Shown here: positions 1-38,876 of the stretch, in pieces
Numbering within the stretch: the first letter of the stretch is position 1
How the letters are laid out: each line of letters opens with the position of its first letter
Virus record (IMG/VR): IMGVR_UViG_3300003322_001275
Span: 1 to 38,876 of that record
Direction: 5' to 3' (one strand)
DNA length: 38,876 nucleotides
From: a virus
Made by a program: the position numbers and the translations under genes
The notes under the pieces: model-generated
Told to the model about the DNA's origin: nothing
The model's database searches: none
The model's input: the letters and a program-made list of their open reading frames with translations, nothing else

Positions 1-123
1 CTGTACGTGGGCTGGTTTGCAGTACAAACTGGTACGCGGATAGTCGGTCGGGCGAGGGGGGGGGTACCCGCGGCGGTTGGGTACCCGCTGCATCCGATCG
101 GGGAGCCTCGGATCTGTCACTCT
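1..123. other. Non-coding left edge with GTAC-centred repeats
   Basis: No convincing gene lies here. The stretch sits downstream of the leftward operon that ends at 124. It holds a GTACGCGG box at 32-39, identical to boxes in the divergent region near 1890-1930, and a related GTACGTGG at 3-10. A palindromic GGGTACCCGC is present twice, around 64-92. No hairpin with a T tract that would make a normal terminator was seen. It could be the edge of a regulatory or replication region cut by the window. Confidence 0.35.
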
Positions 124-510
124 TCAGTAGCTATTCGTGTGGCAGTCTCTACAGGCAAGTCCTTCGCCGCGATCGAGCCCAGCAGCTCCAAGGCTCATGA
201 GACACCCGGAGCAGACCAGGCGCTTGCAGGTGTAGCAGCGGCGGCGGCGATGGGTGGAGGGTTTGTGACAGCGTTCGCAGGGATGGCGTCGCTTCTCCCG
301 AAAAGCTGGCCAGATTTGCGGCGGAGGTAGAGGTCCACCAGATAGCGCGGCCCAGCAAGTCTTCTCGGCTTCGTCCAGGGCGGAAGTGACGAGCGCGGCC
401 CGGTCTGGAGATCGGTCGTTCATATAGGACCCGCGGGCCACGCCGACGAGGTATTGGAGCCGGCGAAGGGCTTCGGTGGGACGGTGGAGCTTGGCGGCGG
501 GATCGCGCAT
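124..510 (-). CDS. Small zinc-ribbon-like protein
   Basis: A 128-residue protein starting at MRDPAAKLHRPTEAL. I chose the ATG at 510 because it follows the upstream gene's stop (515-517) by four bases; a longer reading from 573 would overlap that gene. The C-terminal half carries a run of paired cysteines: CERCHKP, CYTCKR, CSGC and CRDC, with an arginine-rich linker, which is the pattern of a treble-clef or RING/FYVE-like double zinc site. The N-terminal half is helical and charged. It is the last gene of the leftward operon. Function is unknown; nucleic-acid or protein binding is inferred only from the zinc-site pattern. Confidence 0.6.
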   Translation of the reverse strand: MRDPAAKLHRPTEALRRLQYLVGVARGSYMNDRSPDRAALVTSALDEAEKTCWAALSGGPLPPPQIWPAFREKRRHPCERCHKPSTHRRRRCYTCKRLVCSGCLMSLGAAGLDRGEGLACRDCHTNSY

Positions 511-514
511 GTGC

Positions 515-739
515 TCACTCGCCTCGGTGGTCTCCCGGTCCACAGATGCGACGGATGGCGGCACGCACATCACTCATTGGGATTGCTGGCTCGTCAGGAT
601 CGTTACGCCATATCTTGCCAAGGCGCTTCACCTCGGCGAGCAGTTCCTCGCGGATGCGCTTCCGCTCGGTCTCGGCTCCAAGTCGCCTGCTTTCTCGGTC
701 GATTGCCAGAATGCCGGCGAGTTCTTCGGCTGCGTTCAT
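515..739 (-). CDS. Small hypothetical protein
   Basis: A 74-residue protein, rich in Arg and Glu and predicted mostly helical (MNAAEELAGILAIDRES at the start). Its ATG overlaps the stop of the upstream gene as ATGA at 736-739, and its stop lies four bases before the next start, so it is translationally coupled on both sides. I recognise no family. The tight coupling and codon use like its neighbours make it a credible gene. Confidence 0.55.
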   Translation of the reverse strand: MNAAEELAGILAIDRESRRLGAETERKRIREELLAEVKRLGKIWRNDPDEPAIPMSDVRAAIRRICGPGDHRGE

Positions 740-1023
740 AGGCTCGGCTCTCCAAGAAAAATCGGTCGATGGCGGTCGTTCTGGTCTTCTTCCTGGGTCG
801 TGTCCGTGATCATCACTACTTTGACGGAAGGGGGGTCGAACGGCCGGAGAGCATCGTGCTTCTCGGTGATGATGAGCGCGATGGCTTCGGGCGGCAGGTA
901 TTTGGTTCGAGAAGCAACACCGCTCGGATCGTTGTGTTCAGTGCGTTCGGGCAGGCCGAGACGGTCGAGGAGGTGATTCTGCTCGTCGGTTAGACCTGTA
1001 CGACGGATAAGCCAGGTAGTCAT
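736..1023 (-). CDS. Small hypothetical protein
   Basis: A 95-residue protein read from MTTWLIRRTGLTDEQ. The longer reading from 1107 was rejected because it would overlap most of the upstream gene, while the ATG at 1023 follows that gene's stop (1028) closely. It contains a hydrophobic stretch (AIALIITEK) and an acidic C-terminal part (ITDTTQEEDQ). No known family is recognised. It belongs to the leftward operon of 124-1840. Confidence 0.5.
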   Translation of the reverse strand: MTTWLIRRTGLTDEQNHLLDRLGLPERTEHNDPSGVASRTKYLPPEAIALIITEKHDALRPFDPPSVKVVMITDTTQEEDQNDRHRPIFLGEPSL

Positions 1024-1027
1024 TTGG

Positions 1028-1330
1028 TCACTCGCCTCCGATTTCTCGCCAGCCGACCCAATCACCGGAGCGGACAAAGACACGCGGAGCAGGATGCTCA
1101 CGCACATCTATCTCCTTCCTGCCTGCCGGGGTCGGCGCCGTTCCCCCTCCGCAACGACAAAGGAGTGCTCCGCGATACCAGTAGCCACCATGGCCTAGCT
1201 TCATTGCCGCATCGAAGTTGTCGTCGTCGAAGATGTCATGGAGGACGACGGCGAGAGAGCTGCCGCAGAAGGTGCATAGTAGCTCTTCGCCTTCGAGGAA
1301 TAATAATTGCGATGCGGGATCGGCGGTCAT
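1028..1330 (-). CDS. Small protein with zinc-binding cysteines
   Basis: A 100-residue protein. Two cysteine pairs are visible, CTFC near residue 20 and CRCGGG near residue 58, the spacing expected of a zinc ribbon. An acidic stretch (DIFDDDNFDA) lies between them. An AAAGAGGTGAG ribosome-binding site on the minus strand precedes the ATG at 1330, which supports this start. It lies between the GIY-YIG gene and a small unknown gene in one leftward transcription unit. It may bind DNA or a protein partner; nothing more specific can be said. Confidence 0.55.
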   Translation of the reverse strand: MTADPASQLLFLEGEELLCTFCGSSLAVVLHDIFDDDNFDAAMKLGHGGYWYRGALLCRCGGGTAPTPAGRKEIDVREHPAPRVFVRSGDWVGWREIGGE

Positions 1331-1336
1331 CTCTGC

Positions 1337-1840
1337 TCACCTCTTTCTTGGGTTGTGTACCGGATTGAACTCCTCAATCAATTCGTCCATCTTCTTCCTG
1401 GCCTTTTCCTCATCCGCGCAATGTACCAGCTCGATCGACGATATATTCGTCCACCACGCCATTCTCGCGGTTATATGCTGCCCGGGTCGGATGGAGACAC
1501 CGGCCGTGGCCCCGATATAGAGCACTCCGCCGTCCCTATCCCGCATGATGTACACCGTGTTCAGCTTCTTTACCGGAACAGCTCTGTATTTCTGTCCCGC
1601 ACGCCGGACCCTGTCTCTGTGTATGAGATATTCGGGTCTCGGTTCTCCTTCATGGCGCCGCCGATACATCGTGCACGCGGCACATTCCCGGCGACCATGA
1701 CGGCGAGGTCCACGACAATTCGAACAAGTAGGTTGGCGGATAGGTAGATCGGGATCGGGCCGTGAAGACGGTCTAGGGGTGCGGAAACCAGAAGTATGGG
1801 ACGTGTCTTTTGGGTCGTCTGTGTCTCTCATGGTGGCCAT
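1337..1840 (-). CDS. GIY-YIG nuclease with N-terminal zinc finger
   Basis: A 167-residue protein. Residues 39-56 form a CxxC...CxxC site (C39, C42, C53, C56) surrounded by Arg residues. Residues 94-162 form a GIY-YIG domain: VYIM at 96-99 and LYIG at 107-110 stand for the two signature strands, with R118 and H122 in the expected catalytic region, E156 as candidate metal ligand and N159 after it. GIY-YIG proteins cut or nick DNA and include homing and repair nucleases. It is the first gene of the leftward operon. The start could be Met1 or Met4; neither has a clear ribosome-binding site. The role here, homing versus host DNA or packaging-related cleavage, is open. Confidence 0.8.
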   Translation of the reverse strand: MATMRDTDDPKDTSHTSGFRTPRPSSRPDPDLPIRQPTCSNCRGPRRHGRRECAACTMYRRRHEGEPRPEYLIHRDRVRRAGQKYRAVPVKKLNTVYIMRDRDGGVLYIGATAGVSIRPGQHITARMAWWTNISSIELVHCADEEKARKKMDELIEEFNPVHNPRKR

Positions 1841-1882
1841 CGTACCACAAAACGCGTACAGTTTGCTCGGTAACTTTGGCTT

Positions 1883-2080
1883 ACCTTCTGTACGCGGTTT
1901 TGCTGTTTTGAGTCACCTTCCGTACGCGGTTGGCTGACCTTTTGAACACGGTTTTAACGAAATGTACGCGTGGTAACACGGTAACACGGGTATGTGTGAT
2001 CGCCTGGTTTACGCTGTAGTACGCCTGGGTTACGTCTTTCACGGCGTGTACATTTAGCCTTAACTTCAGGTAACACGGAA
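1883..2080. repeat. Iteron-like repeat array (GTACGCGG / GGTAACACGG boxes)
   Basis: Three direct copies of a 17-base unit ACCTTCTGTACGCGGTT occur at 1883-1899, 1915-1931 and 1937-1953, the third degenerate (ACCTTTTGAACACGGTT). They are followed by TGTACGCG at 1963-1970, a tandem GGTAACACGGTAACACGGG at 1972-1990, AGTACGCC near 2019, and GGTAACACGG at 2069-2078. The array fits an operator for several bound dimers, or a replication-origin iteron region. The ParB-like protein at 4107 or a zinc-finger protein nearby could be the binder (inference). Confidence 0.55.
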
Positions 2081-2181
2081 ACACAACCCTGCACTAGTAA
2101 TACTAAGAGGGGGTGTGGGGGAGGGAAGGGGGTCGGAGCCGGGCGCGGGTGGCGGTAATAAAGCGAGGAAAAAAATGGGGG

Positions 2182-2210
2182 TTGACAAAGGAGTCGGGAA
2201 GGAGGATGAT
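2182..2210 (+). promoter_or_regulatory. Possible sigma-70-like promoter of the early genes
   Basis: A perfect TTGACA at 2182-2187 is followed after 17 bases by GATGAT (2205-2210), a 4-of-6 match to a -10 box. It would start transcription about 85 bases before the ATG at 2301. Support is sequence match only, and the weak -10 box makes this tentative. Confidence 0.3.
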
Positions 2211-2300
2211 CGGATTATTGAAGGGGACGGATATGGCGTGGATATTCTCCGATGGGGCGGCGAACAAACGAATGAACCGATAAACTGGAAGGTGATCACC

Positions 2301-2477
2301 ATGTCCAAGATAATCGACGAGAAAAAGCAGGTGGCGGACAGATTCACCGATGGCTTCACTGCGGAAGAGCAAGAAGAGATCGATAACGAGATCTGCCGCA
2401 TTTGTGAACTTCCCTATGTAGAACATGACGGTACGGAACAACATCAGTTTGTTGCTTGTCGTCGGAGGCGGTCATGA
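2301..2477 (+). CDS. Small zinc-finger-like early protein
   Basis: A 58-residue protein beginning MSKIIDEKKQVADRF. GGAAGGTG about six bases before the ATG at 2301 decides the start; an upstream in-frame ATG at 2175 is the alternative. The C-terminal half has CRIC, a histidine in VEHD, another in EQHQ and a final cysteine in FVAC, a pattern that could bind one zinc ion. The tail is Arg-rich. It is the first gene of the rightward run and overlaps the next gene by ATGA. Function unknown; small phage proteins of this type are often regulators. Confidence 0.55.
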   Translation: MSKIIDEKKQVADRFTDGFTAEEQEEIDNEICRICELPYVEHDGTEQHQFVACRRRRS

Positions 2478-2644
2478 ACGTGGAACAACTCACACCAAAA
2501 CAGCGCCGCCGTCTGGAAGGCACCTTGGACGATCTCCTTTGGCTGTACCGGGAGGGAGATCTCGACCCGGCCGAGCGACATGCAGTCTCGACTGTCCGTC
2601 AGATAATCCACGAGATACTCGATGGGGACAGAGAGTTGACATGA
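2474..2644 (+). CDS. Small hypothetical protein
   Basis: A 56-residue, highly charged and probably helical protein (MNVEQLTPKQRRRLEG at its start). The ATG at 2474 overlaps the previous stop as ATGA, and its own stop overlaps the next start in the same way. The translational coupling is the main reason to believe the gene. I recognise no family. Confidence 0.5.
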   Translation: MNVEQLTPKQRRRLEGTLDDLLWLYREGDLDPAERHAVSTVRQIIHEILDGDRELT

Positions 2645-2901
2645 AAAGCCCGGTCACGAATCGTAAGCGTCCCGGCCGCCGCCTTCCCGGCCCTGGCCAG
2701 CTCCGCGGCCTCGAATGGGTCCACGATCGGGCCTATGCCGAGTTCGAGGCTGTAAAGGACGAAGAGAGTGAGGGCGGAAAGGATAGGACAGGGCGATCGA
2801 CGGGTGTGTTTGCCGGGACGTCCAGGCGTGAGGTTGAGGCGGCGCTCGATTGGTTGAGGAGGTTTATTGCGAGGACGGAGGAAGAAGGGAGAAGGGCATG
2901 A
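2641..2901 (+). CDS. Small hypothetical protein
   Basis: An 86-residue protein starting MKSPVTNRKRPGRRL. The basic, proline-rich N-terminus could contact nucleic acid. The C-terminal part (REVEAALDWLRRFIART) is an amphipathic helix. It is coupled by ATGA overlaps at both ends (2641-2644 and 2898-2901). I recognise no family. Confidence 0.5.
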   Translation: MKSPVTNRKRPGRRLPGPGQLRGLEWVHDRAYAEFEAVKDEESEGGKDRTGRSTGVFAGTSRREVEAALDWLRRFIARTEEEGRRA

Positions 2902-3239
2902 GCATGATTGTTGGCCGGACCTATATCTCGATCGACAGGAAAGATTTCACCGAGCACGTGCATTCATGGGACATGAAGGTTACTGGACAGTATCGTCGAG
3001 ACTATCCGGACAAGCCGCGGACACACGGTCGAGCCACAATGTCGTATTCAACTCATTTCTGGGGTTCACCGAAACTGCGGCAGATTGTTCGACCGCGGAC
3101 CAAGAAGCAATCCCGCAACGGCCTTCGTAAGGCATTCCTTCGTATTAAGCGACAGTTGATATCGCTCGGGATCTGGAACAGGTACGGCATTATGTGGATT
3201 CGGGCTCGCCGCGCTGCCATGAGATCCGCGGGAGGATAG
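2898..3239 (+). CDS. Hypothetical basic protein
   Basis: A 113-residue protein, start chosen at the ATG at 2898 that overlaps the upstream stop. It is very basic over its second half (PRTKKQSRNGLRKAF and RYGIMWIRARRAAMR), suggesting nucleic-acid contact. The N-terminal part has alternating hydrophobic residues compatible with beta strands. No family is recognised. A GGAGG at its 3' end serves as the ribosome-binding site of the next gene. Confidence 0.5.
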   Translation: MSMIVGRTYISIDRKDFTEHVHSWDMKVTGQYRRDYPDKPRTHGRATMSYSTHFWGSPKLRQIVRPRTKKQSRNGLRKAFLRIKRQLISLGIWNRYGIMWIRARRAAMRSAGG

Positions 3240-3244
3240 GCTCC

Positions 3245-3820
3245 GTGCGTGATACTATCTCGAAATTGGACAATCAGAAGCCGTCTAAACGTCGGACGAA
3301 GAAGGTGCTGCCGGCACATGCCGAGGTGGCGCGGACATCGATTGGTCTCGCGGCCAAGAAGGGCCGTCCCTCATTCATCGCGCCTTTCTTCTCTGTCCGC
3401 CAACCCCCACATGAACGCGCCCGCCGCCAAGCCTCCTATCCCCGGAACAATCGTGCGGGCTGGGTCAAGTACCACATTCTCATGTCTCCCGACCTCCGGC
3501 ACAGGATCGAGTCCCTGGCCCGGGTGATATTCCCGCATAGATCCAAGCGGCCCATGGCACCGTGGGTGATCGACAGATTGGAGGGGATGGTCGAGTGGGA
3601 AGAGGCGGACAATGAGGGACGAATTCCGTCCGGAGCGACAACCATTGGCGGGATGCTGCGGCTGAATGCGGTGGAGATGTTGAGGAGGGTAGGGATGTAC
3701 GAGGAGGCTGTGGGGTTGGCAGGTAGGCTGCTGTCCGATCCCGATCTGGTCGGCGATATCGGGGAGAGAATCGAGTTGCTACGGGATGAGCTGTACAACC
3801 AATTGATCGGGACGCCATAA
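3245..3820 (+). CDS. Hypothetical protein
   Basis: A 191-residue protein with a GTG start at 3245, nine bases after the GGAGG at 3231-3235. The first 70 residues are basic and proline-rich (NQKPSKRRTKKVLPAH), looking like a flexible DNA- or RNA-binding tail. The rest is helical with two likely repeats of an alpha-hairpin type (LRRVGMYEEAVGLAGRLL). No family is recognised; the helical part recalls small scaffold or adaptor proteins only in a general way. The gene has neighbours on the same strand and similar codon use. Confidence 0.5.
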   Translation: MRDTISKLDNQKPSKRRTKKVLPAHAEVARTSIGLAAKKGRPSFIAPFFSVRQPPHERARRQASYPRNNRAGWVKYHILMSPDLRHRIESLARVIFPHRSKRPMAPWVIDRLEGMVEWEEADNEGRIPSGATTIGGMLRLNAVEMLRRVGMYEEAVGLAGRLLSDPDLVGDIGERIELLRDELYNQLIGTP

Positions 3821-3837
3821 AGGAGGAAATCGATCGT

Positions 3838-4084
3838 ATGCGGACAATAAAGGGACCCGGAATCCTACTGTTCACCAGTAGAAGTAGCAGAAAGCCTGCG
3901 TGATTTGGCCGATCGAATCTCCCGTAGGCCGGAGAATAGTCGGGTCAAGTTCGACCTCCGGCTGTATTTCGCTTCGGTAGAAGATATCGAGGCTGCTCTG
4001 TTGAAGCAAGACACGTCGAAGCAAGACACGTCGAAGCAAGACACGTCGAAGCAAGACACGAGACAGAACAGAAAAACCCAGTAA
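3838..4084 (+). pseudogene. Short gene interrupted by a frame change, with tandem KQDTS repeats
   Basis: AAAGGAGG precedes an ATG at 3838, but that frame stops after 21 codons at 3901-3903. A second frame, open from about 3851 to the TAA at 4082-4084, has a protein-like sequence (EVAESLRDLADRI, then VKFDLRLYFASVEDIEAAL) with no start codon of its own. Joining the frames near 3870-3878 would give a protein of about 80 residues ending in a KQDTS repeat. A one-base indel (real or sequencing error) or a programmed +1 shift are possible. I favour a broken gene. Confidence 0.45.
4003..4060 (+). repeat. Tandem 15-base repeat
   Basis: The unit GAAGCAAGACACGTC is repeated at 4003-4017, 4018-4032 and 4033-4047, with a fourth partial copy at 4048-4060. 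The length is a multiple of three and codes for KQDTS repeats in the downstream frame of the interrupted gene at 3838-4084, so copy-number changes would not alter that frame. Confidence 0.9.
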
Positions 4085-4106
4085 AGAAGAAGAGGAGAAA
4101 CCTTCC

Positions 4107-5375
4107 ATGGGTACTTATGGTGATATCAAAACCTCAGCCCCCCGCGACGTCTACCACGTCATCCCCCCGTCCGATTTCGACAAGATCGATCTCGGTAAGA
4201 ACGTTCGACACTCGATCCCCGAATCTCGTGTCCAATGGATGGCCGAATCAATCGCGGAGAATAGACAAACCACACCCGGCCTGGTTGGAGTCAAACCCGA
4301 CGGATCATTCGAATTGTTGGGCGGGGCGACCAGACTCGCAGGGCTCAAGTTCATTCGGGACAACTTCGACTACTTCCAAGAACTCTACGGTCTGTCCGAA
4401 TGTCCCGGATTCCGTGTCACGGTGCGGCCTGAGATCAAACAGTCCAATTGGCTCATGACGAAACTTGTCGACAATCAGGTCAATCCATTGTCCGCTGCCG
4501 ACAAGGTCGAATGCGTTCGGATGGCCAAGGAGCAAGACTGGGAGGATGAGAAGATCGCGAGGGCGCTCGGGGTGAGCATGGGGTACCTGGGCCATTTGAC
4601 TCGTCTTTTGCGGGCGAGGGAGGATGTGCTCGATGCGCTCCAGGACGGGTTGTTGACGATGGAGGGGGCGCTCGCGACGCTGGAGCTGGACGACGAGAAG
4701 GTCAGTGGGATGCTAGAGGAGTTGAAGGAGTTGGTGGCGGAAGAGGCGGAGGGAGCGCAAGGTGAAAGCGCACAAGCTATGGAGGAAGTCGAGGCGGGGA
4801 CTGATGGCGCGGTCGAAGAATCCATTCTCGACGGACAAAGCGAGCCGAGAGCCGCGGCCAAGCCACTCACACCGTCCAAACCGTCCAAGCCCGCTTCGAC
4901 CACTGGCAAGAAGGACGGTCGTACCGCCTCCAAGGCCATCAAGGAGGCGAGCAAGAAGCTCAGACAGGCCGCCCTGGCCAAGAAGGTCGAGAAGGGCGGT
5001 AGGGTCCCGGCCATGACCTTGTCCGAGGTCCTGGATACGCTGGAGTTCCTCATGGAGACCCATACTGACTCGGCCACGGGTCAGACGCACGAGGGGTGTC
5101 CCTACGCCTACTTCCTCCTCTGCGCGATCAAGAGGCAGGCGCCAGAGGATGCAAGAGAGATCGTGACTCTGCAAGAGATCATCTACGACATCCACAACGC
5201 GACGGGGGGAGCCGCAGCTTGGGGGGAGGATGAGGCCGAGATGGTGGACGGGAAGGCGGTGTCCGTGAAGAAGACAGCGAAGGGGAGTGGCGGGTCAGGG
5301 AACGGCGGCTCCGACGTTGTCACCAAGATCGCTCCTGTGGGCGGGAAGAGATACTCGAACGGGAAAAAGAAGTAG
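4107..5375 (+). CDS. ParB/Spo0J-like DNA-binding protein
   Basis: A 422-residue protein with an AGAGGAGAAA ribosome-binding site before its ATG. Residues about 15-110 look like a ParB N-terminal domain; GGATRLAGL at 72-80 corresponds to the GxRRxxA-type box where ParB proteins bind nucleotide, though T75-R76 is not the usual double arginine. Residues 127-170 (PLSAADKVECV, then IARALGVSMGYLGHL) form the KorB-like helix-turn-helix. A low-complexity acidic and lysine-rich linker (200-300) separates a C-terminal helical part of unknown role. No ParA gene is present, so a partition role is not supported; phage ParB-like proteins also act as regulators or nucleases. The repeats upstream are candidate targets. 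Confidence 0.75.
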   Translation: MGTYGDIKTSAPRDVYHVIPPSDFDKIDLGKNVRHSIPESRVQWMAESIAENRQTTPGLVGVKPDGSFELLGGATRLAGLKFIRDNFDYFQELYGLSECPGFRVTVRPEIKQSNWLMTKLVDNQVNPLSAADKVECVRMAKEQDWEDEKIARALGVSMGYLGHLTRLLRAREDVLDALQDGLLTMEGALATLELDDEKVSGMLEELKELVAEEAEGAQGESAQAMEEVEAGTDGAVEESILDGQSEPRAAAKPLTPSKPSKPASTTGKKDGRTASKAIKEASKKLRQAALAKKVEKGGRVPAMTLSEVLDTLEFLMETHTDSATGQTHEGCPYAYFLLCAIKRQAPEDAREIVTLQEIIYDIHNATGGAAAWGEDEAEMVDGKAVSVKKTAKGSGGSGNGGSDVVTKIAPVGGKRYSNGKKK

Positions 5376-5415
5376 AATTTCTCGATCTCGATACGCCAAA
5401 GGAAGAAGGTGGCGA

Positions 5416-5733
5416 GTGAGACCCGAACAGAGACGAGCCTGTATATCCGACCTCGCAGCGAGGATCATCGCCCGTCGTGAGCGCGTCAAACTATCTCTCG
5501 CCGAGGAACGTCAACACGCTCACGATCTCGCTCTTCTAACTCACGGAACGCAACCGTGGTGGGACAGGCAGATAGAAGAGAGAGCGGGGCACATGCCGGG
5601 GGATTTGATCGACCTGGCAACGACCGGCGAGCTGATCGAGATGGGGAAGGTGTTCAGGCATTGGTTGGCGGAGAACGGGAAGGTGTACGGGTTTGCCAAG
5701 GGAAAGGGGGGACCGACCGTTGAGCAACTTTAA
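5416..5733 (+). CDS. Hypothetical protein
   Basis: A 105-residue protein read from a GTG at 5416; GGAAGAAGG at 5401-5409 gives proper spacing and argues against longer readings that overlap the ParB-like gene. The protein is helical and charged, with two Arg-rich helices at the N-terminus (ARIIARRERVKLSLAEE) and a Trp pair in QPWWDRQIEERAG. I recognise no family. It overlaps the next gene by 14 bases. Confidence 0.5.
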   Translation: MRPEQRRACISDLAARIIARRERVKLSLAEERQHAHDLALLTHGTQPWWDRQIEERAGHMPGDLIDLATTGELIEMGKVFRHWLAENGKVYGFAKGKGGPTVEQL

Positions 5734-5995
5734 GGACATCAAAGGCGGGCCGCCCTGGGAACTAACGGGCGACTGTGGGGAACGTCTCTTGTGCATCGAC
5801 ATCTTCGGCGTGGTGGTGAAGCCGGAACCGGCCGGGCGCGGATGGCAGGTACACGTCGAAGGAAGCCCTGGCCACTGGTCGCGCGGCGATACACAAGACG
5901 AAGCGGTCGGCAGCTTGATCCGGCGCTTGGCCGTTGAGCACGAAGGGGCGAATTTTCGGCGAATCCGGCAAGCAGTTTGCGGGGGTGATAGATGA
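5720..5995 (+). CDS. Small hypothetical protein
   Basis: A 91-residue protein, most likely from the TTG at 5720, which has AAAGGGGGG upstream; an ATG in frame at 5693 is the alternative. It shows a beta-rich pattern (LLCIDIFGVVVKPEP and GWQVHVEGSPGHW) followed by a helix (AVGSLIRRLAVEH), resembling small alpha/beta phage proteins without allowing a family call. Its stop overlaps the next start (ATGA at 5992). Confidence 0.45.
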   Translation: MSNFKDIKGGPPWELTGDCGERLLCIDIFGVVVKPEPAGRGWQVHVEGSPGHWSRGDTQDEAVGSLIRRLAVEHEGANFRRIRQAVCGGDR

Positions 5996-6294
5996 AACCG
6001 CCGATCACAGAGCCGGCAGTGGTACTCGCTCGATTGCGCAACTGGAAAGCCAGCCCGACGCACAGCCCGTATCCAGGGATGCTGCACAGCGTGGAGGATG
6101 ATTCACGTGTCGACTGGCGGGACGCGGTCTTGAAGATTCTCTGGCGTTTGCCGGAAGGATCGAGGGTGTCGATCGACGTCACCTATGAGTTGCCGGAGAA
6201 CGGTGACGTCGATCCCGAGGACGTCTGGGAGCTGTTGGCTCCGAATCATTACGGGCATCGAAGAACGAGGAAAGAAAAGGAGGACGGAAAATGA
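5992..6294 (+). CDS. Small hypothetical protein
   Basis: A 100-residue protein with an ATGA-coupled start. It has a mixed helix and strand pattern (VDWRDAVLKILWRLP, then SRVSIDVTYELPENG), and a very basic C-terminus (HRRTRKEKEDGK) whose last bases (GGAGG) form the ribosome-binding site of the RiPP-like gene. No family recognised. It is adjacent to and coupled with the RiPP-like gene, so the two are probably co-expressed. Confidence 0.5.
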   Translation: MKPPITEPAVVLARLRNWKASPTHSPYPGMLHSVEDDSRVDWRDAVLKILWRLPEGSRVSIDVTYELPENGDVDPEDVWELLAPNHYGHRRTRKEKEDGK

Positions 6295-6521
6295 AACTCA
6301 CTCTCCACCGCGAGACGATCAGGAATCTTACCGGGACCGCGATCCCCACCGCCGACCAGCTCAAGAACGTGAGAGGCGAAGGTATCGCGAGTCAGGGTCA
6401 GGCGTGTACCGGGAGCGGGGTGTCTCTTGCCGTCAACATGTGCGGGATTGGGAGCGTGGGGTTGAACGGGGGCGCGACAACCCTCACCGACCAGAGCGTG
6501 TGTATCGACCCGAACGGGTGA
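6291..6521 (+). CDS. RiPP precursor-like peptide (lanthipeptide-type leader)
   Basis: A 76-residue protein. Residues 3-14 read LTLHRETIRNLT, which matches the L-x-L-x-(K/R)-E-T-(L/I)-R-x-L-T leader of class I lanthipeptide-like precursors known from several Gram-negative phyla. LKNVRGEG (24-31) sits where those leaders have LxxVxGG, the cleavage site. The remaining 45 residues are rich in Gly, Ser, Thr and Ala with three cysteines (C39, C51, C71), a plausible core. GGAGG precedes the ATG, which overlaps the upstream stop. No LanB, LanC, radical SAM, protease or transporter gene is in the window, so any modification would need host enzymes. Alternative: a small glycine-rich structural protein that resembles a leader by chance. 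Confidence 0.6.
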   Translation: MKLTLHRETIRNLTGTAIPTADQLKNVRGEGIASQGQACTGSGVSLAVNMCGIGSVGLNGGATTLTDQSVCIDPNG

Positions 6522-6538
6522 GAGGGGGGATATTTCTC

Positions 6539-7063
6539 GTGGGCCAACGCAAACAACCAACCGCGCTCAAGATGATCAAGGGTGAGGCTCCGTCCGGGAA
6601 ATGGATCGGGGCCGGGCGCAAACCGCCTCCCGTCGACGAGCCCAAGCCGCCTCAATGCTCGATCGACGATCCGATGCCGGAGCCCTCGCCAGCCCTATCC
6701 GAAAAGGGGAGGATGTATTGGTTCGGATGGATAGGGGAAAGGGTGCGGGCTTTGAGAGTGTTGACGGTCTCGGACCTGGCCGCGTTGGAGATCCTGTGCG
6801 AGACGTACGCGGACTATATCGAGGCCAGGGAATTGGTGAGGAATGAGGGGGCCTACACCAAAGACCTGATGCGGATCACGGCGCCGGCAAAAAGGTTGGA
6901 CAAGTTGGCGAAGGACCTCCAGACCCAGATGCGGGACTTTGGATTGAATCCGAGGGCGAGAGCGGAGGTGAAAACAGGAAAGAACAGTATGTCAGGCGGA
7001 TCGACCGGCAAGGAACAAACGAATAACCAGGGGCAACGGAAATTTTTCGGGTCGAGGGGGTAA
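6539..7063 (+). CDS. terS: Phage terminase small subunit, P27 family
   Basis: A 174-residue protein. The N-terminal GQRKQPTALKMIKGEAPSG matches the (G)RPPKPTALKxLxGNPGK pattern of P27-type small terminases, which recognise the packaging site on DNA and feed it to the large subunit. A helical core (SDLAALEILCETYADY) and a polar C-terminal tail follow, as in the family. The GTG at 6539 is chosen because GAGGGGGG at 6522-6529 lies nine bases upstream; GTG at 6518, overlapping the preceding stop, is the alternative. The large subunit is encoded downstream after three intervening genes. Confidence 0.85.
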   Translation: MGQRKQPTALKMIKGEAPSGKWIGAGRKPPPVDEPKPPQCSIDDPMPEPSPALSEKGRMYWFGWIGERVRALRVLTVSDLAALEILCETYADYIEARELVRNEGAYTKDLMRITAPAKRLDKLAKDLQTQMRDFGLNPRARAEVKTGKNSMSGGSTGKEQTNNQGQRKFFGSRG

Positions 7064-7066
7064 ACA

Positions 7067-7540
7067 GTGGAAACTCTGGAAGCAACTCGAACCATGAAAG
7101 TACTCGATCACGGATATGTGTCGTTGATCGACAACTGGGGTGACGACTCCAAGATCATCGAAGCGGCTCGCATGTCGACAGGAAAGGGTTTCACCGGGTG
7201 GGGAGAACTGCGATGTCGCTGCAACGCAATTAGTCTTACCGCCCGATGGTCGGGCAATGGTGACGGGAGTCGGCTCTTTCGCGATGCTGGCGATTCACGA
7301 TGTCCAATAGAACGCGGAGGCGCCCACGTCGCTATCGCGGAATCGTCGGTCGGTGACGAAAAGCTTCTGCGCTATCTGTGGATAAACAAGCACCACACCC
7401 CTTTCGAGATGGCGGGCATGACGATAGAGGTGCAAGCCCCGATACCTCGCACCCATCCGGTGTCGAGTGCATCACGATCACGGAGCACTTCAACTTCAAT
7501 CTCGGCAATGCGATCAAGTATATATGGCGCGCGGGGTTGA
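7067..7540 (+). pseudogene. thyX: Truncated ThyX-type thymidylate synthase
   Basis: From the GTG at 7067 (GAGGGGG upstream) the reading frame gives VLDHGYVSLIDNWGDDS and AARMSTGKG, both ThyX motifs, then a cysteine-containing insert (about residues 44-94), then EKLLRYLWINKHHTPFEM and the strand before the active site. ThyX makes dTMP with FAD and methylene-tetrahydrofolate. Similarity stops near 7444: the diagnostic RHRxxSxNExSxRY region and everything after it are missing, and the last 32 residues are out-of-frame reading of the next gene. The product cannot be an active enzyme by known ThyX criteria. The insert may be a subfamily feature or another sign of decay. Confidence 0.75.
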
Positions 7541-7659
7541 AGGACGAGACAAGCGAGCTAGACGATCTCAGGAAGGCAGCTTGGTACATCGCACGAGAGA
7601 TCGCACGACGTGAACGCGGAACACGAAACGGAATGCCAGATCCAGAGAAAGAAGATTAA
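7378..7659 (+). CDS. DUF3310-like protein, N-terminus lost or fused
   Basis: From about 7450 this frame reads HPSGVECITITEHFN, then GNAIKYIWRAGLKDE and DLRKAAWYIAREI, the core of the DUF3310 family found in many phages near nucleotide-metabolism genes. The nominal start (GTG at 7378) only yields a shadow of ThyX for the first 20-odd residues, and there is no ribosome-binding site near the domain. The usual short leader before HPSG is missing. The junction with the ThyX remnant at 7437-7450 looks like a deletion endpoint. A -1 shift from the ThyX frame would create a fusion, but no convincing slippery site is there. Confidence 0.6.
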   Translation: MDKQAPHPFRDGGHDDRGASPDTSHPSGVECITITEHFNFNLGNAIKYIWRAGLKDETSELDDLRKAAWYIAREIARRERGTRNGMPDPEKED

Positions 7660-7661
7660 TC

Positions 7662-7982
7662 GTGGGGATTGTCTACTTGATCCACTTCGAAACTCCATTC
7701 CAGGGGATGGCCCAACACTACCTCGGGTACACGAAAGATCTCAATGCCCGGCTGCGCGACCATTCTTCTGGAAGGGGTTCGTGTCTGATGGCGGCGGTGT
7801 CACAGGCGAATATTCCATGGCGAGTTGTCCGTACTTGGAGAGGCGATCGGAAACTTGAATCAGAGTTGAAAAAAAGAAGAGACCAGGTAGGAATGTGTCC
7901 GGAGTGTAGAGAGAGGAGAAAAAAACAGAAAAGGGATTACAAGGCAGCGGTACGGAAACTAAAGAAGGACGGGATCGTCTGA
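7662..7982 (+). CDS. GIY-YIG domain nuclease
   Basis: A 106-residue protein from a GTG at 7662. VYLIHF (4-9) and HYLGYT (19-24) are the two signature strands, R30 and H34 follow as candidate catalytic residues, and the GRGSCLM turn and LESELKKRRD helix complete a compact single-domain GIY-YIG nuclease. A CPEC pair (79-82) and a lysine-rich tail come after the domain. Its stop overlaps the start of the large terminase (TGATG). HNH nucleases often sit beside terminase genes and help cos cleavage; a GIY-YIG protein at this position may play a similar part (inference). Confidence 0.8.
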   Translation: MGIVYLIHFETPFQGMAQHYLGYTKDLNARLRDHSSGRGSCLMAAVSQANIPWRVVRTWRGDRKLESELKKRRDQVGMCPECRERRKKQKRDYKAAVRKLKKDGIV

Positions 7983-10120
7983 TGCCACCGTTCAAGTGGA
8001 CAAAGAGACCGGGGCAGCGAAGGACCGGCGTTGGAAAGGTTGAAGCGGTGCCGGCGCAAACCCCGGCGGGGACCACGCCCCCTCCGCCACCGACAGTACC
8101 GACACTGATCAATCCCCCAATCAATCCGCCGATCAAGAAAGTATCCAAGCTCGCGCTCCGCAAACCCAAACCGAGCCCAACGCTGCCATCGATCAAACCC
8201 GTCAAACAATCGACCCCGGTCTCGTCTCCCCCTGTCCTGGCCCCTATCGACCTGGGCGACCCCGTTACCGCCTACGCAAACGACGTCGTCTCTGGGAAGG
8301 TGTTTGCTTCCCGTCTCGTGATCGCCGCCTGCAAACGTCATCTGTCCGACCTCAAACGCACTGATATCTATTGGGATCTGGACGCCGCCCTACACCGGAT
8401 CTATTTCAATTCGGATGAACTCTTCCTCCCGTACAAGGAAGAGCCATTCCTCCGCCCCTTCGTCCTCCTTCCTTGGCAAATGTTCGTCGAGGGGTCGCTA
8501 TTTGGCTGGAAAATGGTCGATCCCGACACCGGCAAGATCGGATATCGCCGGTTCCAATACGCATACATCGAAGGTGCCAAGGGCTGCGGAAAATCCCCTG
8601 AGGCCGCCTCGACCATGATCTATCTCGGGATCTGCGACGGGGAACCTCAGGCCGAATGCTATTTCGCCGCCGCCGACAAAGATCAGGCCATGGTCGCTTT
8701 CCGATCCGCGGTCGATCTATGCCGGAACTCGCCAGAGCTGGAGCAGCGGATCTCGTTCTCCGGTCGGAAACCCGTATGGCAGATCACCTATATAAACGCG
8801 TGCAGCGAGGGGGAGGATCGGCTGCTAGGGTCGTTCTTGAAACCCATCTCCTCTGACAACACCCAATCCGGACCCCGACCCCATGGCGTCCTCTTCGACG
8901 AGCTGCACGAGGTCGCCAAGGAAGAAGTTGTAAACATGATGCGGAAGGCGATCGGTAAAAACCGAACCCAGCCGCTCTTGTACGAGATCACCAATTCGGG
9001 AGTGAGTCGGGAGTCGATCTGTTACCAGCATCGGATCCAGGCCGAGCGAATGTTGGACGGTACGATGCCGAACGATCGCCTATTCGCGTTCATCGCCGGG
9101 TTGGACGTGGCGACGGGGAGTGGGGACGATGCACTCCCTGGAGATATCCCGGACGGGGTCGATCCGCTCAAGTACCTACTAGATCACCGCGAACTCTGGG
9201 TCAAGGCGAACCCGGGAATCGACTACGGGGTGCCTGGATATCAATACGTCGAGCAACAGATCAAGGATGCGCTGTCCATACCGAGCCAGAAGAATCTCGT
9301 TCTCCGGCTCCACTTCTGCATCTGGACCGATGCGCATTCCGTCTGGATCGGGGACGACGCGTGGATGGCCTGTGGATACGAGTTGGGATCGAGAAAGATC
9401 GAGATAGGAGATCATGGCCTCCTGACCCAGATCGAAGCGGACATGTTGGGGAGGAGGTGTTACGGCGGCCTGGACTTGGCCAGATCCAATGACTGGTCGT
9501 CCATGGTCTTGCTCTTTCCTGATGATCAATCCAATAAAAATCCGGATTCCCAGACCTATACCGTGATCGAGTATTTCTGGATTGATGAAGCAACGTTCAA
9601 CGAGAGGGCGGCGAAGAATCCGATCCTGTACACATGGAGAGAGAACGGCGATGTCATCGTCACTCCAGGAGAGGTGTTCGACCCTACCCCGATCCGGGAT
9701 TTCATTCTGGACAAGCTATCCCGTCGCTACCTGATCCAGGCGATCGGATATGACCGGACCTTCGCCCACCAGATAATCACTACCCTGACCAACGACGGGT
9801 TCAACATGCTGGACTTTGCCCAGACACATTACCGCATGGGCGCACCAGTTGCCGAGATCGAGAGGAGAGTCCGGGCAAGGTTGTTGCGCCACGGAAAGAA
9901 CCCGATCATGAGATGGATGATGAGGAACGTACAACTATTGATGGATATAGGGGGGCTCGGGCTGATCGATAAAAAGAGAAGCAGTGAGAAGGTAGATGGC
10001 CCGGTTGCGATGGCGAACGCGATGGGAATCATGATGACGCTGAACAAGGGAGATGAAAGCGGAGGGAGTGATCATTATGCGGAGAGGGGAGTTATAGTTA
10101 TCGAGGATGCGTACTACTGA
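7982..10120 (+). CDS. terL: Phage terminase large subunit
   Basis: A 712-residue ATP-driven packaging motor and nuclease. After a proline-rich N-terminal extension of about 90 residues comes the ATPase: Walker A is GAKGCGKS (198-205), Walker B is VLFDELHE with D306 and E307. The C-terminal RNase H-like nuclease begins with YGGLDLARSNDW (494-505), D498 being the likely first metal ligand. The length and motif order fit the HK97-type (Terminase_1) group used with P27 small subunits. Translation is coupled to the preceding GIY-YIG gene. The long Pro- and Thr-rich extension is unusual for the family. Confidence 0.93.
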   Translation: MPPFKWTKRPGQRRTGVGKVEAVPAQTPAGTTPPPPPTVPTLINPPINPPIKKVSKLALRKPKPSPTLPSIKPVKQSTPVSSPPVLAPIDLGDPVTAYANDVVSGKVFASRLVIAACKRHLSDLKRTDIYWDLDAALHRIYFNSDELFLPYKEEPFLRPFVLLPWQMFVEGSLFGWKMVDPDTGKIGYRRFQYAYIEGAKGCGKSPEAASTMIYLGICDGEPQAECYFAAADKDQAMVAFRSAVDLCRNSPELEQRISFSGRKPVWQITYINACSEGEDRLLGSFLKPISSDNTQSGPRPHGVLFDELHEVAKEEVVNMMRKAIGKNRTQPLLYEITNSGVSRESICYQHRIQAERMLDGTMPNDRLFAFIAGLDVATGSGDDALPGDIPDGVDPLKYLLDHRELWVKANPGIDYGVPGYQYVEQQIKDALSIPSQKNLVLRLHFCIWTDAHSVWIGDDAWMACGYELGSRKIEIGDHGLLTQIEADMLGRRCYGGLDLARSNDWSSMVLLFPDDQSNKNPDSQTYTVIEYFWIDEATFNERAAKNPILYTWRENGDVIVTPGEVFDPTPIRDFILDKLSRRYLIQAIGYDRTFAHQIITTLTNDGFNMLDFAQTHYRMGAPVAEIERRVRARLLRHGKNPIMRWMMRNVQLLMDIGGLGLIDKKRSSEKVDGPVAMANAMGIMMTLNKGDESGGSDHYAERGVIVIEDAYY

Positions 10121-10138
10121 GAGACTTGAGGTGAGCGA

Positions 10139-10669
10139 ATGTTTTACAGGACTTTTTTCTTCGCGGATCCCAACCACACTCGACAAACTGTCGACGAATG
10201 GGTAAAGACGTACAATCTGCGAGCAGCCGTACAGTTCAACACGGAATCGAGGGGTTTGTCCGTCTTTTGGTCAAGACCGGAAGATTGTACGGTGGACGAA
10301 TTGTTGGGGCGGGCAAGAATGCTCGACGTTATGCTCGATAGTGGAACAGCGATGCCATCCACAGGGAAATGTTCTGCGTCCGGATTGCCGGTCAGAAAAC
10401 CCGAATTATCGGTCAAAGAATATACGCAAGAATCGCTTCTGCCCATTATCGGTCCGACCAAAGAAAATTCGATCTGGTTGACCGCTTCGGAGGTGGACGC
10501 TCTAGCGATCGAGTATCTTTATAGTCCGGATGAGATCTGGGTGTGGCGGAGATTCCTCATGCGTATGGAGGTACGGGCGGTGGCTGGATTCGCCACTGCT
10601 AGAGACTGCTCGTTTAGGCAAGCTGCATTTGATTACCTCTATGCGCGTAATAAAGGAGACCGCGCTTGA
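10139..10669 (+). CDS. Hypothetical protein
   Basis: A 176-residue protein; GAGGTGAG precedes the ATG at 10139. The sequence is mixed alpha/beta with a helical C-terminal half rich in Arg and aromatic residues (DEIWVWRRFLMRME). It has no clear signal peptide or membrane segment. Located between terminase and portal, where small unknown head-gene partners often occur. No family recognised. Confidence 0.5.
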   Translation: MFYRTFFFADPNHTRQTVDEWVKTYNLRAAVQFNTESRGLSVFWSRPEDCTVDELLGRARMLDVMLDSGTAMPSTGKCSASGLPVRKPELSVKEYTQESLLPIIGPTKENSIWLTASEVDALAIEYLYSPDEIWVWRRFLMRMEVRAVAGFATARDCSFRQAAFDYLYARNKGDRA

Positions 10670-11031
10670 TCCTCTCCCGTCTTCTCTTCTATCGTCCCCT
10701 TGCCCGACTCGGTATCTGTTGGCGCAAGACTCTTCTCTGGTGGCGTACGGGACGCCCTCTCCGCGCCCTCTACGGCTCCATCCTCCTCCTCATCGCCACC
10801 ATCACCCGCTCCTTGCCCTTCCCCGTTCTCCTTCTATCCCTCGGTGGTGGTATGATCGCCCGCGCAGTCTGTATTCGGGCCTGGAGATCGGTTGGTGAGG
10901 CAAACCAGTTTGGGGTAGCGGTGGGGCTGGTCCTCTTCAGCGTCGTGACAATAGGGCTGAGACTGTGGATGATGGAGATCGAGAGGAGGAAGGATGGACG
11001 AGGAAGACGAGATGGAGGAGACTCGGCTTGA
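10666..11031 (+). CDS. Small membrane protein
   Basis: A 121-residue protein from the TTG at 10666, which overlaps the previous stop and has AAAGGAG eight bases upstream. The first 40 residues are highly basic. Two hydrophobic segments, around residues 40-70 (ending LLLSLGGGMIARAV) and 83-103 (VAVGLVLFSVVTIGL), suggest two membrane helices. Small membrane proteins in this position may be holin-like or superinfection factors, but nothing is specific. The 3' end overlaps the next gene by 38 bases. Confidence 0.45.
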   Translation: MILSRLLFYRPLARLGICWRKTLLWWRTGRPLRALYGSILLLIATITRSLPFPVLLLSLGGGMIARAVCIRAWRSVGEANQFGVAVGLVLFSVVTIGLRLWMMEIERRKDGRGRRDGGDSA

Positions 11032-11191
11032 GTTGATTTGCCGCACTTGTGGCAGCGCGCGTTGCTACCACTGTCAGGAATGCGGAGAGTGGTGTTGGGA
11101 GCATGCGGCAGGTTGCGAGGCCGACCCCAACACCAATCAAGACTTCTTGTCTGGACCGGAACAGTCTGAGATCGAGGTCCTCTCCCGGTGA
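10994..11191 (+). CDS. Small cysteine-rich zinc-binding-like protein
   Basis: A 65-residue acidic protein. CRTCGSARCYHCQECG and WCWEHAAGC give seven cysteines and a histidine in a zinc-finger arrangement (B-box or treble-clef-like). GAGGAGGA lies before the ATG at 10994. It overlaps the upstream membrane gene and its stop overlaps the portal start (GTGA at 11188). Function unknown. Confidence 0.55.
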   Translation: MDEEDEMEETRLELICRTCGSARCYHCQECGEWCWEHAAGCEADPNTNQDFLSGPEQSEIEVLSR

Positions 11192-12882
11192 GCAAACCCA
11201 ACGCTCTCGACTTCTTCTTCGGCTTCTCCGCCGACGCCCCTGCCGGCATCTTCCCTCACAACCCCGACGACGAAAATGCTTGGCGGCCATCAGGCGGATA
11301 CCGTGAATACTACGGTGGTCAGTACGGTCCCTCCACGACCGGGATGTTTATCCGCCCGGACGACTCAATTGGCGTGTCGTGTGTCTTCCGGTCGATCCAG
11401 CTCTGGGCCGGGATATTTGGTACCGTACCAATCACGTTCAGCCGGATAGAGGACGACGACACACTTGTCTCTCTTCCGAAATACCCTCTCCTGAAGCTCC
11501 TCTCTACCGACCGCGGCATGGCCAATCCATGGCAGACCGCTCTCCATTGGCGTATGTGGACGGAAGCCCAGTGCGATCTATGGGGGATTGGATTAAGCGA
11601 GATCCGGTGGACGAGAGCGAAGGGCGAGAGAAGGATGGAGCTGTGGCCGATCGAGGCCGACGACATCACCCGGATTGATCTATTATCGGACGGGACTAAG
11701 AGATACGAGGTCAAGGGTCGTCAACCGTTTCTTCAGGATGAAGTGTTTGCCTTGGAGGGGTTCGGTACGCACCGGATGATCCCGGAGAATACGTTGAGAA
11801 GGTCGAGGGAGGCAGTAGCTACTTGGTTGGCCCAGCAGACGTTCCGGGGGACGTTCTATGATCGAGGGGCGTCGCCTTCGATCGTGTTCAAACACCCGGC
11901 CACGATGAGCGATAAATCCCTGGAGCGATTCAAAAAAGATATCCAGGGGAGAGTCGGGGGAGCGCGGAATGCGCACAAAGCGCTCGTACTGGAAGAAGGG
12001 ATGGATGTTGCCAAGACTTCATGGTCTCCAAAGGACGCGCTCCTGGTCGATGCCTGGAAGAGTCAGGGTGTAGAGCTTGCGCGATTCTTTGGGGTGTTTG
12101 CCTATCAAATCGACGCTGGTCCGCCTCCTCCTTTCGCCGGACGTGAACAGGCCACGAGGGAGTTTCTCGATTTTTCGGTGGGGCCGAAAGGAAAACTCTG
12201 GGAAAATGCGATCTGGCAGCACCTTGTCACGGAAGACGATGTGGTTGTGAGAATGGATTTGAGCCGGTATGAGGAAGGAGATGCGCTTGTCCAGGCACAG
12301 GTCGATTCGATCTATACCATGAACGGTATCCGGTCGGTTGATGAAGTGAGAAAGGATCATGGATGGAATCCGTTGCCGAACGGTGCCGGGGCCGTAGCGA
12401 GTAGATCAGGGAATTTGAGCAATGGAGGAGGAGCAATTGGTGGAAGTGAAGGGGGAGATTCGAGCGTTCCCCGGCCGGGGAATCCGGGGGACAAGAAAAA
12501 GAAAGATAAGAAGCCGAAGACGGGATTGGACGCGGCGAGGGTGGTTGTGGACGATCCGATTATTGATTCGACGGCTATCGACATGATTACCGCCCGTCTC
12601 CACCGACTCTTCGAACAATCCGCCCGGGCCATCGTCAAGGCCGAGATCAACCTCTTGACCAAAAGCGCCAGGAAGGCATCCGACCTGGCACAGTTCTATT
12701 TCTCCCACGCCATGACCGTGAACGAGCGATTGGACATGGGCATAGAAGCGGCGAGAATATACTGCACCGAACACGCACTCGCAATCAAGGATCTCGGGGT
12801 CGAGGCCGCAATCGAATCGTGGCAGAAGGACGATGCCGCGGTGAGACGGCTCATACAGTTAGGAATAGGAGAGCAACGATGA
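11188..12882 (+). CDS. HK97-family portal protein
   Basis: A 564-residue protein forming the dodecameric DNA channel at one capsid vertex. The pattern is that of the phage portal family: V-F-R-S-I-x-L-W-A at about residue 66, followed by PLLKLLSTDR, a helix-rich wing (HWRMWTEAQCDLWGIG), the stem region and WNPLPNG near residue 395. A low-complexity Gly/Ser linker (400-440) with KKKKDKK precedes a helical C-terminal extension of about 110 residues, longer than in HK97. GTG start overlaps the upstream stop. Confidence 0.9.
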   Translation: MSKPNALDFFFGFSADAPAGIFPHNPDDENAWRPSGGYREYYGGQYGPSTTGMFIRPDDSIGVSCVFRSIQLWAGIFGTVPITFSRIEDDDTLVSLPKYPLLKLLSTDRGMANPWQTALHWRMWTEAQCDLWGIGLSEIRWTRAKGERRMELWPIEADDITRIDLLSDGTKRYEVKGRQPFLQDEVFALEGFGTHRMIPENTLRRSREAVATWLAQQTFRGTFYDRGASPSIVFKHPATMSDKSLERFKKDIQGRVGGARNAHKALVLEEGMDVAKTSWSPKDALLVDAWKSQGVELARFFGVFAYQIDAGPPPPFAGREQATREFLDFSVGPKGKLWENAIWQHLVTEDDVVVRMDLSRYEEGDALVQAQVDSIYTMNGIRSVDEVRKDHGWNPLPNGAGAVASRSGNLSNGGGAIGGSEGGDSSVPRPGNPGDKKKKDKKPKTGLDAARVVVDDPIIDSTAIDMITARLHRLFEQSARAIVKAEINLLTKSARKASDLAQFYFSHAMTVNERLDMGIEAARIYCTEHALAIKDLGVEAAIESWQKDDAAVRRLIQLGIGEQR

Positions 12883-13916
12883 ACAACAACGCCGGGTCCG
12901 GTATCTCCTCTGGACTTCTTTCCTGGTTCGACTCCCAGTTCTGGGCGATCGAACCTTCCATGTATGAAACCCTGCGCTCGTTCCTGGTCACGCGGGCAAC
13001 CAACGGTGGTGTGTTCACTGCGCGAGAAGAAAAGGATGCCGCGATCAATGCAGCTCGGAGCGATCGGTCATCGGGCAATTATTCGATGCCGTCGACAAAC
13101 CAGAGTGGTGGCGGGGGATTGATCATCTCGGTCATGTCTCTGTACGGAATTATCAGTCCACGTGCCGGCATGGTGGCGGACATGTCGCAAGAGGGGTGCA
13201 CGCTGGATTCTTGGCTGGCGAGATACAAATCAGCCCGGCTCGATCCCAATGTCGGCGCCACGTTCACGCTTATTGATTCCCCGGGCGGGAACGTTGTCCA
13301 GACGGCCGAGACCGCCGATGAGATCTATGCATTGAGATCGGTTCCCGCGGTCCATCGCGCAAATGGCACGAAACCGGACGTCGCGATCATCATCGGAAGT
13401 TGTGCCTCGGCCGCGTTTTGGCTTGGAGCGCAGTTCGGTGAACTGGTTTGTTGTCCAACCGGGATGGTGGGGAGTATTGGAGTGAGGTCGATGTTCAAAG
13501 ATGTGACCGGGGCGGATGAGAAAGAGGGGATCAAATATTTTCCGGTCACGAGCCCGAAAGGCGGATATAAGAACGAAGGAGATCCCCATGCCGGGATGCC
13601 TGACGAAGAGTCGATCGCGTGGGCTCAAAAACAGAGCGATGAGTTCTACAACATGTTCACGGGGGCGTTGGCGCGGGGAAGAGGGGTGAAGAAGTCCGTA
13701 GTCCAATCGGATTGGTTGAAAGGAAGGATGGCTACGGCGCCGATGGCGTTGGAGTTGGGCATGGTCGATCGGATAAACACGGTCCAGGCCGAGATCGATG
13801 CGATGGTTGTGAGAATTGGAGGAGGAAAGAAGAATGCGGCGACAACCGGTGCCCAGTCGGAGAATCCGGACGACCGTGCTTTGGCCGCTGCGAAGTTCCG
13901 GATACACACGGCGTAG
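12879..13916 (+). CDS. S49-family capsid maturation protease (SppA/ClpP fold)
   Basis: A 345-residue protein. The start is the ATG at 12879 that overlaps the portal stop. TLIDSPGGNV and IIGSCASAAFWLGA carry the S49 peptidase signatures, with S177 in CASAA the likely nucleophile; MVGSIGVR follows as in SppA. Such proteins sit between portal and capsid in HK97-like phages and process the capsid or its scaffold domain. The first 90 residues are an N-terminal extension. The C-terminal tail is short, so there is no fused scaffold; the capsid's own N-terminal region probably serves. Confidence 0.88.
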   Translation: MNNNAGSGISSGLLSWFDSQFWAIEPSMYETLRSFLVTRATNGGVFTAREEKDAAINAARSDRSSGNYSMPSTNQSGGGGLIISVMSLYGIISPRAGMVADMSQEGCTLDSWLARYKSARLDPNVGATFTLIDSPGGNVVQTAETADEIYALRSVPAVHRANGTKPDVAIIIGSCASAAFWLGAQFGELVCCPTGMVGSIGVRSMFKDVTGADEKEGIKYFPVTSPKGGYKNEGDPHAGMPDEESIAWAQKQSDEFYNMFTGALARGRGVKKSVVQSDWLKGRMATAPMALELGMVDRINTVQAEIDAMVVRIGGGKKNAATTGAQSENPDDRALAAAKFRIHTA

Positions 13917-13982
13917 AAACGCAGCATAGAGACGTAGATACGAGAACAAAAACAATAACGATAACAACAAGGAGATCAGTCG

Positions 13983-14357
13983 ATGAGCGTAACCAACCGA
14001 TTTGCCGAAGCAACCTATAACTACCTGGTCATCTGCAATTCCGGCGTCGAACGGGTAATCAACATCCCGGCCGGCGCTTCATGCGTCTCGATCGGATCGA
14101 ACTTGCCGGTTCCGGTGCATGTCCGCTTCGGGGCGGGGGCGACGATACCCGATCCGATCGTCGAAAAGCTCGACGGCGACGGGCCGATCATGGTTCCGTC
14201 GTACGACCCTATTGGACCGTTCGCTGTAGCTGAGGGAGACGAGATCCATCTTCGTCTGTCGACGGCGATGGCGACAGCGTACAGCACTCCGCAGGTCGAA
14301 GTTTATCTCCGGTGGGGAAATGACGATCTCGCACGGCATTCGACCGTGGCCGGCTGA
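13983..14357 (+). CDS. Small virion-like hypothetical protein
   Basis: A 124-residue beta-rich protein (VSIGSNLPVPVHVRFG and EIHLRLSTAMATAYS); an AAGGAG precedes the ATG at 13983. It lies between the protease and the capsid, so a head decoration or accessory role is plausible, but no family is recognised. The following 67 bases contain a weak five-base-pair hairpin without a T tract. Confidence 0.5.
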   Translation: MSVTNRFAEATYNYLVICNSGVERVINIPAGASCVSIGSNLPVPVHVRFGAGATIPDPIVEKLDGDGPIMVPSYDPIGPFAVAEGDEIHLRLSTAMATAYSTPQVEVYLRWGNDDLARHSTVAG

Positions 14358-14424
14358 GGTAGACGACGGTATGACGTCTGATTAAACCCTCTCTCGATCG
14401 GCCAACAAAAAAGGAGAAACAAGG

Positions 14425-14877
14425 ATGAAGCGCCTATCCGCAAACTATCTCGTTGTTGTTTCGTTTCTACTCTCCGGCTACGTGCTGATCTTCACCGCTT
14501 GTTCGGGAAACAGCGGCGGCACCCCGGTCAACACCGATCTCGTCGCCGCAAAAGTCGCCGGGTTCACCGCTGTCGACCAATATCTCCACGATCATCCGGA
14601 CCGTGTTGCGTCGACGATGGAGAAGGTCCAGAAGGCCGAGGCGCTGCTCACGGCGGGAAACGGATCCTACGATGCGCTCCAGGCCCTTCTCTTCGCAGGC
14701 ATCGATGATCCCAGAAAGCAGTTCTACTTCGGGATCGTGATGGACCTGGTCGAGCCGTACATCGGGACGTCGGCTGCGGATCACGGCGCCGTCATCAAGC
14801 CGGGAAGCAAGGCGGATCTGGTGGTGCGGGCTGCGTTGGCGGGGGCGAGGCAGGCCCTGGCGATTCCGAGAACGTGA
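14425..14877 (+). CDS. Putative lipoprotein
   Basis: A 150-residue protein with AAAAAGGAGAAA before the ATG. An N-terminal basic start and hydrophobic run end in LIFTAC with C26 as the probable lipidated residue; the Phe at -3 is less usual than Leu. The remainder is a soluble helical domain (GFTAVDQYLHDHPDR and SKADLVVRAALAGA). Exported lipoproteins from phages may block superinfection at the cell envelope; here it sits in the head gene cluster, which is unusual. The family is not recognised. Confidence 0.65.
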   Translation: MKRLSANYLVVVSFLLSGYVLIFTACSGNSGGTPVNTDLVAAKVAGFTAVDQYLHDHPDRVASTMEKVQKAEALLTAGNGSYDALQALLFAGIDDPRKQFYFGIVMDLVEPYIGTSAADHGAVIKPGSKADLVVRAALAGARQALAIPRT

Positions 14878-15355
14878 TACTGTAGCTTTCCCTCTTTCTG
14901 GTCCGGCTCGAAGTGGAGAGCGTCCCGTCCCGGCGGCGAAGTGTGAAGGGCGAGTGGAAGACCCGGGGGACCAGAAAGAGAGAGAAAGACCCTTTCCCTT
15001 CTTCCAAAGACGCATCCTATCCTTCGTTATTCCGTGCTACGATCCCTCCTCGACGAGTAGGTTGAATCCCGAGCGCCATCCGTATAGACGGTGGTCCTCT
15101 CCGGCCGTTTGCCGCCGGTGCAACTCTGAATCTCCCGAGTCGTAGACCCCAAATCCGGGGATGAATCGACAAAGGGAAGAAAAAAGGGTGTGTGTCGCGC
15201 GGCGGACTTTCCCCGTTCAGGCTCTAACCCTTCTCTGCTCTCCCGTCCAGTCGATCCCTCCCCACAACCGGGGAGCACCGTGCGGCTGTATCATCCGATC
15301 GTCCCATGCCGTATATCGCGATCGGTCGCCGCCTCTCCCAGTGGAGCACAGATCG
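14878..15355 (+). promoter_or_regulatory. Structured untranslated leader before the capsid gene
   Basis: A 478-base gene-free stretch. Right after the lipoprotein stop, 14892-14904 pairs perfectly with 14968-14980 (13 bp), extended by CTTTC 14886-14890 with GAAAG 14984-14988. Further on, CTACGA 15037-15042 pairs with TCGTAG 15140-15145 around two local hairpins (CCATCCGT/ACGGTGG and CCGGC/GCCGG). A perfect 6-bp hairpin CTCCCC/GGGGAG lies at 15258-15275. No protein with a ribosome-binding site was found in it. It may be a long mRNA leader that controls capsid synthesis, or a small RNA. Confidence 0.4.
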
Positions 15356-16828
15356 ATGGCATCACCGTTGACCACGGCCGAAAGCCGACTCTCCGCGCTC
15401 GAAACCCAGAGCGCAACCCTCCTTGCCGATTACGAGAAGGAGGGGAGCACCGTCACCTCTGCACAACTCGATGCCCACGCTGCATCGATCCGGGAGGCCA
15501 GGGCGAACGTCGCTTCGATCCGGGCCGTGCTCGATCTACAGCGGAGTTCGACGACCACCACACCAGGCAGTAGTGCACCGGGTGGCAATTCCGGTGCTTC
15601 CGGCGTCGTCGCTTCCGTTGCCGGACCTGGTGCCTCTACCGCGTCTATCCCCGGCACTGTCGGCTCCTCCTCGATCACGGTCACGCCCGGTGCGGCAGTC
15701 GATCCGGCCCGTGGTTTCCGGTCCATTGGCGACTTCGCCATCGCCCAACGCCACTATCAAGGCGTTCGGACCGGGCGCAACCAAGGTGGCTGGTCGGCGA
15801 TTGACGAAAAGATGCGGGTTGTTATCGAAGAGACCGATCGATTCCTCGCCCAAGAGCGTGCAGCCCTGTCCGAGGCCGGATTCTCCGCAGCGGCCCCTAC
15901 TCCCCTCATCCATGAGACCCAATCCGAAGACGGGCTGATGATCCCCCCGGATTTCCGTCCCCTGATCTGGAAGCCGGCATATGAAGCCAACGATCTCATG
16001 ACCTATTTCCGGCCAGAGACGACGTCGAGCCCGTACGTGACGTTCGCAGCGGATGAGACGACTCCTTGGTCTGCGGCGGGTATCAAGGTCTACTGGGTTG
16101 GGGAAGGCAAGCAGCTCACGGGGAACTCTCTCGTTACCAAGCCGCGCCAGATCCAGCTCCACAAAATCGGGGCGATGGTGTTCGTGACCAACGAGATGTT
16201 GTCGGATGCTCCTCTCGTGACCTCCCGCATCAACGAGAAGCTTCCCGAGGCGATGTCTTGGGCTCTGTCCGAGGCGATCATCCGCGGCGATGGGCTGGCG
16301 AAGCCTCTCGGATATGAAGACGCCTCCTACAACGGGCGCGTGGTGATAACAGCCGAGGGAAAGCAGGCAGCGGGGACGATCTACTCCGAGAACTTGACCA
16401 AGATGCTGGCCCGCGTGATCGAGGGGCCGGGGTCCAGGGTCATCTGGTTCGCACACAGATCAACCATTCCACAACTCGCCCAGCTCCGGATCGGCACCGA
16501 GCCGGCCTGGTTGCCGCGGGACAAGCCGTTGGTCGAATATCCGACGCAGGGAACGCTCTTCACCTATCCGCTCGTGTTCACGCAGCACGCGAAGGGGGTC
16601 GGCACCCAGGGTGACATCTCGCTCGTCGACACGAACGGGGTTGCGTTGTTCGTTCACTCGTCGGGGACCAGGATGGATGCCTCGATCCACCTCTATTTTG
16701 ATTACGACATCGTCGCGTGGAGATTTATTAGTAGGGTCGGTGGCGCGCCCTACCTGTCTGCCCCTGTCACCTCGGCAAACGGCGGCGACACCCAGAGCCA
16801 CTTCGTCCAGCTCGCGACCAGGTCGTAA
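15356..16828 (+). CDS. HK97-fold major capsid protein
   Basis: A 490-residue protein. The start at 15356 (MASPLTTAESRL) fits a helical delta-domain-like N-terminus of about 55 residues, followed by a low-complexity Ser/Thr/Gly linker (60-120) and then the HK97 fold. PLIWKPAYEANDLMTY, KVYWVGEGKQLT and QLHKIGAMVFVTNEML match the P-domain and spine-helix region of HK97-type capsids; RGDGLAKPLGYED is another family landmark. The N-terminal region is the likely internal scaffold for the upstream S49 protease. A weak GTGGAG precedes the start. Confidence 0.9.
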   Translation: MASPLTTAESRLSALETQSATLLADYEKEGSTVTSAQLDAHAASIREARANVASIRAVLDLQRSSTTTTPGSSAPGGNSGASGVVASVAGPGASTASIPGTVGSSSITVTPGAAVDPARGFRSIGDFAIAQRHYQGVRTGRNQGGWSAIDEKMRVVIEETDRFLAQERAALSEAGFSAAAPTPLIHETQSEDGLMIPPDFRPLIWKPAYEANDLMTYFRPETTSSPYVTFAADETTPWSAAGIKVYWVGEGKQLTGNSLVTKPRQIQLHKIGAMVFVTNEMLSDAPLVTSRINEKLPEAMSWALSEAIIRGDGLAKPLGYEDASYNGRVVITAEGKQAAGTIYSENLTKMLARVIEGPGSRVIWFAHRSTIPQLAQLRIGTEPAWLPRDKPLVEYPTQGTLFTYPLVFTQHAKGVGTQGDISLVDTNGVALFVHSSGTRMDASIHLYFDYDIVAWRFISRVGGAPYLSAPVTSANGGDTQSHFVQLATRS

Positions 16829-16879
16829 CGGGATCGATTGAACGACTAGACCACCTGAAATAGAGAAAGGAGAGTTCAT

Positions 16880-17323
16880 ATGGGCTTGGAAATGATCCCG
16901 CCCTCATCCCGAGTGGCGGAGCTTGCATCGGTTGCTCCGGTCAGCGCGACAGTGGCGACCGGGACTCCCTGGGTCCGGATCACCGGGTATGAGCAGCTCG
17001 AAGCCGTCCTCAACGTCGGCGTGATCGCGACCAATGGGACGGTCGACTGCAAAGTGCAGCAAGCTACGGATAGCTCCGGCACGGGCGCGAAGGACGTTAC
17101 CGGGAAAGCGGTCACCCAACTGACCCAGGCCGGTGGCGACTCTGGAAAACGCTGCATCATCAACGTGGCGCAACAGGACTTCGACGTGAACAACGGGTTC
17201 GTCTATGCGCGGGTTTTGACCACCCCCGCCACCGCCGCCGCCCTGATCGCTGTCGAGCTGCGGGGATTCAACGCACGCTTCCCGGTCGCGCACGAAACCG
17301 CCGTCTCCCAGACCATCACCTAA
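16880..17323 (+). CDS. Capsid-associated virion protein
   Basis: A 147-residue protein with AAAGGAGAG before the ATG. The pattern GVIATNGTVDCKVQQ and QAGGDSGKRCIINVAQ, ending in a strand-rich region, resembles small virion proteins encoded right after the capsid in siphophages, where they are annotated as head or decoration proteins of unknown detail. It lies between the capsid and the Ig-like protein. Highly beta-rich, without membrane segments. Confidence 0.6.
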   Translation: MGLEMIPPSSRVAELASVAPVSATVATGTPWVRITGYEQLEAVLNVGVIATNGTVDCKVQQATDSSGTGAKDVTGKAVTQLTQAGGDSGKRCIINVAQQDFDVNNGFVYARVLTTPATAAALIAVELRGFNARFPVAHETAVSQTIT

Positions 17324-17356
17324 GAATCCGTCCAAGGGAAAAGGAGGAAATCCACC

Positions 17357-17827
17357 ATGCCGAACGGATTCTATTACTCACACTCGGGCTCCCTGATCAC
17401 GCTGATGCCTGGGTCGATCTTGGACATCCAAGGCCAGATGACCGTCAACGGAAACGCGGTTGCAGCATCGGCAACGTTCTCGGTCGCGGCAGGATCGGCC
17501 AACATCTGCGACGTGACCGTGACCGTGGTCGACTCATTCGGAACCGCCATTGCCGCTGTCCACAACATCGACCTGTGGCTATCCGATGCGTCAACGGGGG
17601 CGGGGTTGACCGGGACGACGGCGAGTGGGACGGTGACGGCGGCGAGCGGGGGAGGGGCGGTGTACGCGACCCATACAGCCAAGAAGGCGCTCCGGGTCCA
17701 GACGAAGGCCGATGGAACCTTTGTCTTGGAGATCACGGATACGGCCAAGACCGGGTTCTATGTGGCGGTAGCGGTCGCAGGAAGGGCCGTGGTGTCCAGC
17801 CAACTTGTGACGGGGAGCTACGGCTAA
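17357..17827 (+). CDS. Ig-like head decoration protein
   Basis: A 156-residue protein; AAAGGAGGAAA gives a strong ribosome-binding site. The second half reads as an Ig-like or big-domain sandwich (VTVVDSFGTAIAAV, DGTFVLEITDTAKTG, and FYVAVAVAGRAVV). Phage proteins like this decorate capsids or tails and may bind host surface sugars. Its placement right after the capsid supports head decoration. Alternating hydrophobic residues confirm the beta character. Confidence 0.6.
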   Translation: MPNGFYYSHSGSLITLMPGSILDIQGQMTVNGNAVAASATFSVAAGSANICDVTVTVVDSFGTAIAAVHNIDLWLSDASTGAGLTGTTASGTVTAASGGGAVYATHTAKKALRVQTKADGTFVLEITDTAKTGFYVAVAVAGRAVVSSQLVTGSYG

Positions 17828-17835
17828 AAACACGG

Positions 17836-17865
17836 GCCGGGGGTGGGCAACAAAACACTCCCGGC
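17836..17865 (+). terminator. Hairpin after the decoration gene (possible attenuator)
   Basis: GCCGGGGGT (17836-17844) pairs with ACTCCCGGC (17857-17865) in nine base pairs with one G-U, around a 12-base loop. The 3' flank (TTCGCTCGC) has no T tract. It may lower read-through from the highly expressed head genes into connector genes, or protect the 3' end of the mRNA. Confidence 0.45.
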
Positions 17866-17909
17866 TTCGCTCGCAACAATCAAGAACGAACGATCAAGAT
17901 CAAAACGAT

Positions 17910-18836
17910 ATGACTTCCGGCCTCCGAACGATTGTCCCGCCGAGATCATCTGACTTGATCTCTTTGGCCCAGGTGCAACGATACATGTTGCAACCGATGG
18001 ACCAGGCGACGCTCGATCTGTTCACGCTCGACTTGATCCCGTCTGCTTCGTCGGCGATGATCGAGTTCCTGGGTGTCCACCCGGGGAGACAGACGTACGA
18101 ACAAGCATCGTACGGGAATTATGGCCTTCTCTACCTCTCCGGTGGTGGTGGAATATATGGCGATCGGGGAAGTAGAAGAAATCTCCTCCGCGTCCCTATC
18201 GAACCTGGAACCCTATCCATCTCACTCAATGGCGAGGACCTGGTCGAGTCTACCGGCCGCGACGATGACGATTGGACTCATTGGGTTCTCGAAGACGCAC
18301 AGGTAGGACAGGTGTACAGGCCGCTCGGATGGGTCAATTTCGGTTCTCATCCGGGGATGAACATCGTTGATCAATACGTCGCCGGATTCTTGCTCCCGAA
18401 TGATGTATCGACGTGGTCGGCGGCGACTCAGTACAAGGTCGGACAGTTTGTTCGCGCGACGACACCGTATATCACGAGGTTTGAATGTACGGTGGCGGGG
18501 ACGAGCGGTGCGACTGAACCCTCATGGCTACCGGATATATCCGACGCTGGAACGACGATCACGGACGGGACTGGACCGTCAACTATCACTTGGACAGTGA
18601 GAGCGGCAACCGAGCTTCCAATGGTCGTCTCGCAATGGTGCTATGTCGAGATTCTCCGAGCGTACACGAATCGATTCCGGCCGGCGGGGATGTCACTAAG
18701 GTTCGCCGGCGGTCTTGGTGTAGGCGGCGTGAGAGAGGAGTGGAAACCGGAGTTCTCTGATGCCGAGCTGTCGACGGCGACGCTTACGGGTTTGAGAAGG
18801 TGGCGGGCTGAGCTTGGTGTAGTGGGGGTTGCATGA
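17910..18836 (+). CDS. Head-tail connector-like protein with an inserted beta domain
   Basis: A 308-residue protein. Residues 1-60 (LISLAQVQRYM and DLIPSASSAMIEFLG) fit the helical core of gp6-like head-tail connectors. Residues about 170-232 match a repeated phage module: WSAATQYKVGQFV, then CTVAGTSGATEPSW, then a TDGTGPSTITW motif, as seen in tail and baseplate proteins. The C-terminal part returns to helices (LPMVVSQWCYVEILRAY). The likely reading is a connector with the module inserted between its helices. The weakly supported start is an ATG with no strong ribosome-binding site. Confidence 0.55.
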   Translation: MTSGLRTIVPPRSSDLISLAQVQRYMLQPMDQATLDLFTLDLIPSASSAMIEFLGVHPGRQTYEQASYGNYGLLYLSGGGGIYGDRGSRRNLLRVPIEPGTLSISLNGEDLVESTGRDDDDWTHWVLEDAQVGQVYRPLGWVNFGSHPGMNIVDQYVAGFLLPNDVSTWSAATQYKVGQFVRATTPYITRFECTVAGTSGATEPSWLPDISDAGTTITDGTGPSTITWTVRAATELPMVVSQWCYVEILRAYTNRFRPAGMSLRFAGGLGVGGVREEWKPEFSDAELSTATLTGLRRWRAELGVVGVA

Positions 18837-18871
18837 TCATGGTGATGAACTCCATGGCGGTGGATTCATGA
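18833..18871 (+). other. Translation-relay mini-ORF (12 codons)
   Basis: ATG at 18833 overlaps the previous gene's TGA at 18834-18836, and the mini-ORF stop at 18869-18871 overlaps the ATG (18868) of the next gene. It would code for MIMVMNSMAVDS, close to the next gene's own MTMNSMAS start. The DNA around 18838-18859 and 18867-18888 matches at 18 of 22 positions, so it looks like a 29-base duplication of the gene's start. Confidence 0.4.
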
Positions 18872-19437
18872 CAATGAATTCCATGGCGTCGATGTGGCTG
18901 CGACAGTCGATCGCGACGCAGACGGACAGGACGGCGACGTTGAGGAAGATGAACTCTCTGACGTCGAGTGCCAAGGAATTGACTTTGGTCGTTGCATCGG
19001 ACGTATCGATCGGAGGTCTATCGGTGGACGTCCGGGCTGGAGCCGGGAAATTGATCGGATCGGTTGTTGTAGGGACTCGATTCAAGTTCGGCGGCACCGG
19101 TACAGAATACGCCGTTTACTCGGCAGCGAAAACGGACAACTCCGGCTTGATACATATCGTTTTCGTTCCAGCGACGATTGTCTCTATCGCGGCCGGGACG
19201 TCCGTCGTCTTCACCTCGAACCACATCGACTACTCCGGATGTCCGGTGATCGAATTCCCAGTCGACTTGACGCAGAAACTCCTGGTCGATAACGCAGCGC
19301 AGCAGAAAGTCATTCCCGTGAGCGATCATTACCCAGCCCCGGAGATGGGTGATTTGTTGGATGGGAAGCCGGTGTTGAAGGCTGTGATCGTCGAGACAAA
19401 CGGAGCCGGGTACTACCACTTGTACCTGGGCAACTGA
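18868..19437 (+). CDS. Head-tail joining protein, likely
   Basis: A 189-residue protein starting MTMNSMASMW. The ATG at 18868 overlaps the stop of a 12-codon mini-ORF (18833-18871) as ATGA; a TTG at 18829 is an alternative. Residues 20-100 are beta-rich (VVASDVSIGGLSVDVRAG). It lies where head closure or adaptor proteins are encoded, between the gp6-like connector and the neck protein. Family not recognised, so the role is by position only. Confidence 0.45.
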   Translation: MTMNSMASMWLRQSIATQTDRTATLRKMNSLTSSAKELTLVVASDVSIGGLSVDVRAGAGKLIGSVVVGTRFKFGGTGTEYAVYSAAKTDNSGLIHIVFVPATIVSIAAGTSVVFTSNHIDYSGCPVIEFPVDLTQKLLVDNAAQQKVIPVSDHYPAPEMGDLLDGKPVLKAVIVETNGAGYYHLYLGN

Positions 19438-19458
19438 CCCATATCCGGGCAACTGATC

Positions 19459-19881
19459 ATGAGTGCCAAGACCCTCCGTCAATTTGCTGAGTCCTTTCCC
19501 GAGGAGCTTCAGAAGAAGGTCATTCTCCTCGGACAGAAGCTGGAAGAGGTTTCGGTCAACACCCTCGCCGCTTATATCGACGAACCTGTTCTGACCGGCG
19601 CATTGAGGGGATCGAGAACGATTGAATCGACCCCGAGTCGCGGTCGATCGATTGGGTGGACGAACGAGGCTGCGGTCTTTATCGACATTGGCCGGATCAA
19701 ATCGAAGATGTTCACGAAGAAAACGATGAAGGGGAAGTCGAAACCGTTCCAGAGGATGCTGGGTTCGGACAAGGTGCCTGAAGGTTTCACGCAGCCGGCG
19801 ATCACGAGGTTGAGGAAGAACTGGGAAGAGGTTGTGAAGTTGGCCGGGTTGGCCGCTGAATTTGAGGCAATGGAGGGTTGA
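19459..19881 (+). CDS. Neck/tail-completion-like protein (HK97 gp10-like)
   Basis: A 140-residue helical and basic protein (LRQFAESFPEELQKKVI and LAAYIDEPVLTGALRG). The sequence pattern and position resemble HK97 gp10-type proteins, which sit at the head-tail joint; TGALRGS-type residues near 50 recall that family. The intergenic stretch before the ATG repeats the last bases of the previous gene (GGGCAACTGA). Confidence in the family is moderate. Confidence 0.5.
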   Translation: MSAKTLRQFAESFPEELQKKVILLGQKLEEVSVNTLAAYIDEPVLTGALRGSRTIESTPSRGRSIGWTNEAAVFIDIGRIKSKMFTKKTMKGKSKPFQRMLGSDKVPEGFTQPAITRLRKNWEEVVKLAGLAAEFEAMEG

Positions 19882-19886
19882 TCCGT

Positions 19887-20342
19887 ATGTCCGTAGAGGT
19901 CAAGGTCGGCGGCGGTAACGGCAGATCCAGAGAGCGCATCGTCAAGGCGCACATCTATCTGCAACGTTGGGTCCAGGTCGAGGCCGCAAGATTGACGATC
20001 TACGGTGAGAACGGGGATTTGAACCGGATAGATGTCCAGGCCGACAATCTCACCCGGCAATTGGTCGATGGTTCGTCTTGGTGGTATGGAGGGGCGACGC
20101 CGGGCGCTACGGATGAGGGAGAAACGAAGCCGGCCTGGTTCGGGATGGAGATCCGGGTCGAGTTCAGGCGGATTGCGCCGACCGGTCTATGGTCGGATTT
20201 ATACGACGAGATCGAGGGGTTTGTGCTGGCGTCGTTCCCGAATGAACAGGTTGAGCCGATGGCAAAGACTTTTGCGCGGCCGGATATTGGAGATCCAAAC
20301 GTCAACCCGGCAAAGTTCGTCGTGTGGACGATAGAGCACTAG
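19887..20342 (+). CDS. Tail terminator-like protein
   Basis: A 151-residue protein with GGAGGG about nine bases before the ATG at 19887; a TTG at 19878 overlapping the preceding stop is the alternative start. It has mixed alpha/beta composition (AARLTIYGENGDLNRI and FGMEIRVEFRRIAP), and lies between the neck protein and the tail tube, where tail terminators are placed in siphophages. Family by position, not by motif. Confidence 0.5.
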   Translation: MSVEVKVGGGNGRSRERIVKAHIYLQRWVQVEAARLTIYGENGDLNRIDVQADNLTRQLVDGSSWWYGGATPGATDEGETKPAWFGMEIRVEFRRIAPTGLWSDLYDEIEGFVLASFPNEQVEPMAKTFARPDIGDPNVNPAKFVVWTIEH

Positions 20343-20385
20343 ACAGAGAACCGATCAGCACCGATCAAGAAAAGGAGGGTCGCCG

Positions 20386-20619
20386 ATGGCATTAGTCGAG
20401 ATCAAGTTGGCAAAGGAGTGGTGCGGGAATGCGATCGGCACTGTGGTGCGGGTCGATCCTCTTCGCGCTCAGTGGATGCAGGAGAACGGGTTCGAGTTGG
20501 TCGAGGAGTTGAAGACGGATAAGGTGAAGGAGGTCGAGGAGTTGAAGTTGACCGGTTCCTCGCCGTCGACCGCAGAGCTGCCCTCTCGCGGACCATCTCC
20601 GAGAAAGGCGGCGAGCTGA
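20386..20619 (+). CDS. Small hypothetical tail-region protein
   Basis: A 77-residue protein; AAAAGGAGGG precedes the ATG. The first half (MALVEIKLAKEWCGN, then GTVVRVDPLRAQWM) is beta-like and ends in a short acidic helix and a Ser/Pro tail. Similar small proteins with a G-x-x-V-x-V pattern and QWMxxNGF element occur upstream of tail tube genes in siphophages. Function unknown. Confidence 0.5.
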   Translation: MALVEIKLAKEWCGNAIGTVVRVDPLRAQWMQENGFELVEELKTDKVKEVEELKLTGSSPSTAELPSRGPSPRKAAS

Positions 20620-20622
20620 CCC

Positions 20623-21360
20623 ATGGCCTCTCTCACTTCAATCAACGAATGGGCCTGCCTTTCTCAGTACGACATCACCGGGCAGGTGTCGAACTTTGCC
20701 TCGCAACGTCAGGTCGCGCTGAACGAATGCACCACCTTCCCGGATCCGACTCTCCCGACCCAGGCCATCGTCTACAAGAAGCGCCTGGCCGGGGCCGAGG
20801 ATGCCAAACTCTCCATCTCCGGGTATCTCGATCAAGCAACCGCGACCGCGATCGATGCCTTGTTCGCAACCGTGACCGTGATCGTTACCAAGGGAGACGG
20901 GCGTGATCCCGGTGACACCTGCCTCATGTACCAGGCCAAGGAAGCGAGCACGTCGACGGGCGGAGCGGTCGGTATGCCGGTTCCTTTCTCTGCGGACATC
21001 GAGTCGGATGGCCCGGTGTGTGCGGGGACGGTGTACTTGTTCGGTTCGATCACGGCAAGCAATAACTCGACGAGTCAAACGACAGGAACGGTGAGCGCCG
21101 GGAAGTCGAGAACGCTCCACGCTCACGTGATCACGGTCGGGGGAACGTCGACGCCTACTCTATCCCTGACCTATGAGACGTCCGCGATCGGCGATTATTC
21201 GGACGCTGTGACCCGGGTCACCTTCACGAATTTCACCGCGGCCGGGGTACAGAGGGTGGTCGATACCGGAGATACGACGGACACTCACGGCCGGTACAAG
21301 TGGACCGTGAGCGGGACGACGCCGTCTTTCATGGTGCGGCTGTGTGAGGGAGTGAGATAA
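20623..21360 (+). CDS. Tail tube (major tail protein)-like protein
   Basis: A 245-residue protein three bases after the previous gene. Its middle (LSISGYLDQATATAIDAL and VPFSADIESDGPVC) fits the tail tube fold of siphophages, and the last 90 residues look like an Ig-like extension with strands (TLSLTYETSAIG and RVTFTNFTAAGVQR). The tail tube gene normally sits here, before the G/T chaperones. A second tube-like gene follows, so one may be a minor tube or decoration protein. Confidence 0.6.
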   Translation: MASLTSINEWACLSQYDITGQVSNFASQRQVALNECTTFPDPTLPTQAIVYKKRLAGAEDAKLSISGYLDQATATAIDALFATVTVIVTKGDGRDPGDTCLMYQAKEASTSTGGAVGMPVPFSADIESDGPVCAGTVYLFGSITASNNSTSQTTGTVSAGKSRTLHAHVITVGGTSTPTLSLTYETSAIGDYSDAVTRVTFTNFTAAGVQRVVDTGDTTDTHGRYKWTVSGTTPSFMVRLCEGVR

Positions 21361-21444
21361 GTCGAAGAAAACGCGGGCCAATACCGGCCGATTGATTTGA
21401 CATAGAAGACAACCACCAACCCAGAACAGAGGAGAACCCAGTCC

Positions 21445-21864
21445 ATGGCATCCGAAACCCTGATCGGCCCCTATATCCTGGTCAACAGCGTCGACCTCTC
21501 CGACCGCATCGAGGAGCTGACGATCAAACGCCAAGGTCAGCTCCAGACCTTCGTCACCTCGAACGTCGGCGGCACCGTCGTCTATAACCAACGCTTGCTC
21601 GGTCCGGTCGACTTCATGATCGACGTGAAGTTCACTGAGGACTTTGCGGCGGGCAAGGTCCACCGAACTCTGACTCCGCTGTTCGGGACCACGTTCACTG
21701 TTGTTGCCGCACTGCACGGTGCGACTCCTTCCGCCGGGAATGAGGTGTGGACGGCGACATGTACGTTCGGCAATCTCGATGCCGGCGGTGCGGTCGGATC
21801 CCACCTTGAGAAGACGATTTCCTTCGTCCTCGCAAGCGGGGTTCCGGTGGGGGCGACGTCGTAG
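21445..21864 (+). CDS. Second major tail protein-like protein
   Basis: A 139-residue protein with AGAGGAGAA before the ATG. LIGPYILVNSVDLSDRI and the following strands, FMIDVKFTEDFAAGKV and VFPLFGTT-like residues, resemble short siphophage major tail proteins with a start such as V-x-x-V-D-L-S-x-x-V. It is the last gene before the tail chaperone pair, which is the usual place of the tail tube protein. The preceding gene is longer and might be the tube-associated version. Confidence 0.6.
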   Translation: MASETLIGPYILVNSVDLSDRIEELTIKRQGQLQTFVTSNVGGTVVYNQRLLGPVDFMIDVKFTEDFAAGKVHRTLTPLFGTTFTVVAALHGATPSAGNEVWTATCTFGNLDAGGAVGSHLEKTISFVLASGVPVGATS

Positions 21865-21873
21865 GCAAGACAA

Positions 21874-21920
21874 AAACCGGACGGGAGAAAAACGTCTAGA
21901 CTTCCTGACCTGTCCGGTTT
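21874..21920 (+). terminator. Hairpin between tail tube and chaperone genes (possible attenuator)
   Basis: AAACCGGAC (21874-21882) pairs perfectly with GTCCGGTTT (21912-21920) around a 29-base loop, and TTTCTC follows. It lies exactly where expression must drop from the abundant tail tube to the scarce chaperones. It is T-poor, so partial termination or RNA processing is more likely than full termination. Confidence 0.45.
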
Positions 21921-21973
21921 CTCGATCCATCTATCGATCAAGATCTATTGACCAGAAAGGATTCGTCTCTCTC

Positions 21974-22756
21974 ATGAACCATGCACGATTCAAACTAGCC
22001 TCGAAACTCGGCGTCTTCCGCGATTCATATACGTTCCAGGACCCGTTCGGCACGGGTGCGTCATTCACCGTTCTCCGATCTGGATCTGAACGGTTCCGGC
22101 AACTATCCGAGGCGTACATCGACACCGATCCGATGGCGCAGTTGGAAATCGAAATGGCACTGTCCGGCGACTCCCTCGTGAACGTTCTCACGGGAGAAGA
22201 ACAGACGATCGTGGACGATCTGAGAAAGAGCACCGAGACCGGCGTGACCAGGCTCCTTCCCATCATCGACCGCCTCACTTCCTCGGCCGGGTTCATGATG
22301 GCGAGCAAGGAGACAGTCAAGAGGGCGATCGAAAGCGGCAAGGTAAGGGCAAGCGAGTATTTCCGGCGCAATCGCGTCAAGCGAGTGGCCGACGCGACTA
22401 ACCTTCTCCTTTCCTGGTCCAACATGCCCGGTGAGGAAGAGGACGAGAACGGGAACACGCGAGAGGTCATGGTCGACTTCACTCCCGATAACGTCGCCGA
22501 TCTCTTCGCAAACGAAACCCCGATCGAGGAAGACGGACCGCTCTCGGACATCGTCAAGGGAATCCCGGCACTCTACTCTCCTTCCTGGAACGACGAAAAG
22601 AAAGAACTCGGAACCGTCTTCACTCCGAACTTGACCATGGGCGAGGCATATCTCCGCATCATCTTCGCTGCCGCCAACAACCGTGACAACTTCCGGGCCA
22701 AGGTGATGGAGGAGGCCGGAAAAAACTCCGATCCGTCCTCAGATTTGACCAACTGA
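21974..22756 (+). CDS. Tail assembly chaperone G (zero-frame product)
   Basis: A 260-residue protein. It lies between the tail tube and the tape measure, as lambda gpG does, and is highly helical and acidic (ASKETVKRAIESGKVRA). The GAAAGGA upstream is 12 bases from the ATG at 21974. Near its end, the zero-frame codons GGA-AAA-AAC contain the slippery heptamer A-AAA-AAC (22720-22726). A -1 slip there yields the longer GT form. The zero-frame stop is 10 codons after the slip site. Confidence 0.75.
   Translation: MNHARFKLASKLGVFRDSYTFQDPFGTGASFTVLRSGSERFRQLSEAYIDTDPMAQLEIEMALSGDSLVNVLTGEEQTIVDDLRKSTETGVTRLLPIIDRLTSSAGFMMASKETVKRAIESGKVRASEYFRRNRVKRVADATNLLLSWSNMPGEEEDENGNTREVMVDFTPDNVADLFANETPIEEDGPLSDIVKGIPALYSPSWNDEKKELGTVFTPNLTMGEAYLRIIFAAANNRDNFRAKVMEEAGKNSDPSSDLTN
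22720..22726 (+). other. Programmed -1 frameshift site (A AAA AAC)
   Basis: The heptamer AAAAAAC occurs in the right phase (GGA-AAA-AAC) and lies in the last 10 codons of the tail chaperone G gene. The -1 frame is open from there, without a stop, into the downstream ORF that ends at 23139. The fused product would be about 388 residues: 251 from zero frame and 137 from the -1 frame. This is the G/GT arrangement conserved in long-tailed phages. Confidence 0.8.
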
Positions 22757-22791
22757 TCTGGGGACGGTACAAGAGGCCGGTTGACGGTGGA

Positions 22792-23139
22792 ATGACGTTG
22801 CTGGAGAAGATCGATAAGTTCCCGCCACCGCCGGACATGGAAGGAAAGCCGGATCACGAGATCAGGTTGAGACTGTGGCGGAGTTTCGGCGGCCCCGAAC
22901 CTGTCCGTCCCTGGCCTGGACCGGTATCTGATCTTTATTATGGTTGGATTGGACTGGGCCGGGACATGAACGGGACGACGTTGACGGGCGAGAGAAGGTC
23001 GTGGGTTGAACAACGGTCGAATGGATGGTCGCATGATGAAGGTGAGGTAGAGGCGGCCATGTATCTGTTCATGGTCCTGGAGAGCGAGATGGGAAGGATT
23101 CACAACGAGTTGTATCCGCCCCCGAAACAGGGCAAGTAG
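22792..23139 (+). CDS. Tail assembly chaperone T part (expressed as the GT fusion)
   Basis: The -1 frame segment, open from 22726 to 23139 when reached by frameshift; the ATG at 22792 lacks a clear ribosome-binding site, so the gene is probably translated mainly as the C-terminal part of the GT fusion. The extension reads FDQLIWGRYKRPVDGG then a proline-rich PPPPDMEGKP. The sequence has charged helices (SHDEGEVEAAMYLFM). gpGT binds the tape measure and recruits tail tube subunits in the lambda model. The residue count of the fused form is about 388. Confidence 0.7.
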   Translation: MTLLEKIDKFPPPPDMEGKPDHEIRLRLWRSFGGPEPVRPWPGPVSDLYYGWIGLGRDMNGTTLTGERRSWVEQRSNGWSHDEGEVEAAMYLFMVLESEMGRIHNELYPPPKQGK

Positions 23140-23167
23140 ACCCGACCTCCGAGAGGATAACTGCACC

Positions 23168-26100
23168 GTGGCGAAATTCCTGGTCGAGATCCTGGTCAAC
23201 GCACTCGGCGAACCCGAAGTCAGGGCCGCGTTTGATTCGATTGGTGGATCGGCGGCGGCTTCGGGCGCCAAAGTGGAGAAGGCTCAGGTCCAGGTCGAGG
23301 CTGCCCTCCGCCGCACCCAAGAAGCCGCTGCCAAGCTCCAGAACCAGATGGCGGACACGACCAAGTCCAACAAGATGATCGCGGATCTGGGAGCGGCCAA
23401 CACGAAACTCGGTGAACAGGTCACAGCGCTCAAGGGCGGGGAAGCGGGATTACGTGTCTATGCGGCATCGACCAGGGAGGCGGCCACGGCGCAGCAAATC
23501 CTGGTCGCCCAGGTCCGGGCAGGAGTGGCCGCGGAGTCCGAAGCCGGGCAACAGATCGCCAACCTGATCCGGCAGCAGATCGCGTACAACGAACAGATCG
23601 CGGTTTTGAAGGCGGAGATGGCAGGGGGACTGGGTGTTGGTGGTGCGGGTGGAGCAGGTGGATTCTCTGTCTCCGGTGTGATCACCGGTATTGGTGCAGC
23701 CTTTTCTCAGATCATGGCGTTGTACGCATCCATCTCCCTGGTCAAGAGGGGAATCAGCGAGATCGTCGAGGCCGGGGCTGGAATCGAGGGTGCCATGTCG
23801 CAACTCTCGGCCGGTGTCATATCGACCGGGAGAGCGGCAGGGTACTCGGCGCAAGAGCTGATGGATATGGCGCTCCAGATCCAGCACGCGACCGGAAAGA
23901 ATCAGCAATTGGTCGCGAGTGCCGAATCCGTACTGTTGACCTTTACCCGGATCAAGGGAGGACAGTTCTATAACGCGTTGAACGACGCGATCGATATAAG
24001 CGTTCGTCGGCATATGAGCCTGGACCAGGCTGTGCTGATTACGGGCAAGCTGTATGAAGGGTTCATGGCGAACGCGAAAAGGGTCGGCATCATCCTCACG
24101 GACGAGCAGCAGAAAACGATCAAGGGACTATTCGATACGGGGCACGCGATCGAAGCCCAGATCATGATCCACAACCTGTTGCAGAAATCGGTTGGTGGAT
24201 CGGCCGAAGCGTACAGGAATACATTGGGCGGGGCATTGGAGGCGGCGAAAAGCGAGACGCAGGGGTTGACCAGGATCATTGCCGAGCAGATGTCGCCGGC
24301 CATCCGCCGAATCGCTGAAGACTACATTGCTTGGGCACAGTCAGCAGAAGGACAGCAAGAGATCGGGAAACTCGGCCGTGAACTTGCCGATGTCGTGAGC
24401 GGACTGTACGAGACGGTGAAGGCGCTATCTCCAGCTCTGAAAGAAACGTGGATGGTGTTGAAGTCAATTCTGGAAGTCGTTGGGCTACTCGGGAAAGGTA
24501 TCGGATGGTTGACAGAGCAAATGGCGATCTGGAGAAACGGGTGGATGGAGATTGCCGAGAACCTTACCGAGCTTTCTTCCGATCTGACCGGAGTGAGAAC
24601 GAAGATAGAGGATTTCAATTTTGATCGTCTCGACAGGGCCGCCACGGATTCGATGCAGCACGTCGTTGATCTCAGACAAGAATATGGAAAGCTCGGGACG
24701 GCGGCGATCGAAGCGGCACAAAGTGAGATCAAGGCGATGGAGGCAAGGGCCGCGGCTTTGGAACAGGAGGCCGCGCAATTGAGAAGGACGACTCCTCCGT
24801 CCGAGGCCGGGTATCGCGAAGACTCGGGAATCTTGAAACCGGAGAATATCGAGAAGGCGCGGCAAGCGGCCGAGGAGGCAACCAACCTCCGCAATATCAT
24901 CGGAAATTTGAACGATCGATTGAAGGAACACGTCAAGGCCGCGGCCGATGCGGCCAATTCCGACGAGAACCTAGGCAAGGCCGCATCTGATGCGATGCAC
25001 AACCTGATGACGTCGCTCAAGAACGCGTATGACTCCGGGATCAAAGAAGCCGAAGCAGCAAAACTCGGAGCAGCGGCGTACGAAGAGGAGCGCATCCGGG
25101 CAAAGGTCCTTACTGAGCAAACGAAATATCTCGAAGAGGCACACAAGGCCAAGACCAAGGCAACCCAAGCCGATCTCGACGCGATCGAGCTGTACGTCAG
25201 AGGTGCAGAAAACGCACAGACCAGGGTCAAAGCGTGGATAGAGGCAGAGAAGTTGCTCGGCATCGCTCACGAAGAACTCCTGAAGCGGATCAATGAACAA
25301 TTCGGCATCAAAATCGATACGGTCTCAATCGACAAGATGACCGAGCAAGAGCAGAGACTGCTTCCCATCCAAGCCGCATTGAACGACGCGATCAACCACA
25401 CTGCGATCTATACCGAGGCGGCCAACATCAAGCGCAAGGTGGAGATTGAGCTGGGAAAGCAGAAGCACGATCTAAGCGCACAAGAGATCAAGGATATTGA
25501 GGACCGGATAGATCGCGAAACAAAGGAAGAGGATCTCGCCAAATCCCGCCTCTCGATCCAGCTCGCGCTCAACCAAGCCGAAGAACAGGTACGGGGTGCG
25601 AGGTCCGATGCGCAAGATTGGCAGGCGGCGAGAGACGCAGCAACACAATACGGGGCCGGGGTCGCTGCCATCCTTCAGCAATACGGTCTCCTGTCCCGTG
25701 CATCCCAACAGCGCGCGATCGAAGAACGGCTATTGGCCGAACAAGAGAAGGGTGCCACTCCAATCCAGCTTGCCAATATGCGACAGAAATTGGAGTTGGA
25801 CCAGGACGAAATCAACAAGCTCCATGAGATCCAGGCCCAGGTCGAGATCAATGAGCGCCGGTACAAGGAGCTGGCCGACTCTCTCGCGACCAATCTCTCG
25901 TCGGTCTTCGACAACTTCGTCAAGACGGGAAAGACCAGTTACGAGGAGGTGTTCGGCGCTCTCCGGGACTCTTTCCGCTCTGTCCTATCGTCCATCGTCA
26001 AGGAGTGGCTCCAGACCTGGTTCCAGGCGATGGCGCAGTGGTTGGCCCGATGGATCGCAACACAGGTAGCGGCGAAAGCGGCATCGGCCGCGGTAGGGGC

Positions 26101-29100
26101 GGGTGGTGGAGGAGGAGAGGGGGTGGATGCTTCCGGGGCCGTGACGAACATCGCTTCGTCGTACGCCTGGTCACAGTGGACAGGAGCTGGGTCAACTGCC
26201 GGATCAAGCGGCGGCATGGGTGCACTCTTTACCGGCTCGGGTGCAGGCGGAGCTGTCGGGATGGTAGCTGCATGGGCTGTAGCGTTGGCCGCGTTCGGTG
26301 TCGCGGTCAACAAATTGAACGACCACATGCAGAAAACCGAACAAGACGTGATCGAACTCAATCACAGCTTGGACGTGTCCATGCCGGCGACCGGCGGCGG
26401 CGCACACATGGACCAGTTGATCGCGGGCGGGAAACAGCTCGCGTACAACATCCAACAGTTCTTCACGTCGTTCGATGGGATATTCCAATCGTTGGATTCC
26501 TCGATCGGAGTCAAGCGCAGAGGACGGGGCAATAACACGGAATGGAAGGTATACGTCGATGGTGTCGTCACCTCCTTCGGCAAAGACGCCGACGCCGCGA
26601 TGGGATATGCGTTGATCGAGGCGGTGAAGCATTCGTCGTCGATGGGGTTGGATCCGCTCGTCGTCGCCGCGATCAAGGACTATGCCGGGAAATCGATCGA
26701 TGAGTTTAAACAACAGGTAGAGTTCGCGCAAAGACTTGCGACGCAAAACCTCCCCGGAATATCCGGACAGTTATCGTCCGCGGCTCAACAGTACTTCTCG
26801 GATATCCACCAGGCCCAGACGCAGTTCGCCTCGGACCTCTCTGCTCTCAATGACGCCGTGGCGTCTATTGCCCAGAAATTCAGCGATACCGTGAAGGGGA
26901 TTGAAAATTCGGCCCTCGGTATAGATACGTCGACGGCGGACTTCCTGGCGGCCTTGGCTGGCTTCCAATCCCAGATGCAGAAGACCTCGGGCCAAGTCGC
27001 GACCCAGCTCCAGCAAATGCTCGATGCCGCCGTGGCCCAGCTTGCCGGTATGGGCGATCATTCGGCGAGGAAACCAACCGGGGATGCTGAAGACAGTGCG
27101 GCGATCGATGCAGCATGGGAGAAGCAACGGGCCGATCTCCGAGCCCAGATTCAAAAGTACGCCGACGAGCTGGCCAAGATCCCGAAAGCTCTCACCGATG
27201 AACAGGTGTCGATGTCGGTGTTCGATCAGTTGTACAAGTATCTGCAAGGGTCGGGAAAGTACGCTGCCCAAGCCGCGGCCTACGCCAAGATGAAGGTCGA
27301 TATCGAGTTCGAGGCGATCAAGATTCAATTGATAGCGCTCAATAAATGGGAAGAGTTCGCGGCGATGTGGTCGGATGCCTTAGCCGCAGCCGAGAACGCG
27401 GCCGAGCAACAGGCGAGACAAAAGCCGGGAGGTGGTGGGAATTCGATCGCGGACCAGGCCCGATCTCTCCGTGAACAGATCGCGAAATTGGTTGCCGATC
27501 TTAAGGGTCCGGTGCACTCAGCATTCTTCGATTTCCAGCAGCAACTGGACGAGTTCAAGAAAAACGCCAAGGCCGCTCACCTCTCTGCACAGGAGATCGC
27601 GGACGGTATCGCGGCGATGACGAAGAAGTTCCAACAGGCGCTTCTGGACCAGGCCCGGACCTACGCCGGGATCGGGACGGACTTCACGGCTAAGTTGAGA
27701 GAGGTGCAGAAGTTCTTCACCGAGTTGCGCCAACTGGGCCAGGACAAAACGGGTATGCCCAAGTGGCAGGTCGACGCCCTGGAAGGTAAGGCACTGGCCG
27801 CCCTCGGTCAACAACTCGACGCGGCCCTGAACCAATTCAACGGCCTGGTCGACCCCATGGCGGCGATCAATGCCCAAGCCGATACTTTGAGGCAGAATGT
27901 CTTGGCTTACGGTCAGGCTGTGGGCTGGAACGCCGACCAGATCAAGGCCGCCCTGGACAAGATCAGTCAGGGGGTGGAGTATCAGCGCACGTCCGCGATC
28001 AACGGAATCATGGACACGTTATTCGGCTATCTCAAGGACGACGCCAAGTACGCGCAGAAGATCCAGGACTTGAAATCGAAGGAGGTCGATCTCCAGTTCA
28101 CCCTGATCCAGGCTCAGTTGATGGCGTTGGGAGCGTGGGATGCCTCGACGAAGGAGATTTTTGATGCAGCCAAAAAGGCTGCTAAAGAGATGGCCGACAC
28201 TGCAAACATCTACCATGTTCTTGGATTCCAGGCCGGCGAAAATCATTCCGGTTACGACCAGAACCTGCTCGATGCTATGAATAACGCGGCTAAGGCATGG
28301 CAGGACGGGATCGCCCAGTTCACCCAGCAAACCCAATCCCTCATGCTCAATCCGCAATTGAGCGGGTTGTCGCCGCAACAGCAGCTCGCCTCGGCACAGT
28401 CGAATTTCCGTACTCTCCTCGCCCAGGCTCAAGGCGGAGATGTGAACGCTCTCGGACAACTCGATCAAGCCCGCCAAGCCTATCTCCAGATCGCCCGGAC
28501 GATGTTCGGGGGCGGGGCCGGATTCGACGCGATCTGGAACGAGGTCATGAGCGGGTCGGCGAACGTTCTCAGTAACGCGGCCAACGAACAAGTCCTCGCT
28601 GTACAGAAGGCGGCCCATGACACGATCGCCGGAGCAGCGTCCAACGCGGCCCAAACCCAGGCGGCGATCTACGCCGCGGCCGATCAGGTGGCGAATGCGA
28701 TCTGGGCCGCGTTGAGCGGGTTGCCGCACTATGCGGATGGTGGGATCGCTCTTCGCCCGCATCTGGCGCTGGTGGGGGAGAAGGGACCGGAGGCGATCAT
28801 TCCTCTTCGGGTGTCACCGTCGTCAGTACAGAGAACCGCGGGATTGATGTCGCCCTTGGCTACTGACACAGGAAGGACAGGAAGACTACTCTCGATCGGG
28901 TCTCTTGGCGGGTCGATGACTTGGGGCGGGAAGGGTGGACACGGACTGGAGAGTGATCGGCGCAGAGAAGCCGGTGTCGAGGCCGGGATGGGCAAGCTGG
29001 CTGCTTCGATCGACAGGATGACGGACGAGCACAAGAAGGCAGCGGACAAACAGGAGAAGAGGGCGCGGAGGATGGAGGACCATGCCGCGGCTACGGCGAG

Positions 29101-29164
29101 GACGAACAAGGAGATGGCGCAGGCCGAGCGGATACGGACTATGATCGGGAAACGGAGCAAGTAA
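23168..29164 (+). CDS. Tape measure protein
   Basis: A 1998-residue protein that sets tail length and lines the tail tube. Start is GTG 23168 with GAGAGGATAA before it. The N-terminus is helical; residues 155-200 contain a Gly-rich hydrophobic segment; residues about 250-380 carry a TMP_2-like part (ARRVGI-type residues and LLQKSVGGSAEAYRNT). Coiled coils follow from 470. A second Gly/Ala hydrophobic segment lies near 1017-1050. The C-terminus has HYADGGIALRPHLALVG and EAIIPL, typical of tape-measure ends. Residues around 1351 and 1615 show an internal repeat. At about 1.5 angstroms per residue the tail would be near 300 nm (inference). Confidence 0.92.
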   Translation: MAKFLVEILVNALGEPEVRAAFDSIGGSAAASGAKVEKAQVQVEAALRRTQEAAAKLQNQMADTTKSNKMIADLGAANTKLGEQVTALKGGEAGLRVYAASTREAATAQQILVAQVRAGVAAESEAGQQIANLIRQQIAYNEQIAVLKAEMAGGLGVGGAGGAGGFSVSGVITGIGAAFSQIMALYASISLVKRGISEIVEAGAGIEGAMSQLSAGVISTGRAAGYSAQELMDMALQIQHATGKNQQLVASAESVLLTFTRIKGGQFYNALNDAIDISVRRHMSLDQAVLITGKLYEGFMANAKRVGIILTDEQQKTIKGLFDTGHAIEAQIMIHNLLQKSVGGSAEAYRNTLGGALEAAKSETQGLTRIIAEQMSPAIRRIAEDYIAWAQSAEGQQEIGKLGRELADVVSGLYETVKALSPALKETWMVLKSILEVVGLLGKGIGWLTEQMAIWRNGWMEIAENLTELSSDLTGVRTKIEDFNFDRLDRAATDSMQHVVDLRQEYGKLGTAAIEAAQSEIKAMEARAAALEQEAAQLRRTTPPSEAGYREDSGILKPENIEKARQAAEEATNLRNIIGNLNDRLKEHVKAAADAANSDENLGKAASDAMHNLMTSLKNAYDSGIKEAEAAKLGAAAYEEERIRAKVLTEQTKYLEEAHKAKTKATQADLDAIELYVRGAENAQTRVKAWIEAEKLLGIAHEELLKRINEQFGIKIDTVSIDKMTEQEQRLLPIQAALNDAINHTAIYTEAANIKRKVEIELGKQKHDLSAQEIKDIEDRIDRETKEEDLAKSRLSIQLALNQAEEQVRGARSDAQDWQAARDAATQYGAGVAAILQQYGLLSRASQQRAIEERLLAEQEKGATPIQLANMRQKLELDQDEINKLHEIQAQVEINERRYKELADSLATNLSSVFDNFVKTGKTSYEEVFGALRDSFRSVLSSIVKEWLQTWFQAMAQWLARWIATQVAAKAASAAVGAGGGGGEGVDASGAVTNIASSYAWSQWTGAGSTAGSSGGMGALFTGSGAGGAVGMVAAWAVALAAFGVAVNKLNDHMQKTEQDVIELNHSLDVSMPATGGGAHMDQLIAGGKQLAYNIQQFFTSFDGIFQSLDSSIGVKRRGRGNNTEWKVYVDGVVTSFGKDADAAMGYALIEAVKHSSSMGLDPLVVAAIKDYAGKSIDEFKQQVEFAQRLATQNLPGISGQLSSAAQQYFSDIHQAQTQFASDLSALNDAVASIAQKFSDTVKGIENSALGIDTSTADFLAALAGFQSQMQKTSGQVATQLQQMLDAAVAQLAGMGDHSARKPTGDAEDSAAIDAAWEKQRADLRAQIQKYADELAKIPKALTDEQVSMSVFDQLYKYLQGSGKYAAQAAAYAKMKVDIEFEAIKIQLIALNKWEEFAAMWSDALAAAENAAEQQARQKPGGGGNSIADQARSLREQIAKLVADLKGPVHSAFFDFQQQLDEFKKNAKAAHLSAQEIADGIAAMTKKFQQALLDQARTYAGIGTDFTAKLREVQKFFTELRQLGQDKTGMPKWQVDALEGKALAALGQQLDAALNQFNGLVDPMAAINAQADTLRQNVLAYGQAVGWNADQIKAALDKISQGVEYQRTSAINGIMDTLFGYLKDDAKYAQKIQDLKSKEVDLQFTLIQAQLMALGAWDASTKEIFDAAKKAAKEMADTANIYHVLGFQAGENHSGYDQNLLDAMNNAAKAWQDGIAQFTQQTQSLMLNPQLSGLSPQQQLASAQSNFRTLLAQAQGGDVNALGQLDQARQAYLQIARTMFGGGAGFDAIWNEVMSGSANVLSNAANEQVLAVQKAAHDTIAGAASNAAQTQAAIYAAADQVANAIWAALSGLPHYADGGIALRPHLALVGEKGPEAIIPLRVSPSSVQRTAGLMSPLATDTGRTGRLLSIGSLGGSMTWGGKGGHGLESDRRREAGVEAGMGKLAASIDRMTDEHKKAADKQEKRARRMEDHAAATARTNKEMAQAERIRTMIGKRSK

Positions 29165-29181
29165 AGGAGAGGCGGCGGACA

Positions 29182-29622
29182 ATGCCAATAACCGGAACTT
29201 TCTATCCCCACGGCATGTGCTGGCAATGGGACTGGCGTCTCATCTCTCTACACGGCATATCTGACCTTCTCACGTTCGCCGCATATGCAATGATATCGAC
29301 CACTGCGTTCTACGTGTACCGGCGCGGAGGTCTATCGCGCCTAGCTTATCCCGAACTGTGGACGGTTGGAGCCGCGTTCGTCTTCCTGTGCGGTATGTCC
29401 CACCTCGGCAACTTCCTGGAGATCTTCATCGGGGGAAAGATTTATTGGCTCACCGGGATTAACAAAATCGCGATGAGTTTCTGCTCGCTGCGTTTTGCTG
29501 CCATTCTCTTTTCTCTCCGGCAGGAGTTCCTATCCGTCGCCGAGGTTCTGCGCCGTATCCGGATGCGGGAGCGTGAACGGGGAAACGAGGATGAAGACGG
29601 ACCTGAAACGGGAACGAAATAA
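29182..29622 (+). CDS. Ethylene-receptor-like three-helix membrane protein
   Basis: A 146-residue protein; AAAGGAG precedes the ATG. Three membrane helices span roughly 20-46, 57-82 and 89-112. The layout matches the ethylene-binding domain of ETR1-type receptors and cyanobacterial homologues: PHGMCWQWD before helix 1, D28 and Y35 with the D-x6-Y spacing of ETR1 D25/Y32, I38 matching I35, and FLCGMSHL in helix 2 with C70 and H74 in the i, i+4 position of the copper ligands C65 and H69. K95 is near the place of ETR1 K91. ETR1 P36 is replaced (S39). No kinase or GAF domain follows; the charged tail is only 30 residues. Position after the tape measure also allows a holin-like role. Confidence 0.65.
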   Translation: MPITGTFYPHGMCWQWDWRLISLHGISDLLTFAAYAMISTTAFYVYRRGGLSRLAYPELWTVGAAFVFLCGMSHLGNFLEIFIGGKIYWLTGINKIAMSFCSLRFAAILFSLRQEFLSVAEVLRRIRMRERERGNEDEDGPETGTK

Positions 29623-30029
29623 TGACTCCCGTCGATCCTCTTCCGTTCACCCAATTCGGCATCCTCGGCATCCTGGGTGTCGTCATCGTGATCCTGACCG
29701 GGGTCGTATGGAAACTCTTCACCCAACAGTCGAGTGTCCAACAGGCTCGGGACAAAACCTTGATGGACTTCGTCGATCGCCACCGATCCGAGACGACCGC
29801 CGCCTATACCTCGGTCGCGGCAACCGTAGCCAGTAGTTATGATGGATTGCGAAAAACCCTCGATCGCCAATCGCGCATGATGGACGAGTTGCTCATGGCG
29901 CAGAGGGTGTTGGACCAGATTGAGAAGATGAAGAAGGACAGGGACGGGGTTGTGCTCAATCAAACGGAGATCGAGGGTATCGTCAGATCAATCATGCATG
30001 AACGGGCATCGATGAAAGGACCTGAATGA
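29622..30029 (+). CDS. Membrane-anchored coiled-coil protein
   Basis: A 135-residue protein whose ATG overlaps the previous stop (TAATG). One N-terminal membrane helix (residues 12-30, GILGVVIVILTGVV) is followed by long charged helices (RHRSETTAAYTSV, QRVLDQIEKMKKDRD). This is a single-pass coiled-coil topology as in spanin-like or tail-associated holin-like proteins, but no lysis motif is certain. Part of a three-gene membrane cluster with overlapping ends. Confidence 0.5.
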   Translation: MTPVDPLPFTQFGILGILGVVIVILTGVVWKLFTQQSSVQQARDKTLMDFVDRHRSETTAAYTSVAATVASSYDGLRKTLDRQSRMMDELLMAQRVLDQIEKMKKDRDGVVLNQTEIEGIVRSIMHERASMKGPE

Positions 30030-30304
30030 AATCACAGCTCTGGAAAAATATTGATCGTTGGGGACCCGGGGTCGTTGCATTATTGGCTGTGATCGCTCTT
30101 GTCGGTTATGGCTGGTGGACCGATCAACACATTGCAAGACTAGAAGGAGAAATCGAAGAAGCCCGGCACGAGATTGATCGCCGAATGCAGGTAGAGGTAT
30201 CACTGCGCACGGATATCCAGACCTGGGAAGCGTACGTTGTAGCGCTCCACAACTCCCTTATCGAGGCGCGAATTCGCGCGCCCGAGATACCGAAGAAGTT
30301 CTAA
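30026..30304 (+). CDS. Small membrane-anchored helical protein (spanin-like?)
   Basis: A 92-residue protein, ATGA-coupled with the gene before it. One membrane helix at residues 15-31 (GVVALLAVIALVGYGW) and a charged helical periplasmic-type domain (DQHIARLEGEIEEAR). An i-spanin-like or holin-associated role would fit, but no endolysin lies in the window and no lipoprotein partner overlaps it, so the call is only topological. Confidence 0.45.
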   Translation: MKSQLWKNIDRWGPGVVALLAVIALVGYGWWTDQHIARLEGEIEEARHEIDRRMQVEVSLRTDIQTWEAYVVALHNSLIEARIRAPEIPKKF

Positions 30305-30332
30305 GTTCCGTCAGAGAAAAGGAGGACGAGAC

Positions 30333-30614
30333 ATGGCCGGTGCAGCGTGTAAGATCATCATCAATCAGGGAACGCGGGCGATGAGTGAGAGCATGGCGGA
30401 AGTGCTCCGGATGCCCGTCGTGGTGCAGAAGATCGGACCGGAGAAGATGCATGAGCTGACGCAGAGGTTGGCGGATATCGACATCGTAGCGGTGCACGGG
30501 TGTACTCCCGAGTTGGCGATGCCCGATGGTGGGCTGCTCGGTGTGGCCAAGGCACTCTACGATCTCGGTATCTTCACCGACGACGTGCGGAAGGTCCTGC
30601 CTGGATTTCCGTAG
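30333..30614 (+). CDS. Small hypothetical protein
   Basis: A 93-residue protein with a strong AAAGGAGGA before the ATG. It is alpha/beta in pattern (ACKIIINQGTRAMSE, DIDIVAVHGCTPELAM) with a possible nucleotide- or ligand-binding-like VHGCTP turn, but no family is recognised. It ends a rightward cluster, followed by a -10-like box and the terminator-like hairpin at 30676-30715. Confidence 0.45.
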   Translation: MAGAACKIIINQGTRAMSESMAEVLRMPVVVQKIGPEKMHELTQRLADIDIVAVHGCTPELAMPDGGLLGVAKALYDLGIFTDDVRKVLPGFP

Positions 30615-30635
30615 AACGTGGAAGTCCAAGTCGTC

Positions 30636-30641
30636 TATAAT
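30636..30641 (+). promoter_or_regulatory. Perfect TATAAT -10-like box
   Basis: TATAAT at 30636-30641 just after the stop of the previous gene. No good -35 is found 15-19 bases upstream. Transcripts starting from it would begin near 30648 and meet the hairpin at 30676-30708, giving either a short RNA of about 70 bases or attenuated expression of the secreted-protein cassette. Confidence 0.35.
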
Positions 30642-30675
30642 GTGGTGCGTCGTCGTTTGACAACCTCCTCCGGAA

Positions 30676-30715
30676 AGGGCCGCGGTCTTCGAGGTGGATC
30701 ACGGCCCTCTTTTTC
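30676..30715 (+). terminator. Rho-independent terminator-like hairpin
   Basis: AGGGCCG (30676-30682) pairs with CGGCCCT (30702-30708), a 7-bp GC-rich stem, followed by CTCTTTTTC. Its position ends the membrane-protein cluster and lies upstream of the secreted-protein gene at 30728. Confidence 0.7.
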
Positions 30716-30727
30716 AGCGAGAGAAAC

Positions 30728-31162
30728 ATGAGACGGAATGCGGTAGCGAGAATTGGTATCCTGACTTTGGCGGCTTTCACGTTTACTTCTGGGTTGGCCC
30801 TGACACAAGTCGATACCATTGATGTCCACTTCGCCGATCCAACCCATAACGCAGGTGATGTATCGACCGAGGCAGAAACCACGGTGGCCGGTACCTGGAC
30901 TCGCGTTCAACTCCACCTTCCTGTATCTTGTTCACCTTCTCGCATCGAGTGGGATGGGAATTATTCGCGCTTGGCTTCGTCTTCATCTCCCGGGACGTTC
31001 TATGTCATGTTCTCGAATGACTTGAAACCGTTCTATACTGGAGAGGTGTTCGGGCATGTGGGGGTGGCACCGAGGGGACCGGGATGTAGCGAGTCGGGAT
31101 TCATCGATACGTGGATTTCAGTTAGACTTACGATTCAAGTTTCTCCGCCGCCGTCTCAATGA
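30728..31162 (+). CDS. Secreted hypothetical protein
   Basis: A 144-residue protein with a signal peptide: basic MRRNAVARIG, a hydrophobic core (ILTLAAFTFTSGLA) and probable cleavage around residues 24-25. The mature part is beta-rich with two cysteines (SCSPSRIEWDG and GPGCSESG) and pairs of FYVMFS/WISVRLTIQV strands, like a small jellyroll or Ig-type domain. Signal peptides are unusual for phage virion genes, so an exported product is likely. First gene of the secreted cassette. Function unknown. Confidence 0.6.
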   Translation: MRRNAVARIGILTLAAFTFTSGLALTQVDTIDVHFADPTHNAGDVSTEAETTVAGTWTRVQLHLPVSCSPSRIEWDGNYSRLASSSSPGTFYVMFSNDLKPFYTGEVFGHVGVAPRGPGCSESGFIDTWISVRLTIQVSPPPSQ

Positions 31163-31274
31163 TCGCGGCTTCTCCTTTCTCGAAACGTCCGCATCGTGCA
31201 GGCGTAAAGAACCAGTCGGGTGGACTTGCACACCTAGATCGGTTCACGTGGTTCGAGAGGCGGCGGCGGAGAAA
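31140..31274 (+). repeat. 18-bp inverted repeat with nested stems (candidate structured RNA)
   Basis: TTTCTCCGCCGCCGTCTC at 31140-31157 pairs with 31257-31274 over 18 bp (one T-G wobble). Inside, CTCGAAACGT at 31179-31188 pairs with ACGT...TTCGAG at 31246-31257 with a two-base bulge, and GTGCA 31196-31200 with TGCAC 31227-31231. The left arm covers the 3' end of the previous gene and the right arm ends 46 bases before the cysteine-rich secreted gene. Could be an RNA element in the leader or a small repetitive insertion. Confidence 0.6.
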
Positions 31275-31320
31275 TAGTGAGAAAACAAACGAGAAGGAAA
31301 AGAGAAAAGGAGAAAAAAAA

Positions 31321-31800
31321 ATGAGAAAGGTTGTTCTTGTTCTGGCTGTCGTGCCGATCCTCGTCGCAGCTCTCACATCGCCCGCGTTTGGCACGTTCTC
31401 TCACTTCTGCTGTGACTACGACAACTCGTGTCCCGGATACTGGTCCCCGAACCACGCAGTCGAAGACGAGGTCGGCGGCTGCACCAATACCGGTAACAAC
31501 ACGGTGGACGGTACCTGCACCATCGGCAACAAGGTGAGAAGCTGTGATGATGATTCGTGCTTCACTTGGGTTGGTCATGTCGACTGCTTCGGCGGGGCCT
31601 GCGCCGTGTCCGGCACCCTGCTCTGTAGCGGGAGCAGTCATATTCTTCAACACTTCCAGGCGACTTGCCTGTCGGGCAGCCACGGAAACCCGAAGGCAAC
31701 GGCTTTGTTGTCATCGGCAACATGCATCGACGACAACGGGTACGGAACGACCCACACTTGCGCGTGTAGTGCAACAGGCACTGCGGCGAACTGCAACTGA
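31321..31800 (+). CDS. Secreted cysteine-rich protein
   Basis: A 159-residue protein with AAAAGGAG before the ATG. A signal peptide (RKVVLVLAVVPILVAAL, cleavage near the SPAFG) precedes a mature part of about 135 residues with 15 cysteines, starting with HFCCDYDNSCPG, and many Gly, Asn and Thr. The odd cysteine count leaves one unpaired if all others form disulfides. This looks like a secreted, disulfide-rich surface or toxin-like protein; no family is recognised. Second gene of the secreted cassette. Confidence 0.65.
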   Translation: MRKVVLVLAVVPILVAALTSPAFGTFSHFCCDYDNSCPGYWSPNHAVEDEVGGCTNTGNNTVDGTCTIGNKVRSCDDDSCFTWVGHVDCFGGACAVSGTLLCSGSSHILQHFQATCLSGSHGNPKATALLSSATCIDDNGYGTTHTCACSATGTAANCN

Positions 31801-31885
31801 TCGCATCGTACCGGACCCTGTCCTAAAAGGAATGCAGCTAAACATTTCTCCTCGTTCCCGTGTCTCATCTCTTGTACGACGGCAT

Positions 31886-31907
31886 AGGCGGGCAATCGAG
31901 CCCGCCT
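31886..31907 (+). terminator. Perfect 8-bp hairpin, terminator-like
   Basis: AGGCGGGC (31886-31893) and GCCCGCCT (31900-31907) form a perfect 8-bp stem with loop AATCGA. The following TGTTCGTT is a weak T-rich stretch. It separates the cysteine-rich gene from the next secreted-protein gene. Confidence 0.6.
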
Positions 31908-31934
31908 TGTTCGTTGGATGGAAGGATGGCCTAA

Positions 31935-32807
31935 GTGTTGTCACGTAAGTTGGTGTTTCTGGCGTTGCTCGTAGTATCAACCTCGATGGTGGTGGGATCG
32001 GTCGACTCCCCTCTTCACGCGGACGACCTGGTTCTTCTCCCGCGGCCCTGCCGAATCCTCGATACCAGGTCGTCTTCCCGCTTGGGTCCGAACAGCAGCA
32101 TGAGCTTTCGCGTTCGCAATTCACCGCCGACTACGCAAGGCGGGGAGAGCGGATGCGAGATCCCGAAGTATGCGACCGGTGCCTTGCTGAGCCTCGACGC
32201 GATCAATCCATCCGGTTCTGGGTACGCGCGGACCTGGCAGTTCGCGACGACGATGCCATTTGCGGTGACGCTTCTGATGACCAATGCCGAGAACAACAAC
32301 GTCGTCAGCGCCACTGTCAAGCTGCCTTCCTACACCTCGCCCGCCGATGTCTCTCTCTTCACCACGACCGAGAGCGATTTCGTCGTCGATCTTACCGGTT
32401 ACACGACAGACTGCTCTGCTTACTCTGAGTACCTGGCCTTCGTTCCCACGTGCAGCTTCGCCTGCCTTCCCGTCGATGTGGCGGCAGCGCAGACGGGGGA
32501 CTCGATGCGCTTCGCCTCGAAGTGCTTCAGCAGCATCCAGAATCACGGGGATGCTATCGGATGCGGGTCCTTTCAAGGGCTGTGCATTCCGTCTACACCT
32601 CCGCCTGCTCCTGGCTCTTCCACGCCCACCGCAACATCCGCAAGCGCGGACTGTCGGCTGCTCGTCGTGCCCTGCTCGGCGGGGTGTTACACACCGACTC
32701 CGGGGACCTTCGCCTGGTCCTGCTTCAAGGTATTGAAAGATGCCGGCGAGGTCGTCCAGTGCACGGACGACAGCCATCGCGGCTTCTGCGGCCCTGTGAC
32801 AACCTGA
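31935..32807 (+). CDS. Secreted protein with PCRxLDTR domain and two cysteine modules
   Basis: A 290-residue protein from GTG 31935, with GGAAGGATGG upstream. A signal peptide (KLVFLALLVVSTSMVV; likely cut after PLHA) is followed by RPCRILDTR (37-45), CEIPKYA (74-80), and DFVVDLTGY (148-156): the features of a domain common in exported proteins of Acidobacteriota, Myxococcota and related groups (PCRxxDTR...CxIP...DVxGY). Then two cysteine modules follow, C173/C177/C197/C210/C217 and C247/C251/C263/C276/C285, about 75 residues apart, separated by a Pro/Ser/Thr linker. It may be displayed on or released from the infected cell. Confidence 0.7.
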   Translation: MLSRKLVFLALLVVSTSMVVGSVDSPLHADDLVLLPRPCRILDTRSSSRLGPNSSMSFRVRNSPPTTQGGESGCEIPKYATGALLSLDAINPSGSGYARTWQFATTMPFAVTLLMTNAENNNVVSATVKLPSYTSPADVSLFTTTESDFVVDLTGYTTDCSAYSEYLAFVPTCSFACLPVDVAAAQTGDSMRFASKCFSSIQNHGDAIGCGSFQGLCIPSTPPPAPGSSTPTATSASADCRLLVVPCSAGCYTPTPGTFAWSCFKVLKDAGEVVQCTDDSHRGFCGPVTT

Positions 32808-32859
32808 TCGCCCAACAGCCCAGTCCGGGGATAATAGGACCCGGAGGCCCATAGACACC

Positions 32860-34368
32860 ATGACCGACCCCGTCTCTGGATTCCGTCTCGCATCCCGATT
32901 CATCGGGCAGACCGGAGCACAGCTCTTCATGACCGATGACACATCGGCCTGGACGCTGACGACCGGATCAGCATTGCCGGATTTTCCGGCATCCAAGCTT
33001 CAAAGCGAATTGGTGTCGGATGCGTGGGTGGCTTACAACTCTCGCGCAAGCAACATCTGGATCCAGACGACGGGGTTTGTCACCGCACAGAACATCAGAC
33101 TCATTGGCCTTCTGGGAATCAATAGAGTAGCGCCGACGTCGAATATCTCCGGTTACGGCAATAGTCTAAGTCAGATCAGAGTTCGGATTGATTCCTATTC
33201 TCTTGCCGATCGCATCCGACTCCCGCTCACCATAACGTCCAAAACCAATCTCAGCGGATCAGATTCCGATTTCACGGGGCATCCGATCGACCCTCCCGAC
33301 GATCCAGCACCGAGCGGGTACGCAGAAACCAAACTATCCCCTACGAGTCTCGGTTCGGCGACGTCGCTGATCGGGACTTGGACGAACCCATACGCAACAG
33401 AGCGGGCGCTGGCCGGAACTCAGACCGTGCGAATCCATGTTATGGATGCAAACAACCCGTCTCTCATTCCACTTCTTACAGCAAACATCTATCAATCGAG
33501 TTCTCTTTCGCTCTCGTTGACATCACCGACCTATGAATGGGTCGTCGTGGCCAATTCAAGCGGCGGATATATCTTCACCTATACATTCGACGCTTCGTCC
33601 CTTGCGTCACAAACTGCCGTGATGGAGCTGCGAGCATCTACGACCACAGCCTGTTATTTCATCGGCTGTGAGATTGTCTGTAACCACACTGGATATCTGT
33701 ACGATTCGGGAGATCTCGATTACACGGGTCAGGATCTTACTTCTTTCGCGCAGAGGTTGGATTTCCCTGTGACCGGCACGTATTGGATTCATGTCCAACC
33801 GTCTGATTTCTATTTGTACAACCTAACTACGAGAAATTTTGTTGGCGGCGGGACGACAATCGTCAGGTACGCCTCACCGATCATCAATCCAGGTGACGCC
33901 GATGGCCGTTTCCGCGCCGGCCGTTTCCTCGCCTCCGACGCGATCATCACCCCGATCAACGGGATCAACGGCTGGAACCTTACCACCCAAACCAACTCCT
34001 CCCCGTCCCGTACCCGCTCCGGATCGTTCCACGGCTCTCGGTCCTCCCTCGAATGGCTAGAGGCAGACATGTCGATCGTCGGCGTATCCCGCCAAACCGT
34101 CCAGAAGATCGAGAAGCTCGTCAATACCCTCGGTATCATGCACACGCCGACCTTGATCGTTCCGGACCTGTCCATGTCCGAGGGATACATCGACGAACAG
34201 ACCAAGCCCAGATGGATGGTCGTGGGATCGAAAGCGGAGACGCATATCGGGAGAATGACGGGGAGAGAGACGGATTATCTCGCGGACGGGAACAACCATA
34301 CGAGGGACAGGTGGGATATGGCGCTACATTGGGTGGAGCATAACGGCAGGAGATCGGGAGGAGGTTGA
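32860..34368 (+). CDS. Distal tail or tail-tip protein
   Basis: A 502-residue beta-rich protein in the tail-tip region. The start is ATG 32860, but GGAGG is 14 bases before it. The C-terminal third (DADGRFRAGRFLA, EADMSIVGVSRQTV, then EKLVNTLGIMHTP) is helical and ends with PRWMVVGSKAETH, as seen in phage tail proteins that bind the tube end. It is followed by a short gene and the LamG-bearing tip protein. The family is not certain. Confidence 0.55.
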   Translation: MTDPVSGFRLASRFIGQTGAQLFMTDDTSAWTLTTGSALPDFPASKLQSELVSDAWVAYNSRASNIWIQTTGFVTAQNIRLIGLLGINRVAPTSNISGYGNSLSQIRVRIDSYSLADRIRLPLTITSKTNLSGSDSDFTGHPIDPPDDPAPSGYAETKLSPTSLGSATSLIGTWTNPYATERALAGTQTVRIHVMDANNPSLIPLLTANIYQSSSLSLSLTSPTYEWVVVANSSGGYIFTYTFDASSLASQTAVMELRASTTTACYFIGCEIVCNHTGYLYDSGDLDYTGQDLTSFAQRLDFPVTGTYWIHVQPSDFYLYNLTTRNFVGGGTTIVRYASPIINPGDADGRFRAGRFLASDAIITPINGINGWNLTTQTNSSPSRTRSGSFHGSRSSLEWLEADMSIVGVSRQTVQKIEKLVNTLGIMHTPTLIVPDLSMSEGYIDEQTKPRWMVVGSKAETHIGRMTGRETDYLADGNNHTRDRWDMALHWVEHNGRRSGGG

Positions 34369-34370
34369 GA

Positions 34371-34613
34371 ATGGAAATCGAAGTAGATAACGACAAGGGA
34401 ATAGTAACGATTGATGGCGTGCAGATTTCCGCTGATCTGATATATCAGACTTTCGCATGCGGCGGCCAGCGGAAGAGCATTGTCCTTCCCGAGTCCGGAC
34501 TCCTCAAGGGAGTTATCTCGGAACGGACAGGGAACATCGTTACCTTCTCGGTCGTCCTATTCGATCGAGACAATCTGAACCGAGAAATATTGTCATTTCT
34601 CGGTCTCGGCTGA
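34371..34613 (+). CDS. Small hypothetical tail-region protein
   Basis: An 80-residue protein starting MEIEVDNDKGIVTID; GGGAGGAGG before the ATG at 34371 supports this start rather than the ATG two codons upstream. It is beta-rich with GVQISADLIYQTF and VTFSVVLFDRDNLNR, and lies between two tail-tip genes. It may be a tail-tip accessory protein; no family is recognised. Confidence 0.5.
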   Translation: MEIEVDNDKGIVTIDGVQISADLIYQTFACGGQRKSIVLPESGLLKGVISERTGNIVTFSVVLFDRDNLNREILSFLGLG

Positions 34614-34638
34614 CGCAATCCAAGGTCCACATCCGCAG

Positions 34639-37563
34639 ATGGCTACTCTCTCCGATCTCCTCGCCGATCCCAACGCCGCAATCGAAGTCGTCGTCTCCAT
34701 CTCCTATCTCTCCTCCTCCAACACCGAATCGATCGAATGGGTGTGCCAAGGCTCGCAAGGTCAGGGCTGGATCGATCCTTCCTCCGGCCCCGTCGCCGGC
34801 TACATCCCTCCTCTCCTCGCAACGGACCTGACCATCTCCCAACATATCGAACCTCTCAGCCCTTCCGAGGCGTTTGGCGCCTACACCCAACTCGAACTCA
34901 TCAATGACCTGATCGGAACGGTATACGAAGGAAGATACGATCTCTGGCACGAGGTGTCGATCGACAACCGACCAATCAATATCTACCTCGTGGGCCGGTT
35001 GTCGAACGGTACCCGCGTCGACCTGGAAGACGTCCTCTCCACCCCTCTCTTTGCCCTCCTCGGTGTCGACTTCCCCGAGGTCGGAGACGGCCAGGTCATC
35101 TTGAACGTCCGCGACGACTCTCACAGCCTCGATCTCCCGATCCAACCCCAGACCTATTCCGGCCCTTGTCCCCTCTTTCCCGGAACCGCGTCCACATCCG
35201 GTTCGATCACGTACGGCAATAACTACAACCTGACCGGGTCGTTCTCCCTCTGTGGTTGGGTCCGGCTCACGGACGCAACCGTCGCCAATCAATACCCGAT
35301 CAAGAAGGACGGGGCAACAAACGGATATTGGTTCGAGGTCGGAAACGTCCTGAGAATGACCGTGCTCGGGCTCGGAACCCCGGCGATCGTCTCGGCCGCG
35401 AACCTGATGCACTCGGGCTATTGGCACTTTGTCTCCTTCGCCCTGAACACGACCGGGACACAGATGGAGATTGGATTGGACGGGGTATCGGTGGCCAGTG
35501 GTTCCTACGTATCGGGCACCCCTGCCGCATCGACCGTTGCCTTCGTGATGGGATGGGGATTGAAGGGGAACATGGCGAAGTGGACGGTATACAACGCCTA
35601 TCAATCGATCTCGACCATGTACAACAACGCCCGTCTCCCCGTCGACACCACATCCTCTTCCTTGATCGCGTATCTCGTATCCTCGACTGATCCGGGGGTC
35701 GGTTCGACCACGTACGATCGGGACTCGGGATCGTCCATTACCGGGAGCATGGGTGTGGGGGTCACGTGGGATACCGCATCGTGGCATTTGGCCGCGATCG
35801 TCGGGAATTACCGGCCGTACGTTCTAGGCACCGTGCCTAGGGTTCCCGTGTCCTGGATCGATCCGGTGCAGAAGGTCGGGGAAGTGTCGTACGGTGGAGC
35901 GGCACTGATATCCGAGGTTCAATCGAACCACAACGCACTCGTCGGTCCTTCTCCCGCGGTCGGTGCGGTCTGGTCTCAGAATCACCCCGCGGGAACATTC
36001 ACGGTCACGTCGGGGTCCTTGTCCGGCACCTATTCCGCGACGGTCACCGCGAACAACTTCTGGAACTCCGCCCTATCGATCGTTTCCAATTCCACCGTCC
36101 TCGCCACGATCAATTCGGTCAACGGTTCGATGACGATGGCGATCCAATACACTCCATCCAAATCCTACTCGTCCAACGTCTACATTATGGGTTGGCAGAC
36201 AGGGGCGTCGGCGGGATCGATCATATTGAGGTTCGCCACTTCCGGCGGCGCCAACCGACTTGAAGCCTTCTGTATCAACGACGCCGGAACGGTTACGGTC
36301 TGCTCGACGACGGCGAACCTGATGGAAGGGACGACCTACTCTCTTGCCGTCGTCCGGAATATGAACCAGGCAGGGAATACCGCCGGCACCGGAGCAACCC
36401 TTTCCATCTGGGTCAACGGGTCACAGGTTGGGTCGGTGTCGATATCCGGCGTCTATTCAACTACGAGGACGGCGTTCGGGATCGGGTGCAGGCCGGATAC
36501 GAGCACGGTCCAGGCCGAGGGACGGTACGATGAACCGCTGGTATTTTCCCGCGCACTATCCCAATCCAATCTCCAATCTCTCCATCTCCTGCCAGCTACC
36601 GGGACGGAGTCGAACCTGACCTATGGATGGCACTGTGACGATGCCACAGGGACCTCCGCCGCGTCGATGTTAGGCGGGGGGGTGGCGTTGACCTTGACCA
36701 ACGTGACATGGATCGGTGGACGGTCCTCCCCCTCCGATCTGGCCCGGAAGATCTATTACCTCGCGGGGTATGGATCGGCCGATCTCGATCAAACGACCTG
36801 GCTTTCCTGTCTCAATTCATGCTCGGCCGATTGTGGGTGGTATGTGGGGTCGGGCGAGAGTGCATTGGATATTGCCAGGATCATCTTGGGCGGGCTCGGA
36901 TTCGTTCCGTACAAGATAGGAACGGTGATCTATATTCGACGGTTTATCGGGATCACCGGAATTGCTGAGTCCACCTACGATGTCATTTCAACCGTGAGAG
37001 AGGGCGACATCACCCCGGCCGGCCACGATCCGGCGATATGGTCGTGGCAGGTATTGTATGCCCACAACAACGTCAAGATGGACCCGGCCAATATCGCTGC
37101 GGCACTGGCGACATCCGATCCCGACCGGTACAACTACGGCCAGATGCAGGATCGAGTAAGCATCAAGTCGGATTATTCGATCAAGGTCAAGGCGGACGGG
37201 TCGAAGGGAAGGTTTCCAAACGCTGTGGACAAGAAGAGGCAGACGGCTCTATTGAAACAGGCCGATGCCGACGTCGAAGGACTCCGCCTCCTCCTCCTCC
37301 ATCGCTACGGCGCCGATATCAAATCGATTCCACTGTGGGTGTTAGCTGGGAGTAAGAGAATCCTGCATGAGGCGGCGTTCTCAGGGATATCGGAGCTGGG
37401 AATGGACCGGGGCAATTTCGTCGTGATCGGGTTGGAGTGCACGGATGATGTTGCGACGGCGACGATATGGAGACAGGCGAGGTCGACGGTGGTCGATGCA
37501 CGGATAACCGATGCGGAGGATTACCGGGTGACGGATGACGGAGCGGTGAGGGTGGACGGATGA
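34639..37563 (+). CDS. Tail-tip/baseplate protein with two LamG-like domains
   Basis: A 974-residue protein. Residues 1-180 are a tail-type domain (NPYAAIEVVV-like start then NGTRVDLEDVLS). Residues about 188-330 and 454-650 each read as LamG/concanavalin-like beta-sandwiches (SFSLCGWVRLTD, GYWHFVSFALNTTG; and SMTMAIQYTPSKS, TLSIWVNGSQVGS), folds that often bind sugars. The C-terminal 250 residues (KIYYLAGYGSADLD, ELGMDRGNFVVIG, ATIWRQARS) resemble hub-like domains of siphophage tail proteins. It is a strong candidate receptor-binding or adsorption structure. The start codon has a weak ribosome-binding site. Confidence 0.65.
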   Translation: MATLSDLLADPNAAIEVVVSISYLSSSNTESIEWVCQGSQGQGWIDPSSGPVAGYIPPLLATDLTISQHIEPLSPSEAFGAYTQLELINDLIGTVYEGRYDLWHEVSIDNRPINIYLVGRLSNGTRVDLEDVLSTPLFALLGVDFPEVGDGQVILNVRDDSHSLDLPIQPQTYSGPCPLFPGTASTSGSITYGNNYNLTGSFSLCGWVRLTDATVANQYPIKKDGATNGYWFEVGNVLRMTVLGLGTPAIVSAANLMHSGYWHFVSFALNTTGTQMEIGLDGVSVASGSYVSGTPAASTVAFVMGWGLKGNMAKWTVYNAYQSISTMYNNARLPVDTTSSSLIAYLVSSTDPGVGSTTYDRDSGSSITGSMGVGVTWDTASWHLAAIVGNYRPYVLGTVPRVPVSWIDPVQKVGEVSYGGAALISEVQSNHNALVGPSPAVGAVWSQNHPAGTFTVTSGSLSGTYSATVTANNFWNSALSIVSNSTVLATINSVNGSMTMAIQYTPSKSYSSNVYIMGWQTGASAGSIILRFATSGGANRLEAFCINDAGTVTVCSTTANLMEGTTYSLAVVRNMNQAGNTAGTGATLSIWVNGSQVGSVSISGVYSTTRTAFGIGCRPDTSTVQAEGRYDEPLVFSRALSQSNLQSLHLLPATGTESNLTYGWHCDDATGTSAASMLGGGVALTLTNVTWIGGRSSPSDLARKIYYLAGYGSADLDQTTWLSCLNSCSADCGWYVGSGESALDIARIILGGLGFVPYKIGTVIYIRRFIGITGIAESTYDVISTVREGDITPAGHDPAIWSWQVLYAHNNVKMDPANIAAALATSDPDRYNYGQMQDRVSIKSDYSIKVKADGSKGRFPNAVDKKRQTALLKQADADVEGLRLLLLHRYGADIKSIPLWVLAGSKRILHEAAFSGISELGMDRGNFVVIGLECTDDVATATIWRQARSTVVDARITDAEDYRVTDDGAVRVDG

Positions 37564-38009
37564 AACGACGTAGAATAAGGTGTGTGAGAAATCCCGACTT
37601 CGTTGTTGGTCGCCCATCGTCACCCTACCTTCGACGTTGGTACCTTCTGCCCCGTAACCGTTTTTTCAATCTCTACCTCCACCAGTTCCTGCGAGATGAC
37701 GACGATCGCGCGCTACACGATCACCCGTGGTGGTTTGTCTCTGTTCTTATCGTGGGCTCCTACATCGAGATAACTCCGAAAGGAGAAATACGGAGAAGGC
37801 GGTGGTCAGTTGCTTTTAGGCGTGCAGAGCACCAGCACCGAGTCGTGCTTCCGAAGACTGTCGACGGAGTCCCGATTTCGTGTTGGACCGTGGTTCTTAC
37901 TGGCCCTCGAATCCGCGAATGGGGATTTTGGTGTCCCTCGGGGTTTGTTTCATGGAGGATATTCACCAAGCCGGGTGACCACGGTCAGATCGGACGCGGA
38001 TGTGAATAG
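37560..38009 (+). CDS. Cupin-like phage protein
   Basis: A 149-residue protein, ATGA-coupled with the tail-tip gene. SPYLRRWYLLPRNRFFNLY and the ALHDHPWWF motif (51-59) match a phage-associated cupin-like family with HxH metal-type residues H53 and H55; H91 and H93 (EHQHR) are the second set. CWTVVLTGPRIREWGFW follows near the C-terminus. Cupin proteins are small beta-barrels; this phage version has no known enzymatic role. It is the last gene before the fibre-like protein. Confidence 0.65.
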   Translation: MKRRRIRCVRNPDFVVGRPSSPYLRRWYLLPRNRFFNLYLHQFLRDDDDRALHDHPWWFVSVLIVGSYIEITPKGEIRRRRWSVAFRRAEHQHRVVLPKTVDGVPISCWTVVLTGPRIREWGFWCPSGFVSWRIFTKPGDHGQIGRGCE

Positions 38010-38029
38010 AAAACAGAAAGGAAAACGTA

Positions 38030-38876
38030 ATGAATAGCAGTGGACCGACGATGACGATGGAGAGGCTACAGCGGTCGCTGAGAATCGGCGTGGTGTACCG
38101 GATGATTCTCCTCCTGATACTTCTTGTCGCGGCTCCTGCTCTTGCTCAGAAACGGATCTGTGACCTACCTCTCACGTCCTACTCCTCTTCTCTCTATCTG
38201 GAAGTCTCTGACTGTTCAACGTCCTCCCGTATCTCGGCCTCATCCCTAGTCCCGTCCACCCGCACAATCACATGTACCGCTCCTCTCTCCTGCGCCGGAG
38301 ATCTATCCGCCGATCGTACCTACTCGATTACGTTGGGCTCGTTGGGCGGGTTGACCACGACGGGGGGAGGTCTGGCGTTCGACTATTCCAATTCCCTTGC
38401 CGGGAGCCCAGCACTCACCTCAGGACAGTGTCTATTCTCTTCGTCGGGATCGGGGGGCCTGTTATGTGAGGGTTCGACCGCGGACGGGAACGAACTCTTC
38501 CTGACCATGACCGATCCGACCGCGGACAGGACCGTCACCATCCCCAACGCCTCCGGAACCGTTATCCTGTCCGCCTCGAACAATCACGTCACCATGCCGG
38601 CGGGATCGGCACCGACCGTCGCCTGTACCGGAACGGGGACTTCTCCTCCCGCTCCAACGATCGCCACCGGCAGCACCGATCACTTCTTTACCGTGACCAT
38701 GAACACTGGCACATCTCCTTCATCGTCGGGTACCTGTACGGTCACATTCGCCCAAGCCTATTCGACCACGGCCGTGCCCGTGTGTATGTTGGCGAGTGGT
38801 GCGAACAACTGGGGCGTCGAGAGCGCCATTCAATTAACAACGGATTCTCTGTCGGCGCCGGTGTTGACCTGGACGA
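38030..38876 (+). CDS. Signal-peptide-bearing tail-fibre-like protein (partial)
   Basis: The gene runs off the window; 282 codons are present. AAAGGAAAA precedes the ATG. A clear signal peptide (MILLLILLVAAPALA, cleaved after ALA) starts the protein. The rest is fibre-like: TCTAPLSCAGDLSADRT, GLTTTGGGLAFDYSN and DPTADRTVTIPNASGTV are patterns of phage tail fibres. The combination of an export signal with a tail-fibre sequence is unusual. A C-terminal segment after 38590 looks like another beta-rich repeat (TCTVTFAQAYSTTAV). Confidence 0.65.
   Translation, partial: MNSSGPTMTMERLQRSLRIGVVYRMILLLILLVAAPALAQKRICDLPLTSYSSSLYLEVSDCSTSSRISASSLVPSTRTITCTAPLSCAGDLSADRTYSITLGSLGGLTTTGGGLAFDYSNSLAGSPALTSGQCLFSSSGSGGLLCEGSTADGNELFLTMTDPTADRTVTIPNASGTVILSASNNHVTMPAGSAPTVACTGTGTSPPAPTIATGSTDHFFTVTMNTGTSPSSSGTCTVTFAQAYSTTAVPVCMLASGANNWGVESAIQLTTDSLSAPVLTWT

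Follow-up and report, generated by a model that had tools for sequence, protein, structure and literature searches.

We found that an uncultivated tailed phage carries, in its packaging operon, a gene for a small protein whose N-terminus is very probably homologous to the leaders of class I lanthipeptide precursors. The phage is represented by an IMG/VR virus record of 38,876 bases with a GC content of 57.6%, the whole of which was analysed and is referred to here as the window. It is of the HK97 type, and PHROG profiles recognised a ParB-like protein, a P27-type terminase small subunit (TerS), a terminase large subunit (TerL), a portal protein and a major head protein, alongside an S49-type protease recognised by Pfam. 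The explanation that we hold with slightly better than even confidence is that the gene encodes an orphan class I lanthipeptide precursor, which the phage took from a host bacterium and which the LanB and LanC enzymes of that host recognise in trans.

The precursor gene (P0001; positions 6291–6521, plus strand) encodes a 76-aa product, MKLTLHRETIRNLTGTAIPTADQLKNVRGEGIASQGQACTGSGVSLAVNMCGIGSVGLNGGATTLTDQSVCIDPNG. Its start codon lies within the stop codon of a small open frame for a hypothetical 100-aa protein (5992–6294, plus strand), forming an ATGA overlap, and is placed 3' of a strong Shine-Dalgarno region read from the sequence (AAAAGGAGGACGGAAA-ATG; 6275–6290, plus strand). Under a codon-usage model trained on the structural genes of the phage, the precursor frame scores +0.26 bits per codon and the other five frames 0.01 or less; this value is similar to that of terS (0.21) and above that of the upstream frame (0.02), which has a weak coding signal and a best PHROG E-value of only 0.076. 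The terS gene (6539–7063, plus strand; PHROG 83, E 1e-16; Pfam Terminase_4) begins at a GTG codon 17 nt past the precursor stop and has its own G-rich ribosome-binding site. Taken together, the ribosome-binding site, the ATGA overlap, the codon usage in one frame only and the proximity of terS make the precursor a well-supported gene. The first-pass annotation had described this 76-residue frame, its ATGA coupling to the gene before it and terS following without a gap; translation confirms the frame, the coupling is seen in the sequence and the next gene is indeed a P27-type terS, but the claim that no gap separates them was wrong. An upstream start for terS, under which the precursor frame would be an artefact, was rejected: across the precursor gene the terS frame has a codon score of -0.51 bits per codon, and the Pfam terminase match is confined to the part after 6539, although the open terS frame overlaps the precursor gene.

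The surroundings of the gene also bear on whether the contig could be an assembly chimera in which a bacterial precursor was joined to a phage terS. This we consider very unlikely, since the codon usage of the precursor is phage-like, the ATGA overlap and terS flank it closely on either side, a ParB-like phage gene lies to the left and the terminase to the right, and GC is fairly even over the contig; what speaks for a chimera is that only one contig is available and that the gene just upstream has a weak coding signal. Within the same part of the record, we observed a ThyX thymidylate synthase remnant (7067–7659, plus strand; Thy1, 24.7 bits, just under the cut-off) that is truncated, has an in-frame insertion of ~50 codons and runs into an overlapping DUF3310 gene. 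It is followed by a GIY-YIG-like endonuclease gene (7662–7982) and by the gene for TerL (7982–10120, plus strand; PHROG 9, E 2e-118). The left arm (1–4100) has a very low coding signal by phage codon usage, and its sole recognised gene is endonuclease-like (1337–1840, minus strand; PHROG 16880, E 6e-9).

The leader recognition motif KLTLHRETIRNLT (6294–6332, plus strand) corresponds to positions 10–22 of NF038153, the NCBIfam class I lanthipeptide leader model lant_leader_L1a. In a search with the whole library, this model matches residues 2–14 at 14.7 bits (E 0.026), which falls short of its curated cut-off of 22 bits. The leader ends in ADQLKNVRGEG (6351–6383, plus strand), the counterpart of the L..V.GG cleavage site; in a six-frame search its LKNVRGEG stretch falls in the correct order on model positions 23–31, with a score of 3.6 bits that is insignificant alone, and its alignment with bacterial members covers columns L24, G29 and C39. 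For an independent profile, 36 Acidobacteriota class I lanthipeptide leaders were collected by NF038153 alone with the phage protein excluded, which avoids circularity. This profile gives the phage protein 29.1 bits (E 6.2e-7 for a set of 20,000 sequences) and the stretch KLTLHRETIRNLT by itself 25.8 bits, while the top score among 20,000 shuffles of the phage protein was 10.1 bits, a value reached by none of the other ORFs of the window. A profile of 15 members from outside the precursor-rich genome described below gave 28.7 bits, and the full 45-member profile gave 30.1 bits, with true members ranging from 7.5 to 40 (median about 29) when left out one at a time; the phage protein scores as an ordinary family member.

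These results support the earlier assignment to the class I lanthipeptide leaders, both through the independent profile and through residue-level likeness to precursors of Acidobacteriota, deltaproteobacteria and Phycisphaerae, and the leader residues first named, MKLTLHRETIRNLT and LKNVRGEG, are correct. Similarity of residues 1–31 to a leader model thus exists, but L1a membership is seen only with the lineage-specific profile (29.1 bits) and not with NCBIfam's own model (14.7 bits against 22). The shortness of the motif, the score below the curated cut-off and the lack of homologues with the same core would fit a chance likeness, in which an unrelated small phage protein happens to start with KLTLHRETIRNLT. 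We judge this very unlikely, because the independent profile gives the leader match a P of about 3e-11 per sequence, which by our own estimate would still be low after examination of 10^8 to 10^9 viral ORFs, and because the motif stands at the extreme N-terminus and is followed by L..V.G.G and by a core with ten times the cysteine frequency of the phage (6.7% of the core versus 0.6% in the structural proteins).

The phage protein nevertheless departs from the bacterial family. Its linker from LT to G-x-G exceeds that of most members by six residues, its leader ends in VRGEG and not V.GG (GG is present in 36 of the 45 bacterial members and absent in the other nine), and KL is preceded by a single residue, against 5–8 in most members, the basic N-terminal extension being missing. 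The longer linker, the lost GG and the lost basic N-terminus would be explained by a domesticated remnant, meaning a captured precursor that no longer meets LanB and has taken on another phage role or persists as a neutral passenger; its seat in a phage operon and the only hypothetical standing of a candidate host with LanB point in the same direction. However, the 13-residue LanB-recognition motif is intact, where decay would be expected without selection, and we regard a remnant as fairly unlikely. The putative core (6384–6518, plus strand) comprises 45 aa with nine Ser/Thr and three Cys, and all three of the cysteines claimed at the outset lie within it. Each core Cys has a Ser or Thr 2–6 residues N-terminal to it, which is also true of 27% of shuffles, so the ring spacing indicates only compatibility with (methyl)lanthionine rings and carries no signal above chance. 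From the intact motif and the Cys-containing core, we infer that modification of the phage peptide by the host is somewhat probable.

To place the leader among bacterial precursors, a degenerate DNA pattern for KLxLx[KR]ETxRxLT was run over 84,980 genomes. It occurred in 11 places, eight of which are precursor-like (nearby start, short core), most with a GG-like site and Cys; four are from Acidobacteriota, two from deltaproteobacteria and two from Phycisphaerae, as exemplified by KLSLHRETIKRLTVEDLRAVRGG (L031), KLQLHRETLRNLGATQLRVANGG (L065) and KLMLNSETIRNLTAEDLRGVNGG (L015). A LanB dehydratase was present in 8/8 genomes with leader-pattern precursors versus 0/14 control genomes. The L1a leader is sparse, passing the cut-off in 6 of 396 Acidobacteriota genomes and in 1 of 189 genomes from the phylum to which one of the deltaproteobacteria belongs, while a single Thermoanaerobaculum-like genome (L013, G002) holds at least 19 L1a-type precursors on many contigs together with three LanB regions. 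Precursors of these bacteria are mostly far from LanB, and most of the families identified in 72 genes flanking them are housekeeping ones, with LanC-like seen once; among the 25 of 41 families listed for these flanking genes, none was a terminase, portal or capsid. Because the precursors are scattered and their flanks mostly housekeeping, the enzymes very probably act on distant precursors in these bacteria, and modification in trans is probably usual where L1a precursors occur. With enzymes that work at a distance, the phage gene would need only the leader to be served.

As the first-pass annotation had noted, no maturation enzyme is in view: the phage record contains neither LanB nor LanC, and its only LanB-sized ORFs are tail-type genes and TerL. 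The sublancin cluster supplies its own enzymes and exporter, whereas the gene studied here is a precursor alone, and no such set of modification enzyme and exporter was found in the record. Because the phage carries no modifying enzymes, the peptide probably depends on host enzymes or interferes with them. Interference could take the form of a decoy for counter-defence, whose leader would bind host LanB and block or divert host lanthipeptide production, some of it possibly anti-phage, with no need for modification of the core. An enzyme-free leader would suffice for a decoy, the loss of the N-terminal extension and the change at the cleavage site are in keeping with binding without processing, and the anti-phage intracellular lanthipeptides of Streptomyces (PMC12360287) make a counter-measure plausible, as a motive for a decoy and not as evidence of one. 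The retained Cys-containing core, superfluous in a bare decoy, argues against it, as do the lack of any sign that Acidobacteriota-type lanthipeptides act on phages and the occurrence of the gene in no other phage sequence searched, and we consider a decoy quite unlikely. The proposal that the gene is a leader mimic which captures host LanB, either as decoy counter-defence or so that a phage-specified peptide is made by host machinery for the benefit of the phage, is in our view doubtful.

For the orphan precursor served by host enzymes, which we prefer, the following course can be proposed. The phage would have captured the gene from a bacterium whose precursors carry the L1a leader (KLxLxxETLRxL...L..V.GG), and the precursor would be translated where the packaging genes are about to begin. 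The LanB dehydratase of the host would recognise the leader in trans, as is probably the case for scattered bacterial precursors, after which LanB and LanC would dehydrate Ser/Thr residues and link each of the three core cysteines into a thioether ring. The product may then be of use to the phage or lysogen, for instance as a weapon against competitors or through changes that it causes in the infected cell. Counting against a precursor are the single contig, the absence of relatives in the collections searched, the NCBIfam score below the cut-off, the departures in linker, GEG and N-terminus, and the ring spacing at chance.

Whole-protein searches returned no relative in IMG/VR and chance matches only in GenBank phages, and across 788 sampled genomes (396 Acidobacteriota and 392 of the Phycisphaerae phylum) there was no relative, only weak partial matches to mostly long or broken frames. 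Leader patterns were absent from IMG/VR save for a 107-aa frame that occurs nine times and is unrelated, the leader was not found in GenBank phages, and the strict pattern KLTL[HN]RETxRNLT had no occurrence over the genome contigs. The first-pass annotation had pointed to related phages as the place to look for the same protein; the searches turned up no second phage copy, and the precursor is known from a single contig, with the proviso that the collections searched may omit near neighbours of the window. TerS gave no match as a query, and the nearest TerL relatives are only about 33–37% identical, which marks the phage as isolated; the stretches examined in TerL-related phages contained no leader-like ORF. 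A host search in Acidobacteriota by TerL and DNA match yielded only distant TerL matches and a 73% match in the DUF3310 region, and no spacer-like arrays were seen at the loci examined.

The right part of the record contains further genes that we note in their own right. A 146-aa multi-pass protein (29182–29622, plus strand) matches ETR1_N, the ethylene-receptor N-terminal domain, at E 2e-14 and carries ISD and LCGMSHL motifs, which correspond to the Asp, Cys and His residues through which ETR1 binds ethylene/copper. It has no match in GenBank phages and is located after a tape-measure-sized gene, where a holin might be expected. Three adjacent genes (30728–32807, plus strand) have signal-peptide-like sequences near the N-terminus and no Pfam match where tested; two of them are Cys-rich (31159–31800 and 31935–32807), and the product of the latter contains a PCRILDTR motif of the kind seen in secreted proteins of soil bacteria.

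The roles of soil-bacterial lanthipeptide systems with many scattered precursors are obscure, and lanthipeptides have recently been linked to phage defence. With a precursor and no enzymes of its own, the phage offers a direct, testable handle on whether host LanB acts on a viral substrate and on who benefits. Precedents exist for the leader family, for scattered precursors and for bacteriocin clusters carried by phages; for a phage with a precursor alone in its packaging operon we found no description in the open-licence literature searched. The closest likeness is to the L1a precursors of NF038153 from Acidobacteriota, deltaproteobacteria and Phycisphaerae, with which the phage gene shares the N-terminal KLxLxxETxRxLT, the L..V.G.G site, a short Cys/Ser/Thr core and a location apart from LanB; it differs from them in its packaging operon, sub-cut-off score, longer linker, GEG ending, lack of a basic N-terminal extension and unrelated core. 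In prochlorosin-type systems, one promiscuous enzyme acts on many precursors that are partly unlinked to it (PMC10783134), but these systems are bacterial and of class II (ProcM) with Nif11-type leaders, whereas the gene here is of class I type and phage-borne. Bacteriocin clusters borne by prophages, such as that of sublancin on SPbeta (PMC8270828), are likewise cases of a phage carrying a gene for a modified antimicrobial peptide. The intracellular anti-phage lanthipeptides of Streptomyces, which have been reviewed (PMC12360287), likewise tie lanthipeptides to phage infection, but as a defence encoded by the host and not by the phage.
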